NCBI GenBank assembly: GCA_028819215.1
Contig: JAPPMG010000040.1
Location: 1 to 64,000, forward strand
Direction of reading: 5' to 3'
Origin: Bryobacterales bacterium
GTDB lineage: Bacteria > Acidobacteriota > Terriglobia > Bryobacterales > UBA6623
Length of the DNA: 64,000 bases
The position numbers were made by a program, and so were the translations under genes. Positions 1 to 64,000 of the stretch are shown in pieces. The notes under the pieces are model-generated. The model searched no databases. It worked only from the letters and a program-made list of their open reading frames with translations, and had not been told where the DNA came from. How positions within the stretch are numbered: the stretch's first letter is position 1; every line of letters starts with the position of its first letter.

Positions 1-40
1 GGCATCGTAGCAGATTACAACATTAATTGATCAAGTTGTT

Positions 41-1405
41 TTGGCAAGCGTCCTATCTCAGTGGTTGCCAGCGCAAGATCAGCGGGACGTCGAAGTCGTC
101 TCGATCGACGAAGACCAAGTCGACCGTGGCTACCTGCTCTGGCATCGCGCGGACGAGATCGGAACTGACGTCGACAACTACACCGTCTTGACAGACTACA
201 AGGGGGTCGAAGTCCACCGCTGGGAGAGTGACCTCGACGGTGGCGGCCACACGGCCTACCTGCTCGATGGCGGCAGGCTCCTGCGCATGGGCATCCGCGA
301 CCGCAGCGTCGTGCAGGGCCAGCCGGTAGTCGCAGTCGATGTCGTCCAGATCCTAGGCCCTGACTCGACCGTTCTATGGGAGATGAGTGCTTCGGAGTTG
401 GGTCCGCTGACCTTCCACCACGACCTGACTCCACTACCCAACGGCAATATCCTGCTACTGACGTACAAGCCGTTGTCTGCTGACGGAGCACGTGCGCTCG
501 GCTGGGATCCGGGCGACAGCGAGACCGTCTGGTCCGACGGGATCATCGAGATCAAGCCCGACCTCGACGACGGATCACAGGAGGTCTTGTGGGAGTGGAG
601 TTTCGAGGATCACCTGATCCAAGACCGCGCCCCTGACGCCCCGAACTACGGAGTCGTAAGGGATCATCCCGAGCGGATCGACCCGCACTATCCGACCAGC
701 TATGCGCCGATGAATGTCGTGCGCCAACATCTCAACAGCGTCGACTACAACCCCGCGCTCGACCAGGTTGTCGTCAGCTCGTTCATCTACAACGAGATCT
801 GGATCATCGATCACAGCACTACGACCGCCGAGGCTGCGTCCTCTGCTGGGGGCCGCGGCGGTCAGGGCGGCGACCTGCTTTTTCGCTACGGAAATCCTGA
901 GGCCTACGACATGGGCAGCGAAAGCGACCGCGTCTTCCTCAAGCAGCACGATGCCAACTGGATCGACTCGGAAGCCCCCGGCGAGGGGAATCTGATCGTG
1001 CACAACAACAACACTGTGATCCGCCCAGGCATGCTGAGACGAGGAGACCGCGGCCCCGAGGCCAGCCGCGGTGGCCTACAACGCCAGCAGGATCTCAAGG
1101 GCGTCAGCAATGTTCAGGAGCTCAGGCTGCCGGTGAATCCCGATGGCACATACGCCAGAGACGTTGGCCGGCCGTTCTCAGCCGAGCGTGTCTGGTACTG
1201 GGAGAACCCGCGCTACTTCGCCCCTTTCCAAGGCGGAGCGAGACGCTTGTCGAACGGCAATACCCTCATTAGCAACACCGTACATCGCCAAGTGCTCGAA
1301 GTAAGGCGCGACAAGGAAATCGTCGCCGAATACAAGGGGTCTGCGCCGACGTACAAGTCCTTCAAATACGCCGAGGGCCAGCTCGGGACGCTTCTCGCGA
1401 AGTAG
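41..1405 (+). CDS. Arylsulfotransferase (ASST)-family protein, N terminus uncertain
   Basis: The 454-residue product resembles the arylsulfotransferase family, beta-propeller enzymes that move sulfate between phenolic compounds. Visible family features are FHHDLTPLPNGN (about 125-136), HLNSVDYNP (230-238), LKQHDANW (300-307) and LSNGNTLIS near 410, the His-bearing blade motifs. The only candidate start is TTG at 41, without a clear ribosome site. The frame stays open up to a TAG at 8-10. No signal peptide is visible, although family members are normally exported, so the true 5' end may lie upstream in another frame or be lost. The substrate cannot be read from sequence. The family call is fairly sure; activity is not. 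Confidence 0.7.
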   Translation: MASVLSQWLPAQDQRDVEVVSIDEDQVDRGYLLWHRADEIGTDVDNYTVLTDYKGVEVHRWESDLDGGGHTAYLLDGGRLLRMGIRDRSVVQGQPVVAVDVVQILGPDSTVLWEMSASELGPLTFHHDLTPLPNGNILLLTYKPLSADGARALGWDPGDSETVWSDGIIEIKPDLDDGSQEVLWEWSFEDHLIQDRAPDAPNYGVVRDHPERIDPHYPTSYAPMNVVRQHLNSVDYNPALDQVVVSSFIYNEIWIIDHSTTTAEAASSAGGRGGQGGDLLFRYGNPEAYDMGSESDRVFLKQHDANWIDSEAPGEGNLIVHNNNTVIRPGMLRRGDRGPEASRGGLQRQQDLKGVSNVQELRLPVNPDGTYARDVGRPFSAERVWYWENPRYFAPFQGGARRLSNGNTLISNTVHRQVLEVRRDKEIVAEYKGSAPTYKSFKYAEGQLGTLLAK

Positions 1406-1417
1406 ACTCGCAATGAG

Positions 1418-1563
1418 CCGGGTCGGACCCGAGTGAGCGACCCGAGGATGGGTTAGATTGACCTAGAGCGGAGAACGCTGCAGACCATCGACTACCCGTT
1501 CGGCGCGAGGTTGTAACCCATGTCTCCGGTACGTTCTGTAACCCATGTGTCCGGGTCGGACCC
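1418..1563. mobile_element. Decayed transposon-end / MITE-like remnant
   Basis: A 13-bp direct repeat CCGGGTCGGACCC lies at 1418-1430 and 1551-1563. Between the copies are imperfect inverted arms: 1438-1457 (CGACCCG..ATGGGTTAGA) and 1537-1558, read on the minus strand as CGACCCG..ATGGGTTACA. Two copies of TGTAACCCATGTNTCCGG sit at 1512-1529 and 1537-1554 with a 25-bp period, like tandem transposase-binding sites at an insertion-sequence end. No transposase fragment is present. It lies just downstream of the sulfotransferase-like gene and beside a tRNA gene. Family assignment is not possible from this alone. Confidence 0.4.
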
Positions 1564-1572
1564 TTCGAGGCC

Positions 1573-1649
1573 TGGTCGGGGCGGAGGGATTTGAACCCCC
1601 GACTTCCTGCTCCCAAAGCAGGCGCGCTACCAGACTGCGCCACGCCCCG
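1573..1649 (-). tRNA. tRNA-Pro (anticodon TGG)
   Basis: The minus strand folds as a complete cloverleaf. Acceptor CGGGGCG pairs with CGCCCCG, the anticodon arm CCTGC-TTTGGGA-GCAGG places TGG at positions 34-36, and the T arm carries GGTTCAAATCC. The discriminator base is A, and a CCA tail is genomically encoded (complement of 1573-1575). It lies between the efflux operon and the sulfotransferase-like gene. Confidence 0.96.
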
Positions 1650-1682
1650 GTGCCTGGTTCCTATTGTAGGCCCGCTCGTCCG

Positions 1683-3338
1683 CTAGTTGAAGTCCAGCGA
1701 TATGCCCCGCTCTTCCAACAGCTCCCCGGTCGCCTGCATCAGGGTCACCATCGCCCGGCGGTAGCCGATCGATTCTTGGAGCAGGTCGGCTTGGCTCTGC
1801 ACCAGATCGTCCTGCGCGTCCAGCACGATGAAGGCCGTGCTCACGCCCAGATCGTACTTGCGCTGCTCGGCATCCAGACGTTTCTGGGAGAAGTCCAGCG
1901 CCACCGCTGCTTGTTGGATGGCGGCCTTGCTCAGCTCCACGCCTGTGATCGCGTTCAAGACCTCGAGCCGCACCTGTTGCTCCAGGGAGCGCAGTTCGTA
2001 CATGTTGCGCTTCTTCTCCAGCACCGAGTTGGCCAGATTCACTGCCGCGCGCCGGTTGCGCAGCGGCAGATTCAGCTGCAGGCCCACGCTATACGTAGGG
2101 TAGGCGAATCGGAACAGCTGGCCCATCGCCGCCGGGAAGCCGCTAGCAGAGATGAGTTGGCTGGCGCCGGCGCCCAAGACGGAGTTTTCGAACAGGTTTC
2201 CGCCCAGCCCGGTCGCGCTGTATTGCGCCGTCAGAGCAAGGTCGGGCCGCTGGGCGTTGGTGTCGCGCTTGATGTTGTAGTCGTCGATCGCCAAGGTCGT
2301 CCGGCGCAGCCGGATCTCCGGGCGCAACAGCAGCGCCTTGCGGATGGACTCCTCCGGCTCGAACGCCGGCATGTAGATCGGCGGGTCGGCTGACTCGGTC
2401 AGCACCAGCGGCAGATTGCGGATCTCCGGATCCAGGTCCGCTCCGATCTGCCGGCGCACGCGGTCTTCGGCTTGTTGCAGCTGGTAGCGGGCGCGCGTGA
2501 CGCTCACCTGGGCGTTGGCGTAGTTCTGCTCTGGCTGGTAAATGTCCAGCGGGGAGATCGCGCCCAGTTCCAGTTCGCGCTGCGAGCGCTCCAAGAACCT
2601 GCGCCGCAGCTCCAGGTTGTTCTCTTGGACAGTGAGGGACTCGCGGTTCGACACAACCTGCCAGTAGGTGTTCTCGGCTTGTGCGATCAGGGTGAGAATC
2701 CGCTGCTTGGCCGTCGACTGGGAGTTGTCGTAGCGAGCCCGCGCGATCAGGATCGGGATGCGCTGGATCCCTCGTCCGCGATCGCGCAGCAAGGGCTGCT
2801 CGATGCGGAACTGCAGGGTGTCTTGGATCGACGGGTTGAACGTCCGGAACGAGCTGCTGCTGGCGGTCTTAAGGCCCGTGAAGCCGATCTGGTAGTTCGT
2901 GCCCGTGTCCAGCGTCTGGCGGTAGGTGAAACCGCCGTTCTGGCGCAGCGAGCTGATCACGGCGCCGCCCTGCAGCTGGTCCTGCGACGGGTTTGTCGAG
3001 CGGTTCGCGTTGAAGTCCAGCGCCAGCGTGGGGTCGAACGGGCTGAAGGCGGCCTGGATCGAATTCTCCGATTGGAGGACTGTCAGGATCTGGATCTGTA
3101 CGTCGGGGTGATTCGACATCACCAATTCCAAGTAGGAGCGCAGCGTCAGCTCGAGCTTTCCGTCCACGACGAAGTCTTCCAACGTCCCGACGGTTCCGAC
3201 TTCGACCGCGTAAGGGGCAGCCTGCCACTGCTCCCGGAAGTAATCTCCGTCCGGAAACGTCGCGAACTGGGCCGCCGCCGGGGCGGCGGCCAGGGCGAAT
3301 GCCAGGGCGGGGAGGGCTTTGCGAAGAGCACTACTCAT
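1683..3338 (-). CDS. TolC-family outer-membrane efflux protein
   Basis: A 551-residue outer-membrane channel of the OEP/TolC family. Residues 1-24 form a signal peptide ending in AAAPAAAQ. The body shows the two long helical-hairpin repeats of the family, rich in Gln, Leu and Arg (for example a segment with RARYQLQQAEDRVRR and a late one with ALDFSQKRLDAEQRKYDLG). ATG at 3338 is chosen over an upstream TTG at 3353 because the signal peptide begins there; it overlaps the upstream permease gene by 8 bp. It ends a four-gene minus-strand operon with a permease and two adaptors, so it should provide the exit duct of that exporter. Confidence 0.9.
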   Translation of the reverse strand: MSSALRKALPALAFALAAAPAAAQFATFPDGDYFREQWQAAPYAVEVGTVGTLEDFVVDGKLELTLRSYLELVMSNHPDVQIQILTVLQSENSIQAAFSPFDPTLALDFNANRSTNPSQDQLQGGAVISSLRQNGGFTYRQTLDTGTNYQIGFTGLKTASSSSFRTFNPSIQDTLQFRIEQPLLRDRGRGIQRIPILIARARYDNSQSTAKQRILTLIAQAENTYWQVVSNRESLTVQENNLELRRRFLERSQRELELGAISPLDIYQPEQNYANAQVSVTRARYQLQQAEDRVRRQIGADLDPEIRNLPLVLTESADPPIYMPAFEPEESIRKALLLRPEIRLRRTTLAIDDYNIKRDTNAQRPDLALTAQYSATGLGGNLFENSVLGAGASQLISASGFPAAMGQLFRFAYPTYSVGLQLNLPLRNRRAAVNLANSVLEKKRNMYELRSLEQQVRLEVLNAITGVELSKAAIQQAAVALDFSQKRLDAEQRKYDLGVSTAFIVLDAQDDLVQSQADLLQESIGYRRAMVTLMQATGELLEERGISLDFN

Positions 3339-4584
3339 AGCGGATGGCCTCAATGGGGTCGAGTTTGGCCGCCTGCATGGCGGGGTAGATGCCGAACAGC
3401 AGTCCGATGAAGACAGAGACGCCGAACGAGACGACGATCGAAATGACCGTCACGACGGTCGCCCAGCCGGCGATGGCAGCGATGATCTTGGAGCCGCCGA
3501 AGCCGGCCGCGATGCCGATCAGGCCGCCGAGGATGGATATCATCACCGCCTCGATCAGGAATTGCCGCACGATGTCGCGCTGGCGCGCCCCGATGGCGCG
3601 CCGGATGCCGATCTCGCGCGTGCGCTCGAGCACGGTCGCGAGCATGATGTTCATGATGCCGATGCCGCCGACCAGCAGCGAGATGCCCGCGATGCAGATC
3701 ATTACGATCTGGAACACCAGCTGCTGCTGCTCGCGCTGCGCCAGCAGATCCGCTGGCACCAGCACCGAGAAGTCGCTTGCGCCGTTGTGGGTCGTGTTCA
3801 GGATGGCGCGCACGATCTGCGAGGTCTCGATGGGGTCCGCTTCGGGCTCGACACGGATGTAAATGCCGTCGATCTCGTCCTTGAGGTAGCTGTTGTTGTC
3901 CTCGAAGCGGCGCATGACCGAGTTCAGAGGAGCGAGGATCACGTTGCTGCGGTCGTCGGCCTCCAGTCCCTCCACCTCGGACTCGGCGGTCGCCTGAGGT
4001 GCCGTGACGCCGATCACGTGCAGCCACACCTCGTTGACCTTGACGTACTTTCCGACGGCGTTGCCGTATCCGAGGATGCTGATCTTGGCCCGCTCTCCGA
4101 GCACGCACACCGGAGCCGAGCGGGAGTGCTCGTCGTCGGTGAAGAAGCGGCCCTCGATCAGCGACATGCTGTAGATGTCGGTGTAGTTGGGCCGCACTCC
4201 GATCAGGGTCGGGAGGTCGCCGTCCATGCTGGGTAGCAGGCTGGTGGGCTGGAACGTCTTGCGCTCGGACAGGCTCGCGATGTTCGGCGTGTTCGCCACG
4301 ATTGCTCGCGCGTCCCGGAACGTCAGCCCGGGCGAGACTTGCCGCACCTCGATCAGCGTGTCGCGGTCCGGGGCCTCGCTAGCCTCGACCACGATGTTGT
4401 TCACGCCCAGCAGGTCGATGTAGCGGATCATCTCCTGCCGGGCGCCTTCGGTGATCGACAGCATGGCCACCACGGCGCCGACGCCGAAGATCATGCCGAG
4501 CATCGTCAGCAGCGTGCGCAGCTTGTGGGCCAGCAGGCTCCCGATCCCCATCTGGAGTTCGGGCATTACGTTAGGGAGTTGCAT
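3331..4584 (-). CDS. MacB-type ABC transporter permease (no ATPase domain)
   Basis: A 417-residue permease of the MacB/FtsX type. One N-terminal membrane helix (about 20-45, TLLTMLGMIFGVGAVVAML) is followed by a large periplasmic MacB-like domain and three C-terminal membrane helices (about 290-410) containing the REIGIRRAIGARQRDI loop. Classical MacB carries an N-terminal ATPase; here there is none, and no ATP-binding gene sits in the operon, so the motor must be encoded elsewhere. It starts 3 bp after the adaptor gene's stop and overlaps the tolC-like gene. The role is export of a peptide, drug or lipid-like substrate together with those partners; the substrate is unknown. Confidence 0.9.
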   Translation of the reverse strand: MQLPNVMPELQMGIGSLLAHKLRTLLTMLGMIFGVGAVVAMLSITEGARQEMIRYIDLLGVNNIVVEASEAPDRDTLIEVRQVSPGLTFRDARAIVANTPNIASLSERKTFQPTSLLPSMDGDLPTLIGVRPNYTDIYSMSLIEGRFFTDDEHSRSAPVCVLGERAKISILGYGNAVGKYVKVNEVWLHVIGVTAPQATAESEVEGLEADDRSNVILAPLNSVMRRFEDNNSYLKDEIDGIYIRVEPEADPIETSQIVRAILNTTHNGASDFSVLVPADLLAQREQQQLVFQIVMICIAGISLLVGGIGIMNIMLATVLERTREIGIRRAIGARQRDIVRQFLIEAVMISILGGLIGIAAGFGGSKIIAAIAGWATVVTVISIVVSFGVSVFIGLLFGIYPAMQAAKLDPIEAIRYE

Positions 4585-4587
4585 TCA

Positions 4588-6732
4588 TTAGCCTCCCGGG
4601 AATGCCGGCCCGGTCGAGGATTCAGGGCTGTTGGTCTGTGGGGCGGGCGCGGTGTCGGGCCGGTAGAGCGAGACCTGCTCGCCCTCGGCGAGCCCGTCTG
4701 TGATCGCCACCTGGGACTCGGACCGGCGCCCAAGCTGGACGCGCCTGGGCCGGAGCCGCCCGGACTCCAGCACGTAGACGATGTTCTGCGCGCCCTCTTC
4801 GAACACCGCTTGGTACGGAATGTAGAGCGTGTCAGGGATCTGCTCGACGGTTACTTCTGCATCGGCCAGCAAGCCTGGGCGGAGCAATACCTCCACGTCT
4901 GAGCCCTGCTGGGGCGGCTCGGGAAGCTGCGCCCCCGACCGCTCGGCCTCGCTGAACTCCGATCCGCCCGAGGCTGCCGTGGCTGTTTGAGGCTGGCCGC
5001 CGCCGCGGCCGCCGCCCGCGCCACCAGCTGCGCCGCCTAGGCCGCCGAATCCGCCGCCTGCTGCGCCGAATCCGCCTGGCGCGCCGCCGAAGCCACCGCC
5101 CGGACCGCCGAAGCCGCCGCCACCTGGGCCGCCGAAGCCGCCTCCGCCGCGACCGCCGCCTCCGCCTTGGCGACCGCCGCCCATGGCTGCTTGCATGATC
5201 TGGCGGAACTGCTGGCGCTCTTCGTCGCTAAGCTCTTGCGGGCTCCGGCCCTTGAGCATAGCTTCGGCCTTCTTGCGGGCCTCTTCCGGCAGGCGGCTCA
5301 GGATGCGCGAGGGGTCGAAGCCTTGCCCGCCGCGCTGGCCGCGCTGCTGGCCTTGCCCGCCTTGTTGCTGCTGGCCTTCGGCGCGTTGCCCGCGTTGCCC
5401 GCCCCCGCCGCGCTGGGCGCGCTCGCCCTGCTGCTCGTCGCCCGACCGCTGGCGCTGTTGCCTATCGCCACGCTGGCCGCCGCCCGGCCCGGCGTTCTCT
5501 GCCTGTTGGCCCGCGCCTGCTTGTCCCGCACGGCGACCCCCAGCTTGGCTGTCTGGGTTGCCTCCGCCGCGCTGTCCCTGGCCACGGCCTTCAGGCGGCG
5601 CGGCAGCCGCGTTGTTCCGCGGCGCTCGCGAGGCGGCGTTCCTGCGCTGCGCCCCGTAGCCCACGGATGCGTTCTGGCGCGCCGTTGCCATGATTCGCTC
5701 GATGCGCTCGGGCTCGGCGCCGATGTTTGTGAGCAACCCCTCCATGTCGATGCCGATGACGCATTCGAACTTCTTGACCGCTTCGCCGGAGAAGATGTTC
5801 GCCGAGGCGGTGTTGCCCAACCGCTTGATCGTGCCCGTCACGCTCTTGTCCGGGATGGCGTCCATGCGGATGAGGACCTCTTGTCCCTCGCGCAGGTTGG
5901 CCCGTTCGGATTCCTCCACTCGGGTCAGCAACTCCATTTCGGACAAGTCCAGCAGTTGCGCAACCGACATGCCCGCCGGGATCTGGTCCCCTTCGCGGAT
6001 CTCGGGCAGCGACTGCCCGAAGCCGCCGCGCCCGCCTGACCGGTTCTGGAGGATCGCCACCAGTCCAGTCAGCGGCGCGAGCACGCGCGATTGCGCGATC
6101 CGGCGCTCGTCGCGGTCCACGTCCAGCTGCGCCTTGTTCAGCTGCTCGCGCAGCACCGCCAGCTCGGACTCGCGCTGCTTGAGCCGGTTCTCGATGTCCG
6201 CTTCGAGCTTCTGCTTGCGCCGCCGGGCTTCCTCGAGGGTGAGTTCGTTCTTGCGCGCGTCGATGTCCGCCAGCAGCTCGTTGCGCTGGACCTCCAGCTC
6301 CGCTCGCCGCACCTGGAAGTTCGCCTGGACGATCTCGACTTCGTCCTGGCTCTTGCGGATCTCCAGCTCGGCCTCGGCCTTCTTGAGGTTCTCCTGAATC
6401 TGCTCCACTGTCAGCAGGCTGTCTTCCAGTGCCGCGACCCGCTCGGAATCGTCCAGTTCGAAGATCAGGTCGCCACGCTGGGCGAGGGCGCCCATCGGCG
6501 CCAGCTGCGTGATCTGGGACTGGGTCCCGATATTGGGCGCGGTCAGTGTCAGGGAGCGCACGGCCCTTAACTCGCCGCGCAGGTAGGTCTTCACCACCAA
6601 GTCGCCCCGCTGGACGTCAGCGAGGGCGAAGCGCTGCTCGTCCTCGGGCAGGCTCTGCCACACAAAGTAGCCGCCGGCCGCGAGTGCCCCGGCCACGAAT
6701 ACGATCGCAATCCGCAACAGTAGCTTCGTCAT
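4588..6732 (-). CDS. Periplasmic adaptor (MacA/HlyD type) with very long Gly/Gln-rich insertion
   Basis: A 714-residue membrane-fusion protein from ATG 6732. A membrane anchor (about 5-25) is followed by a lipoyl-type half-motif, a long Arg/Glu/Gln coiled-coil hairpin (about 105-215), the returning beta-barrel and a C-terminal membrane-proximal domain (DTLYIPYQAVFEEG onward). Between barrel and C-terminal domain, residues about 370-610 are low complexity: a Gln/Arg/Gly block (380-470), a short charged helical stretch (about 472-518, with LSDEERQQF) and a GGFGGPGGG block (518-580). Usual adaptors have about 380-450 residues, so the insert roughly accounts for the excess. It is the second adaptor in the operon, starting 19 bp after the first. 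Confidence 0.88.
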   Translation of the reverse strand: MTKLLLRIAIVFVAGALAAGGYFVWQSLPEDEQRFALADVQRGDLVVKTYLRGELRAVRSLTLTAPNIGTQSQITQLAPMGALAQRGDLIFELDDSERVAALEDSLLTVEQIQENLKKAEAELEIRKSQDEVEIVQANFQVRRAELEVQRNELLADIDARKNELTLEEARRRKQKLEADIENRLKQRESELAVLREQLNKAQLDVDRDERRIAQSRVLAPLTGLVAILQNRSGGRGGFGQSLPEIREGDQIPAGMSVAQLLDLSEMELLTRVEESERANLREGQEVLIRMDAIPDKSVTGTIKRLGNTASANIFSGEAVKKFECVIGIDMEGLLTNIGAEPERIERIMATARQNASVGYGAQRRNAASRAPRNNAAAAPPEGRGQGQRGGGNPDSQAGGRRAGQAGAGQQAENAGPGGGQRGDRQQRQRSGDEQQGERAQRGGGGQRGQRAEGQQQQGGQGQQRGQRGGQGFDPSRILSRLPEEARKKAEAMLKGRSPQELSDEERQQFRQIMQAAMGGGRQGGGGGRGGGGFGGPGGGGFGGPGGGFGGAPGGFGAAGGGFGGLGGAAGGAGGGRGGGQPQTATAASGGSEFSEAERSGAQLPEPPQQGSDVEVLLRPGLLADAEVTVEQIPDTLYIPYQAVFEEGAQNIVYVLESGRLRPRRVQLGRRSESQVAITDGLAEGEQVSLYRPDTAPAPQTNSPESSTGPAFPGG

Positions 6733-6751
6733 GGTTCGGTCTCCGATGGTG

Positions 6752-8011
6752 CTATAGGGTTCGCCCGTCGCCGGTCTCGGGATTCTCCAAGGCAATCACG
6801 TCGCCCTCTTGCAGTCCGGCGGCGACGACGATCTCGCTGCCGTTCGTCGCGGCGACCTCGATCGGCACGCGGCGGTAGCTGGCTCCGTCCTGCACGAAGA
6901 CGGTCGGCTTGCCGTCAATCTGCGTGGACGCCTTGCTGGGAATCACGAGCACGTCCTCGATCCGCTGCACGATGATCTCCACCGTGGTGCTCATGCCGGG
7001 CCGCAGGCGCTCGTCGATCTCGTCGAGCTCGGCGAAGGCCGGGAAATTTTTCTCGGGCGGCAGGCGGTTGAACACCAGCGTGGCGATCGGGCTCAGCCAG
7101 CTCACTGAGCCGCCCAGCACCACGTCGGGCACTGCATCGACGCGAATGCGGGTTTCTTGTCCCTCGTCCACGCGGCCGCGGTCCACCTCGTCCACGCGGA
7201 ACTCGACCCTCAGTGAGTCGAGGTTCGGAATCTCGGCGATCGCCGCACCGGTCCACACCGTGTCGCCCTCTTGGAACGGCGGGCGGGCAGTTCCGAACGA
7301 CCCTTGGGCGCGGTTGTTCGGCAGGATGTGGACGATGCCGTCGGTCGGCGCTCGCAGCACCATGCTGCGCAAGTAGGTGCGGGACAGGTTGAGATCCCTC
7401 TCCGCCTTGCCCTTGCGTTCCATCAAGCGTTCGATGTCGGCCGCTTGGGACATGTCGCTGGCCTCGGCCGTCGTCTGGGTCTGTTGGAGTTCCCCTTCGG
7501 CGATCGTCACGTCGATCTTGGCTTTCTCCGCCTCGATCTCGGCCAAGATCTCCTGTTTGCTGGCCTCTAGCCCCGCGCGCTCGACGTTGTAGGTCGCCTG
7601 CATGATCATCATTTCGTTGCGCTCGTCGGTAATGGCGTGCGAGGCCTCGGCTTGCTCGATCTCGCTGTCCACCTGCCGGACCTCGGTCTGGCGTTCGATC
7701 AGGGTGTCTTCCTGGGCCGACTCGTCGAAACGCACAACGATATCGCCGGCCACGATCGGCTTTCCGTTTTCGGCGAGTTGAACGATCTGCAGATTCGGCG
7801 TCTGAGGTGCGGTGACTTGCACGGATTCGGCGCTCTTGAGCTCTCCGCGGCTGCGCACCGTGCGCAAGAAGTCGCGACGCTCGACTTCGGCGGTCGGCAG
7901 TTCTACGGGTGCGGGTCCATACAACTGCAGGCCTAGGGCGGTCAGGGTCGCTGAGGCTACCACGACCAAGCCGGCGCGCAGCCAAGGATGGTTCGGAATC
8001 GGGATCGGCAT
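6752..8011 (-). CDS. Periplasmic adaptor subunit (MacA/HlyD family)
   Basis: A 419-residue adaptor of ordinary length and first gene of the export operon. The N-terminal anchor follows MPIPIPNHPWLRAGLVVVAS. A lipoyl/barrel half with QLAENGKPIVAGDIVVRFDES comes next, then a coiled-coil hairpin rich in Glu and Gln (about 95-200), then the second half with APTDGIVHILPNNR and a C-terminal domain (VLVIPSKASTQIDG). ATG 8011 is preferred to the TTG-type extension upstream because the membrane segment follows directly. Adaptors link an inner-membrane permease to a TolC duct; two paralogous adaptors with one permease suggests a hetero-oligomeric ring or alternative use. Confidence 0.9.
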   Translation of the reverse strand: MPIPIPNHPWLRAGLVVVASATLTALGLQLYGPAPVELPTAEVERRDFLRTVRSRGELKSAESVQVTAPQTPNLQIVQLAENGKPIVAGDIVVRFDESAQEDTLIERQTEVRQVDSEIEQAEASHAITDERNEMMIMQATYNVERAGLEASKQEILAEIEAEKAKIDVTIAEGELQQTQTTAEASDMSQAADIERLMERKGKAERDLNLSRTYLRSMVLRAPTDGIVHILPNNRAQGSFGTARPPFQEGDTVWTGAAIAEIPNLDSLRVEFRVDEVDRGRVDEGQETRIRVDAVPDVVLGGSVSWLSPIATLVFNRLPPEKNFPAFAELDEIDERLRPGMSTTVEIIVQRIEDVLVIPSKASTQIDGKPTVFVQDGASYRRVPIEVAATNGSEIVVAAGLQEGDVIALENPETGDGRTL

Positions 8012-8100
8012 TGCCAACGAGCCGGTGCGGCGCAACGTTTGCACCGGTCAATGTAATGACGGAAACCGACCCGTCTAGGTTATGCCTGGGGTTCAGGCCG

Positions 8101-9246
8101 TCAAGGTTTGGAGGCGGCGCGGAACAGCAGCGGCGCGAACTCCGCCAGGTAGCCGCGCCAGACCGGCCAGCTGTGGCCTCCGGCCGTGACGCGGTAGATG
8201 TGGTCGACGCCGGCCTTCACGAGCGCGGCTTGGAACGCCTGGTTGCGATCCAGCAGGAAGTCGTCGCGCCCGATCGCGATCCACAGCAGGTCGAGGCGCG
8301 CGTTGGCGCGTTCCGGGTCGGCCAACAGGCCTTGCGCTCCGTCGCTGTCAGGGCTGGGAGCGGCGGCCGAGAAGGCCCCTACCCACGAGAAGTGGTCCAA
8401 GCCGGTCGCGGCGCAATACAGGGACTGCCCCCCTCCCATCGAGAGGCCGGCGACGGCTGTCTGGGACGGTCCCAGCTTGGCGCGATAGAGCGATTGGACC
8501 AGCGGCATCGCGCCTTCGATCAAGTCATCGCGGAACCGCTGTGTGTTGTCGGATCCGATCCCCCGTCGGCGGCTGGCCCACGGCACGGGATGGCCGTTCG
8601 GCATGACGACCAGCATCGGCTCGGCCGCTCCGGAGGCGATCAGGTTGTCAAGGATGAGGTTGGCCTTGCCGACCTCTGCCCAGGCCGTTTCGTCGTCGCC
8701 CGAGCCGTGCAACAGGTACAGCACCGGGTAACGCCGGTCCGCCTCCTCGTAGTATCCGGGCGGCGTGTAGACGACAAGCCTGCGGTTCGCTCCGCCCGCC
8801 GCGGAAGCGTAGTAGTGCGTGTGCAGCGAGCCGTGCGGCACGTCCCGCAGGTCGTACGCTGCAGGCTCGGGGGCCGGGACTTCGACCAAGCTGGCGTTGC
8901 CTCCGCTCCACCGCTTGACGGCGGTATTGTGCGGATCTAGGACGCGCACGCCATCGAGCAGCAAGGTGTAGCTGTAGATCGCAGGCGGCACTGGGCCGAC
9001 AGTCAGCGACCAGATCCCGGACTCGGCGCGTTCGAACTCGACGTTCTCGCCGGCCCATGGCGCCTGCAGGCGTAGCGTCTGCGCGTCCGGGGCGGCCACT
9101 TGGAAGTGGATTCGACGGTCCGCCGACACCGTGGGAGACTCCAGCCGTGCGCGTCGCGGCTGGGCCGAGAGCGTGCTGACGCAAGCCGCCGCCGCCAACG
9201 CCGCCGCAAGCAGCCCAGTGCGCGCGGGGCGGAATCGATCAGTCAT
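8101..9246 (-). CDS. Secreted esterase with N-terminal E-set domain (Fes/IroE-like alpha/beta hydrolase)
   Basis: A 381-residue serine esterase. Residues 1-28 are a signal peptide. An immunoglobulin-like early-set domain (about 35-125) precedes the hydrolase domain, which has the oxyanion region LLHGSGDDETAW (178-189), nucleophile elbow GLSMGGGQ with Ser269, and a late GGHSWPVWR with the likely catalytic His. This architecture occurs in carbohydrate acetyl- or feruloyl-esterases and in enterobactin-esterase-like enzymes. It overlaps murQ by 8 bp and is probably co-translated with it. With sulfatases and sugar oxidation genes nearby, removal of acyl groups from glycans is a reasonable inference. 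Confidence 0.85.
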   Translation of the reverse strand: MTDRFRPARTGLLAAALAAAACVSTLSAQPRRARLESPTVSADRRIHFQVAAPDAQTLRLQAPWAGENVEFERAESGIWSLTVGPVPPAIYSYTLLLDGVRVLDPHNTAVKRWSGGNASLVEVPAPEPAAYDLRDVPHGSLHTHYYASAAGGANRRLVVYTPPGYYEEADRRYPVLYLLHGSGDDETAWAEVGKANLILDNLIASGAAEPMLVVMPNGHPVPWASRRRGIGSDNTQRFRDDLIEGAMPLVQSLYRAKLGPSQTAVAGLSMGGGQSLYCAATGLDHFSWVGAFSAAAPSPDSDGAQGLLADPERANARLDLLWIAIGRDDFLLDRNQAFQAALVKAGVDHIYRVTAGGHSWPVWRGYLAEFAPLLFRAASKP

Positions 9247-10141
9247 CGCTTGCCTCCAGTGCCAGTCGCAGGTTGTCGCCGAAGCGCGCCAGCAGCGACT
9301 CGGCGGAGTCCCGGTCGATCCGCCGCTTGAGCATCAGGATAGCGAGTCGGACGTTGAGACCGGCCGCTTCCAACGTGGCGCGCGCTCTGTCCAGATCACA
9401 GCCGCAGACCTCGCGCACGATCCGCTCGGCGCGGCCCGCCAGCTTGGCGTTCTTGACCTGGACGTTCACCATCAGGTTGCCGAGCACGCAGCCCGTGCGG
9501 ATCATCAGCCCGGTCGAGAGCATGTTCAATACCAGCTTTTGCGCGGTGCCGCTCTTCATGCGGGTCGACCCCGTGACCACCTCCGGCCCTACCTCCGGCG
9601 TGATGGGATAGTCGACCGCCCGTTCGAGCTCAGAGCCCGGGCTGCAGCTCAGCCCAACCGTGACGGCGCCCATGGCGGCTGCGTGTTCGACCGCTCCCAG
9701 CACGTATGGAGTGCGCCCGCTGGCAGCGATGCCAACCAAGGCGTCCTGGCCGCCGAGCCCCCGCTCTTCCAGGTCCGCGCGAGCGGTCTCGGGGCGGTCT
9801 TCGGCTCCCTCCACGGAGCGCAGCAGCGCTTCGGCGCCGCCGGCGATCACGGCCGTGACGCGGTCGTGCGGAGTGCCGAACGTCGGCGGGCACTCCGCTG
9901 CGTCGAGAACTCCCAGCCGGCCACTCGTGCCGGCCCCGCAGTAGAACAGGCGCCCGCCGCGGTCCCAACGTTCGACGATGGCGTCCAGCGCCCTAGCGAC
10001 TTGCGGGATCTGATCCCGAACCGCCGCGGCCACGCGCGCGTCCTCGGCGTTGATGACGGCCAGCACCTGTTCAGTGCTAGCGAGGTCGATCCCGGCCGAG
10101 CGCGGGTTTCGCTCTTCGGTGGCGGGCAGGCCTTCGGTCAT
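9239..10141 (-). CDS. murQ: N-acetylmuramic acid 6-phosphate etherase
   Basis: A 300-residue SIS-fold enzyme that cleaves the lactyl ether of MurNAc-6-phosphate to give GlcNAc-6-phosphate and D-lactate in peptidoglycan recycling. Diagnostic stretches are CGAGTSGRLGVLDAAECP (68-85) and GSTRMKSGTAQKLVLNM (about 190-206), followed by the helical C-terminal bundle LKRRIDRDSAESLLARFG. Length matches the family. It starts with ATG 10141, and its stop overlaps the esterase start. No muramic-acid kinase or transporter is adjacent. Confidence 0.95.
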   Translation of the reverse strand: MTEGLPATEERNPRSAGIDLASTEQVLAVINAEDARVAAAVRDQIPQVARALDAIVERWDRGGRLFYCGAGTSGRLGVLDAAECPPTFGTPHDRVTAVIAGGAEALLRSVEGAEDRPETARADLEERGLGGQDALVGIAASGRTPYVLGAVEHAAAMGAVTVGLSCSPGSELERAVDYPITPEVGPEVVTGSTRMKSGTAQKLVLNMLSTGLMIRTGCVLGNLMVNVQVKNAKLAGRAERIVREVCGCDLDRARATLEAAGLNVRLAILMLKRRIDRDSAESLLARFGDNLRLALEASDD

Positions 10142-10235
10142 CGGACTGGGCGATCTTGGCGGCTCCGGCGGGCGGCCCCGCCGGAACTGCTAAGCTGGCT
10201 ATCCCTTCTCATCAGCAGGGTAGCCGATCCTTCCT

Positions 10236-11174
10236 ATGGAATACCGCAAGCTCGGAAGCACCGACCTCGAAGTCTCTGTTCTCGGGTACGGCGCGTCGCC
10301 GCTGGGCAACGAGTTTGAGGAGATTGACGTGCGCGAGGGCGATCGCGCCGTGCATATGGCGATCGACCTGGGGATCAACTTCTTCGACACCTCGCCCTAC
10401 TACGGTCGCACGCTCTCCGAAGAGCGGCTCGGCAGGGCGCTCGGCTCCCGCCGCAAGGACATCGTGCTCGCCACCAAGTGCGGCCGCTACGACATGGATG
10501 CGTTCGACTTCTCGGCCGAGCGCGTGCGCTCGAGCATCGACGAGTCGCTCCGCCGCTTGCGCACCGACTACGTGGACATCTACCAGATGCACGATATCGA
10601 GTTCGTGGATCGCGAGCAGGTCATCAGCGAGGCCTTGCCAGTGGCTCGTGAGTTGCAGCGCGCCGGCAAGTGCCGCTACGTCGGCATTACGGCGTTGCCA
10701 CTGGGCATCTTGCGGGACGTGGCAGAGCGGGCCGAGGTCGACAGCATCCTCTCCTACGCCCGCTACAACCTGATGGTCGACGACTTGGACGCCGAGCTGA
10801 GACCGCTCTGCGCCGAGCGCGGGATCGGCCTGATCAATGCTTCGCCGCTGCACTTGCGCATCCTGACCGAGCGCGGCGCGCCGCCGTGGCACCTCGCCTC
10901 GGAGGAGGTGCAGCAGGTCGGACAGCAGCTGGCGCAGCACTGCCGGGCGCGCGGCGTCGACGTCTCGGAAGCGGCGCTGAAGTTCTGCTACGACTACCCG
11001 CACACGGCCAGCGTGCTGGTGGGCATGTCCAAGAGCCGGCATGTCGAACGCAACCTCAAGGCGTTCGACTTCGAGCAGCCCGACGGGCTGCTGGACGAGA
11101 TTCGCGAAATGGTCGATCCGGTGCGCAACCAGATCTGGCCCTCCGGCTTGGCAGAGAACCAAGACCCTCGCTGA
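10236..11174 (+). CDS. Aldo/keto reductase, L-fucose/L-galactose dehydrogenase type
   Basis: A 312-residue NAD(P)-dependent aldo/keto reductase. The catalytic tetrad is visible as Asp51 (FFDTSPYYG), Tyr56, Lys81 (ATKCG) and His119 (YQMHDIEF). The opening MEYRKLGSTDLEVSVLGYGASPLG and the SPYYG version of the motif resemble L-galactose/L-fucose 1-dehydrogenases. The next gene, 12 bp downstream, is a COG3618 amidohydrolase, the usual sugar-lactonase partner, so the pair likely oxidises L-fucose (or a related 6-deoxy or galacto sugar) to lactone and then aldonate. Sugar specificity is inferred from context. Confidence 0.85.
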   Translation: MEYRKLGSTDLEVSVLGYGASPLGNEFEEIDVREGDRAVHMAIDLGINFFDTSPYYGRTLSEERLGRALGSRRKDIVLATKCGRYDMDAFDFSAERVRSSIDESLRRLRTDYVDIYQMHDIEFVDREQVISEALPVARELQRAGKCRYVGITALPLGILRDVAERAEVDSILSYARYNLMVDDLDAELRPLCAERGIGLINASPLHLRILTERGAPPWHLASEEVQQVGQQLAQHCRARGVDVSEAALKFCYDYPHTASVLVGMSKSRHVERNLKAFDFEQPDGLLDEIREMVDPVRNQIWPSGLAENQDPR

Positions 11175-11186
11175 GGCGAGATTCGC

Positions 11187-12014
11187 GTGATCGTCGACTC
11201 GCACCATCACTTCTGGCGCTACGATCCGGTCGAATACGGGTGGATCTCCGATTCGATGCGGGCCTTGCGGCGAGATTTTCTCCCCGCCGACCTGCGCAGG
11301 GAAGTCGAGGCTGCCGGCGTGGACGGAGTGGTTTCGGTACAGGCCAGGCAGACGCTGTCGGAGACTCGCGCCCTGCTAGCGCACGCCCGCGAAAACGAGT
11401 TCATCCGCGGGGTGGTCGGCTGGGTCCCGCTGGTAGACCCCGCTGTGCGCGGCATCTTGGAAGAGCTTGCACAGGATCCGTACTTGCGGGCCTGCCGGCA
11501 TGTCCTGCAGGACGAGCCGGATGACCAGTACATGCTGCGTCAGGACTTCAACGACGGCGTGCGCGCCGTCACCGAGGCGGGCTTGGTGTACGACATCCTC
11601 ATCTTCGAGCGCCACCTGCCCCAGACGCTGGAATTCGTCGACCGACACCCCAATCAGGTATTCGTCCTAGACCATATCGGCAAGCCCAGGATCCTAGACG
11701 GTTCGTTCGGCGCTTGGCGCGCCGCCATCCGGGACCTCGCCCGGCGGCCCAACCTCTACTGCAAGATCTCCGGAATGGTGACCGAGGCGGATTGGGAGCG
11801 TTGGAGCGAGGCCGAGCTTGCCCCGTACATGGATGCCGTCTTGGATGCGTTCGGCCCGCAGCGGCTCATGTACGGCTCGGATTGGCCGGTGTGCCTGGTG
11901 GGGGTGGACTACGCCCGCTGGTTCGAGCTGGTGGCCGGCTTCGCCGCGCGCCTCGGTGCGGACGAGCGCGACCGCGTGCTCGGCAGAACAGCCGTGGAAG
12001 CCTACCGGCTGTAG
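11187..12014 (+). CDS. Amidohydrolase 2-family sugar lactonase (L-fucono-1,5-lactonase-like)
   Basis: A 275-residue TIM-barrel hydrolase of the COG3618 family. Metal and active-site signatures are DSHHHFWRY (4-12), VLDHIGKP (about 160) and the late YGSDWPV with the conserved Asp. Family members hydrolyse L-fucono-, L-rhamnono- or galactaro-lactones. The start is GTG at 11187, preceded by GAGGCGAG. It follows the aldo/keto reductase by 12 bp, giving a two-step oxidation module. No fuconate dehydratase or aldolase follows; the next gene is cysS. Confidence 0.85.
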   Translation: MIVDSHHHFWRYDPVEYGWISDSMRALRRDFLPADLRREVEAAGVDGVVSVQARQTLSETRALLAHARENEFIRGVVGWVPLVDPAVRGILEELAQDPYLRACRHVLQDEPDDQYMLRQDFNDGVRAVTEAGLVYDILIFERHLPQTLEFVDRHPNQVFVLDHIGKPRILDGSFGAWRAAIRDLARRPNLYCKISGMVTEADWERWSEAELAPYMDAVLDAFGPQRLMYGSDWPVCLVGVDYARWFELVAGFAARLGADERDRVLGRTAVEAYRL

Positions 12015-12051
12015 GCGGCTCGCTACAATAAGCTCATACCGCGGGCTCTCA

Positions 12052-13449
<1,398 letters not shown>

Positions 13450-13634
13450 TCCAGAGCCGTTGAGGCCATCTTGGCGACACTCGGTCCCTCCATAGGCTTC
13501 GGTCAGGCAACGATCTCGTGGTGCCGGCTCCTGCATCGAAAACGGGCAGCGGCGAACGCTTGCGGACTTGGAAGGCTGGCATGGAAGGCCGGTACGGTTG
13601 ACACCGCTCCGGCGAGGCTGGCATTCTGGCCCTG

Positions 13635-15017
13635 ATGATGAACCGCCGGGCGTTCCTCGCCTCTGCCGCAGCTGCCGCCGGTTCGGCGTGCGTCGGCCCG
13701 CGCCTGCCTCGGCCCAACGTCTTGGTGCTGATGCCCGACCAGTGGCGGGCGATGGACCTCGGCGCGATGGGCAACCCGGACGTGCGGACGCCCAACATGG
13801 ACGCCCTCGCCGCGAATGGCGCTCTGCTGAGGAACATGACCGCGAATTGCCCGGTCTGCTGCCCTGCGCGCGGCACGTTGCTGACTGGGCGATTCGGTCA
13901 CGAGCACGGCGTGGATGTCAACGACGCGCCGCTGCCCGATAGCGAAGTCACGATCGCCGAGGTCGCGCGGGACAACGGCTACCGCACCGCCTTCGCCGGC
14001 AAGTGGCACTTGGAGGGCGGCAAGCGGCTGCCCGGCTATGTCCGGCCCGAGCGACGCCAGGGGTTCGACTTCTGGGCTGCCAACATCTGCACTCACAACT
14101 ACTGGAACATGCAGTATTTCCGGGACTCCCCGGAGCCGATCCAGATCGAGGGCTACTCGGCCACGGCGTTCACGGACGAGATCATCGATTTCATCGGCAG
14201 CGATACCGAGACGCCGTTCTTGGCCTACGTCCAGTGGGGGCCGCCGCACAACCCCTACGTTGCACCGCCGGCGTACATGAACATGTACGACCCGAACTTG
14301 CTCAAGATGCGGGAGAACTGGAACGGATCCGTCCAGGTGCGCGCTGGCCGCGCGCTGGGCTCGCGGCAGGACATCGCCGGCTACTATGCTGCGATCACGT
14401 TCCTCGATGACGAGGTCGGGCGAATCGTCGACGCGCTCAAGGCGACGGGCCAGTTCGAGAACACCGTCATCTTGATCACGTCGGACCACGGCGACATGCT
14501 GGGTTCCCAAGGCACCGTGCTCAAGCGCAAGCCGTGGGCCGAATCGCTGCAGGTGCCCGGAATCGTGCACTATCCGGCAGCGGTTCCGGCGGGCCAGCGG
14601 CTGAATCTACCCGCGTCTCACGTCGATGTGGTGCCGACACTGCTGGGCCTGGCCGGACTGCCCATGGCCGAGACCATCTCGGGCACGGACCTGTCGCGCC
14701 ACCTGTTGGCCCAGGAGCACGGCGGGCGCCCGGACTCTCCCGCTCCCGAGTCCGTTTACGCCCAGAGCTACACACCGACCGAACGGGGCGAGTTCCCGGC
14801 TTGGCGCGGCGTGCGCACCGAGCGCTACACCTATGCCCGGAATCAAGACCGGGCCTGGTTGCTGTACGACAACGTATCCGATCCGTTCCAACTGCAGAAT
14901 CTAGCGGACAGGCCCGAGCATGCCGCCGTGCAGGCGGAGCTGGATGAATTCACGATGGATTGGTTCGCTCGCACCGAGGATGACTGGCGCGAGCGCGCCG
15001 ACCTGCCATATCGCTAG
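13635..15017 (+). CDS. Exported sulfatase (arylsulfatase type)
   Basis: A 460-residue sulfatase. It opens with a twin-Arg leader MMNRRAFLASAAAAAG ending near a possible lipobox (GSAC), so it is exported and possibly a lipoprotein. The formylglycine motif is Cys75-Cys-Pro-Ala-Arg79; the metal site includes MPDQW near 34 and the late LITSDHGDMLG. Family members hydrolyse sulfate esters of carbohydrates or phenols after a separate enzyme converts the Cys to formylglycine. No such maturase is seen in the window. It stands alone on the plus strand after cysS, convergent with the DUF2203 gene. Confidence 0.9.
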   Translation: MMNRRAFLASAAAAAGSACVGPRLPRPNVLVLMPDQWRAMDLGAMGNPDVRTPNMDALAANGALLRNMTANCPVCCPARGTLLTGRFGHEHGVDVNDAPLPDSEVTIAEVARDNGYRTAFAGKWHLEGGKRLPGYVRPERRQGFDFWAANICTHNYWNMQYFRDSPEPIQIEGYSATAFTDEIIDFIGSDTETPFLAYVQWGPPHNPYVAPPAYMNMYDPNLLKMRENWNGSVQVRAGRALGSRQDIAGYYAAITFLDDEVGRIVDALKATGQFENTVILITSDHGDMLGSQGTVLKRKPWAESLQVPGIVHYPAAVPAGQRLNLPASHVDVVPTLLGLAGLPMAETISGTDLSRHLLAQEHGGRPDSPAPESVYAQSYTPTERGEFPAWRGVRTERYTYARNQDRAWLLYDNVSDPFQLQNLADRPEHAAVQAELDEFTMDWFARTEDDWRERADLPYR

Positions 15018-15051
15018 TGCGCGGATTGCCGCCCGCGGCGGCCGAGTGAGG

Positions 15052-15492
15052 CTAGTTCGGCAGCGGCGTGGAATCGTCGTCGGCGAACTCATCCATGATT
15101 CTGCGCCGTGCCGAATAGCCTTCCTGGGTGGAATGCCACCACTCGATTCGGCTTTCGCCCAGCTTCCAGCACAGGTACACTTCGACGCCGTTTAGCAGGG
15201 CGGGGAAGTCCAGCAGGCCAAGGTCCAGGTCTTTGACCAGACATCCGCTGCTCTGGATGTCCGAGACGCGATCGTCGATGACCTGCATCAGCGAGATGCG
15301 TTCGAGCTTCTGGCGCGCGATCTTGTCCGGATTGATCTCGGCACCGCCCACCATGCAGATGTGCGCTGACAGGTTCTGCATGGCTTGGTCGATCTCGCCG
15401 ATGCGCTCTTTAGCACTGATCGCGGCTTTCAGGCCCTCCTGAACTGTGGGAATCAGGCTTTCCGCTTCTTGCAGAGTGAAGTAGCGCGACAT
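15052..15492 (-). CDS. DUF2203 family protein
   Basis: A 146-residue protein with the standard opening SRYFTLQEAESLIP, a helical first half and a second half with the conserved pattern LVKDLDLGLLDFPAL.NGVEVYLCWKLGE..I.WWH. This matches DUF2203, a soluble family of unknown function. ATG 15492 is the only good start. It is convergent with the sulfatase; a GC-rich hairpin at 15028-15042 lies between them but lacks a U run. Confidence 0.85.
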   Translation of the reverse strand: MSRYFTLQEAESLIPTVQEGLKAAISAKERIGEIDQAMQNLSAHICMVGGAEINPDKIARQKLERISLMQVIDDRVSDIQSSGCLVKDLDLGLLDFPALLNGVEVYLCWKLGESRIEWWHSTQEGYSARRRIMDEFADDDSTPLPN

Positions 15493-15567
15493 GTCGGATC
15501 GTCCTCGCAGCAGGGAAAATGCGCCCCAGATGCTCGCACGGCGGCATGCGAAGCATCGGCGACGGTA

Positions 15568-15869
15568 TTAATTGTACCAATCCTGTCGAGAATGTTCTGA
15601 TGCGCGCGCGCACTCTCGGCTGCGGCGCTGCGACTGAAGGAGAGCGCTTCGGCCATCTAGCAAGGACACGATCGCCGCCGAGAACGCTCGGAGATCTCCC
15701 AGATTTTTCCGCAGAGCGTCATGTACTTGCCGGTTGTCAACCTTCCGACAGACGTCAACCGGCAAGTTTCGGAACCTTGCCATGTTCTTTAGCCGCTCGG
15801 TGAGGTCGGGTGCGAGATTGCCAGCGTCTTCGAGCAGTCCGAAACAGCCGGCGTAGTCTGCCGGCGCTA
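15568..15869 (-). pseudogene. HepT (DUF86) toxin remnant, 5' truncated
   Basis: Reading the minus strand from about 15869 gives LAPADYAGCFGLLEDAGNL, continuing through ERLKNMARFRNLPVD to QVHDALRKNLGDLRAFSAAI, which matches the C-terminal half of HepT nucleases. The first part, about 50 residues, is missing: the frame runs into the 3' end of plsC. The HepT catalytic signature Arg-x4-6-His is damaged, since the usual VH after RN is VD here. No MntA partner is adjacent. The remnant is about 100 codons. Confidence 0.65.
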
Positions 15870-16592
15870 GTCCCGATCGGCATCGATCGCGGCTTGCATG
15901 CAGGCGCGCACTTGGGTCATTAGGTCCAAGCGATCCTTCTCAGTCAATCCGGCTGTCTCAACTGGCGGGTGAAATGCCAGCGTGACCACGCCCGGCCGCA
16001 TATGCGTCTTTCCCCGGGGCATTAGCGCTTGGGCTCCGTGGATCGTGATCGGCACCACCGGCACGCCGGCTCCGATCGCTAGTTGGAACGGGCCCGGCCG
16101 GAAGGCCAGCAGCGGCCCGGCCGGGTTGCGCGTGCCTTCCGGGAAGATCAGCATCGAGATTCCACTGCGGAGTGTCCGCAGGGCCTCGTCCAGGGCCTTC
16201 TTGCGCGAGTCCTTCGCGCTGCGGTCTACGCAGATGAAGCCGCCCAGGCGCATGGCGTATCCGAGCAGCGGAATCCGGCCGAGCGATTCCTTCATGATGA
16301 CTGCGATGCGGGGCAGGGTCGCGAATAGCGCCGGAGCTTCGAGGTTGCTGACGTGGTTCGCCACGAACACGCAGCACGGATGCGCAAACGCCCTCTGGCG
16401 GTCCAGCACGCGCAGGCGCACCCCGCTGAGCCAGAATGCGATGCGACAGCCCTGCTGGGCCATCCAATAGATCGGCCGGATCGATCCCGTGGCCCAAGTG
16501 ATCGGCACGAATGCGGGCACCACCAGCAGGACATAGACCGCCAGGAACGGGTACGTCAGTAGATATGATCGCCACATCGAGAGAATCAGCAT
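15867..16592 (-). CDS. plsC: 1-acyl-sn-glycerol-3-phosphate acyltransferase
   Basis: A 241-residue membrane acyltransferase that acylates lysophosphatidic acid in phospholipid synthesis. An N-terminal hydrophobic segment (about 8-35) precedes the catalytic domain. Motif I is NHVSNLE (79-85), where the usual HX4D acid is Glu85 rather than Asp; FPEGTR (150-155) and GVPVVPITIHG are intact. The start is ATG 16592; ATG 16577 is possible. Its stop codon overlaps the edge of the HepT remnant. Confidence 0.88.
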   Translation of the reverse strand: MLILSMWRSYLLTYPFLAVYVLLVVPAFVPITWATGSIRPIYWMAQQGCRIAFWLSGVRLRVLDRQRAFAHPCCVFVANHVSNLEAPALFATLPRIAVIMKESLGRIPLLGYAMRLGGFICVDRSAKDSRKKALDEALRTLRSGISMLIFPEGTRNPAGPLLAFRPGPFQLAIGAGVPVVPITIHGAQALMPRGKTHMRPGVVTLAFHPPVETAGLTEKDRLDLMTQVRACMQAAIDADRD

Positions 16593-16674
16593 CCTACCAC
16601 CGGGCTCTGCCCGCCGGTCTCCAGTGGGTACCCTGCCAGTTCGTAACTCGTTAGGAACAGGAAAGTTAGTACGC

Positions 16675-16683
16675 TGCTATACT
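16675..16683 (+). promoter_or_regulatory. Candidate extended -10 promoter for hpf-rapZ
   Basis: TGCTATACT matches an extended -10 box (TGn followed by TATACT). It lies about 140 bp upstream of hpf in an otherwise gene-free stretch. No good -35 box is visible at the expected distance. This is pattern evidence only. Confidence 0.35.
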
Positions 16684-16822
16684 CTAAGTCCGATGCGTAA
16701 TCCGTTGCGTTCAACCCAACTTGGACTCAAGATCTGCCCGATCGGCGAGAACCGCGACACCTGGCTGCTGCGGTTCTGGCAGGATTCGCCGCCGATGCCG
16801 GCTGGGCGGGGAGGGGTGCGAG

Positions 16823-17392
16823 ATGAGAATTGAGTACTCGGGCCGCAAGGCGGACTTGACAGAGCGCGAGCGCGCGAAAGTCGAGCGCAAGTTGGCCAAG
16901 ATCCAGCGGATCTTGACCCGGCGCAACGATCTCGAGACCCACGTAAGGCTGTCGCAGCAGCGCCATCTCTGCGAAGCGGAAATCATGCTGCGCGCCCTGC
17001 GCCACACATTGGTCGTGGCCGGCACGGGCAGCACCACCTTCGCCGCCGTCTACGCTGCACTGGACAAGCTCGAACGCCAGGCGGTGCGCAACAAGCACAA
17101 GATCATCGACACGCACCGGCCGGGCACGCAGCGCGACGTTCCGTCGGTCGTCGTGGCGGATTCCATGCGGCGGGCGCTGGCGAGCGAGCCGCCTAGCGAG
17201 GCGCCGCCTGCGCCCTCGCGCATCGTGCGTTCGCAAGCGGTCGAGCCGAAGCCCATGACCGAGGACGAGGCGTTTCTCCTGCTCGAAAGCGGAGATCGAG
17301 AATATGTCTCGTATCGGGACGCGGGTAGCGGCAAGATCAATGTCCTGCTGCGACGACGCGACGGCGCGGCGGAACTGGTCGAGGGCAGCTAG
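16823..17392 (+). CDS. hpf: Ribosome hibernation promoting factor, long form
   Basis: A 189-residue protein of the S30AE family. The N-terminal domain (1-105) starts MRIEYSGRKADLTERE and binds the decoding centre. A Pro/Ala/Ser linker leads to the C-terminal dimerisation domain (PMTEDEAFLLLESGDREYV... about 142-189), so it should form 100S ribosome dimers. ATG 16823 is chosen for its GAGGGG ribosome site; homology does not extend upstream. It ends 2 bp before rapZ, so the two are probably one transcript. Confidence 0.93.
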   Translation: MRIEYSGRKADLTERERAKVERKLAKIQRILTRRNDLETHVRLSQQRHLCEAEIMLRALRHTLVVAGTGSTTFAAVYAALDKLERQAVRNKHKIIDTHRPGTQRDVPSVVVADSMRRALASEPPSEAPPAPSRIVRSQAVEPKPMTEDEAFLLLESGDREYVSYRDAGSGKINVLLRRRDGAAELVEGS

Positions 17393-17394
17393 CC

Positions 17395-18285
17395 ATGGCG
17401 GGCGGGCCCGGGGGCCTCGCGCGCGTTGCCCAGGCTCGCTTGGTGGTGGTGACCGGCCTGAGCGGCTCTGGCAAGGGGACTGTGCTGCGAGCTCTGGAGG
17501 ACGCCGGATTTTACACCGTCGACAACTTGCCCGTCGATTTGATGAAGCCGTTCGCAGAGTCCGGCCCTCTCACGCAAGACGCCGGCCGGGCAGCGCTCGT
17601 GGTGGACATTCGCGAGGGCACCGGACTGAGCCGGTTTCCCGCCACCTTCGCGGAGATCCGGAAGTCGCTGTCGGCCAGCTTGGTATTCCTGGAGACCGCC
17701 GACGCGGTGTTGCAACGCCGCTTCAGCGAGACGCGGCGACCGCATCCGGCAGGCGGTGCCAGCGTTGCGGAGAGCGTTGCCGCAGAACGGGCGCTGCTCC
17801 AGCCGATCCGGGCCCTGGCCGATCTCGAGCTTGACACCAGCCGCTTCAACGTCCACGACCTGAGGCGCAAGGTGTTGGAGATCTTCCAGGCTCAGCCCGA
17901 CGATTCCGACCTGCGCGTGACGGTAGGCAGCTTCGGCTTCAAGTACGGACCGCCGCTGGACGGCGATCTGGTCTTGGACGTGCGCTTCCTGCCGAATCCG
18001 AACTACGAGCCGGATTGCCGGCATCTCACCGGCAGGGACGCTGGCGTGGTTCGGTTTCTCGAGTCGTACTCGGAAACCTCCGAGTTCCTAGAGCGGGCCA
18101 TGGGCCTGCTGGACTTCGTGGTGCCGCGCTATGCGGCTGAGGGCAAGAGCTACCTTTCGATCTACTTCGGCTGTACCGGGGGACGGCACCGGTCGGTCTA
18201 CCTCGCCGAAGCCGCTGCCAAGCGCTTCGCGGCCGCGGGCCGGCGTGTGCGCGTCCAACACCGCGACATCGACAAAGAGCACTGA
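17395..18285 (+). CDS. rapZ: RNase adapter / nucleotide-binding protein RapZ
   Basis: A 296-residue RapZ homologue. Walker A is GLSGSGKGT (21-29), followed by the family's AGFYTVDNLPVDL. The C-terminal domain, which in E. coli senses GlcN-6-phosphate and binds RNA, retains FGFKYGPPLDGDLVLDVRFLPNP and the closing GCTGGRHRSVYLAE. Length is typical. It follows hpf directly; the ptsN, hprK and rpoN neighbours common in other phyla are absent here. Confidence 0.93.
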   Translation: MAGGPGGLARVAQARLVVVTGLSGSGKGTVLRALEDAGFYTVDNLPVDLMKPFAESGPLTQDAGRAALVVDIREGTGLSRFPATFAEIRKSLSASLVFLETADAVLQRRFSETRRPHPAGGASVAESVAAERALLQPIRALADLELDTSRFNVHDLRRKVLEIFQAQPDDSDLRVTVGSFGFKYGPPLDGDLVLDVRFLPNPNYEPDCRHLTGRDAGVVRFLESYSETSEFLERAMGLLDFVVPRYAAEGKSYLSIYFGCTGGRHRSVYLAEAAAKRFAAAGRRVRVQHRDIDKEH

Positions 18286-18301
18286 CCCTGGCCGGGACGG
18301 T

Positions 18302-18766
18302 TCAGATCTCCTCAATCTCCGCGCTGGTTTCGATGTCGATCGATCCCTTGACGCTCATCGCGGCCGGGCACTTCACCTGGTGGGTGTCCAGCGCGCGCTG
18401 GGCGCGGTCGCGAGTGCCGGCCGGGATCTTCAGGCGGTAATGCACGCGGATCCGCGTGATGCGCATGACACCGTCGACGTTTTCGATGTCTCCCTCGATA
18501 TCGCTCTGCACGCGATCGGGATGGTTCGGAATCTTACGGACTGCCAGGGCCCCTGACAGAGTGCCGGTCAGTCAACCGCCCACCGCCGCGACCATATGGT
18601 CGAGCGTGGCCGGAAGATCGCGCCGCGGCTCCATGCCGTAGAAGTGCTTGATCCCCCCGTGAACGCCGAATTCCAGCGGCTCTTCAAAGCCTTCGATGTA
18701 GGCGCGGCGCTCGGGCGGCTGATCTTGGTGGATGCGGATCTTGGAAGTGTGGATGAGATCGCCCAT
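18302..18766 (-). CDS. OsmC-like selenoprotein (in-frame UGA at the redox cysteine)
   Basis: Translation from ATG 18766 gives GDLIHTSKIRIHQDQ and runs 64 residues to AAVGG, meets TGA (18572-18574), then continues in the same frame as LTGTLSGALAVRK to a second stop at 18302. Reading TGA as selenocysteine gives a 154-residue protein of normal OsmC length. Sec65 falls exactly where OsmC/Ohr proteins have the reactive Cys (usual pattern A.G.CLTGTL). The second Cys is kept at 133 (HQVKCPAAMSVKG). Both halves are clearly OsmC. A hairpin with bacterial SECIS geometry begins 12 nt after UGA. OsmC proteins reduce organic peroxides with thiols. The alternative is a nonsense-mutated pseudogene, but Cys-to-UGA at this very site plus the hairpin argues against it. 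Confidence 0.88.
18541..18559 (-). promoter_or_regulatory. Bacterial SECIS element
   Basis: In the mRNA the 8-nt arm CUGUCAGG pairs completely (one G-U) with CCUGGCAG around the loop GGC. The loop begins 21 nt after the UGA codon and its first base is G. A UGA-to-loop distance of roughly 16-37 nt and a G early in the apical loop are the known traits of bacterial SECIS hairpins bound by SelB. The hairpin lies inside the coding sequence, as it must in bacteria. Confidence 0.8.
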
Positions 18767-18806
18767 GCGCACATTGTAGCCGCACAGCGGCAGCCGGCCC
18801 GGCCGG

Positions 18807-20276
18807 CTACCGGACAGCCTTGGCGCGCGCCTCGCGCCAGGCCTCGGTGTCGGCAATGTTGCGCCTGAGGATCTCGCCTTGCTCGCCCTTCTGCCCCCTG
18901 AGATAGACATCCATGTCCGAGCCGTAGCGCGCTGCGTCTTCGAATTCTTGGCCGTGGTCGCCGGTTTGCGCGATCCACTCCTTCAAGATGGAGCGCAGCT
19001 CGGCCAAGGTCGCGGCGTGCGAGGCGTCGCCGGCCAGATTGCGCATCTCCCAGGGATCCTCCCGCAGGTCGTAGAGCTCCTCCTCGGGTCGCTCGCCGTA
19101 GAACATCGCTTCGATCTCCGGCTCCAGTGCCCCGTCTGCCCGCAACTTGTGCAGAGCCTGGATCACCGCCTTGCCGTCCTTGTAGCGGTTGGGCTGCAGG
19201 TGCGGGCGCTCCGGCACGAAGTTTCTGATATAGCGGAAGCGCTCCGTGCGCACGCTGCGAATGCGGTCGACCGTCTCGTCGCAGCGGTCCCTAGCTGAAA
19301 CAACGTACTCGCGCGGCTCGGCATGCGGGCCGAACAGGGGCCGCCCTTCCATCCAGCCGGGGACATCGAGTCCGGCGAACGCCAGCGACGATGCGGCTAC
19401 GTCGATGTGAGCCACCAAGTCTTCCCGCACCAGTCCGGGCTCGATGCGGTCCGGCGCCCGCACCACCAGCGGCACGCGCGTGCCCTCCTCGCTCAGGAAC
19501 TGCTTGCCGCGGGCGTGGCTCACCCCGTGATCGGTGAGGAAGAACACGACGGTGTTGTCAGCCACTCCCTCCCGCTCGAGTCTCTCCAGTATCTCGCCGA
19601 CCTCCCAGTCCACGTGCTCGATCGACTCCAGGTATTGCGCCCAGTCCTTGCGGATCTGCGGGTGGTCCGGGTAGTAGGGCGGCAGTTTGACCTTCTTGGG
19701 GTCAACGCCGTTGGTCTGCACTGCCTTGAGAGGCTCCAGCGTGCGCTGGTTGCGACGCTTGCCGCCGCGTAGCTGGACCTGGGCGAAGAACGGCTGTCCG
19801 CCCGCGCGGCCGGCCCAGTCCGCGCCGTCATAGAGATCGGCGGCGAATTCGAAGTTGTAGTCCGTCTTGCCCTTGGAGAGCTTCCCGTCATCGCCGTAGC
19901 GGCCGTTGGTGACGTAGTAGCCCGCCCGGCGCATGACCGCCGGGACTGGTTCGACGTCGCCAGGGAGCCTGATCTTGAGTTCTCCCCTTCCACTGCGGTG
20001 ATTGTGCGCGCCGATTGTCGTCTGGTACATCCCTGTGATCAGGGCTGATCGCGACGGAGAGCAGACCGGTGCGGTCACGAACGCGCGCGTGAACTTCGCG
20101 CCTTCCAGCGCCATCCGGTCGATATTGGGCGTCTTGGCGAGAGAAGCTTGGAACGGCCCGTAGTGGTCGGACTGGTCCTCGGAGAAGATCCACACGATGT
20201 TGGGCCGCTCCGATGCGGTTTGGGCCGCTGTCGGAAGGGCCGTCGCGATTACAAGCAGGCAGAGCGGGAGGCGCAT
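18807..20276 (-). CDS. Secreted sulfatase
   Basis: A 489-residue sulfatase with a Sec signal peptide (1-19, LPTAAQ). The active-site motif is Cys72-Ser-Pro-Ser-Arg76 (APVCSPSRSALITG), to be converted to formylglycine. Metal ligands appear in FSEDQSDH and FFLTDHGVSHARGKQ. The C-terminal part ends with the usual ELYDLREDPWEMRNLAGD. It resembles heparan-N-sulfatase-like and choline-sulfatase-like bacterial enzymes. It lies 40 bp upstream of the OsmC gene on the same strand. Confidence 0.9.
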   Translation of the reverse strand: MRLPLCLLVIATALPTAAQTASERPNIVWIFSEDQSDHYGPFQASLAKTPNIDRMALEGAKFTRAFVTAPVCSPSRSALITGMYQTTIGAHNHRSGRGELKIRLPGDVEPVPAVMRRAGYYVTNGRYGDDGKLSKGKTDYNFEFAADLYDGADWAGRAGGQPFFAQVQLRGGKRRNQRTLEPLKAVQTNGVDPKKVKLPPYYPDHPQIRKDWAQYLESIEHVDWEVGEILERLEREGVADNTVVFFLTDHGVSHARGKQFLSEEGTRVPLVVRAPDRIEPGLVREDLVAHIDVAASSLAFAGLDVPGWMEGRPLFGPHAEPREYVVSARDRCDETVDRIRSVRTERFRYIRNFVPERPHLQPNRYKDGKAVIQALHKLRADGALEPEIEAMFYGERPEEELYDLREDPWEMRNLAGDASHAATLAELRSILKEWIAQTGDHGQEFEDAARYGSDMDVYLRGQKGEQGEILRRNIADTEAWREARAKAVR

Positions 20277-20304
20277 GCAAGCAATTTTATCGCTACAGCG
20301 GGTG

Positions 20305-21531
20305 TCAGTTCGCCGGGGGACCCGAAACTTCGGCCCGCGCGTTGGCGGGCGAGGCGCCCATCGCGTCCAGAAAGCCGGCCAGGGCGCGGCTGAAGTCCTG
20401 CGGGCGTGTCACGTTGGAATGGACAAGCCCGTACGGCCGCAGTGCCGCCTCGATCGCCCCGGGCCACGGATAGCTGCGCGGGTTGCGATTGAAGGAAAAC
20501 TGAAAGATCGCCCCGGGCCGGGCCGCGATGTTCAGCAGTTCCGGCGAGATCGCGGCATCGCGGTCGATCTTCGACCCCATGATCACGAACGCGTCGGGAC
20601 GCTCGCGCGCGGTGTCGAATGCACTGTTGAGCAGAGATGACAGGAAGTGCTCGTCGCCATCCTCGTCTGCTAGGGAGTCCACGTCGACCAAGCCTGATGG
20701 CATGGACTCGATGGCCTTTCCGAGGGCCGCGAAGTCCAGCCGCGGCTGGCGCTCGACCGCGTAGACCACCTGCCGGTTATAGGCATGGAAGGCGGTTAGG
20801 CTGAACAGCCCCAGGCTGGGCTCGCGGTGGAAGGTGCGGAGCATCGTGACGAGGCTCTCGATTTCATGAGCGGTGAGCTTGAAGCGGTTGCGGTCCAGCG
20901 GCGCCAGGTTGACTAGAAGCGAGATGTGCAGCCCGCCGGGTGACTCTGTCGACCGCGCCACCGGCGGCTCGTCCGCGAATGTGTGCTCGCGGTAGGGCGA
21001 AATTAGATTTGTGGGTGCGGCTGCGGCCAGTAGCGCCGTACGGGAGGGCATTTGGGCGTCGGCTCTCCAATGCGCCGAACAGACCCGGCCCTGCTGGTTC
21101 CGCATCAGCCAATCGATCTCGTACTGGCCCGGACCGACGACGAAACGTCCCGGGAAGGCGGCCGTGCCGCTGTCGGCAGAGACGTTCGGGATGTCAAAGT
21201 TCTGGCGGAAGTAAACGGCCGGGGCACGAGTGGTGCCCGCAGGCCTGACTCGGAACAGGATGCGTACGCTGTCTCCAGCGGATCCAACGGTGCGGGCAGG
21301 CACTCGAACCACATACCCGGCCGTGAACTTGAGGTCGAAACCCAGCAGGGGCGACTGCGGCAACACTTGGCATTCGAAATCGCTGCGGTTGCTGTTGTCC
21401 GCCAGTACGGCGCGGTCGCTGGGATGAAAGCGCAGCCGGCTGCCGGGCGAGGCGTCGAACAGCTCCTGTGCTTGCAGGCCGCAGATCGTCGCCAGAATCA
21501 GCGAGGCCGCAATGTGGCGCAACAACAGCAT
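20305..21531 (-). CDS. Secreted protein of unknown function, VWFA-related acidobacterial type
   Basis: A 408-residue exported protein (signal peptide MLLLRHIAASLILATICGLQAQ). The N-terminal third is beta-rich; the rest has a hydrophobic core strand GGLHISLLVNLAPLDRNRFKLT, then ESLVTMLRTFHREPSLGLFSLTAF and DAFVIMGSKIDRD, the alternating layout of a von Willebrand A-like fold. No catalytic motif is seen. Such secreted VWFA-related proteins are abundant in Acidobacteriota. It sits between a sulfatase and a threonine aldolase gene. Confidence 0.6.
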   Translation of the reverse strand: MLLLRHIAASLILATICGLQAQELFDASPGSRLRFHPSDRAVLADNSNRSDFECQVLPQSPLLGFDLKFTAGYVVRVPARTVGSAGDSVRILFRVRPAGTTRAPAVYFRQNFDIPNVSADSGTAAFPGRFVVGPGQYEIDWLMRNQQGRVCSAHWRADAQMPSRTALLAAAAPTNLISPYREHTFADEPPVARSTESPGGLHISLLVNLAPLDRNRFKLTAHEIESLVTMLRTFHREPSLGLFSLTAFHAYNRQVVYAVERQPRLDFAALGKAIESMPSGLVDVDSLADEDGDEHFLSSLLNSAFDTARERPDAFVIMGSKIDRDAAISPELLNIAARPGAIFQFSFNRNPRSYPWPGAIEAALRPYGLVHSNVTRPQDFSRALAGFLDAMGASPANARAEVSGPPAN

Positions 21532-21538
21532 GCGGTAC

Positions 21539-22588
21539 TCAACTGCTGGCCGCTGGCGCAGCACAGGTCGCGTCGATCACCCCAACGGCTCTCTCGCAGT
21601 CGGCTCGGTCGACGTCTTGGTGCGTCACGATCCGAATCCGGCCCGGTGCAAGACCGAGTGCCAGCACGCCGGCCTCTCGCAACGAGCCGATGAACTCCCC
21701 GTTCGTTAGGCCGGTGCGCGAGATGTCGAAGAAGACGATGTTCGTCTCCACCTCGGAGGGGTTGACGGAGATGCCTGGCATCTTCGCCAGCGACTCGGCC
21801 AAGAACTTGGCGTTAGCGTGGGCGGCGGGAATGTTGGCGGGGCTCTGCTCGAGGGCAACCAGACCGGCCGCAGCCAACACGCCGGCCTGGCGCATGCCCC
21901 CTCCCAGGGCCTTGCGCATCAGCCGTGCCTGTCCTATGAAGTGCTGACTTCCCGTCAGCAGCGAGCCTACCGGTGCGCCTAGTCCCTTGGACAGGCAGAA
22001 CGTCAGTGAATCCACATGGGCCGCGATTTCCGGCAGGCTGACCTCGAGCGCCGCAGCCGCGTGGAAGACGCGTGCCCCGTCCATGTGGACGGGCACTTCG
22101 GCGGCTAACGCTTCAAACCGGATGGAGTGCAAGGTTTCCATTGGGTAAACGCGCCCTCCAGCGTAATTGTGGGTGTTTTCCAAGCTGATCAGCCCGGTTC
22201 CGCGGTAGTGGTTGGACGCGGCGCGCAAACGCGAGCTGATCGCGGGCCAGTCGAGGATCCCGTTGCCCGTAGGCACCGCGCGCGTCAGGCACCCAGAAAA
22301 GCGCGCCAGAGTGCCCATTTCGTACAGCACCACGTGCGAGTGCTCGTCGCAGATCACCTCGTGTCCGGGCGAGGTATGCACCGCCACGGCGATTTGGTTT
22401 CCCATCGTGCCCGATGGCACGAACAGGGCCGCCTCCTTACCGACCAGCTCGGCTGCGCGCTGCTCGAGCAAGTTCACGGTCGGGTCTTCGCCGAAGACGT
22501 CGTCGCCTACGTCGGCTTGGAACATGGCCTGCCGCATCGCCGGCGTGGGGCGCGTGACCGTGTCGCTGCGCAGGTCAACTGTCCTCAT
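21539..22588 (-). CDS. Low-specificity L-threonine aldolase
   Basis: A 349-residue PLP enzyme of the beta-eliminating lyase family that splits L-threonine or allo-threonine into glycine and acetaldehyde. The opening [22 protein letters not shown] is diagnostic. [12 protein letters not shown], the [11 protein letters not shown] segment and the PLP lysine in [13 protein letters not shown] are present. ATG 22588 is preferred to a TTG 9 bp upstream. The last codons run to within 7 bp of the next gene, so the genes are probably co-transcribed. Confidence 0.92.
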
Positions 22589-22616
22589 CGCGCGCAACTC
22601 CTCAGTGGCGGCATGC

Positions 22617-24098
22617 CTAGAGTTGGAATGCCCATTGTCTCACCGCTTCGGGCTGCACCCATTGCCGGATGCCCGGAATCTGGCAGTTTCGCCAGTATTC
22701 CGGCCAATTGATCGCTTCGGGGTTCCACGGCAGCAACTCGCGATCCGCGGCGTCGAGTTGCTCGTAGCACCGTCTGATGTTCACCGCTTCGAACACGTAG
22801 CGATGGTCGAGGATGAACGGCGTGTATTGCCGGAACGTCTCTTCATGGAATCCCATCTGCAGCTCCAAGATTCGCAGCTGCGATGCGCGCCCGCTCTGGC
22901 CGGCCCACTGCAGCAGGCCCTGGATGCGCTTGATGCGGGCTCGCTGCGTTTCGCGGCGGCGCTCGGCTTCGATTGCGCTGAGAAAGCGCAGCCGGGGCAG
23001 GGGATCGAGCCACAGCGGCGGTCTCCTGACTTGGTTCCCGTTCGCTCGTGCCTCGTCGCAGAGCAGGCCGATCAGGTCCGCCAGCGGATACGGGTTTATG
23101 TCCGAGCTGGCGAGCTGGTAGACCTGCCGGGATCTTCCGGACAGCAGCGCGCCCGCCACGGCGAGAGTCCCGGCGGCGACTAGGTCCACCGGCACGATTT
23201 CCAAGCTCAGATCTGGGCGGGCGGGCCAGTCCAGCAGGCCGCCGAGGGCCATCAGGGCCAGCGGCGCGGCAGTGCGACCGCCTTCGATCCAGCCTGGGAA
23301 CGGGTAGTGCAGCGCGCTCTCCACGATGGCCGGGCGCACGATGGCGTACGGCACTTCGTCCTGTGACGCGAGCAGCTGCTCGCCGAGGCTCTTCGAGAAG
23401 GTATAGGTGTTGACCCATCCCCACTTGGCTGCCTGGACGCGGCCCAACTCGGTGAGCGCGCTTGCGCGTTCGGCCGCTTGCAGTCCATCCGCGGCCGCAG
23501 CCGCTGCCTCGCGGCAGCCCGCCAGCACGGCGGCGGCACTGAAACTGGTGTCTAGCGGCCCCGACCGTCGCGGATAGAAGCCAAGCACTGCTTCGGTCTC
23601 TTCCACCAAACCGTCAGATTCGCCGGCCACGTAGCAGGTCGACACGTGCAGCAGCTTGGCATTGAGCCGGCTGCACAGTTCGAGCAGGCGCTCGACCGAA
23701 TCGACGTTCGCCCGCAGCGAAAGATCCAGCGGCGGGAAGAACTCGACCAGGCCGGCGCAATTGAGCACGAGGCCAACGCGGCCGGCCAGTTCGCCGGCCT
23801 GCTCCGCCGAGAGCCCGGCGAGGCGTGTCGAGGCGTCTCCCGACAGGACGTTGATGCGCTCTCGGACGGCTTCGCGACCGGTCTTTCGCACCAGCGGTTG
23901 CAGGGGCGGGGAGTCGAGTACCTCCCGTGCGAACCGATCCACGGCGGACAGGTTGGAGCGAGGCCTCACTAGCACGTGGATCCGCTTCACCTCGGGGAAG
24001 CGGTCCAGCAGCAGTGCAAGGATGACCTTGCCTAGGAAACCGTTCGCTCCGGTGAGCAGGATTTCGGTTTCCCGGAAGATGGGAGCTAGAGTCGCCAA
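22617..24098 (-). CDS. Fatty acyl-CoA reductase-like SDR (NAD-binding 4 family)
   Basis: A 493-residue extended short-chain dehydrogenase of the male-sterility/FAR type. The dinucleotide loop is TGANGFLG (16-23); the catalytic pair is Tyr232 and Lys236 in [11 protein letters not shown], with HVSTCYV (151-157) supplying the Ser/Thr. The tail beyond about 330 is long and helical. FAR-like enzymes reduce acyl-CoA to aldehyde or alcohol. The only possible start in frame is TTG 24098 before an upstream stop. The substrate is not certain. Confidence 0.8.
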
Positions 24099-24190
24099 GG
24101 GCTTGAGATTCCAACCTATCCGGGATGGTGCGGGATGTCAAATCTCGCCGGCCCGCGCGAGCCTCCTAGCTCGTCTCCGGCCTTCGGCGC

Positions 24191-25402
24191 TCATCCCGGC
24201 ATCGTCTCGACCAAGTCGTCAATCGGCATCCGGTACACCGCTGGCAGCCCCTCCCAGTCCGAGGAGAAGTAGACTGCCGCGCTGTCCGGTGCCAGCGCTG
24301 GCGCCGGCGCTGCCGCGTGCGGGTCGGACCTGTCGGTGCCGGCCAGCGGATACGGCTTGAGGCTGCTAAGGTGCTCGCACAGAGTGATTTCGCGCCGCAT
24401 TCCTGGGAACAGCACGTAGACGTTTTGGCCTGACGGGCGGCGACTCGCGCCGATAATCGCGGTGCCGTCTGCGTTTTCGGTCATCCAGTCGAACCCTGAG
24501 CACGGGGTGTCTGCCGTCTCCTCGCGCGTTTCCGGCTGAATGCTGCGAATGCCCGCCGTCCATTTTTCGCCGTCTGGAAAATGCACGAAGCGAAGGCGAG
24601 CCCCGTCGGCGGCCCAATACGACGCTCCGAGGCGCTCGGCGCCAGTTGCGGGCCGCAGGCTGCTCCTGGAGCTGCCGTCGAGGTTGACAAGTTGCAACCG
24701 GCGGCGAACCCTTCGCCAGGGCCCCTCGCGGGCGTAAAGCAGCTGTGACCTCCAAGGCCGGAAGCGCGGAGACGAGAGCCAGCGGCGCTCCTCCGCTGCC
24801 ACCCAACTCTTGCCGCGGGACGGATTGCGCGAGATCTCGACGATGCGCACCCGGCAATGCGGCTCGCGGGCGAACTGCTGCTCCGGCGTCGGCTCGACAT
24901 CGCCTGCCGCCATTTCGATCAGGGCGGCGTAGCGCTCTGCGCCTGAAATGTCCAGATCGCCTGTCAGGGTCCAGCCGTCCGGGCAGGTGAACAGCCTTCG
25001 CCGCCCGCCACCTTGGATGTCTGCCTGTAAGAGCTCGTTGCCCTGCAGGTAGTAGAAGCCGCGGTCGTTGCGCCGCAGATGCGCGGCGTAGGGGTGGACG
25101 GCCTCTCCTTCGGTGAGCTGGACCAGTCGCTCGCGTTTGAGATCCAGGCGGTGGAAGTGCCTCACGCCGCCGTGCTCTGCGGCAAGCAGCACGAAGGCGT
25201 TGTTTCGCGAGACGCACCTGAGATTCGAGCCGGGCAGGTGGTGCAAGACGGCAGGGTCGGTCAAGCGCGTGATGTCGCGTCCTGTCAGCCCGTCTTGGAA
25301 TTCGGTCGAATCGACTCGCAGTCGTGTGCCCCGCCCGACCGCTCGGGCGGCTGTCTGCGCCGATGCGGCGGCTAGGAAACACCGACGGCTAACCCGCCGC
25401 AT
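24191..25402 (-). CDS. Oligogalacturonate-lyase-like beta-propeller, exported
   Basis: A 403-residue protein with a twin-Arg-like leader (MRRVSRRCFLAAASAQ). It has the layout of the oligogalacturonate lyase family: DGLTGRDITRLTDPAVLHHLPG near the N terminus, repeated propeller strands such as GFYYLQGNELLQADIQGG, and the closing AVYFSSDWEGLPAVYRMPID. The family degrades unsaturated uronate oligomers, usually in the cytoplasm; export is unusual. It begins 26 bp after the last BMC-P gene and may be part of that operon. Confidence 0.7.
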   Translation of the reverse strand: MRRVSRRCFLAAASAQTAARAVGRGTRLRVDSTEFQDGLTGRDITRLTDPAVLHHLPGSNLRCVSRNNAFVLLAAEHGGVRHFHRLDLKRERLVQLTEGEAVHPYAAHLRRNDRGFYYLQGNELLQADIQGGGRRRLFTCPDGWTLTGDLDISGAERYAALIEMAAGDVEPTPEQQFAREPHCRVRIVEISRNPSRGKSWVAAEERRWLSSPRFRPWRSQLLYAREGPWRRVRRRLQLVNLDGSSRSSLRPATGAERLGASYWAADGARLRFVHFPDGEKWTAGIRSIQPETREETADTPCSGFDWMTENADGTAIIGASRRPSGQNVYVLFPGMRREITLCEHLSSLKPYPLAGTDRSDPHAAAPAPALAPDSAAVYFSSDWEGLPAVYRMPIDDLVETMPG

Positions 25403-25428
25403 AATCCGTTCATCGTATCAGTCCGGCG

Positions 25429-25728
25429 TCACTTCTCAGGCGCTTGGGCCGCCTCCGCATCGAGCCAGTCGACGGAATCCACGATCGCGATCACAGCGGC
25501 GTCGATGGGTGCCTTGGCGCGCTTAACGGCAGTCATGGCTGCCCAGCCGTCGAGCGTCAGCAGGACCGTGTCGCCTACTCCCGCGTCCAGCGTGTCGACC
25601 GCCACCAGCGGTGCGCCGTGCTCGGCGCCTGCCCGGTTGATCTGCCGGACCAGCAGCAGCTTGAGCGCGTCGTGCGTGGCGTGGTTGTGCGTGGCGACGA
25701 CTTCGCCTACCACCTTGCTGAGCAGCAT
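25429..25728 (-). CDS. BMC-P shell pentamer (EutN/CcmL family), copy 1
   Basis: A 99-residue EutN/CcmL protein forming the pentameric vertices of a bacterial microcompartment. The family pattern LLSKVVGEVVATHNHATHD..KLLLV, VAVDTLDAGVGDTVLL and IDAAVIAIVDSVD is intact. A ten-residue C-terminal extension (DAEAAQAPEK) sets it apart from the other two. Its ATG overlaps the upstream BMC-P stop by one base (TAATG), so translation is coupled. Confidence 0.93.
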   Translation of the reverse strand: MLLSKVVGEVVATHNHATHDALKLLLVRQINRAGAEHGAPLVAVDTLDAGVGDTVLLTLDGWAAMTAVKRAKAPIDAAVIAIVDSVDWLDAEAAQAPEK

Positions 25729-25994
25729 TACTGCTGTCCCGTGATCGAGTCGACGATGCCTGTCACGCTGGCGTCCGAAGGCACTTGCGGGTCGAACGCC
25801 AGGCAGGCCTCGCGCCGACCGGACCAGTAGACAGTCTCCCCCGCGCCTGCGCCCACCGCGTCGAGCGCGACAAACGGCGTGCCGGCATCTGCCCCGGAGG
25901 CATCAACGGGCTGCAGAAGTAGCAGCTTCAGGCCCTCGAGCTGGGGATCCTTGACCGTTGCGCAGACGTTGCCTACCACGCGCGCCAGCCGCAT
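25728..25994 (-). CDS. BMC-P shell pentamer (EutN/CcmL family), copy 2
   Basis: An 88-residue EutN/CcmL pentamer protein. RLARVVGNVCATVKD..LEGLKLLLLQPV, FVALDAVGAGAGETVYW and DASVTGIVDSI give the small beta-barrel of this family. It is coupled at both ends by one-base stop/start overlaps (TGATG upstream, TAATG downstream). Three different pentamer genes in a row is the arrangement known from planctomycete and verrucomicrobial aldolase microcompartments. Confidence 0.93.
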   Translation of the reverse strand: MRLARVVGNVCATVKDPQLEGLKLLLLQPVDASGADAGTPFVALDAVGAGAGETVYWSGRREACLAFDPQVPSDASVTGIVDSITGQQ

Positions 25995-26272
25995 CAGCCT
26001 TCTCCCGGCAACACGCTGATTTCGTCGACGATGCCCACGATCGCCGTATCGACCGGGGTATCTTTCATGCCGGACGCCATGCGGGCCGAGCTTCCGGCCA
26101 CGCAGAGCACGCGCTCCCCCTCGCCAGCCCCGACCGTGTCCAAGGCGACCACGTATTGATCGCGGGGAGCGCCGGCTGGCGTGAGGTGCTGCAGGACAAG
26201 CAGCTTCTTGCCCTCCAGCCGCGCATCCTTGCGCGTGGCGACCACGTTGCCAACGACGCGCGCAAGGATCAT
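25994..26272 (-). CDS. BMC-P shell pentamer (EutN/CcmL family), copy 3
   Basis: A 92-residue EutN/CcmL pentamer protein, first of the three. The opening MILARVVGNVVATRKDARLEGKKLLVLQHL and the later VVALDTVGAGEGERVL and DTAIVGIVDEI define the family. It starts 41 bp after the BMC-H stop. Each paralogue probably caps a distinct vertex type or varies pore chemistry; this is not resolvable from sequence. Confidence 0.93.
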   Translation of the reverse strand: MILARVVGNVVATRKDARLEGKKLLVLQHLTPAGAPRDQYVVALDTVGAGEGERVLCVAGSSARMASGMKDTPVDTAIVGIVDEISVLPGEG

Positions 26273-26313
26273 TGGGCAGATTCTCCGCTGCGGGATTCAG
26301 CCGAGGGTACGGC

Positions 26314-26595
26314 CTAGTCGGAGGGCGAGATCGCGAAGATCTGGTCCAGATTGGCGTGCGGCCGCGGGATCACGTGGACCGAGATCAGCTCGCCAACGCG
26401 GCGTGCGGCCGCCGCGCCGGCGTCCGTCGCAGCCTTGACCGCGGCCACATCGCCGCGCATCAGGACGGTGACGTAGCCCGAGCCGATCTTCTCCCAACCC
26501 ACCAACGTAACGTTGGCAGCCTTGACCGCGGCGTCCGCGGATTCCACCAAGGAAACGAATCCGCGCGTCTCGATTAGTCCTAGAGCCTCACCCAT
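26314..26595 (-). CDS. BMC-H shell hexamer protein
   Basis: A 93-residue single-domain BMC protein making the hexagonal tiles of a microcompartment shell. [26 protein letters not shown], the following [32 protein letters not shown] and the tail [12 protein letters not shown] are canonical. It starts 7 bp after the aldolase stop. It is the only hexamer gene in this cluster, and no tandem (BMC-T) gene is seen. Confidence 0.95.
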
Positions 26596-26602
26596 GAGTC
26601 AA

Positions 26603-27400
26603 TTATCCTCCTCTGGCCCGGATCGCTTCTTCCAGCAGTTGGACCAATTCGTCCCGGGTCACGAAAATACCATTGTCGCCGATCGATGCACCCGGTGCCT
26701 GTCCGGGCGCATCCTCGGCCGAGACCGGGCAGCCGGGTTGCTGCACCGCTCGCGAGGCGACGCCGTAGCGGCCCCGCGACTCGAACAGCTTGTCGACTTC
26801 CAAGCGCGGCAGCGCGCGCGCTCCGCCCAGCATCTCGGCGACGAAATTGATGCGGGCGAAGAGTTCGACCGTCTCCATGCGGAAGAATGCCTGCATGACA
26901 TCCTTGCCGTAGGTCACCGCGCCGTGATTGCCCAGCAGCAGCGCGTCGTATTGCGGGATCAGCGGCAGCATCGGCTCGGTCAGCGCTTCCGTGCCGGGCA
27001 GGCCGTAGTCTGCCAGCGGCACGCAGCCGAGACCGATCACCACCTCCGGCAGCAGCGCCGTGTCCAGAGCGCGGCCCGCCGCCGCGAAGCCTGTCGCCAC
27101 GGGGGGGTGCGCGTGCACCACCGAATCGATGTCCTCGCGCAGTTCGTAGATCTTCAGGTGCATCTTGATCTCCGACGTGCGTTCGAGGCGGCCAGAGATC
27201 TTGTTGCCGTCGTAGTCGACGATGATGATGTCGTCGACGTGCATCATGCCCTTCGACACCCCGGTCGGCGTGCACATGATGCGCTCGTCGTCAAGGCGGA
27301 TCGAGATGTTGCCGTCGTTGGCGGCGACCCACCCCTTGTCGTAGACCAGCTTGCCGACCTGCACGATGTCGGCCGCGAATTCGCGTTCGGTCTTCACCAT
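26603..27400 (-). CDS. Class II aldolase, L-fuculose/rhamnulose-phosphate type, with probable encapsulation peptide
   Basis: A 265-residue zinc aldolase. NDGNISIRL (28-36) and TPTGVSKG (44-51) bind phosphate; the zinc ligands include His96 and His98 (VVHAHPP) and His159 (LGNHGAVTYG). Such enzymes cleave L-fuculose-1-phosphate or a relative to dihydroxyacetone phosphate and lactaldehyde. It is about 50 residues longer than the classical enzyme: a Pro/Gly/Ala-rich linker (about 220-244) leads to an amphipathic helix (248-263, TRDELVQLLEEAIRAR), the form of a peptide that targets cargo into a microcompartment. It is first in the operon, ahead of the shell genes. Confidence 0.9.
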   Translation of the reverse strand: MVKTEREFAADIVQVGKLVYDKGWVAANDGNISIRLDDERIMCTPTGVSKGMMHVDDIIIVDYDGNKISGRLERTSEIKMHLKIYELREDIDSVVHAHPPVATGFAAAGRALDTALLPEVVIGLGCVPLADYGLPGTEALTEPMLPLIPQYDALLLGNHGAVTYGKDVMQAFFRMETVELFARINFVAEMLGGARALPRLEVDKLFESRGRYGVASRAVQQPGCPVSAEDAPGQAPGASIGDNGIFVTRDELVQLLEEAIRARGG

Positions 27401-27741
27401 GGCGAATTCCTAGCGTATCGGTTTCCGGGCGGCCGGTGCAATGCTCGCGGCCTGAAGCTGCTCGGCGCAACTGGTTGGTCCGCAGGGTGCGAAATCGCGG
27501 CACTGCCGGGCGGGGTGAACCAATCACAGGTTGAGGGAACGGTCACGCTGGTGCCTGGATCCTGCACGGCGGTGATCCGCCCCAGGGTGATTCCGCTGCC
27601 CACAGCGCCCGGATCTGCGCCGCCGCATGCGCACGGGACGGAACCGCACGAGCATCAGACTCAACCGCTGAACTGCCTTCCGGGATGATCGTCCTTAGCT
27701 GGCCGGTTGGGCCCAGAGCCAGGCACGAACGGTCGGACAGA
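27401..27741. other. Gene-free stretch upstream of the microcompartment operon
   Basis: No supportable gene is present. Frames on both strands are broken or look like antisense noise. It lies between the aldolase start and the vapC stop and should hold the promoter of the microcompartment operon, but no convincing -35/-10 pair or operator is seen. Confidence 0.4.
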
Positions 27742-28206
27742 CTAAGGCGTCTCAACAACTTGATGGACCACCTGGTGAAGTTGTGGCGGGCGGCTCCACT
27801 TCAGTCCAGGGAACCGCGCGAAATCGCCGTCCAATGTGATCCATTCCGAACCAGACTCAATGGCTAGGGCTGCGTGGTATGCATCCGAGACCAAGTCGCC
27901 CCTAGCTTCGGCCTGGCCGCACAGGCGGGTGAAGATTCGCCAGTGGCGCGCCTTCGGGCGTAAGTCAACGCAATGAGGCAAGTCCCTAATCGTGTTGACA
28001 AACTCAAGCGCGCTGGCGAACGTAGCTGGATCCTTGAACACCCGGGGATTGGTGACCATCCGAAGGAAACCACACAGGACGAGTTCAGAGACCGCGAATG
28101 CATGGTCCCCGTTCACAACTGATGTGAGCCATGTGCGGCACCGTTCGTGCTCGAGGGAATCGACTCGATAGGCCGCGATCAAGACATTGACATCAGGCAG
28201 GACCAT
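27742..28206 (-). CDS. vapC: VapC-type PIN-domain toxin
   Basis: A 154-residue PIN ribonuclease. The opening VLPDVNVLIAAYR supplies the first Asp (Asp5) and Asn7; AVSELVLCGFLRMVTNPRVF is the mid-domain signature; later acids lie in LVSDAYHAALAIE and WITLDGDFARFP. It overlaps the upstream antitoxin gene by 14 bp. VapC toxins usually cut tRNA or rRNA and are held inactive by VapB. It appears intact. Confidence 0.92.
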   Translation of the reverse strand: MVLPDVNVLIAAYRVDSLEHERCRTWLTSVVNGDHAFAVSELVLCGFLRMVTNPRVFKDPATFASALEFVNTIRDLPHCVDLRPKARHWRIFTRLCGQAEARGDLVSDAYHAALAIESGSEWITLDGDFARFPGLKWSRPPQLHQVVHQVVETP

Positions 28207-28444
28207 TGCCGTCGTCCTCCATGATCGCTAGCAGGCCGGCATTGTCGGTGATGTCAACGCCCGGTTGAGTTCCGGTGCCGTGATACACGGGGAGCTCGAC
28301 AGGCTCGCGTCTCCTGTTCTCGCGCCGAGTATAGGACTCGAGCAGGAAGTCGTGAATGATCGCCGTGACGCTCATGTTGGATTCCTTGGCCAATTTCTTG
28401 ATATCGGCATATAGTCCGTCGTGAATGTTCAGCGTGGTCCTCAT
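28193..28444 (-). CDS. vapB: VapB-type ribbon-helix-helix antitoxin
   Basis: An 83-residue antitoxin from ATG 28444 (a second ATG lies 12 bp upstream). RTTLNIHDGLYADIKKLAKES is followed by NMSVTAIIHDFLLE, a ribbon-helix-helix DNA-binding unit. The acidic, less ordered tail (GVDITDNAGLLAIMEDDGN) is typical of the toxin-neutralising segment. It overlaps vapC and should autoregulate the pair by binding upstream of itself. Confidence 0.88.
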   Translation of the reverse strand: MRTTLNIHDGLYADIKKLAKESNMSVTAIIHDFLLESYTRRENRRREPVELPVYHGTGTQPGVDITDNAGLLAIMEDDGNGPA

Positions 28445-28572
28445 GCATCTAATCATATAGCCAGTACATCAAGATGCGTAACCGGGATGTCTAGATGCAG
28501 AAGCAGTCCGCCCAGTGCCTCACTGCCGACTGTGTCGAGGCCCGGGCGACCCCGTGACGCCAAGCATTTGCT

Positions 28573-29559
28573 ATGCTCCGGCGCATGCCCGCCAACAAAT
28601 GCTGCCCGAGGCCGTCAGCTCGCTCTGCTTGCCCCGCCGTGGCCCAAGTGCTCCTCGCAGGTCTCGTCTTGCTGGTGCCGCCGCTCGCGGCCCAGCCTGA
28701 GTTGCCGTACAAGCCTGTTGTCGGCTGGGGCGAGTTGCCGGACGGCTACGTGTCCGGCCAGGGCATGGCTGTCGCGGTCGATCACCAAGGCGGTGTGTGG
28801 TTCTACAACCGCGGCTCCCATCCGCTCATCCAGTTCTCCAGTGATGGCAGCCTGATCCAGGCTTGGAAGGAAGACAAGACCCTGTCGACCCACCAGGCCG
28901 CCGCGCACGGGATGGCGGTCGGGCCGGACGGTGGCATCTGGCTGGTGGCGCGCGACTCGCACGCGGTGTACAAGTACTCCGCCGCGGGCCGAACGCTGTT
29001 GATGATCGGTGGTTTCGCGGCGAGCCCTGGCAGCAACGAAGCCCCCTACGCATTCAATCTGCCCGCGGGCGTGGCGCACGACAGCGAGGGCAACGTCTAC
29101 ATCGCCGACGGCTACGGCAACGCTCGCATCGTCAAGTACGACGCCTCCGGCACGTACGTCAAGCATTGGGGCGAGCCGGGCACCGCTGACGGCGAGTTCG
29201 ACGTCGTCCACGGCGTCGCCTTGGACAGCCGTGACAGGCTCTACGCCGTGGACCGCAGCAACAAGCGCATCCAGGTCTTCGACACCGACGGCAAGCACCT
29301 GGCCACTTGGAACGGTCTTGGCACGCCGTGGAACCTGGCCTACGACCGGGATGCCGACGCGCTGTGGATGTGCGACGGCGACCTGGGGCGGATCTCGAAG
29401 CTGTCACTCGAGGGAAAGGTGCTCGGCTGGTTCGGATCAGACGGCTCGGAGCCGGGGCAGCTGCACCAAGTGCATAGCATTGCCTTGGGCCGGGACGGGG
29501 CCATCTACGCCGCCGAGACGGTGAATGGCAGGATCCAGAAGTTCGCCCGCCAGGATTAA
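28573..29559 (+). CDS. Secreted NHL-repeat six-bladed beta-propeller protein
   Basis: A 328-residue exported protein with a signal peptide ending LLVPPLAAQ (about residue 41). At least five NHL-type blades follow, with the repeating pattern GVAHDSEGNVYIADGYGNARIVKYD, and later GVALDSRDRLYAVDRSNKRIQVF and SIALGRDGAIYAAETVNGRIQKF. The order resembles peptidyl-alpha-hydroxyglycine amidating-lyase-like propellers, but no lyase residues are confirmed. Two ATGs (28573 and 28585) are possible. It precedes a group of three more secreted proteins on the same strand. Confidence 0.85.
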   Translation: MLRRMPANKCCPRPSARSACPAVAQVLLAGLVLLVPPLAAQPELPYKPVVGWGELPDGYVSGQGMAVAVDHQGGVWFYNRGSHPLIQFSSDGSLIQAWKEDKTLSTHQAAAHGMAVGPDGGIWLVARDSHAVYKYSAAGRTLLMIGGFAASPGSNEAPYAFNLPAGVAHDSEGNVYIADGYGNARIVKYDASGTYVKHWGEPGTADGEFDVVHGVALDSRDRLYAVDRSNKRIQVFDTDGKHLATWNGLGTPWNLAYDRDADALWMCDGDLGRISKLSLEGKVLGWFGSDGSEPGQLHQVHSIALGRDGAIYAAETVNGRIQKFARQD

Positions 29560-29643
29560 CGTGCGGCATCGCGGGCCGAGATGTGGCTGTGCGTCCGAGC
29601 GAGCTCGTCTAGCGAGTTCTTCTGGGGTGCCCAAAGCGGTATC

Positions 29644-30495
29644 ATGCGGGATGTTGTGACCCGACTGCTTGCGATCGCACTGGCATTCTCGGCCGCGGCC
29701 CTGCCGATGTGGGCCCAGTCGGCCGATTTCGAACCGGCCCGCTTGGCCAACGGCAAGCCCGACTTCAACGGCATTTGGCAGGCCCTGAACACAGCCAATT
29801 ACGACATCGAGCGCCACATGGCGCGTCCCGCCATGATGCTCCGGGATGGTCCGCATGGTCCGCTGCCCGCGGCGCCCGTCTTGCGACTCGGCGCTGTGGG
29901 CGCCGTGCCTGGTGGCATGGGCGTGGTGGAAGGCGGCAAGATCCCGTACAAGCCAGAGGCGGCGACGCGGCGAGAAGAGAACCGGGCCCACTGGATCGAG
30001 CGGGACCCTGAGGTGAAGTGCTACCTGCCGGGCGTGCCGCGCGCCACGTACATGCCATTCCCGTTCCAGATCTTCCAGAACGAGGCTTCGGTGTTCATCG
30101 CCTACGAATTCGCCGGTGCCGTGCGCGAGGTCTACATGCAAGACGTCGGTCCTGCCGAGACCGATGCGTGGATGGGCCAGTCCGTGGGCCGCTGGGAAGG
30201 CGACACTCTGGTCGTTGAGGTCACCGGGCTGAGCGACCAGACCTGGTTCGACCGGTCGGGCACCCACCACAGCAACCAGCTGCGCGTCACCGAGCGGTAC
30301 ACACTCAGTTCTCCGTATCACATCCAATACGAGGCGGAGATCTCCGATCCGGAGGTCTTCACGCGTCCGTGGAAGATTTCCATGCCGCTGTACCGGCGCG
30401 TGGAGAAGGACGCCCGCCTGATGGACTTCAAGTGCGTCGAGTTCGTCGAAGAGCTGCTCTTCGGCGAGTATCGTCGCCGCCCGCTGGAGAGGTAG
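29644..30495 (+). CDS. Secreted protein of the 'PDFNGIW / WEGDTLVV' family, unknown function
   Basis: A 283-residue exported protein (signal peptide to about 24, ALPMWAQ). The opening LANGKPDFNGIWQ and the core GRWEGDTLVVEVTGLSDQTWFD, followed by VTERYTLSSPYHIQYEAEISDPEVFTRPW, define a family common in Acidobacteriota and some Gammaproteobacteria with no assigned function. The beta-rich core suggests a lipocalin-like or small barrel fold. It is paralogous to the next gene, which has GHWEGDTLVVDTTNFSD. Confidence 0.8.
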   Translation: MRDVVTRLLAIALAFSAAALPMWAQSADFEPARLANGKPDFNGIWQALNTANYDIERHMARPAMMLRDGPHGPLPAAPVLRLGAVGAVPGGMGVVEGGKIPYKPEAATRREENRAHWIERDPEVKCYLPGVPRATYMPFPFQIFQNEASVFIAYEFAGAVREVYMQDVGPAETDAWMGQSVGRWEGDTLVVEVTGLSDQTWFDRSGTHHSNQLRVTERYTLSSPYHIQYEAEISDPEVFTRPWKISMPLYRRVEKDARLMDFKCVEFVEELLFGEYRRRPLER

Positions 30496-30600
30496 CCGCC
30501 ATGTCCGACGTTCGCAGCAGGGACTTGTTCGGCTGCAAGGACGCCGCAGGGTCGGCCTCGCGCGCGAGGTTCGGGCCCGCAGAAAGGAGGTAGATCTGTC

Positions 30601-31653
30601 ATGTCGAATCGTATCTTGCTCATCGCCGCCGCATTGGCGATGGTCGTCACGCCCGTTTGGGCAGCGGACGACTCGCAGGCCGCTGCCCAGCGGCCAGACC
30701 TGTCCGGGACTTATGACATCGCGACCCTGACGCCATTGCAACGCCCGGCCAAGTTCGGCGACAAGCTCACGCTCACCGACGAGGAAGCGCAGGAGATCGC
30801 CCGCAAGGAGGCGGAGCACATGGCCCGTCGCAATGCGGCCACGGACCCCGACCGCGGAGCGCCTCCGGAGGGCGGCGATGGTTCTACCGGGGCCGCCGGC
30901 AACGTGGGGGGCTACAACTCGTTCTGGATCGAGCGGGGCACCGGGGCCTTCAAGATCGACGGGAAATGGCGCACCTCGATCATCACCGATCCGGAGAACG
31001 GGCGCCATCCGCCGATGACGCCGGAGGCCCAGGCGCGGACCGCCGAGCGGCGCAAGCGCAGCCGCCCGAACAAGGGCGAGGCTTGGTGGATCAAGGAAGG
31101 TGTCGAACCGGGCCCGTATGACGATCCCGAACTGCGGCCGCTCGCGGAGCGATGCCTGCTGGGATTCGGCTCGACCGGGGGCCCGCCCATGCTGCCGGTG
31201 CTGTACAACAACCTGAAGCGGATCGTGCAGACCGACGACTACGTCATGATCCTGGTCGAGATGGTCCATGACGCGCGCATCATCCGGCTGAATTCCGAGC
31301 ATGCCCCTGAGGACGTCCGCGGCTGGCTCGGCGACTCGATAGGGCATTGGGAGGGCGACACTCTGGTGGTCGACACGACCAACTTCAGCGACCGCCCGGC
31401 ATTGTCGGGGGCTTCGCGCAACCTGCACGTGGTCGAGCGCTTCTCGCGCATTGACGACAAGACCCTGCGCTACCAGTTCACGGTCGATGATCCGACAGTG
31501 TGGACCGAGCCTTGGAGCGGCGAGTACGTTTGGCCGGCGAGCGAAAGCAGGGTCTACGAGTACGCCTGCCACGAAGCCAACTACTCGTTCGAAGGCATCT
31601 TGCGGGGAGCCCGCATATTGGAACAAGACCTGCTGGGCAAGTCCGACGACTAG
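30601..31653 (+). CDS. Secreted 'WEGDTLVV'-family protein, longer paralogue
   Basis: A 350-residue exported protein with a signal peptide (1-21, TPVWAA) and RPDLSGTYDI at the mature N terminus. A charged, Ala/Glu/Arg-rich segment (about 58-105) is followed by the conserved core CLLGFGSTGGPPMLP, GHWEGDTLVVDTTNFSDRP and VVERFSRIDDKTLRYQFTVDDPTVW. AGAAAGGAGG 8 bp before the ATG is an excellent ribosome site. It pairs with the paralogue upstream and the DUF6152 gene downstream. Confidence 0.8.
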   Translation: MSNRILLIAAALAMVVTPVWAADDSQAAAQRPDLSGTYDIATLTPLQRPAKFGDKLTLTDEEAQEIARKEAEHMARRNAATDPDRGAPPEGGDGSTGAAGNVGGYNSFWIERGTGAFKIDGKWRTSIITDPENGRHPPMTPEAQARTAERRKRSRPNKGEAWWIKEGVEPGPYDDPELRPLAERCLLGFGSTGGPPMLPVLYNNLKRIVQTDDYVMILVEMVHDARIIRLNSEHAPEDVRGWLGDSIGHWEGDTLVVDTTNFSDRPALSGASRNLHVVERFSRIDDKTLRYQFTVDDPTVWTEPWSGEYVWPASESRVYEYACHEANYSFEGILRGARILEQDLLGKSDD

Positions 31654-31685
31654 GCGGAACGGCTCACAAGCGAGGAACAACAGCA

Positions 31686-32126
31686 ATGATCAACAAAGAA
31701 GGGATGATTCGGCTGCAGGCCGCGGCGGCGGCACTGGGGTTGCTGCTGGCGGGCGTCGTGCCGGTCAACGCGCACCACGCCTTCGGCGCCGAGTTCGATC
31801 CAAACCGCCCGCTCATTCTCAAGGGGCCGGTCGTCCGCGTGGAATGGGTGAATCCGCACACGTGGATCCACTTGGAGGTCACAGACGAGTCCGGCAAGAA
31901 GGAAATCTGGATGGTCGAGGGCGGCACGCCCAACAGCTTGCTGCGGAGAGGGCTCAAGCGCGACACGATCAAGATCGGACAGGTGATCGTGGTCGACGGC
32001 TACCAGGCCAAGGATCGTTCCAACCGGGCCAACGGGCGCGATGTGACGTTCGAGGACGGGCGCAAGTTCTTCTTGGGCTCCTCCGGCACTGGCGCTCCGT
32101 ACGACAAGGAGCGTCGAGGCCAGTAA
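31686..32126 (+). CDS. DUF6152 family secreted protein
   Basis: A 146-residue protein with a signal peptide ending at VVPVNA, then HHAFGAEFDPNRPL, the DUF6152 hallmark, and GPVVRVEWVNPHTWIHLEV. The C-terminal part (RANGRDVTFEDGRKFFLGSS) closes a small beta-barrel, OB-like in appearance. Start ATG 31686 has GAGGAA upstream. It consistently neighbours the two preceding families in related genomes as far as is known, suggesting joint action in the periplasm; the function is unknown. Confidence 0.82.
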   Translation: MINKEGMIRLQAAAAALGLLLAGVVPVNAHHAFGAEFDPNRPLILKGPVVRVEWVNPHTWIHLEVTDESGKKEIWMVEGGTPNSLLRRGLKRDTIKIGQVIVVDGYQAKDRSNRANGRDVTFEDGRKFFLGSSGTGAPYDKERRGQ

Positions 32127-32153
32127 GGTCCCGCCCGTGTGCGGCCGTGCGGG

Positions 32154-33455
32154 TCAAGGGACGCGCGCGCGTGCCTTGACCCAGTTCAGGACTGCGTCTC
32201 GCAGCGTTAGCTCGCGGGCTGTGAAATCAATCCCTGCGAATTCGGGCAGCCCCGCCACGTAGTCGTTGGTCACAAAGCTATACATCCGACCGGGCTCGAG
32301 GTCATGGCCGGCGCGGACCTCTTCCGGCAGTCGGTCGCCGCGGACGGTGGCTACCACTAGCGCGTTGTCAAAGGGCAGGATGTTCCAGATGTGGCGCGCC
32401 ATCACGGTGCCTTCCCTCAAGGAGTCGCGCACTCCCCCGCGGTTCATGAACGCGACCTGCGTTCCCGTCGTCTCGAGCAGGGCCCGCTCGATCAGCTCCT
32501 TGACATCGTCCCGACCCAGCGCGCGGACACACTGGGCGATCTCGACGTCCACCAGCTCGGAGACCTTGGATTCCCATTGATCGACGAGCGCCGCGATATC
32601 GGGCTTGGCCGGAAAGCGGTCCTGGGAAATCGGGATTCTCTGCCAGCGGTGCTGCACGATCTTTCCCGCGTCGCGGTCGAATGCAATCTCGAGCCGCCCC
32701 AGTTCGCGTCCATAGGGGCGCAGCTTGACGCCGATCCGCCCGTCGATCAAGAGTTCCGTGTCCCGGCCGCCGTGGTCGTGCCCGCCCACGAGCACATCGA
32801 CATCCCGCAGTCCGCGCAGGATCGCTTCGTCTTCGTCGTCGAAAAGGTGTCCGAGAACGACGACGAGGTCGGCCCTAGCGTTCATCTCGGCAACGGGGTC
32901 GCGCAAGGACTCCACTAACGGGGTCGCGCGCCAGGGTCCAGCCTGTGCAGGCTTGATCAGTCTGGCCAAGCCGGCGGTCAGGGCTCCGACGACCCCGATC
33001 CGAAGATCGCCTGCCGTCAGCACCGCGGTCGGCGGCACCAGCCGCTCGCCCTGAGCGTTGAGGACATTGGCGGCTAGGATCGGAGCGTCCGTGACACGCT
33101 GAAACTCGGCGATCTTCTCCCAGCCATAGTCAAATTCGTGGTTGCCGAGGCAGTGGGCGTCGAAGCCGAGCCTGTTCGCGACCTCGAACACGGGCGTTCC
33201 TTCGAAGATCGTCGAAACCGGCGAGCCCTGCACCATGTCGCCAGCATGCAGCACGACGGCGTTCTCGGACTTGGAGCGCTCTGCCGCGATCGCAGTCGCC
33301 ACATGTGCGAACCCTCCCCGGCCTTGCTCGTCGGGCAGCAGTCGAGCGTGCAGGTCGTTGAGATGCAGGATCGTGACCTGCTCGACGTTGGCGCACTGGG
33401 CCGCAAGGGCGGCCAGCAGTAGCAACGACAGGCGCAGGAACGGGCCGACCAGCAT
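32154..33455 (-). CDS. 5'-nucleotidase / UshA-family metallophosphoesterase
   Basis: A 433-residue exported phosphoesterase. After a signal peptide (1-21) come the metal motifs HLNDLHARL, HAGDMVQGSP, LGNHEFDYG and GGHDHGG. The C-terminal 5'-nucleotidase domain is present (VAFMNRGGVRDSLREG and ILPFDNALVV). Family enzymes release nucleosides from nucleotides or phosphate from nucleotide-sugars in the periplasm. It is convergent with the DUF6152 gene. Confidence 0.92.
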   Translation of the reverse strand: MLVGPFLRLSLLLLAALAAQCANVEQVTILHLNDLHARLLPDEQGRGGFAHVATAIAAERSKSENAVVLHAGDMVQGSPVSTIFEGTPVFEVANRLGFDAHCLGNHEFDYGWEKIAEFQRVTDAPILAANVLNAQGERLVPPTAVLTAGDLRIGVVGALTAGLARLIKPAQAGPWRATPLVESLRDPVAEMNARADLVVVLGHLFDDEDEAILRGLRDVDVLVGGHDHGGRDTELLIDGRIGVKLRPYGRELGRLEIAFDRDAGKIVQHRWQRIPISQDRFPAKPDIAALVDQWESKVSELVDVEIAQCVRALGRDDVKELIERALLETTGTQVAFMNRGGVRDSLREGTVMARHIWNILPFDNALVVATVRGDRLPEEVRAGHDLEPGRMYSFVTNDYVAGLPEFAGIDFTARELTLRDAVLNWVKARARVP

Positions 33456-33868
33456 GGGCTACTAGTGTCGCATTGCTTGGTGCAAACGAGGCCTCGGCGC
33501 TAGATCCGTCTCAAGACCTGATCATGGCTTCGGCGCAGCCGTCCCCCGGAAGGGTGGTTGCGTTAGCGGTGGATTCTTGGCCGCGGGCGCTGCGTCATCG
33601 CGATGCCAAGGAGCGGTTGCCTCGTAGGGCGTTCAATACCGACAGACAAGCGGCGCTATCTCTGTCCACCACAGTTTCATGCGCTGCATCTGCCCAGCTG
33701 GCCAGTTCGATAGGGCGCAGTCGTGCCACATGCCAACTGCAGCAAAGCTCGCGACTCGCGCCGCTCGGTAGCTGATGCTACCGTGATGGCAGGACCAGCA
33801 GAAGGCCGCGCTCGCTTCGGTTGACATTGTCAAGACTGCTCCATCCGGAGAGAGCCCGGCGAGATGAG
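33456..33868. other. Gene-free stretch between nucleotidase and outer-membrane barrel genes
   Basis: About 410 bp without a supportable gene. Short open frames exist on both strands but lack starts, ribosome sites and known domains. A TTGACA hexamer at 33821-33826 has no matching -10 box at the right distance. The piece 33640-33770 has the look of old coding debris but could not be assigned. Confidence 0.35.
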
Positions 33869-34582
33869 ATGCAGGAATCAAGCAGCGAAGGGACGACGGT
33901 GGCGGCAAGGCACCACAGACCTGTTGCGGTGCTGCTGAGACGCCTGCTGCTGGCCTCGTCCGCATTGGTGCCGGCCGCCACCTGCCCGCTCGAGGCACAG
34001 ACTTGTCTTGGCTTCACCGGCACTGGGTTCGTAGGTGCGTCAGCAGCCAGCCGGAGCGAGTGGTCCAACACGATAACGGGGTTTGGGGGGACCGGCGGCC
34101 TCAAGATCGGCCGGGTGGCCGCGATGGCCAGCTACCTGAGGTTCTCGGGCGCCGACGAGTTCGATGAGGAGTCCGAGTTTCAGAATTTCAGGGCGACGGT
34201 AGGATATGAAGCCATCAAATCCTCGCTCTCGCTGTGCCCGGTTGTGGCCTTCGGGTCGGAGGGCGTCACGTCGCGAGACTTCCGCTCCATCCCCTACCGT
34301 TCCGACCCCTTCCTCGGGGGCGGGCTGGCGCTGGGGCGTCGGTTCACTCTAGCGGATTCCGGCCCTGGTGTAATTCCCTCGCTGATCGTCGCCGCTGAGA
34401 ATCACAGCTTCGAGCGGATCATCGAAGGCGACATCGTGATAAGACGCCGCGGAATCGATGTGCTCTTGCGCGGTGGAGTCACCCTGGAGTTCGGCAGATT
34501 TTTCGTGCGACCCCATCTCGCTCTGGTCGCAGCCGAAAACGGCTGGCTGATGGGAGGGGCGCGGTTCGGCCTGAGATTCTGA
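33869..34582 (+). CDS. Predicted outer-membrane beta-barrel protein
   Basis: A 237-residue protein with a signal segment (about 15-45, LLLASSALVPAATCPLEAQ) and alternating hydrophobic/polar strands through to a terminal aromatic residue (GGARFGLRF), the usual signal for barrel insertion by BAM. Strand candidates include GTGFVGASAASRSEW, RVAAMASYLRFSG and FRATVGYEAIKS. ATG 33869 is chosen because it directly precedes the signal. No specific family is recognised. Confidence 0.65.
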   Translation: MQESSSEGTTVAARHHRPVAVLLRRLLLASSALVPAATCPLEAQTCLGFTGTGFVGASAASRSEWSNTITGFGGTGGLKIGRVAAMASYLRFSGADEFDEESEFQNFRATVGYEAIKSSLSLCPVVAFGSEGVTSRDFRSIPYRSDPFLGGGLALGRRFTLADSGPGVIPSLIVAAENHSFERIIEGDIVIRRRGIDVLLRGGVTLEFGRFFVRPHLALVAAENGWLMGGARFGLRF

Positions 34583-34827
34583 CAGCCACGCGCAGCGCTC
34601 GCGCAAGGCAGCCTTTCCATCGGCGCGCCGGCCAAATCGAGCGCGCTTCGAATAGCGTCAAGGATCCGTGGACTCCTGCAACTTTTCGGTGCTTGGCGTG
34701 TTGTTGTTGCAGTGACCGCTGGGGGCGTTCGTAGGCCCCGCAGAACGGGCGGCGTGGCACAGTGGTGCTGGGTGAGAGGGGCAGCTTCCAGTCGCTCGGC
34801 AGCAGTCGGCTCACAATCGGAGGGTTC

Positions 34828-35703
34828 ATGCAAGTCTTGTCGATGATCGCGATACGTGCCGTTTGGGCGCTGATGTCAGTGCGTTGTTCAGGTCCTCCGC
34901 AGGCTGGGCTCGCGGTGCTCGTTGTTGTTGGCGCCGTCCCGGGCGGCGTGAGTCTTGCCGCGTCCCCCTGTCGCTATTCCGCTGATCTGGAAGTCACGAT
35001 TGACGCTGCTGGCATCGAGCGGGTCCATATCGATGCCGTTGAGGGCGGCCTTGCTGTCCACGGGCACACTGATTCGAACCAGATCCGGGCGACGGGCAAA
35101 GCGTGTGCCAAGTCCGAAGCTGCCGTGCGGCAGATCCAGCTCTTGTCGAGAACGGAGGGAAGCGACGTATACGTCGAAGCGAAGATTCCCTCCCGGGGTC
35201 GGATGTTCGCGAACGCGACCTTGGACTTGAAAGCTGCGGTCCCCAGCCGCCTGGCACTCTCCGTCCAGGACGGTACCGGCGAAGTCCTAGTTCGCAACGT
35301 CGCCGCGTTGCAGCTGCGAGACGGGACGGGCGATATCGAGATTGAAGGTATTCCGGGCGATGTGTCCGTAACGGATGGCACGGGCGCCACGGTAGTGAGA
35401 GCCATCGGGGGCAGCCTGCAAGTCAAGGATGGCACCGGCCCGCTGAGCATCAGAGATGTTCAGGGCAGCGTGACCGTGGATGACGGTACGGGAGAAATCA
35501 AGATTTCCGAAGTTGGTGGCGATCTCAGATTGAGAGACGGCACCGGGGACATGGAGATCGAGGGCATTGCCGGATCCGTGGACGTGCGCGACGGTACCGG
35601 TGACATCTCCATAAGCCGGGTCGAAGGCAGCCTGACATTGAGAAACGGCACTGGCGGCGTGAAATTGACGGAGGTTCGGGGATCTGTCGCCGTTCATGAC
35701 TGA
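34828..35703 (+). CDS. Exported DUF4097-like protein with eight 18-residue DGTG repeats
   Basis: A 291-residue protein from ATG 34828, preceded by GGAGGG. A signal peptide ends near SLAASPC (42-48). Residues 50-147 form a beta-rich adhesin-like domain. From 148 to the C terminus eight repeats of 18 residues follow the pattern [D/N]GTGxhxhxxhxGxhxhx (h, hydrophobic), for example DGTGDIEIEGIPGDVSVT. This should fold as a regular beta-helix or beta-roll, one turn per repeat. The last unit ends at VAVHD. Related DUF4097 proteins are surface or periplasmic and of unknown role. Confidence 0.75.
   Translation: MQVLSMIAIRAVWALMSVRCSGPPQAGLAVLVVVGAVPGGVSLAASPCRYSADLEVTIDAAGIERVHIDAVEGGLAVHGHTDSNQIRATGKACAKSEAAVRQIQLLSRTEGSDVYVEAKIPSRGRMFANATLDLKAAVPSRLALSVQDGTGEVLVRNVAALQLRDGTGDIEIEGIPGDVSVTDGTGATVVRAIGGSLQVKDGTGPLSIRDVQGSVTVDDGTGEIKISEVGGDLRLRDGTGDMEIEGIAGSVDVRDGTGDISISRVEGSLTLRNGTGGVKLTEVRGSVAVHD
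35269..35700 (+). repeat. 54-bp coding repeat array (eight units)
   Basis: Eight in-frame units of 54 bp encode the DGTG repeats of the protein above. Units are diverged at DNA level but keep GACGG(T/C)AC(C/G)GG at the start of most copies (such as 35269, 35323, 35539 and 35593). The array runs to the stop codon. Confidence 0.8.
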
Positions 35704-35792
35704 ATTCCCTCGGAAAGCCCTCGGCTTGAGTGCAGGGTGGGCCGTTGCGATCTCATGCTGGGCCTAGCTCGGGTCAGCGCTACGATGAAGGC

Positions 35793-36272
35793 GTGGATAT
35801 CCGCCGGGCAGAGCGAGCAGACCTCGAGACCATCATTGAATTCAATCAGCGTCTGGCCGTGGAGTCAGAAGGTGTGCGACTGGATTCTGAGCGGTTGCGG
35901 GCTGGTGTCACGGCCCAGCTCAACGACTCTTCGCGGGGCTTCTACCTCGTCGCAGAAGCGGATGGCCGCGTTGTCGGCCAGCTGGCGTTGACGTTCGAGT
36001 GGAGCGACTGGCGGAACAGCACGTTCTGGTGGTTGCAGAATGTCTACGTGGCCCCCGAGCACAGACGTCGTGGAGTATTCAAGGCGCTCTATGCCCGCAT
36101 GATCGAGCTGGCCGGGCAGCAGGGCGTTTGCGGAGTGCGCCTGTACGTCGAACACAACAACCATGTCGCGCAAGCTGTCTATCGAGAGCTAGGCCTTTCG
36201 CCGGCCGTGTACGGCATGTACGAGACGGACTTCGTGATCGAGCGCGGCTACGATTCCGGCACTGCTCACTGA
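35793..36272 (+). CDS. GNAT-family N-acetyltransferase
   Basis: A 159-residue acetyltransferase. Acetyl-CoA-binding motif A is LQNVYVAPEHRRRGVFKALYARM, preceded by VVGQLALTFEWSDW and followed by GVRLYVEHNNHVAQAVYRELGLSP. The start is taken as GTG 35793 (DIRRAERADLETI), where homology begins. The substrate is unknown. It stands alone between the repeat protein and an SDR gene. Confidence 0.85.
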   Translation: MDIRRAERADLETIIEFNQRLAVESEGVRLDSERLRAGVTAQLNDSSRGFYLVAEADGRVVGQLALTFEWSDWRNSTFWWLQNVYVAPEHRRRGVFKALYARMIELAGQQGVCGVRLYVEHNNHVAQAVYRELGLSPAVYGMYETDFVIERGYDSGTAH

Positions 36273-36350
36273 GCTGCGCAACCGGCTGATCGGGCAGGCT
36301 CTTGTGGGTCCGCCGGACGTTTGCCGCGTTCGTTCTATGATGGCAAGGTC

Positions 36351-37169
36351 ATGCAATTGCTTGCCGGAAAGACCGCCATCGTCACCGGTTCGGGACGCAG
36401 CATTGGCAAGGCTGTAGCCAAGCTGTTTTCCGAACACGGCGCCAACGTGGTCGTCAACGACCTGGATCCGGAGCCCGCCCAAGAGACTCTCAGCGAAATC
36501 AGGGGCAGCGGCGGGTCCGCCGCCGTCTGCGTGGGCAGCGTCACCGACCAGGAGCTACCCGACAAGCTGGTCCAGACCGCCATCGATACCTTCGGCTCGC
36601 TAGACATCATCGTCAACAATGCCGGCTACACGTGGGACGGAGTGATCCACAAGATGAGCGATGACCAGTTCGACGCCATGCTGGACGTTCATCTCAAGGC
36701 ACCCTTCCGCATCGTGCGCGCAGCCGCTCCCATCCTGCGCGAGTCAGCCAAGGCCGACATCGAGGCCGGCCGTCGGCCGCCGTGCCGCAAGATCGTCAAT
36801 GTCAGCTCGACCTCGGGGGTGGCCGGAAATGCCGGACAGATCAACTACGCTGCCGGCAAGATGGGCATCGTCGGCATGACCAAGACGATCGCCAAGGAAT
36901 GGGGTCGCTTCAACGTCTGCTGCAACGCCGTCGCCTATGGCTTCATCGAGTCGCGCCTGACGCAAGCGAAGGAGAAAGGCGACAAGACCTCGACCGGGAT
37001 CGCCCTCGGCATCCCCCAGCGCCAGCGCGACGCGGCCATACCGCACATTCCGCTGCACCGCCACGGCACGCCGGAAGATGCCGCCGGCCCGGTGCTCTTC
37101 CTCGCCTCGCCGCTGTCGGACTACGTGACCGGCTCGGTCGTGCTCGTTACGGGCGGAAGCGTGGTCTGA
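36351..37169 (+). CDS. Short-chain dehydrogenase (FabG-like)
   Basis: A 272-residue classical SDR. TGSGRSIGKAVAK is the cofactor loop, NNAGY follows, and the catalytic Ser-Tyr-Lys lies in NVSSTSGVAGNAGQINYAAGK. C-terminal LFLASPLSDYVTGSVVLVTGG is typical of 3-oxoacyl-ACP reductase-like enzymes. The insert ESAKADIEAGRRPPCRK before the Ser strand is unlike FabG itself, so another ketone or alcohol substrate is likely. Its 3' end overlaps nqrM on the other strand by 49 bp. Confidence 0.88.
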   Translation: MQLLAGKTAIVTGSGRSIGKAVAKLFSEHGANVVVNDLDPEPAQETLSEIRGSGGSAAVCVGSVTDQELPDKLVQTAIDTFGSLDIIVNNAGYTWDGVIHKMSDDQFDAMLDVHLKAPFRIVRAAAPILRESAKADIEAGRRPPCRKIVNVSSTSGVAGNAGQINYAAGKMGIVGMTKTIAKEWGRFNVCCNAVAYGFIESRLTQAKEKGDKTSTGIALGIPQRQRDAAIPHIPLHRHGTPEDAAGPVLFLASPLSDYVTGSVVLVTGGSVV

Positions 37170-37357
37170 TCGCCGGAAGCGGTCTCCTGCTCATCCCGGC
37201 GCGGGCACGCGCCGCAGCGCAAGGATTCGCCTTGGGCGTCCAGCACGTCCGGCCCGCCGCAGGAGCCGCGCAGGCAGCGATTCTTGGAAAGCAGCCCGAT
37301 AGCCATGATGGCCATCGCGATTCCGACAAAGGCGATCGCTAGCAGCACTACGCTCAT
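37121..37357 (-). CDS. nqrM: Na+-NQR maturation protein
   Basis: A 78-residue protein with one N-terminal membrane helix (3-23) and a cysteine cluster Cys28, Cys33 (RGSCGG), Cys48 and Cys51 (CGACP). This is the NqrM/DUF539 layout; NqrM is needed to supply iron for the intramembrane Fe-S site of NqrD/NqrE. The 25-residue tail after the cysteines is Thr-rich and overlaps the convergent SDR gene. ATG 37357 overlaps the apbE stop by 4 bp, so it is the last gene of the NQR operon. Confidence 0.88.
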   Translation of the reverse strand: MSVVLLAIAFVGIAMAIMAIGLLSKNRCLRGSCGGPDVLDAQGESLRCGACPRRDEQETASGDQTTLPPVTSTTEPVT

Positions 37358-38415
37358 GGCGACTCGTCTTCCATTTTCGCACGGAACTTGGGGGATTTGA
37401 ACTCGCTCAGCGATTCGTCGGCTCCTTCTACCAGGAGCAGAGCGGCCAGATTCTCGCGCTCGGCTAGCGCTATGCCCTCGGTCTCGCCGAGCACCAGCAG
37501 CGCCGTCGCGAGCGCGTCGGCTCGCATGGCGCTGGGGTCGAGCACCGTTGCCGAGACGACTCGGTTCGCAGTCGGCCGCCCGGTGCGCGGATCGAGGACA
37601 TGACCGAAGCGCTGGCCGTCCGCTTCCCGGAAATTGCGGTAGTTGCCGGAGGTGGCGACCGCGGTGTCGCTGAGGCGCAGGATCCGGTGGACGCTCCTGC
37701 CCGCGCTATCGGGGCGTTCCACGCCGATGCGCCAAGGGCTGCCATCGGCCCGCGTGCCCGCCGCCCGGACTTCCCCGCCCACTTCGACCAAGTAGCGGCG
37801 GTAGCCCATGCGTTCCAAAGACTCCGCGACCAAGTCCACGGCGTAGCCCTTGGCGATCGCCGACAGATCGATCCGCAGTTGCGGGACCGTCTTGCGGACC
37901 GCCGGACCCCGCGCATCTAGAATCAGCTTTTGCCAGCCTGTCCGCTCCATGAGCCCGCGGACGGTCTCCGCGGATGGCGGCGCAGAGGTTTCCCGAGGGC
38001 CGAAGCCCCACGCATCGACCAAGGGCCCGACCGTGATGTCGAACGCGCCTCCCGTGGCCGAGCTGACTTCTTGCGCCGCTGCGAGCACGGCATGGGTCTC
38101 CGCCGAGATGGACAGCGGCTCGGAGGATTCGTGCCGGTTGAGACGGGACACTTCCGAGTCGGCCCGGTAGGTCGACATCAGGGCATCGACTCGGTCGAGC
38201 GCCTGGCGGACGGCCGCGCCGATCGCTGCGGCATCCCGCTGGGCCCCGGGCAGCGTGACCCGGTACGAGGTGCCCATGGTGGCCCCGGACAGTTCCAGCG
38301 CCTGCGGGGACGGCTCTCTGCTGGCGCAGGCGCACATCGCCGCGAGCACAACGCTCACGGTCGCGGCGCGATGAACCAAGAGCGCCCTGCTGCGGCCCGT
38401 GCCGGAATCAGCCAC
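37354..38415 (-). CDS. apbE: FAD:protein FMN transferase
   Basis: A 353-residue ApbE that attaches FMN to Thr in NqrB and NqrC. The N terminus has a hydrophobic segment with a possible lipobox (AAMCAC). Signatures are [36 protein letters not shown] and the late [23 protein letters not shown] metal site. GTG 38415 overlaps the nqrF stop by 8 bp. Placement between nqrF and nqrM fits its role in maturing the same complex. Confidence 0.93.
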
Positions 38416-39637
38416 CGAAGTCGTCGAACATGATGTTCTCGGGCTCCACGCCGAGGCTGTCGAGCATGTTGAAGCACGCCGTCATCATCGGCGGCGGCCC
38501 GCAGATGTAGTACTCGCAGTCTTCGGGCGCCGGATGGTCCTTGAGATAGTTGTCGAGCAGCACTTGGTGGATGAAGCCCGTGTAGCCGGTCCAGCTGTCT
38601 TCCTCGAGCGGATCCGACAGCGCGAGGTGCCATTTGAAGTTGGGATTCTCGCGCTCTATCATGTCGAAGTCCTCTAGGTAGAAGGCCTCGCGCAAGCTGC
38701 GGGCCCCGTACCAGAACGTGACCTTGCGGTCGGTGGCGATGCGGCGGAACTGGTCGAAGATGTGCGACCGCATGGGCGCCATGCCGGCGCCGCCGCCGAT
38801 GAACACCATCTCCGCCTTGGTGTCCTTTGCGAAGAACTCCCCGAACGGGCCGGCGATCTCGACATCGTCCCCGGGCTTGAGGTTGAAGATGTACGACGAC
38901 ATTTTGCCCGGCGGCGTGCCTTCCGGGGCGCGCGGCGGGGGAGAGGCCACGCGCACGTTGAGCATGATGACGCCGAGCTCCTCGGGGTAGTTGGCCATCG
39001 AGTAGGCCCGCTCGACTGGCTCGCCGACCGTGGAGACATAACGCCACAGGTTGAACTTGTCCCAGTCCGGGCGGTACTCGTCAGATACGTCGAAGTCCTG
39101 GTAGTGCACCGTGTGCGGCGGGCAGCTGATCTGGATGTAGCCGCCGGCCCGGAACGGCACCGATTCCCCGGGCGGCAGCTCCAGCACCAGTTCCTTGATG
39201 AAGGTCGCCACGTTGTCGTTGGACCGCACCTTGCAATTCCAGCGCCTGACCGAGAAGACCTCGTCGGGCACCCGGATTTCCATGTCGTTCTTGACCTTCA
39301 CCTGGCACGACAGGCGCAGCCCATCGCGGGCCTGGCCGCGGTTTATGTGGCTGGCCTCGGTCGGCAGCATCGCGCCGCCGCCCTCGCAGACTGTAACGGT
39401 GCACACGCCGCAACTGCCCTTGCCGCCGCAGGCGGACGCGATGAAGATCTTGTTCTCGGCCAGCGTGTTCAGCAGCGTGCCCCCGGAATTCACGGTCAGG
39501 GTGTTGGCCGGATCCCCGTTGATGCTGATCGAAACAGCGCCGCTGGAGACTAGGCGGTTCTTGGCCACCATGAGCAGGGCGACGAGCGACAGAATGACGC
39601 CCGTGAACATGGCGACGCCGAGCAGGACAGTGATCAT
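38408..39637 (-). CDS. nqrF: Na+-NQR subunit F
   Basis: A 409-residue NADH-oxidising subunit. One N-terminal helix (3-25) anchors it. The [2Fe-2S] ferredoxin domain has Cys70, Cys76, Cys79 and Cys111 ([15 protein letters not shown]). The reductase domain binds FAD at RAYSMANYP and NADH around [14 protein letters not shown]. Length equals that of the characterised enzymes. It passes electrons from NADH through FAD and the cluster into NqrDE. Confidence 0.97.
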
Positions 39638-39667
39638 CTTGGCTCCGTCAACATCCCGGTCGGCTGC

Positions 39668-40282
39668 CTAGAGTTGGATTCCTCCGAAGGCCATGAAGCC
39701 GATCGCCATCAGGCCCGAGAGGACGAACGTCATGCCCAGGCCGCGCAGCCCCAGCGGTATGTTGCTGTACTGCAGGCGCTCGCGGATCGAGGCCAGCGCG
39801 ATGATCGCCAGCGCCCAGCCGATTCCTGAGCCAAAGCCGAAGACGACGCTCTCGCCGAACGTGTAGGTGCGCTCCACCATCAGCAGCGAGCCGCCCAGGA
39901 TCGCGCAGTTGACCGCGATCAGCGGCAAGAACACGCCCAGCGCGGCGTACAGGGCCGGCACGTAGCGGTCAAGCGTCATTTCGACGATCTGCACCATGGC
40001 CGCGATCGTGCCGATATAGCACAGGAATCCGAGGAACGACAGGTCGTAGTCGGCCAGCGCAGGGGAGATCCACGCCATGGCTCCGTCACTGAGCAGGCGG
40101 TTGTAGATCAAGTTGTTGATAGGCACGGTGACCGTCTGCACGAAGATCACCGCCGCGCCCAGGCCGATCGCCGTATTGACCCTCTTCGAGCAGGCCAGGA
40201 ACGAGCACATGCCCAGGAAGAAGGCCAGCGCGAGATTCTCGACAAAGATCGCCTTGATGGCGAGGTTCAGGTACTGCTCCAT
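39668..40282 (-). CDS. nqrE: Na+-NQR subunit E
   Basis: A 204-residue integral membrane subunit with about six helices. Cys26 ([10 protein letters not shown]) and Cys126 (VNCAILGG) are the ligands that, with a pair in NqrD, hold the intramembrane Fe-S cluster. ATG 40282 is set by homology ([23 protein letters not shown]). It lies 4 bp downstream of the nqrD stop. Confidence 0.96.
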
Positions 40283-40286
40283 GATC

Positions 40287-40913
40287 CTAGCCCTCCGGTT
40301 CGACCTGGTCGGTCTTCCAGCTGCGCAATGCCCAGATGAACAGTCCGATGATGAAGAACGCGCCCGCCGATATGCCCAGCAGCCCGTTGGGGTTGTACCA
40401 GCCGCCGTCATGCACCTTGGGCAGCACCACCGCGCCGAAGACGGTGCCTTGGGCCAGCAGTTCTCGCAAGAAGGCCGTCGCCATCAGAATGGCGCTGTAG
40501 CCGAGGCCGTTGCCGATTCCGTCCAGCAGGCTGTCGAAGGGGCCGTTCTGCATGGCATAGGCCTCGGCGCGGCCCATGATGATGCAGTTGGTGATGATCA
40601 GGCCGACGAATACCGACAATTGCTTGCTGATCTCGTAGATGTAGGCCTTCAGCACCTGGTCGGTCATGATCACCAGCGAGGCGATGATGGTCAGCTGCAC
40701 GATGATGCGCACGTTGCCGGGAATGAAGTTGCGCAGGAGGCTGATCGACACGTTCGACAGCGCCAGCACGCTGATCACGGCGACGCACATCACCAGCGCG
40801 GTCTCGAGTTTGGTCGTCACCGCCAGCGCCGAGCAGATGCCGAGCACCTGCAGGGCGATCGGATTGCTCTCGAACAGCGGGTCTAGCAGGGTCTTGGTGC
40901 TGGCTGCTGTCAT
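40287..40913 (-). CDS. nqrD: Na+-NQR subunit D
   Basis: A 208-residue integral membrane subunit, inverted-topology paralogue of NqrE. The ligand cysteines are Cys27 (GICSAL) and Cys110 ([10 protein letters not shown]). The segment [17 protein letters not shown] is conserved in the family. ATG 40913 overlaps nqrC by 4 bp (ATGA type). Confidence 0.96.
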
Positions 40914-41683
40914 AGGGCTTGCCCCTCTTGAAATTGCCTGAGGTAGTTCTTGAACCCGGAATCGCCGAGCCAGAAGTCCAGCATCGACGTCACTCCGTTG
41001 CTCGTAATCGTCGCCCCGGTCAGGCCGTCGACCTCGTGCGGCGCATCGGCCGGTGAGCCGGCCGCGCCCTTGATCACACGGATCGCCGGGTCGCCGGCGG
41101 CGCCGTAGATCTTGCGGCCCGGCCAGAGCGATTTCCACTTGGGATTGTCGACTTCGCCGCCGAGCCCCGGTGTCTCGCCGTGCTGGTAGTACGTGATTCC
41201 TCGGACGGTGTTGCCGTCCTGTCCGACCGCGAGGAAGCCGTACAGGGTGGACCACAGGCCGTAGCCCTCGATCGGCACGACTGCCATTGACGGCCGCTCC
41301 CCGTCCATGACCTCGTATACCAAGGCGTGGTCGGGCAACCGCTTTACGGAGGCCCGGTTTTCGGGCGCCTCCCGGCTGGTCGCGGGATCCTTGGCCGCCT
41401 TGGCCTGGTCGAAGCCGATTGGGTCAATGTCCGTCCGCTCGCCGGTCCGCAGGTCGATCACGACCGAGCGGATCCCCTCGAAGCGGCGCTGGACTTCGTT
41501 CGCGTCCAAGCTCTCGCCGGCCTGGGCGAGGCCCGCCGCGAACAGCACGTTGCGCTGCTTGTCGAGGGCTGCGTTGCGCAGCTGGTTCTCCTTCAGCGAG
41601 ACCGCAGCCGAAGAGACCAGCACGGCGCAGGCGACGCAGACCGCCCCCGAGAACAGGATCGTGTAGAGCGCGTTATGCCGCAT
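40910..41683 (-). CDS. nqrC: Na+-NQR subunit C
   Basis: A 257-residue subunit with one N-terminal helix (about 8-30) and a periplasmic FMN domain. The flavinylation motif is [13 protein letters not shown], with Thr225 expected to carry [16 protein letters not shown] and [11 protein letters not shown] are also conserved. ATG 41683 overlaps the nqrB end by 11 bp. Confidence 0.96.
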
Positions 41684-42890
41684 AGCGGGCCCTCCTGCGC
41701 TTGACGTTGGCTTGGATCACGAAGTGGTCGATGAGCGAGGCGAACATGTTCATGAACAGGATCGCTAGCATCATCCCTTCGGGGAACGCCGGATTGATCA
41801 CGCGGATCAAGATCGCGAGCACGCCGATCAGGAATCCGTATACGTAGCGGCCTTTGTTGGTGTGCGCCGAGGACACCGGGTCAGTGGCCATGAACACCAG
41901 GCCGAAGGCCCAGCCGCCGAGCACCAAGTGCCACTCGAAGGGAACGTTCATCAGCGGATTCGTGGCGGAGTTCATGGCGTTGAGCAACTGCACCATCAGG
42001 AACGAACCGACCGCTCCTGACACCATGATGCGCCACGAGCCGATTCCGGTGGCCACCAAGACGAGCGCGCCGATCAGGCACGCCAGCGTGGAGGTCTCTC
42101 CCATCGAGCCGGGCACCAGGCCCAGGAAAGCCTGCGTCCAGCTCACGCCTCCGACCGCCAGCGCCTCCGGGCCGGCGAGCGCGGCCTCGGCCAGCCAGGT
42201 GGCGCCGCTGCTGCCGTCGACCGTCGTATCGGCGGCTATCCAGACTTGGTCGCCCGAGATCTGCGCCGGATAGGCGAAGAACAGGAAGGCCCGCGACATC
42301 AGCGCGGGGTTGAAGATGTTCATCCCCGTGCCGCCGAAGATCTCCTTGCCGATGATCACGCCGAAGGCGATGCCGAGTGCCACCTGCCACAAAGGAATGG
42401 TAGGAGGCAGGACCAGCGGGAACAGCATCCCCGTGACCAAGAACCCCTCGTTGATATCGTGCTTGCGCACGACCGCGAAGAGGGCCTCGCAGTTTCCCCC
42501 GACCGCGAAGGTGACGATCAGCACGGGCAGGTAGTACAGCGCGCCGTGCAGGATGCAGCCGAGAATGTCGCCCGGGTCGAATCCTCCGAATCCAAGCGCG
42601 GCCAGCGCGGCTGTCTGCCAGGTGTCCAGTGGCTGGGCGCCCTGCGAGATCGCGAGGTTGGCTTGGTAGCCGGTGTTGTAAAGGGCCATCGCCACGCAAG
42701 GCAGCAGCGCGATCACGACCGTGACCATCATGCGCTTGACATCGATGCCATCCCGCACATGCGCCGCCCCGCGCGTCGTGTGGCCCGGCGTGTAGAGGAA
42801 GGTGTCCATCGCCTCGTAGAGCGGGTACAAGCGCTCCAGCCGCCCGCCCGGCTGGAACTGCTTCTCTACGGAGTCGAGGATCGCGCGCAT
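41673..42890 (-). CDS. nqrB: Na+-NQR subunit B
   Basis: A 405-residue membrane subunit that holds covalent FMN (Thr231 in DGSSGATWL), takes electrons to quinone and forms part of the sodium channel. About ten helices are predicted; [26 protein letters not shown] and [17 protein letters not shown] are hallmark loops. ATG 42890 ([11 protein letters not shown]) is set by homology, 34 bp after the nqrA stop. Confidence 0.96.
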
Positions 42891-42924
42891 GTCGGTTCGA
42901 TGGTGGTTGGCGGTGAGGGGCGGG

Positions 42925-44298
42925 CTAGCCTTCCTTCTCGAGCGTGGTGAGGATGTCTCGCAGCAGGCTGCCGAACTCGGCTTTCTCGGGCGAGACGAAC
43001 GAGCACAGCGCCAGGTCCTCCTCGAGCAATTCGAGTGCGCCGAGCTCTTCGGCACGCTCCGGGTTCGGCATCAGCAGGGAGCGCAGCAGAGGCGCGGGCA
43101 GGATGTCCAGGGGCATGATCTTCTCGTAGGTGCCGACCGGGACCATGGCGCGGACGGAGCCGTTGGTCGTGGTCGTGAACGAGTACTTCCGGCCGGGCAT
43201 CCACGAGCCGAGGAACAGCCGCATGACCGAGAAGGTGCTGGAGCCGGGCGCGAGCCATCCCAGCAGCCGCCTCCGGCTGTCTTCGTGCAAGCCTGTGACT
43301 TGCGTGTGGTAGCGCCCCAGGTATCCGAAGATCTCTCCCTCGGCGCGGCGGCCGGAAAGTGCCGAGCCCGAAAGCGCGCGAGTCTCTCCGGCGTCCAACT
43401 CGCGGCTGGTGAGGCTTGAGATCGAGGCCCCGAGGCGTGTCCGCAGCAGGCGCGGCCGGTGCACTGCCGGCCCGGCGAGGGAGATCACTCGATCGACCGG
43501 CAGGACGCCGTTCTCGAACAGCTTCCCGACTGCGATCGCGTCTTGGTAGCCGACGTGCCAGACCTGCTTGTTGCGGTCCACTGGATCCAGCACGTGAATG
43601 TGCAGGCCGGCCGTTCCGCTCGGGTGTGGGCCTTCGAATTCCTCCAAGCGGAAGCTTTCGCCGGCCGGCGCAGCGACAGAGCTGCCCCTTGTCTTGCACA
43701 CGAAGATCGGCGCTCCGGCAGCCACCTTGGCGAGCGCTTCCAGACCGCGGGCGAAGTGCGCCTCGTTGCCAGCCATGACGGCGTCGACGTCTGCTGCGAG
43801 GGGATCGGTGTCTGCGGCCGTGACAAAGAGCGAGTGGGGCTTGGCGTCAACGGCGGGAATCCGTCCGAACGGCCGCGCGCGCAGCGCTGTCCACAGGCCG
43901 GAGTCGACGAGCAGCGACCGAGCTTGCTCGGAGGTGAGTTCGGACGGGTGTCGCCCGGTATACGACTCGAACGCTACGCAGTCGTGACCGCCCTGCAGTT
44001 CGCTTGCATCCAGTTGCAGCACCACCGATTGCAGAGCTCGGCGCTCGCCGCGGTTGATCGCCGTAACCGTGCCGCCGCTTGGAGCCGTGTAGCGGACGCC
44101 GGGAGTCTTCTTGTCCTCGAACAGCGCCTGTCCGCGCCGGACGCTGTCGCCGACAGCGACTAGCATCGTCGGCTTCATGCCGACGTAGTCATCGGCCAGC
44201 AGTCCCACGTGGGAGGGAGCGGAGGCCGGCTCGACCCGCTGCGCGGGCTGCCCTCCAATGGGCAAGTCCAGTCCCTTGCGAACTTTGTGTAGCCCCAT
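42925..44298 (-). CDS. nqrA: Na+-NQR subunit A
   Basis: A 457-residue cytoplasmic subunit and first gene of the operon. The opening [44 protein letters not shown] and the RnfC-like barrel sequence [14 protein letters not shown] are diagnostic. The complete set nqrA-F with apbE and nqrM means a self-sufficient sodium-translocating NADH:quinone oxidoreductase. It is divergent from thiS. Confidence 0.97.
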
Positions 44299-44640
44299 GT
44301 GCTCCTCGGTCGGTAAGGAATCCGCGATCAGTGCTGGCAGTGCCCCTGCATCCCGTTCCGTGCCTGCCGGTTAGCTCCCCACGCCCGTCACCGGCACCCC
44401 CGTCCACGTCGGAACGGCTGAGTAGCACCTGATCTCGAGATTGTGGGGGAACATGGCGGCAGCCGCGAGGCGGGAAGCGCGAGCCGTGCTTGCCGACATC
44501 TCCCATTGTAATGCTTCGCCATGGCCGGACTCCAGCTTGCCCTCAGCCCGGCAAGCGCTGGGGACGGCGACAAATTCGCATCAAAAAAACACGGCGCGGG
44601 CGCTGCCGTGGGGTATAATCTCGCAGTGTCTCCCGTGGCG
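44299..44640. other. Divergent regulatory region between nqrA and thiS
   Basis: About 340 bp with no gene on either strand. It must contain the nqr operon promoter (minus) and the thiS promoter (plus). A perfect TATAAT occurs at 44614-44619 on the plus strand. On the minus strand TACAAT at 44514-44509 is a possible -10. No riboswitch fold is evident. Confidence 0.45.
44614..44619 (+). promoter_or_regulatory. Candidate -10 box for thiS
   Basis: Consensus TATAAT lies 22 bp upstream of the thiS ATG. There is no convincing -35 hexamer 16-18 bp before it. The short distance would give a brief leader. Confidence 0.35.
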
Positions 44641-44841
44641 ATGTCGATCACGCTCAATGGTGAGTCCCGCACGTTGTCGTCGACGGCCTCCGTGCGGGAT
44701 CTGATACTGGAACTGGGCCTGGACGAGGACGCGGTGGCGGTTGAGCGCAACCGTGCAATCGTGCGGAGGCCGCGTTGGGCGGAGACTATGTTACGATCCG
44801 GTGACCGGATCGAAGTGGTACGGTTCGTTGGTGGGGGCTAA
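44641..44841 (+). CDS. thiS: Sulfur carrier protein ThiS
   Basis: A 66-residue ubiquitin-like protein: MSITLNGESRTL, SVRDLILELGLDEDAVAVERN, and the mandatory C-terminal Gly-Gly (RFVGGG), which is thiocarboxylated to donate sulfur in thiazole synthesis. ATG 44641 is taken as the start; an in-frame GTG lies 15 bp upstream. No thiG or thiF neighbour follows; the next gene is a MerR regulator. Confidence 0.88.
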   Translation: MSITLNGESRTLSSTASVRDLILELGLDEDAVAVERNRAIVRRPRWAETMLRSGDRIEVVRFVGGG

Positions 44842-44942
44842 GACTGGTGTGCCGAAGAACGCCGGGCGGTCGCTGGCGGGTTTGGTATCCTTTGCAACAC
44901 TGTGAGTGATTCAGTTCGTTGGGAGGCGCGAAAGGGTTGGTG

Positions 44943-45467
44943 ATGACTCTAGGATCTAACGGAAGGCCGGGTGTAGGTCCGATCTACAGCAGCTTGGATG
45001 TTGCTGGATTGACCGGAGTAAGCCTGCGTCAGCTGCAGTGGTGGGACGAGCAGGGAGTTGTGACGCCGATGCAGAAGGGGCGTCGCCGCCTCTACAACCC
45101 TACGGAAGTATTGCTGGTCTCTGTCATCGTGGGGCTGCGCCGCAAGAAGCTCTCTCTCCAGAAGATCCGCAAAGTGGTAGACGAGCTCAAGGAAGACAAG
45201 AGCATCGCCGAGCTCGCGGCCGAGCCTGCAGCCTCCGACGTATATCTGCTGACGGACGGCGACCACGTCAGCTTGCAGGACTCGATCCAGAGAATCGTCG
45301 ACATCCAAGTTGCGTCGGAGACGCCGATGACGCTGCTGTGCGTCTCGGACCTGTTGCGCAAGCTGGGTTGGGTCGACGACCAGACGCCTCGCAAGCCGGT
45401 GCATATCGAAACCGGCAGGGCAGGCGGCGCCCGGCGGACGCGAACGAGCGCATCTAGGGCGTCTTGA
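44943..45467 (+). CDS. MerR-family transcriptional regulator
   Basis: A 174-residue regulator from ATG 44943 (GGGAGGCGCGAAAGG upstream). The winged-helix DNA-binding domain spans about 15-85: YSSLDVAGLTGVSLRQLQWWDEQGVVTP, then RRRLYNPTEVLLVSVI and LSLQKIRKVVDEL. The rest is short and lacks metal-binding cysteines, so it is of the HspR/unknown-effector type. A basic Ser/Arg tail closes it. Target genes are unknown. Confidence 0.85.
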   Translation: MTLGSNGRPGVGPIYSSLDVAGLTGVSLRQLQWWDEQGVVTPMQKGRRRLYNPTEVLLVSVIVGLRRKKLSLQKIRKVVDELKEDKSIAELAAEPAASDVYLLTDGDHVSLQDSIQRIVDIQVASETPMTLLCVSDLLRKLGWVDDQTPRKPVHIETGRAGGARRTRTSASRAS

Positions 45468-45496
45468 CTGGGCGTTGAGGCACGTGCCGCCCGTTC

Positions 45497-46807
45497 TTAG
45501 CGGCGGCTGCGCGAGCGCACTACAATCGGCGTTCCCTCGAAGCTGAAGCGTTCTCGGATCTGGTTGATCAAGTACCGCTCGAGCCCGAAGTGCAACGGGC
45601 CCTTGCGGCCGCCGAAGAACAAGAATGTCGGCGGCCGTGTCGCCACTTGCGTGAGGTACGTGAACTTCGGCTTGCGTCCCGGCACCGTGACACGCTCCAT
45701 ATCCAGTTCGGCCAGGAACCGGTTCAGCTCCGCCGTCGGCACGCGCTGTTGAGCGGCTCGGTCTGCCTTCTTGACCAGCGGGAACAGGCTCTGCACGTGC
45801 AGGCCCGTGCGGGCCGAAACGAAGGCAACCGGGGCGTACGGCAGCATCTTGAGCTCCTCGCGTACGTGGCGGCGGAACTCCCCTTGCGCCCGGTCGGCAA
45901 CGTCCCATTTGTTGGCGACGACAATGCATGCCTTGCCCGCGTCGTGGATATAGCCTGCGATGTGCGTATCTTGCGCCGTGACGCCCTCGCGGGGATCGAT
46001 CAGCAGCAGCGCGACGCCCGCCATGCGCAAGTGGCGCTGGGCCATGACGATGCTGAGCTTCTCGGTCATCTCCTTGGTCTTGCTCTTGCGCCGGATCCCG
46101 GCCGTATCGACGAACACGAACCGCTGGCCGCGATGTACGGCTTCGGCATCAACGGCGTCGCGAGTCGTGCCCGGAACCGCCGACACAATCGCCGGACTGC
46201 CGCCGACGAGCCGGTTGAGCAAGGTGGACTTGCCGACGTTCGGCCTGCCTAGGATGGCGATGCGGATCGGGCGGTCCTCGTTGCCGTCGCCGTCATCGTC
46301 GGGCGGGAATCCATGCGTCGCGCCCGAAAGCAAGGGTTCGATGCCGAGCCCGTGCTCGGCGGAGATCGGGAACACCGCCGCGAAGCCCAGTTCGCTGAAC
46401 TGCAGCGCCAGCGAATTCAGGGAGGGAGTGTCGCACTTGTTGACAGCCACGCTGACCTGAGATCCGGCCCGTCTCAAGAGCTGGGCCAGATCGCGGTCGG
46501 TCGGCGTGAGCTCCGTCCGCCCGTCGACGACGAAAATCACGTGGTCAGCGTCGTCGATCGCGTGCCTCACCCGTTCGCTGACCAAGGAGGGGATCTCCTC
46601 CTTTTCGAAGAAAGTCATGCCGCCGGTGTCGGTGACTTCAAACAGCTTGCCCTGCCATTTGACAGGCAGCCGAATGCGGTCCCGGGTCAGGCCGGCGTGG
46701 TCGCCAACGATCGACCTTCTCGAGCTAGTGATCCGGTTGAAGAGTGTTGACTTGCCAACGTTCTGCCGCCCGACGATTACCAGTTGCGGCGGCCGAGTCG
46801 GCTCCAT
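45497..46807 (-). CDS. der: Ribosome-assembly GTPase Der (EngA)
   Basis: A 436-residue protein with two tandem GTPase domains, GRQNVGKSTLFN near the N terminus and GRPNVGKSTLLN about residue 180, each followed by its G3 motif (DTGGM and DTAGIRRKSK) and G4 (NKCD and NKWD). A C-terminal KH-like domain follows (KFTYLTQVATRPPTFLFFGG). It acts in 50S subunit maturation. ATG 46807 is used; an upstream GTG/ATG would add seven residues. Confidence 0.96.
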   Translation of the reverse strand: MEPTRPPQLVIVGRQNVGKSTLFNRITSSRRSIVGDHAGLTRDRIRLPVKWQGKLFEVTDTGGMTFFEKEEIPSLVSERVRHAIDDADHVIFVVDGRTELTPTDRDLAQLLRRAGSQVSVAVNKCDTPSLNSLALQFSELGFAAVFPISAEHGLGIEPLLSGATHGFPPDDDGDGNEDRPIRIAILGRPNVGKSTLLNRLVGGSPAIVSAVPGTTRDAVDAEAVHRGQRFVFVDTAGIRRKSKTKEMTEKLSIVMAQRHLRMAGVALLLIDPREGVTAQDTHIAGYIHDAGKACIVVANKWDVADRAQGEFRRHVREELKMLPYAPVAFVSARTGLHVQSLFPLVKKADRAAQQRVPTAELNRFLAELDMERVTVPGRKPKFTYLTQVATRPPTFLFFGGRKGPLHFGLERYLINQIRERFSFEGTPIVVRSRSRR

Positions 46808-46920
46808 GCGGGGATCATAGCAGCCCAATGTGAGCCATCTTGCTCAACCTAGGTCGCGGTCGCCTGGTGACGATCTGCCGAATGGCAAGCTAGACTGCTG
46901 AACTCATATAGCTCTTTGTC

Positions 46921-48003
46921 GTGCAACAAACTGCCATCGATCCGCGCCACGCCGAAACACTGTTGACAGAGGCTCTGGATGACTCTCCGGTGACGCTCAT
47001 TCAGGGTCCCTGACAGGGTGGCAAGACCACCTTCGCGCAGGAGATCGGAAGACCCCGGGAGTACGCCTATATCAGCTTCGACGATGACAATGCTAGGCGT
47101 ACCGCACAGAGCGACCCAGTCGGGTTTGTGGGGGAACTCCCGGCCCGCGTGATACTCTCCCAGTGCGAGATCGTGCAGGGAGAGCCGTCGGACTTCATCC
47201 CGACGGTGTTTGCTGGCGGATTCGGGACGCGCCGGGCAGAACGCTTGGCAGGCGGGCTGGCTGAGCGCATCGTGGCGGGTGGCTATCCAGCCGCTCTCGA
47301 GAGGCTGGCGGGCCGCCGCCGGGCCACTCGGTATCTCGATTTCATCGAGAACTTGATCCAGCGCGATGTGCGCGACCTAGCCAGCATTCGGTCCTTGGAG
47401 ACGATGCCGAGGCTGATCGCTGCGGTCGCGACACACACCGCCAGTCTCTTCAATCTGGCCAGTCTCGCTGCACCATTCCATGTCAGCAGGAACACGATCC
47501 ACGCATACTTCACGCTGCTGGAGAGGCTGTTCTTGGTGGAGAGGGTCTCGCCGTGGCACAGCAATCGCCTTAGCCGTATCGTCAAATCGCCCAAGATGCA
47601 CATGGGAGATACCGGCCTTGCTTGCGCGTTGATCGGCGTCGATGCGCCCGGGTTCGCTGCGGACCGCACCCTGCTCGGCCAACTGCTGGAAACATTCGTC
47701 TACCAAGAACTGCTCAGACAGGCGAGCTGCTTGGAAGGGCCGTATTCGTTCTTTCACTACCGTGATCGGGACGGGGTTGAAGTTGACCATGTCATCGAGC
47801 AGGGCACTAGCTTGGTGGCGGGAGTGGAAGTCAAGGCCGCGGCTCCCGTGCATCCGGCGGACTTCCGCGGGTTGCGCAACCTCAAAGTTGCCGCAGGCGG
47901 CCGCTTTGCCTCTGGCGTCGTGCTCTACGACGTAGAGATCAGCGCCGGATTCGGCGACTCGATGTACGCAGTTCCGGTCCGCGCCCTCTGGGAGACCCTC
48001 TAG
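46921..48003 (+). pseudogene. DUF4143 AAA-type ATPase, inactivated
   Basis: Read from GTG 46921, the protein meets a TGA at codon 31 inside Walker A: VTLIQGP-stop-QGGKTTFAQE, where relatives have GPRQxGKTT, so CGA became TGA. Further on, FVGELPARVIL jumps directly to SQCEIVQGEPSDF, so the Walker B region and sensor strand (about 45 residues) are deleted. The remainder, with the DUF4143 domain (YLDFIENLIQRDVRDLASI, HMGDTGLACALIG, VEVDHVIEQG), is open to 48003. These are mobile-defence-type ATPases of uncertain function. Two independent lesions show it is dead. Confidence 0.85.
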
Positions 48004-48169
48004 GCCAAGCCCGGGCTTGGGAAGCCGCGGCTTGAGCTGGCGGCGAGCCCCTGGCACAGCATTGCCCGCCGTCTCTGTACCCAATTCGGGCGGCCCCGCG
48101 CATTCCAACGTCGATTCTCCCACAATCCCGATCAACAATACGGTGATTAACCCACGTGCAATCAATAGG

Positions 48170-49273
48170 ATGCGCGTGTATGATGGGGCCATGCCAGCAA
48201 GCGCTCGCCGGGTCGTCACAAGGTCTCCAGAGAACAGCGAGACACCGGTGGACGCTCTCAGCAACTGGATCACGCCGAACGAGAGCTTCTATGTCCGCAA
48301 TCACTTCGAGAGCCCGGAGCTCGAGCCCGACGGCTGGACACTCGGCATAAGCGGCCGCGTCGAGCGCGAGATTCAGCTGACTCAGGGCGATCTCGAGCAG
48401 ATGCCGCAGGCTAGCTTGGTGGCCACTCTCGAGTGCGCTGGCAATGGCAGGTCGTTTCTGGAGGGCACGGTGCCGGGCGTCCAGTGGGGAGCCGGCGCGG
48501 TCGGCAACGCCGAGTGGGGCGGTGTCCAGGCGAGGCTGCTCTTGGAATCGGCCGGAATCGAAGACGGCGCGCTAGAAGTGGTCTTTGAAGGCGCGGACAG
48601 CGGTGTCGAAGGCGGGTCCGAAGGAGCGGTGCGTTTCGCGCGGAGCCTGCCGCTGGACATGGCCCTGCATCCCGACACGCTGATCGCGTTGAGGATGAAT
48701 GGCGATCCCTTGGCAGCCGAGCACGGGTTTCCGGCGAGACTCGTGGTGCCTGGCTGGTATGGCGTGGCTTCGGTGAAGTGGCTGCGCGCCCTGCGGGTGG
48801 TCGACAAGCCGTTTCGTGGCTTCTTTCAGAGCGTCAAGTACACGGTCCGGCGCAAGACAGCGCGCGGCATTAGCGAGGATGTGGTGGGAATGATGCTGCC
48901 GAAGTCTGAGATCATTCGCCCGCGACAGGGAGATTGCGTCGCGCCCGGGACGAGGCTGGTCGAGGGCATCGCATGGGCAGGCCCGGAGGCCGTCGCGGCG
49001 GTGGAGCTGAGTTGCGATGGTGGCGATTCTTGGCGGCGAGCGGAACTGATCGGGCCCCGCCATCGCTACAGCTGGACGCGCTGGCAGTTCGCATGGGAGC
49101 CACCCGGAGAAGGGGCGTACAGCTTGTTGGCCCGCGCCGTGTCTGCCTCGGGTGAGATCCAGCCGAGCCGGCACAATCCGCTGCACGGCGGCTACCACGT
49201 CAACTTCAGTCGCCCGCTGGACATCACAGTGGCCGCCTCGACGGCCAAGAAACCGCTGGTGTTCGCGATCTAG
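48170..49273 (+). CDS. Sulfite-oxidase-family molybdopterin enzyme
   Basis: A 367-residue molybdenum enzyme. The Mo-ligating Cys89 lies in LECAGNGRS. The pterin-binding domain includes WITPNESFYVRNHFESPELEPDGW, WGAGAVGNAEWGGV and HGFPARLVVPGWYG; the C-terminal Mo-co dimerisation domain runs from about 255 (VELSCDGGDSWRRAEL). There is no signal peptide and no haem domain nearby, so it is a cytoplasmic member or its partner lies elsewhere. Starts ATG 48170 or 48191 are both possible. The substrate could be sulfite or another S/N oxide. Confidence 0.88.
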   Translation: MRVYDGAMPASARRVVTRSPENSETPVDALSNWITPNESFYVRNHFESPELEPDGWTLGISGRVEREIQLTQGDLEQMPQASLVATLECAGNGRSFLEGTVPGVQWGAGAVGNAEWGGVQARLLLESAGIEDGALEVVFEGADSGVEGGSEGAVRFARSLPLDMALHPDTLIALRMNGDPLAAEHGFPARLVVPGWYGVASVKWLRALRVVDKPFRGFFQSVKYTVRRKTARGISEDVVGMMLPKSEIIRPRQGDCVAPGTRLVEGIAWAGPEAVAAVELSCDGGDSWRRAELIGPRHRYSWTRWQFAWEPPGEGAYSLLARAVSASGEIQPSRHNPLHGGYHVNFSRPLDITVAASTAKKPLVFAI

Positions 49274-49432
49274 CGCTCGCAAGCGCAGGCTGTCGTTGGG
49301 GATCGGCCAGTCCCGCGCAAGCCGCGAGTTCTACGGGCAGCCTTCCCTGCCAGCCCAACGCTGCCGAGCCCTGAGCGTATCTAGGAATGAACTGCCCTCA
49401 GTTAGGCTTTGGCCTTCCGGTAGAATTCTGTA

Positions 49433-52400
49433 ATGCCGGGGCAAAGCGCCGAACGGGGGCATGATCAGGGCGTCCCGCGCCCCTGGCCCCGCTTGCTGAC
49501 CACTGCGCTGGCAGCATGCCTGCTCTTGGCACTGGTAGCGCCCGTTGGTCGGCTCGCGGCGCAATTCGACGCTAACCTCGGCCGTATCGTCGGCCGGGTG
49601 AGCGGTCCTGACTCCAGGCCGATCCCAGATGCCGAGGTGGCCGTCACCGCCCTCGCGAGTGGGTTGGAGCGCACCGTCCGCTCTGACATCACCGGCTGGT
49701 TCCAAGCCGGTTCGCTCGCGCCCGGAGAGTACTTGGTGACCGCCGCGAGTCCCGATTTCGCGCCGACCACGGCCGATGGCATCACTGTCAGAGTCGGCAG
49801 CGCAGTGCAGGTGGATCTGGAGCTGGCGCTTGAGGCCACCTATGTCCAAGTCGAGGTTTCGGCGTCAATGCTTGACGCGATGCTTCCGGCGTCCAGCAAC
49901 ACGGTGGCCAGCCAGACGTTCAACGAGCTGCCGATCAATGGCCGCAGGTTCCACGACTTCGCCCTGCTGACGCCGAGCGTGCAGGTCTCGCGAGCCAGCG
50001 GCCAACTGTCCTTTGCAGCCATGCGCGGGATCTACACCAACGTCATGGTTGATGGCTCTGACTATAACCAGTCGTTCTTCGGCGGCATCCAGGGCGGGGA
50101 GCGGGCCAGCAAGGTCATCACCGTCCCGCAGAGCGCCGTGCAGGAGTTTCAAGCGGTCACATCAGGCTTCACGGCCGAGTACGGGCGCACGATTTCGGGC
50201 GTCGTCAACGTTTCGACCAAGTCCGGCGGCAGCGAGCTGCACGGCGACGCGTTCTACCAGATCCGCCATCCACGGCTCGGGCGCGCCGATCCCTTCGGAG
50301 CCAAAGTGCTGGAGAAGCTCCAGCAGTTCGGGGGCTCGCTGGGAGGACCGATCCGGGCCGACCGAGCGTTTTGGTTCTTTGCCATCGAGCGTCAGGCAAG
50401 CGTGAGCCCGCGATACGTCGAATTCCCTCTGCTCGCATCCGCCGACCGGGAGCGCGGCCCGGAGGCGTACGACTACTACAAGAGCCTTGAAACCGGGTTC
50501 GAGGCCACTAACGATGCGTTAGCGCTCACGCCGCGGCTGGACTACCACTTCTCGGGTGGCGGCAAGTTCATGGTCCGCTACAACTTCAGCAATGCCGACG
50601 GGAGAAACGCCGCTACCAACGAGGGTCCCGTACAAGCTCGGACCACCAGCGCGCTGAGTTCCAACGGGACCGAGCGGGACTCGATCCACTTCTTCACGTC
50701 GCAGCTAACCAGCCTGTTGTCGCCGAGCGTGGTCAATCAGCTGCGCTTCACGATCACGCGCGAAGAGCGACCGCGCCTGCCCAACGCGGAAGGCCCGCTG
50801 ATATCCACGGCCATCGGTGATTTCGGCGGTTCGTTCATCCTGCCCACGACTGAATCCGACATCCGTCCCAAGCTCACCAACAGCCTGATGGTCAACCGAG
50901 GAGAGCACGGCATCAAGTTCGGCGGCGAGATCGACCGCGTCTGGATCGATGATCAGTTTGGATTCGCCCAGTTCGGCTTCTTCACGCCCTTCAGCTCAGA
51001 TCCAGACGAAATCCTCGACATCTTGACGCCCGGGGGGTCGATTCCCAACCGCTTTGACGCACCCGGCATCTTCCTCCGCCAAGCGGGCAACACTCTAGGA
51101 CAGCAACGCTTGGGGCACGCCGCGCTATATTTCCAAGACTCTTGGCGGGCGGCTCCGGGCCTGACGCTGGACATGGGATTCCGCTGGGCAGGGCAATTCA
51201 ATCAGACCCCCGAAGTCGGCAACGACTTGCTGATCGAGCGCGTGAGCCGGGCCAACTTCTCGTTCGGAGCCGTCTCGCCGCGCTCTCTCCCCGACGACCT
51301 CGGTCAGTGGATGCCGCGCCTGGGCTTCGCCTACAGTCACCGGGGCCTGTCACGCAGGTTCGTGCTTCGGGGTAGCGCGGGCATATTCCACGCGATTACG
51401 CCACCCGTCTTCTTCAACGCGTCGACGAAGGCATTTCGCGAACCGGCGTTCAATCTCCCGGTTGCACTGCCGACCACGCATGCAACGGTATACCGGCAGT
51501 TCTTGGCCGCGGGGATCGACCTGAACCAGTACCCGCTGGCCGAGTTGCCGGTGTTCTCCCGGGACGAAGTCGCCCGCGTGCTCGATGGCGACAGGTACGC
51601 CGGAGCGACCCCCCAGACGGTCAGCCCGGACTTCCGCAACCCTCGATCGATCAAGTACACGCTCGCCTTTGAATACGAGTTGACCGATGCTTCGGTGATT
51701 GGCTTGCAGTGGATGCGCTACCGGGCAACCCGCCTGCATGGCATGAGGAACTACAACCTGATGCCGGCCGTTGCGCGCCCAGATGATCCGGCCCGGATAC
51801 CGTTCTACGACACTTCTAACAGGCCCGCACCCGAAGTGGGCACGTTGGGGGTCATCGAATCCATCGGGCGAGCCAACTATGACGGCATGACCGCGAATTG
51901 GAAGCATCGGGGCAAGCGCTTGCTGTTTGCAGCGCACTACACCTATGCCAAGGCGCTCACGAGCGATGTCAACGACGGCTATTTCTGGGAGCCGCGCTAC
52001 ACCGACAACGGCCGTCCCGAGGATGCTTGGGGCCCCGGTGGCCTAGACATGCGCCACCAGCTGACGGCTCATGCCACAGTTGCGCTGCCACTGGGCTTCT
52101 CGTGGGCGGCAATCGTCCGCGCCACGAGCGCGCCACCGCTGAATCCGCTCGCAGGACAGGACCTGAACGGGGATCGCATCGCCCATGACCGGGCATTGGA
52201 ATCACCCGGAAAGTACTTCGGCCGAAACTCCTTCCGAAACCGCGCAATGAGCAACTGGGACATGCGCATCTTGCGGGAGTTTCGCTTCTCGGAGCGGTCG
52301 CGCATGGAACTCTCGCTCGAGCTGTTCAACGCCTTCAACGCGGCAAACGTCGAGTACGGCAGCTTCAACTCGATCTACGGTCCGGGACTGGACCTAGCAA

Positions 52401-52534
52401 CTGGCGCAGTAATCGGCCCGGCGGCCTCGTTCCAGCGCCTGCGCGATGCGACCGGCGCATATGACCGCAACAACCAGCAGGTCTATGGCACCGGTCCGCT
52501 TCAGGCGCAGATTGGACTGCGGTATCACTTCTGA
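49433..52534 (+). CDS. TonB-dependent transporter, Oar-like, with N-terminal carboxypeptidase-regulatory domain
   Basis: A 1033-residue outer-membrane protein. Signal peptide to about residue 43; carboxypeptidase-regulatory beta-sandwich about 48-135 (IVGRVSGPDSRPIPDAEVAVT); plug domain with FNELPINGRRFHDFALLTP; then a 22-strand barrel rich in aromatic strands, ending LQAQIGLRYHF. This Oar-like form dominates Acidobacteriota outer membranes and imports oligosaccharides or other large substrates. The ligand is unknown. It is flanked by a mannonate-dehydratase-like gene on the opposite strand. Confidence 0.92.
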   Translation: MPGQSAERGHDQGVPRPWPRLLTTALAACLLLALVAPVGRLAAQFDANLGRIVGRVSGPDSRPIPDAEVAVTALASGLERTVRSDITGWFQAGSLAPGEYLVTAASPDFAPTTADGITVRVGSAVQVDLELALEATYVQVEVSASMLDAMLPASSNTVASQTFNELPINGRRFHDFALLTPSVQVSRASGQLSFAAMRGIYTNVMVDGSDYNQSFFGGIQGGERASKVITVPQSAVQEFQAVTSGFTAEYGRTISGVVNVSTKSGGSELHGDAFYQIRHPRLGRADPFGAKVLEKLQQFGGSLGGPIRADRAFWFFAIERQASVSPRYVEFPLLASADRERGPEAYDYYKSLETGFEATNDALALTPRLDYHFSGGGKFMVRYNFSNADGRNAATNEGPVQARTTSALSSNGTERDSIHFFTSQLTSLLSPSVVNQLRFTITREERPRLPNAEGPLISTAIGDFGGSFILPTTESDIRPKLTNSLMVNRGEHGIKFGGEIDRVWIDDQFGFAQFGFFTPFSSDPDEILDILTPGGSIPNRFDAPGIFLRQAGNTLGQQRLGHAALYFQDSWRAAPGLTLDMGFRWAGQFNQTPEVGNDLLIERVSRANFSFGAVSPRSLPDDLGQWMPRLGFAYSHRGLSRRFVLRGSAGIFHAITPPVFFNASTKAFREPAFNLPVALPTTHATVYRQFLAAGIDLNQYPLAELPVFSRDEVARVLDGDRYAGATPQTVSPDFRNPRSIKYTLAFEYELTDASVIGLQWMRYRATRLHGMRNYNLMPAVARPDDPARIPFYDTSNRPAPEVGTLGVIESIGRANYDGMTANWKHRGKRLLFAAHYTYAKALTSDVNDGYFWEPRYTDNGRPEDAWGPGGLDMRHQLTAHATVALPLGFSWAAIVRATSAPPLNPLAGQDLNGDRIAHDRALESPGKYFGRNSFRNRAMSNWDMRILREFRFSERSRMELSLELFNAFNAANVEYGSFNSIYGPGLDLATGAVIGPAASFQRLRDATGAYDRNNQQVYGTGPLQAQIGLRYHF

Positions 52535-52617
52535 AGACGCGGAGTCGGCGGCTCGCTTGCAGATCTCCGAAGCGACGCCTGTCTTGCCGGGGTCGTCAGG
52601 CCGCCGGATAATCCGAC

Positions 52618-53712
52618 TCAGGCAGACTCCCGCAGAGCCTGCAGCAGCCCCTTGATGTAGCCGAACCCGTACGCGAAGCCTTGGCGGCCGTTCGGGTCGT
52701 CGTCATGCCGGGGCATGTGGTCGGGCATCAACATGTAGGGGTAGTCGACATCCCACAGCGTGCGCGCGACCTCGACCATGTTCAGGTCCCCCTCGTCGGG
52801 ATAGACCTCTTGGAAGCTGTCGCGCTTGCCCACGATGTTGCGGAAGTGAATGTTGAAGATCTTCTTGGCTGCGCCGATGCGGCGGATCACATCGTGAATC
52901 TGCGTAGCCGGGTCTTGGAGCATCTCAGAGGTCGTGCCGAGGCAGAGGTTGAACCCGTGATAGGGGCTCTCTTGAATCCCCATGAATCTGTACAGCCCCT
53001 CGGGCGTGCCGAGCACGCGGGCCACGCCTTGGTAGCCGTCTGGTGGGACGCCCGGATCGTGCGGGTGGCACGCGGCGCGAATGCCGAACTCATTCGCGAC
53101 CGGAATCACCCTGTCGAGGAAGTAGGTGATGCGCTCCCAGGCGGTGTCCTCGTCGACACGGCCCGCCCGTGTGAGGGGCGGGTCGGCCACGGCCTCGTCT
53201 AACCGCCAAGTCGAATAGCGGGAGCCGCCTCGTCCGGGCGTGGGCTCGGTTCGAAGCACGCCCAAGATGCTCATGTTGTACTTGAAGGCCGGGATTCCGG
53301 CGCTCGCGCAGCCCTCGATCATCTTGTGGATGTCGTCGATGTCGCGGTCGCGCTGCGGAGACTCGCCCAGCATGATCGCGCCCCGGCTCTCGCGGTCGAT
53401 GTGAGATGAGGCGAGGAAGGGGAGGGCGACCATATCGAGCGCGACACCCTCGGATTCGCACAGTTCGCGTGTCTTGACAAGATCCTCTACCGACCAATGA
53501 CCGCGCTCGCCTGGATGTGGCGGGTATCCGCAACAATGGTCCACGCCGTGGCGCTTGAGAAATTGCAACATCTCGATGTTCGTGGGGCTCCGCTGCGCCC
53601 CAACATGCATGCGCATCGGCGGAAGGGCTGCTGGGGCGGCTTCGGGCTCCGAAGAGCAGGCGCTGCTGGCGGCGCCTAGGGTCGTTGCGGTAACGAAGGT
53701 TCTGCGATTCAT
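52618..53712 (-). CDS. Exported mannonate dehydratase-like TIM-barrel protein
   Basis: A 364-residue protein of the UxuA / xylose-isomerase-like barrel group. Matching segments are NIEMLQFLKRHGVDHCCGYPP, FGIRAACHPHDPG and FNIHFRNIVG, plus MVEVARTLWDVDYPYMLMPDHMP. The N terminus MNRRTFVTATTLGAASSACSSE is a twin-Arg leader with a lipobox at Cys20, so the product would be a lipid-anchored periplasmic enzyme, whereas UxuA is cytoplasmic. Function outside the cytoplasm, perhaps on free uronates, is inferred. Confidence 0.8.
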   Translation of the reverse strand: MNRRTFVTATTLGAASSACSSEPEAAPAALPPMRMHVGAQRSPTNIEMLQFLKRHGVDHCCGYPPHPGERGHWSVEDLVKTRELCESEGVALDMVALPFLASSHIDRESRGAIMLGESPQRDRDIDDIHKMIEGCASAGIPAFKYNMSILGVLRTEPTPGRGGSRYSTWRLDEAVADPPLTRAGRVDEDTAWERITYFLDRVIPVANEFGIRAACHPHDPGVPPDGYQGVARVLGTPEGLYRFMGIQESPYHGFNLCLGTTSEMLQDPATQIHDVIRRIGAAKKIFNIHFRNIVGKRDSFQEVYPDEGDLNMVEVARTLWDVDYPYMLMPDHMPRHDDDPNGRQGFAYGFGYIKGLLQALRESA

Positions 53713-54052
53713 GGCGGACTCCAAGTATTCTCTCTGATCGGCGGGCGGCGCGGGTCGCCGCTCGAGCCGGTCCGATAGAAGTTTGCCTGATTTTTCCCGC
53801 CGGCGCTGGACTCGCCTTGATGCGGGTCCCGAGGCTGCGCTAGATCAACTCGCCGATGCCCCTTAGGGGAAGTGCGCGCGCGCAGGCTGCGAGGGGCCAC
53901 GCTTTCGGTGCGTAACGCAGTTCCAGTCATTGGACTCGCCAAGCCGCAAACCCAGTCGCGTCATCGGGCATGGCCTGCCGCGCAGCGCCGTCACATGCCT
54001 GCGCGGCTCGCGCGAGAGCGTCGGCGCCGGACAGGTGAGAATAGGAAAAGCG
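53713..54052. other. Divergent intergenic region
   Basis: About 340 bp between the uxuA-like and pabA-type starts. No gene is supportable on either strand. It should carry both promoters. No clear -35/-10 pairs or operators stand out. Confidence 0.4.
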
Positions 54053-54628
54053 ATGATCTTCGTCGTTGACAATTACGACTCGTTCACTTTCAACCTGGTG
54101 CAGTACCTCGGCGAACTCGGAGCGTCGCTAGTGGTCAGGCGCAACGACGAAGTGACGGTGCGCGAGATTCGGGCGCTGAGACCGGAGCGAATACTCGTCT
54201 CGCCCGGCCCGTGCACGCCGACGGAGGCCGGGATTTCCGTTGAGTTGATCCAAGAGATGGCCGGAGAGGTGCCGATCCTGGGAGTTTGCCTAGGCCACCA
54301 GTCGATCGGCGAGGCGTTTGGAGGCAAGGTCATCCGCGCGCCTGCCTTGATGCACGGCAAGACGAGCTTGGTCAAGCACGATGGCCGGTCCGTTTTCGCC
54401 GGCTTGGAGCAGGACTTCGTCGCAACTCGCTACCACTCCCTGATCATTGAACGCGAATCGCTGCCGAAGGAGCTGGAAATCTCGGCTTGGACCGATGACG
54501 GCGTCATCATGGGCGTGCGGCATCGCAGCCTGCCGGTCGAAGGCGTGCAGTTTCATCCGGAATCCATCCTGACTTCGTGCGGCAAGCAGCTGCTGGCGAA
54601 CTTTCTGCGCCAAGGCTACGACGCCTAG
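54053..54628 (+). CDS. pabA: Glutamine amidotransferase, anthranilate/aminodeoxychorismate synthase component II
   Basis: A 191-residue class I amidotransferase feeding ammonia to chorismate-using synthases. The triad is Cys79 (GVCLGHQ), His168 and Glu170 (VQFHPES). [18 protein letters not shown] and [11 protein letters not shown] are diagnostic. It may serve folate (PabA) and tryptophan (TrpG) routes alike. ATG 54053 follows AGGAAAAGCG. No trpE or pabB is adjacent. Its stop overlaps the convergent hydrolase by 4 bp. Confidence 0.93.
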
Positions 54629-55272
54629 CCGCGCATTGCCAGCGCTTCGCTGTGGAAGCGCTTGACTCTGGACCAGATCTCGCCGGTCTTGTCCAGCATC
54701 TGGTGGTCAGTGTCGAGCAGTTCCAAGTCGACGTTCGTTCGCGAGCGGGCGAACCGCTCGGACAGCGTCGCCGGAACGCTCTCGTCGTGCCGGCCGTGCA
54801 AGATTCGGGTCGGAGTCTGCACGTCGGGGAACGGTTCGTAATGCCGGGCATCCTCCAGGAAGCCCCACCCCAGGGCCTCGTCGCGCCCCGTCCGGTAGTG
54901 GAAGAACTCGTGCTGGCCTACGGTCCGCCACGTCTGTGTCGCCGCCCCGAGGCTCTGGCCGAGCTGGTTCGCGAAGTCGAAAGCCGGCGCTAGCAAGACC
55001 ACCAGCGGCACGCAGTCAGGAACGCGCGCCGCATGCAGCGCCGCGAGGTAGCCGCCGAGGCTCGAGCCGACAAGCATGTCCGGACGCTGTTCGTCGGTCA
55101 GATGCGAGATCAGGCCGAGCTGCTGCGTCAGGGTCGTGTTCCGGAAGTCGCCGCGATCCAGTTCCGGCACTGTCACGGGAACGCCGATTTCCGCGAATCG
55201 CTCGGCCAAGCGCACCCCCTTGGCGGACTTGGCGCTCGAGCAAAAGCCGTGTAGGTAGACGATCCCGGGCAC
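54625..55272 (-). CDS. YqiA/UPF0227-like alpha/beta hydrolase
   Basis: A 215-residue esterase-type hydrolase. [16 protein letters not shown] opens the fold, the nucleophile elbow is VGSSLGGY, and [11 protein letters not shown] and LLDTDHQM carry the Asp and His of the triad. The start is taken as GTG 55272, where homology begins. It lies only 3 bp from the divergent MATE start, leaving no room for two separate promoters, so at least one start is probably further in. Confidence 0.82.
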
Positions 55273-55275
55273 GCA

Positions 55276-56670
55276 GTGAGAGCCATTCTCCCACGGGGTC
55301 CGAAGCCCTTGCAAGAATGGGGCTTGCAGACGGTCCATCCCTTCGTGGCGCGTCCGCACCTCACCGTGCTGGCGCAGAGCCTGCCGATTCTCGGCTCCCT
55401 CTTGGCCGAACCGCTCACTGGTTTGATCGACACCGCGTTCGTCGCGCGGCTCGGAGCCGAGGCTCTGGCCGCTCTGGGAGTCGGGACGATGGTTCTCTCG
55501 ACGGTGTTTTGGTCGTTCAGCTTCTTGGGCGTGGCGACGCAAACCAAGGTCGCAACCCTTTGCGGGGAAGAGGCGCGAGCTGGTTCGCCTGGTCGCGGCG
55601 CCGCCCGCATGTGCTTGGTGGCCGTCCTAGTGGCGCTGCTCATGGGCGCCGCCGCGGCGGCCGTTGGCTTGGCGTTTTCCGAGAGCATCGCTCGCGCCAT
55701 GGGTGCAGAAGGAGAAGTGCAGGACCTGACGGTCGACTACCTGCTCTGGCGTTTCGTCGGGGCGCCGGCTCTATTGGCCAGCTTCGCGGCATTTGGCGCG
55801 CTGAGAGGCGCTCAAGACATGCGCACTCCGCTGCTGGTGGCCGGAGGCATGAATGCGCTGAACGTCGTGTTGGATCCGTTGTTGATCTTCGGGATGGCAG
55901 GGCTGCCTGCGATGGGAGTCGCGGGAGCGGCGCTTGCCAGTGCGATCAGCCACTGGGTCGGAGCCGCTTGGGCTATCGCGGTGGCCTTTCGGAGGCTGGG
56001 CCGGCCGGATGCCCTTGACCTGCACCCAATCCGCGAGTTGCTCTCGGCCGGCGTGCATCTGGTCTTTCGGGCCGTCTCCCTGAACGCGTTTCTGATCTTG
56101 GGCACTCGCAAGGCCACGCTGATCGGCGTGGGTGCCGGAGCTGTCCACCAGGTGATTCGCAGCGTTTGGTTCTTCAATGCGCTGTTTCTTGACTCCTTCG
56201 CGATCCTCGGGCAAAGCCTGATCGCCTACTTTCTCGGAAACGCTGACCGGAGCGCGGGCCGGGACGTGGCGCGGGTGGTGTGCCAGTGGTCGCTGGCCAC
56301 CGGAGTGGCCTTGGGCGGGGTCATGCTCGTAGCGGAGCCTTGGATGCTGCGGCTCTACATCCCGGCCTCGGCAGCGGCGCTGTTCGCCACTCCTTGGCGA
56401 ATCGCGGCGGCCTGCCAGCCGATCAGCGGGCTGACCTTCGGCACGGACGGGGTGCATTTCGGCACCGGGGACTTTCGTTTCCTGCGCAATGTCGTGCTCG
56501 CCGCCCTGGTGGTAGGCGGAGCGGTCATCGCCTGGGCCGACGCCTCTTCGCCATGGGCGCTGAACGCCGTGTGGTGGTCGTTCGTGGTCTGGACCTCGCT
56601 ACGAGCCGTTGCCGGAATGTTGCGGGTGTGGCCGGGGAGGCCGAGTGCGCCTCTCGGAACGGGCGATTGA
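55276..56670 (+). CDS. MATE-family multidrug/metabolite exporter (DinF-like)
   Basis: A 464-residue cation-coupled exporter with twelve membrane helices in two inverted halves. ILGSLLAEPLTGLIDTAFVARLG and FGALRGAQDMRTPLLVAGGMNALNVVLDPLLIF are typical of the DinF branch. GTG 55276 is the maximal start; TTG 55324 (16 residues later) is equally likely and would separate it from the divergent hydrolase. The substrate is unknown. Confidence 0.88.
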   Translation: MRAILPRGPKPLQEWGLQTVHPFVARPHLTVLAQSLPILGSLLAEPLTGLIDTAFVARLGAEALAALGVGTMVLSTVFWSFSFLGVATQTKVATLCGEEARAGSPGRGAARMCLVAVLVALLMGAAAAAVGLAFSESIARAMGAEGEVQDLTVDYLLWRFVGAPALLASFAAFGALRGAQDMRTPLLVAGGMNALNVVLDPLLIFGMAGLPAMGVAGAALASAISHWVGAAWAIAVAFRRLGRPDALDLHPIRELLSAGVHLVFRAVSLNAFLILGTRKATLIGVGAGAVHQVIRSVWFFNALFLDSFAILGQSLIAYFLGNADRSAGRDVARVVCQWSLATGVALGGVMLVAEPWMLRLYIPASAAALFATPWRIAAACQPISGLTFGTDGVHFGTGDFRFLRNVVLAALVVGGAVIAWADASSPWALNAVWWSFVVWTSLRAVAGMLRVWPGRPSAPLGTGD

Positions 56671-56692
56671 ACGTCCGCGGCAGCTTGTCTGC

Positions 56693-58564
56693 CTACGGGG
56701 GGTCGGGCAGCCGGAACGCCATGACCCTTGCCATGAAACTGCCCGGGTTGTACTTGTTGCCGCCGCCCACCGCGATTGCCAGGTACTGTCTGCCGTCCAC
56801 CATGTACGTCATCGGCGTTGCGTGAGCGCTGGCGGGAAGGCGGTACTGCCACAGCAACTCGCCGCTGGCCTTGTCGAAGGCCCGGAGCCGCTTGTCGTTG
56901 GTCGCGGCAATGAACACCAGACCGCCCTTGGTGACGATCGGGCCACCTAGGTTTGAGGCGCCTGTCGGGGGGACGCCCAGCCGGGTCAATTCGTCGTACT
57001 CGCCGAGCACGACCTGCCAGCGGAACTCGCCGGTGTTGAGGTCAATCGCTGTCAAGTGCCCCCAGGGCGGCTGCTGGCAGGGGTACAGGTTGGAGTCCCA
57101 AAAGCGCCCCTGCGGCACCGCCCTGCTACGCCAGGGGACCTCGGAGTCCTCGCCTCTGGGAAGCATGGCCGCCAGCGAGCCGACGTCCATCGAATTGATG
57201 TAGAACGTGTCCGTTTCGGGATCGAACGCCCCGCCGCCCCAGTTCGTTCCGCCGTTGGTGCCGGGGAAGAACACGGTCTTGCGTCTCAGGCGCGGACGGA
57301 ACAACGGGCCCTCGATGGAGGCGCCTTCGAGCATTTCCAAGCATTCGGCGCGGGACTCTTCGGTGACCGAGGTGACTTCGTCGGGGCGCATCGACTGACG
57401 GATGAACGCCTTGGGACGCACGGGCCTGGGCTGCGTTGGATGGTAGTACTCTCCCGGCAGATCCCCGGCCGGCACGGCGTGCTCTTCGATCTCGAACAGC
57501 GGCTCGCCCGTAGCGCGGTCGAACACGAACAGGAAACCGGTCTTGGTAGCGAGGGTCACGGCCTTCACCGGCCTGCCGTCGCGCACGATCTCGACGAGCG
57601 AGGGCTGCGAGGGCAGGTCCCAGTCCCAGAGATCGTGGTGGATGGTCTGGAAATGCCAGCGACGGCTGCCGGTCCGGCAGTCGAGCGCGACCAGGCTGTT
57701 GCCGAACAAGTTCGCCCCGGGGCGGTCGCCTCCGTAGTAGTCATACGAAGGAGATCCGAGCGGCACGTACGCCAGCTCAAGTTCCTCGTCTACGCTCGCC
57801 ATGGTCCACAGGTTGGTCCCGCCGCGCCCCTCCCAGGAGTCGCCACCCCAGGTTTCGTGGCCGAACTCGCCCGGGCGGGGAACCGTATGAAAGCGCCAGC
57901 GCAGCTGTCCGGTGTGGATGTCATAGCCGCGCACGTCACCGCTGGGGCCGCGCGGCATCCCGTCCGTGACGAGACCGCCGACGATCAGTGTGCCGGCGCA
58001 CTGGGAGACCGGCGATGTCAGCCCGTAGCGACTGGCAGCGCCCTCTGGGAACTCGGCTGGGGCGGCTCTCAAGACGCCGTCATTGCCGAAGCCGGGATCG
58101 AGACTGCCGGTCTTGCGGTCAATCGAGAACAGCGAGCCCGTCTGGCCGCTGAGCAGCAGACGCTCGGTGTCGCCTTGCTTCCAGTAGCCGAGGCCGCGGT
58201 TTACGAACAGGTTGAAGCGGCGCGTCTTATCCAGTCTCGAGTCAAACTCCCACAGCTTGCGCCCGGAGGCGGCGTCCAGTGCCAGCAGGCGATCCATCGG
58301 CGTCGGCAGGTACAGCGTGCCGCCGATCATTAACGGCGTCGCTTCGAAGGCGGATCGCGTCGGCGTGCCGCTGAGGCCGTCCGTGAAATCCTCGGAGTCA
58401 AACTCCCACGCGACTTCCAATCGGTCGACGTTGTCGCGCGTGATCTGATCCAACGAGGAATAGCGGGTGCCGCCCGGATCGTTGCCGTAATATTGCCACT
58501 CTTCCGCAGCCAGCGGCGAGAGCAGGACGGCCAAGCCGAGCGAGGGCAGCAGCCTTACGCGCAC
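56693..58564 (-). CDS. PQQ-dependent dehydrogenase (quinoprotein)
   Basis: A 623-residue periplasmic quinoprotein. GTG 58564 starts a signal peptide (RLLPSLGLAVLLSPLAAEE). The eight-bladed propeller begins WQYYGNDPGGTRYSSLDQI; PQQ-repeat tryptophan-docking strands recur (KLWEFDSR, LRWRFHTVPRPGEFGHETW, FRWQVVLGEYDE, LLWQYRLP). The family oxidises alcohols or sugars and passes electrons to a cytochrome or quinone. No cytochrome domain is fused. PQQ biosynthesis genes are not in the window. Confidence 0.9.
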   Translation of the reverse strand: MRVRLLPSLGLAVLLSPLAAEEWQYYGNDPGGTRYSSLDQITRDNVDRLEVAWEFDSEDFTDGLSGTPTRSAFEATPLMIGGTLYLPTPMDRLLALDAASGRKLWEFDSRLDKTRRFNLFVNRGLGYWKQGDTERLLLSGQTGSLFSIDRKTGSLDPGFGNDGVLRAAPAEFPEGAASRYGLTSPVSQCAGTLIVGGLVTDGMPRGPSGDVRGYDIHTGQLRWRFHTVPRPGEFGHETWGGDSWEGRGGTNLWTMASVDEELELAYVPLGSPSYDYYGGDRPGANLFGNSLVALDCRTGSRRWHFQTIHHDLWDWDLPSQPSLVEIVRDGRPVKAVTLATKTGFLFVFDRATGEPLFEIEEHAVPAGDLPGEYYHPTQPRPVRPKAFIRQSMRPDEVTSVTEESRAECLEMLEGASIEGPLFRPRLRRKTVFFPGTNGGTNWGGGAFDPETDTFYINSMDVGSLAAMLPRGEDSEVPWRSRAVPQGRFWDSNLYPCQQPPWGHLTAIDLNTGEFRWQVVLGEYDELTRLGVPPTGASNLGGPIVTKGGLVFIAATNDKRLRAFDKASGELLWQYRLPASAHATPMTYMVDGRQYLAIAVGGGNKYNPGSFMARVMAFRLPDPP

Positions 58565-58656
58565 CAGCGGATTGTAGCGCGGGCGAGCGCTTGGGTTGGC
58601 ACCCCGATCACGCGCGGCGGTGTGCCGGCGCGGTCGAATCCAAGATGTCCTGACGC

Positions 58657-59286
58657 TCAGTCGGTGGCGAAGCAGTAGAAGTACCCGTTGCCACCGGTGG
58701 CCACGAGGTTGGCCTGGCTGCAACCGCGGGAACCGTGGGCCGAGTTCCAAGAGGACGGGACCTGTCCCCCGCCAGTGCGGTCATGGTGTCCGACCTGGGC
58801 GCTGCCCTCTCCGTTCTTGGTCCAGTTGCCACACGTGTGGTCGGCACCGTCGGAGAACGCCGTGCCGTCCAGCTGCGACCCGGTCAAGATGTCGTGCTGG
58901 TTCGGCGAGTCTCCGCGGCCGTTGACCACCCCGCCCATCTCGTTGAGCGAGCCTTCCTTGCCGAGCCCGACATTCGAGTAATGGAGTTCGTCGAGGTTGC
59001 CTGCGACTTGGACTCCCTTGGCGTTGAACCAAGGCCCGGCCCCGATCCGGTCGCGAGCGTTGACGGCCGGCTTGCCGTCCATTGCTGCCGCACTCAGGTA
59101 GGCGCGCCAGGTCTTGCCACCGGCGCCGACGGCCTCGGCCAGCGATTGGCAATGGGCGTCGGCACCTGCAAGTCCGCCGAGGTTGGCACCGTCACCCGGC
59201 CCTTTGCTCGTGATGAAGAAGCTCATGTCTTCGGCTGCCAGGGGCAGAGCCAGGCAGGCGAGCACGATTGCGACTGATACTTTCAT
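58657..59286 (-). CDS. Secreted lectin-like protein
   Basis: A 209-residue exported protein with a signal peptide (MKVSVAIVLACLALPLAAE). The mature part begins MSFFITSKGPGDGANLGGLAGADAHCQSLA, then TWRAYLSAAA, and ends with GSRGCSQANLVATGGNGYFYCFATD. This is the bacterial endostatin/C-type-lectin-like family, with cysteines likely paired as disulfides. Binding partners are unknown. It is transcribed toward the PQQ dehydrogenase gene and may be co-expressed with it. Confidence 0.8.
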   Translation of the reverse strand: MKVSVAIVLACLALPLAAEDMSFFITSKGPGDGANLGGLAGADAHCQSLAEAVGAGGKTWRAYLSAAAMDGKPAVNARDRIGAGPWFNAKGVQVAGNLDELHYSNVGLGKEGSLNEMGGVVNGRGDSPNQHDILTGSQLDGTAFSDGADHTCGNWTKNGEGSAQVGHHDRTGGGQVPSSWNSAHGSRGCSQANLVATGGNGYFYCFATD

Positions 59287-59575
59287 GTTGGGTAGACCTC
59301 TCTTGTTCCACAGACCGCTGACTTGCAGCGTTGACATGGGATTCTAGCAAATCCGCCCCGCACCTGCCGCAAAACGTCCCGTTGGCGCTGAGAATCGCCC
59401 CACATGCCCCAAGGGTCCTGCCGCCTTTCGCCGGGCGGCACCTGAGCGTGAGTGCCGAGCGAGCTTGCCCAGACTGACCGCGGGCGTTAGCTTCGGGTCG
59501 CCGCGCAACGAGGCGATTGTCGATCCGGATCTGGTGCCGGCGGTGCGATGTGACAGCAGCCGCCAGATTCAGTTC

Positions 59576-60928
59576 TCAGACGTTGGCTGGGTCGGGGTGC
59601 TCCCAAGGACTCCGGTATGGCCGGGCGAGCAGTCTGTTAGCCTCGCTGTCGTTCCTTACCTCGCCTCGCTCGGCATCCCACTCCAACGAGCGCCCGAGTT
59701 GCATGGCCATATTGGCAAGGATGCAAGCCGTCGTGGACTTGTGCCCCTCCTCGATGTCGGCTACCGGCCGCGAGCGCTCGTTGACCGCATGTAGCCAGTC
59801 CTTCATGTGGTAGCGCACCGCATGTGCCGAGTGGAGCTCCAGATCGGGCTCGGTCTTGTCCTCGGGGTACTGGTCAACCTCGGTCTTGTTGCGACCTTGC
59901 AGCGCCTTGGCGTTCTTGTCGACCGGGACGAAGTCCCAGCCGTGGACGCTGCCTTTCAGCGTGCCCTTGGAACCGTAGATGAAGAACGCCCAGGGATAGC
60001 CCGGGTCGGGAGCGGTGCCCCAGCTGCGGTGAGTCCAGACCACGGGGAACTGGTCGTATTCGAACGTCGCGACTTGCGAGTCGGCGATGTTGGCCTTGCT
60101 GGCCTTCTGGATCTGGATGCCGCCGCTCGAGGACACGCGCTGGGGCCAGCCCAGCCCGGTCATCCAACGCACGGCATCGAGCATATGGACGCACATGTCG
60201 CCCATGATGCCGTTGCCGTATTCCATGAACGCCCGCCAGCGGCGCGGGTGGACGAGCTCGTTGTACGGGCGCATCGGGGCCGGGCCCGTCCACATCTCAT
60301 AGTCGAGATGGGCCGGGGGCTGGGCGTCGGCAGGGTTTCCGCGCGCTCGCATGTGGTAGTAGCAGCAGACCTCGGCATGCCCGATTTCGCCCAGCAAGCC
60401 GTCTTCTACGATCCGCTTCTTGGCTTCGACCAGGTGCGGCGTCGAGCGGCGCTGCAATCCGATCTGCACCACGCGATCGTGCTTGCGCGCGGCTGCGAGC
60501 ATCGCTTGGCCCTCGCGGATATCGACGCCGATGGGCTTTTGGCAGTAGACGTCGGCGCCGGCCTGGCAGGCCGCGATCATGGGCAGGGCGTGCCAGTGAT
60601 CGGGTGTCGCTACCAAGACCAGGTCCGGCTCCTCCTCCCGCAGCATTTCGCGGTAGTCGGAGTAGGTGCGGGGCGTCTTGCCGGACTTCTGGCGGGTGGC
60701 CGTCATCTCGGCCGCCGCCTTGAGCATCTTGCTGTCGACATCGCACATTCCGACCACTTCCACCGGCTCGACCTGGATCAGCCGGAACAGGTCGATCTTG
60801 CCGTACCAGCCCGGCCCGACAATGCCGACACGGCGGGTTTGCGCGGCCGGGCGCGCTCCTGGGACGAGCAGGAGGCTCCCTGCGGCGGCGCCGATGAAAT
60901 TGCGGCGGTTGGAGACGGGGTCTGGCAT
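59576..60928 (-). CDS. Exported Gfo/Idh/MocA-family oxidoreductase
   Basis: A 450-residue NAD(P)-binding oxidoreductase with a twin-Arg leader (SNRRNFIGAAAGSLLLVPGARPAAQ). The Rossmann start is VGIVGPGWYGKIDLFRLIQ; the catalytic-loop Lys is in CQKPIGVDI (EKP in relatives); DHWHALPMI and YGNGIMGDMCVHMLDAVRW are conserved in the sugar-oxidising exported branch. AAGGAGC lies before ATG 60928. It is divergent from a sulfatase 85 bp away. Exported members usually carry their cofactor tightly bound. Confidence 0.9.
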   Translation of the reverse strand: MPDPVSNRRNFIGAAAGSLLLVPGARPAAQTRRVGIVGPGWYGKIDLFRLIQVEPVEVVGMCDVDSKMLKAAAEMTATRQKSGKTPRTYSDYREMLREEEPDLVLVATPDHWHALPMIAACQAGADVYCQKPIGVDIREGQAMLAAARKHDRVVQIGLQRRSTPHLVEAKKRIVEDGLLGEIGHAEVCCYYHMRARGNPADAQPPAHLDYEMWTGPAPMRPYNELVHPRRWRAFMEYGNGIMGDMCVHMLDAVRWMTGLGWPQRVSSSGGIQIQKASKANIADSQVATFEYDQFPVVWTHRSWGTAPDPGYPWAFFIYGSKGTLKGSVHGWDFVPVDKNAKALQGRNKTEVDQYPEDKTEPDLELHSAHAVRYHMKDWLHAVNERSRPVADIEEGHKSTTACILANMAMQLGRSLEWDAERGEVRNDSEANRLLARPYRSPWEHPDPANV

Positions 60929-61013
60929 GTCGAAGCTCCTTGGGATCAGTTCGACTATGATACCCGTCACATCGGCGAATTCGATTCCCGAAGGCCTTGG
61001 CTTCCAACCGCAT

Positions 61014-62459
61014 ATGGCTTCTACACGCCCGAACGTGATTCTCATCGTGGCCGATGACATGGGCTACGGTGACTTCGGTTGCTTCGGCGATGGAACGGTG
61101 CGCACGCCGCATCTGGACCGGCTGGTGGCCGAGGGCACCTGCTTCCGCCAGCACTATTCGGCCTCGCCGATCTGCGCCCCGGCCCGAGCCGCCCTGCTCA
61201 CCGGGCGCTATCCACATAGGACGGGGGCGATCACGCAGCACGAAATCCACGGCCTTGATCGAATCGCTCTTCGCGAAGTGACCTTGGCGGACGCGTTCCT
61301 TTCCGCCGGTTACGCGACGAGCTTGGTCGGCAAGTGGCACAACGGCACGTTCGATCGCCGCTTCGAGCCCAACGCGCGCGGCTTTGGCGAGTTCACCGGA
61401 TTCTGTGGCGGCTGGACGGACTACTACCGCTACCACCTGCGTCGCAACGACAGCATCGCACCCTCTGACGGGACCTATTTGACGGACCTGCTGACGAATG
61501 AGGCCGAAGACTTCATCCGACGCCATCCGAACGATCCGTTCTTCCTGTATCTGCCCTATAGCGCCCCGCATTCGCCCTTCCAGGCCCGCGACGAGTGGAT
61601 CGCCCCCTACCGCGAGCGGGGCCTAAACCGCATCGTCGCGACGACTTACGCCATGATCGAGCGCATGGATGCTGGGATCGGGCGAATCCTCGATACGGTG
61701 CACGAGGCGGGCCTTGCCGAGAACACTATCGTGGCGTTCACCAGCGACAACGGACCCGCGTTTTTCAACCCCCCCTACATGCTTGAAGCAGGCGAGCCGA
61801 CCTTCAACGAGCGCTACAACGGCGGATTGCGCGGCAGCAAGGGCTGGATTTACGAGGGCGGCATTCGCGTTCCGATGGTGCTGCGCTGGCCGGGACACGT
61901 GCCGGGCGGGCGCATTGCCGACGAACTGGCGCACTTCACGGACTGGATGCCGACGCTGCTCTCGCTAGCGGGCGTGGAGCGGCCGCCCGGACCAGCGCTG
62001 GACGGTTGCGACTTGGCACCCCTGCTCGCCGGGAGGCCGATGTCAGCCGAGCCGCGTCAGTTCTGGCAATGGAACTTTTACTGGCCCGACATCGGCACCA
62101 ACGCTGCCATGCGCGACGGGAATTGGAAACTAGTCCGGCCCATGATCCGCGGCACGCGCTTCTTTAGCGACGAGCTCTGTGTGTCCGATGAGGATCGCGC
62201 GCGCACGGCGGCCTTCGTGGAGGCCGATATCAAGCACAAAGAGAATCCCGCGAGCGTGCGGACGGCGCTGCCCGTGCCGAACCTGAAGCCTCAGCAGCCG
62301 GAGCCTCCAGAACTCTACGACCTATCGTCCGATCCAGGAGAGCAGCGCGATGTTGCGTCCGAACACCCGGAGCGCGTGCGCCGGATGCTGGCCTGCTTGG
62401 AAGAGTGGTTCGAGGATGTCGAGCGGGATCGCAAGTCTATTGACGGTCATGATCGGTGA
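61014..62459 (+). CDS. Sulfatase without visible signal peptide
   Basis: A 481-residue sulfatase. The formylglycine motif is Cys54-Ala-Pro-Ala-Arg58 (SPICAPARAALLTGRYP); metal ligands occur in VADDMGYGD and FTSDNGPAFF; KGWIYEGGIRVPMVLRWPG and LYDLSSDPGEQRDVASEHPERV are standard. ATG 61014 gives a protein beginning ASTRPNVILI with no leader, unlike the other two sulfatases here; the frame extends upstream but only antisense to the Gfo/Idh gene. Either it acts in the cytoplasm on imported sugars or an upstream start is used. Confidence 0.9.
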   Translation: MASTRPNVILIVADDMGYGDFGCFGDGTVRTPHLDRLVAEGTCFRQHYSASPICAPARAALLTGRYPHRTGAITQHEIHGLDRIALREVTLADAFLSAGYATSLVGKWHNGTFDRRFEPNARGFGEFTGFCGGWTDYYRYHLRRNDSIAPSDGTYLTDLLTNEAEDFIRRHPNDPFFLYLPYSAPHSPFQARDEWIAPYRERGLNRIVATTYAMIERMDAGIGRILDTVHEAGLAENTIVAFTSDNGPAFFNPPYMLEAGEPTFNERYNGGLRGSKGWIYEGGIRVPMVLRWPGHVPGGRIADELAHFTDWMPTLLSLAGVERPPGPALDGCDLAPLLAGRPMSAEPRQFWQWNFYWPDIGTNAAMRDGNWKLVRPMIRGTRFFSDELCVSDEDRARTAAFVEADIKHKENPASVRTALPVPNLKPQQPEPPELYDLSSDPGEQRDVASEHPERVRRMLACLEEWFEDVERDRKSIDGHDR

Positions 62460-62504
62460 AGAACGCACGGTTGCTTTTCTCCAGAGTCATCGACTGATCC
62501 GGCG

Positions 62505-63194
62505 TTAACGTGAGCGCACGACTCGGCGAGCCGGTAGCTGGAGATACTCACGCCCAGACGACTCTAGCCTAGCTCGAATGTCCTCGAGAATCGCATCGAC
62601 ATCGTAACCGAATCGGGCTGCGTGCTGATTGCGAATGGAGTGGATCTCACCAATGATCGGATCAGTCCTTGTTCCCTGCATGACCAGGCCTGTTGAGCCT
62701 GAGTGGGCAGTTTCCATAAGCTCACGAGGCGTGCAAATGACCGGTGGATCGTAACCTGCCGATCGGCATACAGCTTCAATCCGTCGGCGCATGGTCGCGT
62801 TGGCTATGTGGCGGAAGTTCCATGTGACGAGATACTCGACTCCAGTGGCAGCGGCAGTGGCAATGTGGGCGGCATCGTCGGCGGCACTGGGCGGTACGGC
62901 TCCGCGGTCGACCAACTTTCGGCTCAGCTCGGTGGCTTCCTCAGTTACGTCGACCAGCGGGATCGTTCTGAGAGCCGCCAGACGAGCGCGTGCGGCATCG
63001 CTGTCACCTGAGGCAGCCTCGGTTACGACTAGTTCGGACGCAACAAGCGAGAACCTGCTAGGAGCACTCCTCCACCACTCTCGCGTTATCTCCTGATAAG
63101 CCGCGGTCGCGACATCCTGAGAAGGCTGGTCGGTGAGATAGCTGACAACTGATGTTTCTAGGTAGACAGTTGGGTTCAACACAACTGGGTCCAT
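62505..63194 (-). CDS. PIN-domain protein fused to an antitoxin-like C-terminal segment
   Basis: A 229-residue protein. Residues 5-160 are a PIN domain: VYLETSVVSYLTDQPS with Glu13, ASELVVTEA, AADDAAHIATA and YLVTWNFRHIANA, ending at the usual PPVICTPRELME. Beyond residue 160 a short Ser/Gly junction leads to TDPIIGEIHSIRNQHAARFGYDVDAILEDI (178-207), which in relatives is a separate small gene beginning RDPIVEE.... ATG 63194 is preferred, with ATGAGGG just upstream. The fusion has no stop between the parts. Confidence 0.75.
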   Translation of the reverse strand: MDPVVLNPTVYLETSVVSYLTDQPSQDVATAAYQEITREWWRSAPSRFSLVASELVVTEAASGDSDAARARLAALRTIPLVDVTEEATELSRKLVDRGAVPPSAADDAAHIATAAATGVEYLVTWNFRHIANATMRRRIEAVCRSAGYDPPVICTPRELMETAHSGSTGLVMQGTRTDPIIGEIHSIRNQHAARFGYDVDAILEDIRARLESSGREYLQLPARRVVRSR

Positions 63195-63462
63195 TATGGC
63201 CCTCATCTCGGAGGTCAGGGAGCAGATGAGGCTGCGCTCAGACAGACCGGATCGCCCAGATCCAAGCTGGATTCCTTGTCCGCGCTGCCGGGAATGAGGA
63301 ATGGAATCAGCGGCCCCTCCAATGCTGCTGATCCAGCCCGCGAACCAACCCGTCTGCTGAGAGGGAAGCCCATTGGAATCGGAACTCAACGCATGCTCGG
63401 AATTGGGGACTTCCGCCCTGTTGGTCGCAGGTTGACCGGAGATCGCTCCGAAGGGTTGACGA

Positions 63463-64000
63463 CTATCTGGACAGCCGCAGCCGCGCCTCGAGTTCTTGGA
63501 TGCGTCGATTCGCCTCGTCCCGTTCTCGTTCGGCCTGCAGTCGCGATGCCGCTTCGGTCTCGGCCCTTCGCTCCGCCGCATCACGTTCGCGCTCGGCGTT
63601 TTGCAACGCCCGGCCGAACTCCGAATGTGTCAGCAAGTCCCGCCCCACGATCGGGTCCCGGAAACGCAGCAGCCACCGCTCCGCCCGCAACTCCAGCCCC
63701 AATGCCTCGCTGCGGTAACGGCCGCCCTCCGCTTCCTCCCGAACACGCTCGTAGCGACCGCCTGCCAGCCGCCAGCCCACTAGGCCCTGCGCGATCCACT
63801 TCTCGGTCGGGTCGAATCGCCAGTATTCCCGCACACCCATCTGCTCGTACGTTTCTCGCTTTCCGGTCTCGTCCCGGCGGCTAGTGGACCCTGACGCCAC
63901 CTCGATTACGAACGCCGGCACGATTCCGCCTTCGTCCCACGTCCGGTATGACTGGCGGTCCCCCTTCGCCGTTCCGATTACCACGAACACGTCTGGAGCC
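63463..64000 (-). CDS. Uma2-family endonuclease, 5' end beyond the window
   Basis: The C-terminal 179 residues of a Uma2 (DUF820) restriction-like nuclease. Visible are SPDVFVVIGTAKG-like sequence at the window edge, PAFVIEVASGSTSRRDETGKRETYEQMGVREYWRFDP, the family core with catalytic-site Glu and Lys, and a long C-terminal coiled coil (about 120 onward, ERERDAAERRAETEA) common in the family. The frame is open to the last base of the window. The function of Uma2 proteins is not settled; they are abundant in mobile regions. Confidence 0.88.
   Translation of the reverse strand, partial: APDVFVVIGTAKGDRQSYRTWDEGGIVPAFVIEVASGSTSRRDETGKRETYEQMGVREYWRFDPTEKWIAQGLVGWRLAGGRYERVREEAEGGRYRSEALGLELRAERWLLRFRDPIVGRDLLTHSEFGRALQNAERERDAAERRAETEAASRLQAERERDEANRRIQELEARLRLSR

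What the first reader, a model, noticed from the sequence alone, without database searches (positions are those of the whole stretch)
18302..18766. OsmC-like selenoprotein with Sec at the catalytic cysteine
Both halves of an OsmC-type peroxide-reducing protein are joined in one frame by a single TGA. That codon sits exactly at the conserved reactive Cys, while the second Cys (133) is retained. The total length is right for the family. Sec-containing OsmC-like proteins are known mainly from marine metagenome surveys, so a genomic example with context would be valuable. It implies the organism has SelA/B/C/D.
Basis: partly seen in the sequence, partly recalled or inferred. Interest (0 to 1): 0.88.

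Follow-up and report, generated by a model that had tools for sequence, protein, structure and literature searches.

The report
Selenium-only branch of OsmC proteins
The gene is a real selenocysteine enzyme of the OsmC peroxide-reductase fold and belongs to a bacterial branch, spread over at least three phyla, in which every one of about 190 members found uses selenocysteine and none uses the usual cysteine.

Summary
Confirmed, and larger than reported. On the minus strand (18766 to 18302) an OsmC-fold protein of 154 residues is read through one TGA (18574-18572) that replaces the first redox Cys; the second, Cys133, is kept. The MAG holds tRNA-Sec(UCA), selA, selB and selD. Right after the TGA lies a hairpin with G in its apical loop, as bacterial SECIS elements have. 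In six divergent relatives none of the ten codons over it has a synonymous change, against 77 of 95 comparable codons elsewhere; the homologous hairpin of other clades covaries. All 182 family members spanning this position that were found in 741 genomes of three phyla, plus ten relatives from another collection, have TGA there. None has Cys, although the profile was built with Cys. Carriers have selB in 115 of 122 genomes, against 358 of 572 others. The family is not the published Sec-OsmC (UxxT, NCBIfam NF041052): it scores far below that cut-off, has UxxGT, and forms a separate clade (99/99). It is thus an unnamed Sec-only OsmC subfamily. Most likely function, inferred: a hydroperoxide reductase cycling Sec65 with Cys133. 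Substrate, reductant and selenium content are untested.

The parts
18302..18766 (-). Sec-OsmC gene, 154 aa, ATG 18766, stop TGA 18304-18302
   Evidence: Translation with TGA=Sec; Pfam OsmC E 5e-11; AlphaFold2 model pLDDT 96.2 with OsmC/Ohr fold, best VIA Z 15.3 to 2onf
18572..18574 (-). in-frame TGA, Sec codon 65, at the peroxidatic Cys position of OsmC/Ohr
   Evidence: TGA in 182 of 182 members spanning the site
18541..18559 (-). SECIS-like hairpin CUGUCAGG-GGC-CCUGGCAG, apical loop GGC 20 nt after the UGA
   Evidence: MFE hairpin when the sequence after the UGA is folded; no synonymous change in the ten sense codons after TGA among six divergent Bryobacterales, against 77 of 95 elsewhere
18368..18370 (-). 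Cys133, predicted resolving Cys, in CP motif
   Evidence: Invariant in alignments A1 and A2; aligns with the second Cys of OsmC
18773..18778 (-). TACAAT, -10-like box ending 6 nt before the ATG; suggests a leaderless transcript
   Evidence: Same place in 8 of 10 Bryobacterales loci (TACGAT/TACCAT one base further upstream in the other two) while the DNA around it diverges; many other clades have a Shine-Dalgarno-like GGAGG instead. No full sigma-70 promoter found

Best explanation
The gene encodes a functional selenoprotein of the OsmC/Ohr fold. Shown by sequence: UGA65 is under selection as a codon, is followed by a conserved SECIS-like hairpin, and lies in genomes that carry the Sec decoding genes. 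Inferred: SelB with Sec-tRNA(UCA) binds the hairpin and inserts Sec at the peroxidatic position. The selenolate of Sec65, probably helped by the invariant Arg20 and Asp56, attacks a hydroperoxide, and the selenenic acid is resolved by Cys133 to a selenenyl sulfide, which a dithiol reductant (dihydrolipoyl protein or thioredoxin) reduces again. The protein belongs to a subfamily that is Sec-only as far as sampled. The confidence given is for the Sec reading and the subfamily; for the peroxidase role alone I would say about 0.65.
For: TGA at one codon in all relatives, none with Cys. Complete Sec machinery. Hairpin: synonymous freeze; covariation in 34 relatives of other clades, 98% of cells paired, 16 cells with changes on both sides, 0 of 500 shuffles as high. 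selB in 28/32 carriers against 226/364 non-carriers in the window's phylum (Fisher p 0.0035) and 87/90 against 132/208 in the phylum of HR33 (p 6e-11). Fold and position of both redox residues. The genome also uses TGA as an ordinary stop, and the window gene itself ends in TGA, so the reading must depend on context.
Against: No expression, mass-spectrometry or 75Se data. 7 of 122 carrier genomes show no full selB (G055, G080, G277, G317, G518, G556, G608); they may be incomplete, but this was not resolved. The Glu ten residues before the Cys in OsmC/Ohr (NPE) is not conserved here; an invariant Asp sits one residue later, so the peroxidase chemistry may differ. No conserved gene neighbourhood points to a substrate or reductant. 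The window's hairpin lies 5' of the position used in most of the family, and its fold with the UGA included is only mildly more stable than shuffles (z -1.34).
Confidence: 0.9

Rival explanations
1. It is a genuine selenoprotein, but not a hydroperoxide reductase: the OsmC fold serves another redox task (selenenyl-sulfide or thiol-disulfide exchange, or detoxification of another electrophile).
For: Motif UxxGT, loss of the OsmC/Ohr Glu, invariant His36 and Asp56; low identity, 9-19%, to the solved OsmC/Ohr proteins; no Cys version found, as if the chemistry needs Sec.
Against: Both redox positions of the fold are kept; most characterised members of the fold reduce peroxides (general knowledge).
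Confidence: 0.3
2. Pseudogene or sequencing error: a TGC or TGT codon decayed to TGA.
For: One-base distance between TGA and the Cys codons TGC/TGT.
Against: TGA conserved at one codon in about 190 members over three phyla, purifying selection downstream, frozen synonymous sites.
Confidence: 0.005
3. TGA is read as Trp or another standard residue by a variant code or a suppressor.
For: None found.
Against: TGA ends other genes of the region and the gene itself; tRNA-Sec, selA, selB, selD are present and selB co-occurs with the gene; a hairpin follows the codon.
Confidence: 0.01
4. It is simply a member of the published OsmC-like selenoprotein family from the Sargasso Sea and GOS surveys.
For: Same Pfam family, Sec at the equivalent Cys; weak match to NF041052 (16.4 bits; best other member tested 28.4).
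Against: Cut-off of NF041052 is 95 bits; a true NF041052 Sec member, L123, has ULLT = UxxT as published and groups with Cys proteins, apart from this clade, which has 99/99 support. Genome G377 has both.
Confidence: 0.05

Closest known systems
OsmC-like selenoprotein of the Sargasso Sea/GOS surveys (PMC1088965, PMC2398784; NCBIfam NF041052 OsmC_like_Se)
   Same: OsmC fold; Sec at the peroxidatic Cys; SECIS hairpin downstream
   Different: UxxT motif and commoner Cys homologues (161 Cys to 5 Sec sequences in GOS); this family has UxxGT, no Cys members found, lies far below the NF041052 cut-off and is a separate clade
OsmC (E. coli 1nye, T. thermophilus 1ukk; TIGR03562)
   Same: Fold, two redox positions, second Cys in a CP motif
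   Different: Cys instead of Sec; Glu of NPE absent here; 24 bits against a cut-off of 85.8 for TIGR03562
Ohr organic hydroperoxide reductase (6ebg, 1n2f, 4noz)
   Same: Fold and two redox positions; candidate mechanism and reductant
   Different: 11-18% identity, Cys form, catalytic Glu not conserved here
2onf (Ta0195) and YhfA (1ml8)
   Same: Highest structural similarity (VIA Z 15.3 and 14.0)
   Different: Cys proteins without known substrate, 10-14% identity

Membership tests
Bacterial selenoprotein | Complete Sec decoding system in the genome | tested here: met
   tRNA-Sec(UCA), selA, selB, selD all above cut-off
Bacterial selenoprotein | In-frame UGA conserved in homologues at a redox position | tested here: met
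   182 of 182 members spanning the site, plus ten from genome contigs
Bacterial selenoprotein | bSECIS hairpin just after the UGA with G in the apical loop | tested here: met
   loop GGC in the window clade, UGG-type loop in most others
Bacterial selenoprotein | Selenium in the protein | not testable with these tools
   Needs 75Se labelling or mass spectrometry
OsmC/Ohr superfamily (PF02566) | Pfam profile above gathering score | tested here: met
   43.3 bits against 27.5
OsmC/Ohr superfamily (PF02566) | OsmC fold | tested here: met
   pLDDT 96.2; OsmC/Ohr chains fill the top of both lists
OsmC/Ohr superfamily (PF02566) | Two redox residues at the conserved positions | tested here: met
   Sec65 and Cys133
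Ohr/OsmC peroxidase | Catalytic Arg and Glu | tested here: inconclusive
   Arg20 invariant but its equivalence in space is not shown; the position of the Glu is Leu/Ile/Val, with invariant Asp56 next to it
Ohr/OsmC peroxidase | Hydroperoxide reduction | not testable with these tools
   Needs assay
OsmC_like_Se (NF041052) | Score above curated cut-off of 95 bits | tested here: not met
   16.4 bits for the window protein; 28.4 at best among five other members
OsmC_like_Se (published motif) | UxxT motif | tested here: not met
   U-[LM]-x-G-T in every member aligned
osmo_induc_OsmC (TIGR03562) | Score above cut-off of 85.8 bits | tested here: not met
   24.1 bits

The most novel reading that the evidence does not exclude
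A whole OsmC subfamily is obligately Sec: it arose once, spread over at least three phyla, was duplicated within genomes with both copies still Sec, and never reverted to Cys, because its reaction cannot be done by Cys. It would be a natural case of a redox task that requires selenium.
Probability: 0.4. Interest if true: 0.78.

Novelty: new variant of a known kind. Interest (0 to 1): 0.62.

Why it matters
[quoted passage not shown] A subfamily with about 190 Sec members and no Cys member found is hard for such methods at close range, would tend to be annotated as a broken OsmC (inference), and offers a natural test of why Sec is kept: every lineage that lost Sec decoding should have lost the gene rather than changed it to Cys. 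It also adds a selenium-dependent candidate antioxidant enzyme to the Acidobacteriota, where 254 of 396 sampled genomes have selB. The exception holds at subfamily level only: the wider OsmC family is full of Cys proteins.

Tried and rejected
Decayed gene, sequencing error and TGA=Trp were considered and rejected (see rivals). Conserved neighbourhood: the window and 20 loci of 9-14 kb gave no shared partner gene; only the close Bryobacterales keep rapZ downstream and, in most, a sulfatase upstream, which I take as shared order by descent, not a functional link. Viral contigs and plasmids: no relatives. Folding L086 by a guessed coordinate hit the wrong strand and was discarded; redone from extracted sequence. 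The stop-free hits are not Cys members of the family: five of the seven are ordinary OsmC proteins outside the clade and two are end fragments that do not reach codon 65; a third such fragment is G077. No promoter or terminator by consensus scan.

Full report
What is there. Window 18766 to 18302, minus strand, reads as one protein of 154 residues with a single internal TGA at codon 65; the gene then stops at TGA 18304-18302. Pfam OsmC matches at 5e-11 over residues 55-147. Against solved proteins, codon 65 lies at the first Cys and Cys133 at the second; a profile comparison with Cys OsmC proteins agrees. The AlphaFold2 model is confident (pLDDT 96.2, pTM 0.88) and has the OsmC/Ohr fold (2onf Z 15.3, YhfA 1ml8 Z 14.0, E. 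coli OsmC 1nye Z 13.7).

Is the TGA a codon? The assembly (G000, 98.98% complete, 1.71% contamination) has tRNA-Sec with anticodon UCA, selB, selD and selA. All 14 relatives found in genome contigs, down to about 42% identity, have TGA at this codon and no other stop before the end. All 182 carry exactly one TGA. My tally counts the rows of these three tables by hand; ten further relatives (L009-L017, L019) are not among them as far as I can tell. Three stop-free family fragments do not span the codon, and five stop-free hits at weak E-values are ordinary OsmC proteins.

SECIS. In the window clade the sequence after the TGA folds into CUGUCAGG-GGC-CCUGGCAG, loop 20 nt after the UGA. Among six Bryobacterales genes of 79-100% nucleotide identity to the window gene, the ten sense codons after the TGA have no synonymous change, while 77 of 95 other codons with invariant residue do (Met and Trp excluded). 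In the rest of the family a hairpin about two codons further downstream, GGCGCNC-UGGNN-GNGCGYC, is kept: 98% of cells paired, 16 cells with changes on both sides, 0 of 500 shuffles reach this or the covariation score (related sequences exceed such shuffles more easily than chance, but sliding the partner by 1-3 columns drops pairing to 8-67%). A few members outside the window clade (L056/L057, L074/L086) also fold into a hairpin shifted upstream, so the SECIS has probably moved more than once. The apical G agrees with published bacterial SECIS elements (PMC1088965).

Link with Sec decoding. selB above cut-off is found in 28 of 32 carriers and 226 of 364 non-carriers in Acidobacteriota (p 0.0035), and in 87 of 90 carriers and 132 of 208 non-carriers in the second phylum (p 6e-11; there counted at E <= 1e-66, one of 219 under the curated cut-off). 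Relatedness is not corrected for in these tests. The seven carriers without a full selB are unresolved.

Which family. NCBIfam has an OsmC selenoprotein model, NF041052; the window protein scores 16.4 bits and other members at most 28.4, against a cut-off of 95. A true NF041052 Sec gene was found in genome G377 (169.6 bits): it reads FULLTQL, the published UxxT motif. The family here reads U-[LM]-x-G-T. In a maximum-likelihood tree the 30 Sec rows of this family form one side of a branch with 99/99 support, and the NF041052 Sec gene sits beside Cys proteins elsewhere. So Sec replaced Cys at least twice in this fold. G377 carries both. The papers searched list one OsmC-like selenoprotein family only, as UxxT; the deep-Sep paper does not mention OsmC. 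Papers outside the open library could not be checked.

How it works. Shown: position, conservation, hairpin, machinery, fold (the last as a prediction). Inferred: two-step peroxidase cycle with Sec65 as the attacking residue and Cys133 as the resolving one, by analogy with Ohr/OsmC (general knowledge). Arg20, His36, Asp56, Sec65, Gly68, Thr69 and Cys133 are invariant in the 21-row alignment. The Glu of the Ohr/OsmC NPE motif is absent and Asp56 sits one residue later, so I leave about 0.3 for another redox task. No neighbour is conserved, so substrate and reductant are open.

Verdict. The observation and the main interpretation are right. The case is a new variant of a known kind: a second, distinct OsmC selenoprotein subfamily which, as far as sampled, has no Cys form.

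Noticed in passing
window 18773-18778 and L009-L017: TACAAT six bases before the ATG, conserved in eight of ten Bryobacterales loci amid diverging DNA, without a Shine-Dalgarno sequence: probably a leaderless mRNA, unlike many other clades, which have GGAGG-like sites.
   Followed up: partly
G377: C20:153300-153758 (L047) and C43:18752-19195 (L123): One Acidobacteriota genome carries both kinds of OsmC selenoprotein, this family and NF041052.
   Followed up: partly
many genomes, e.g. G397:C1:1051660-1052112 and 1442097-1442552: Two copies of the family per genome, both with the TGA, in about half of the carriers in the phylum of bacterium HR33; duplicates stayed Sec.
   Followed up: no
L056, L057, L074, L086: SECIS-like hairpin shifted upstream relative to the family's usual place, in members outside the window clade, with G still in the loop.
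   Followed up: partly
Acidobacteriota and HR33-phylum samples: selB above cut-off in 254 of 396 and 218 of 298 genomes: Sec decoding is common in both phyla. Two genomes of the window's own order (G187, G289) lack both selB and the gene.
   Followed up: no
G404:C12:4327-6222 and G685:C295:11182-12264: selB matches with one in-frame TAG inside; sequencing error, decay or readthrough not examined.
   Followed up: no
window 13635-15017 (+) and 18807-20276 (-): Two sulfatase genes near the Sec-OsmC gene; the second lies 40 bases upstream on the same strand and is kept in most close relatives.
   Followed up: partly
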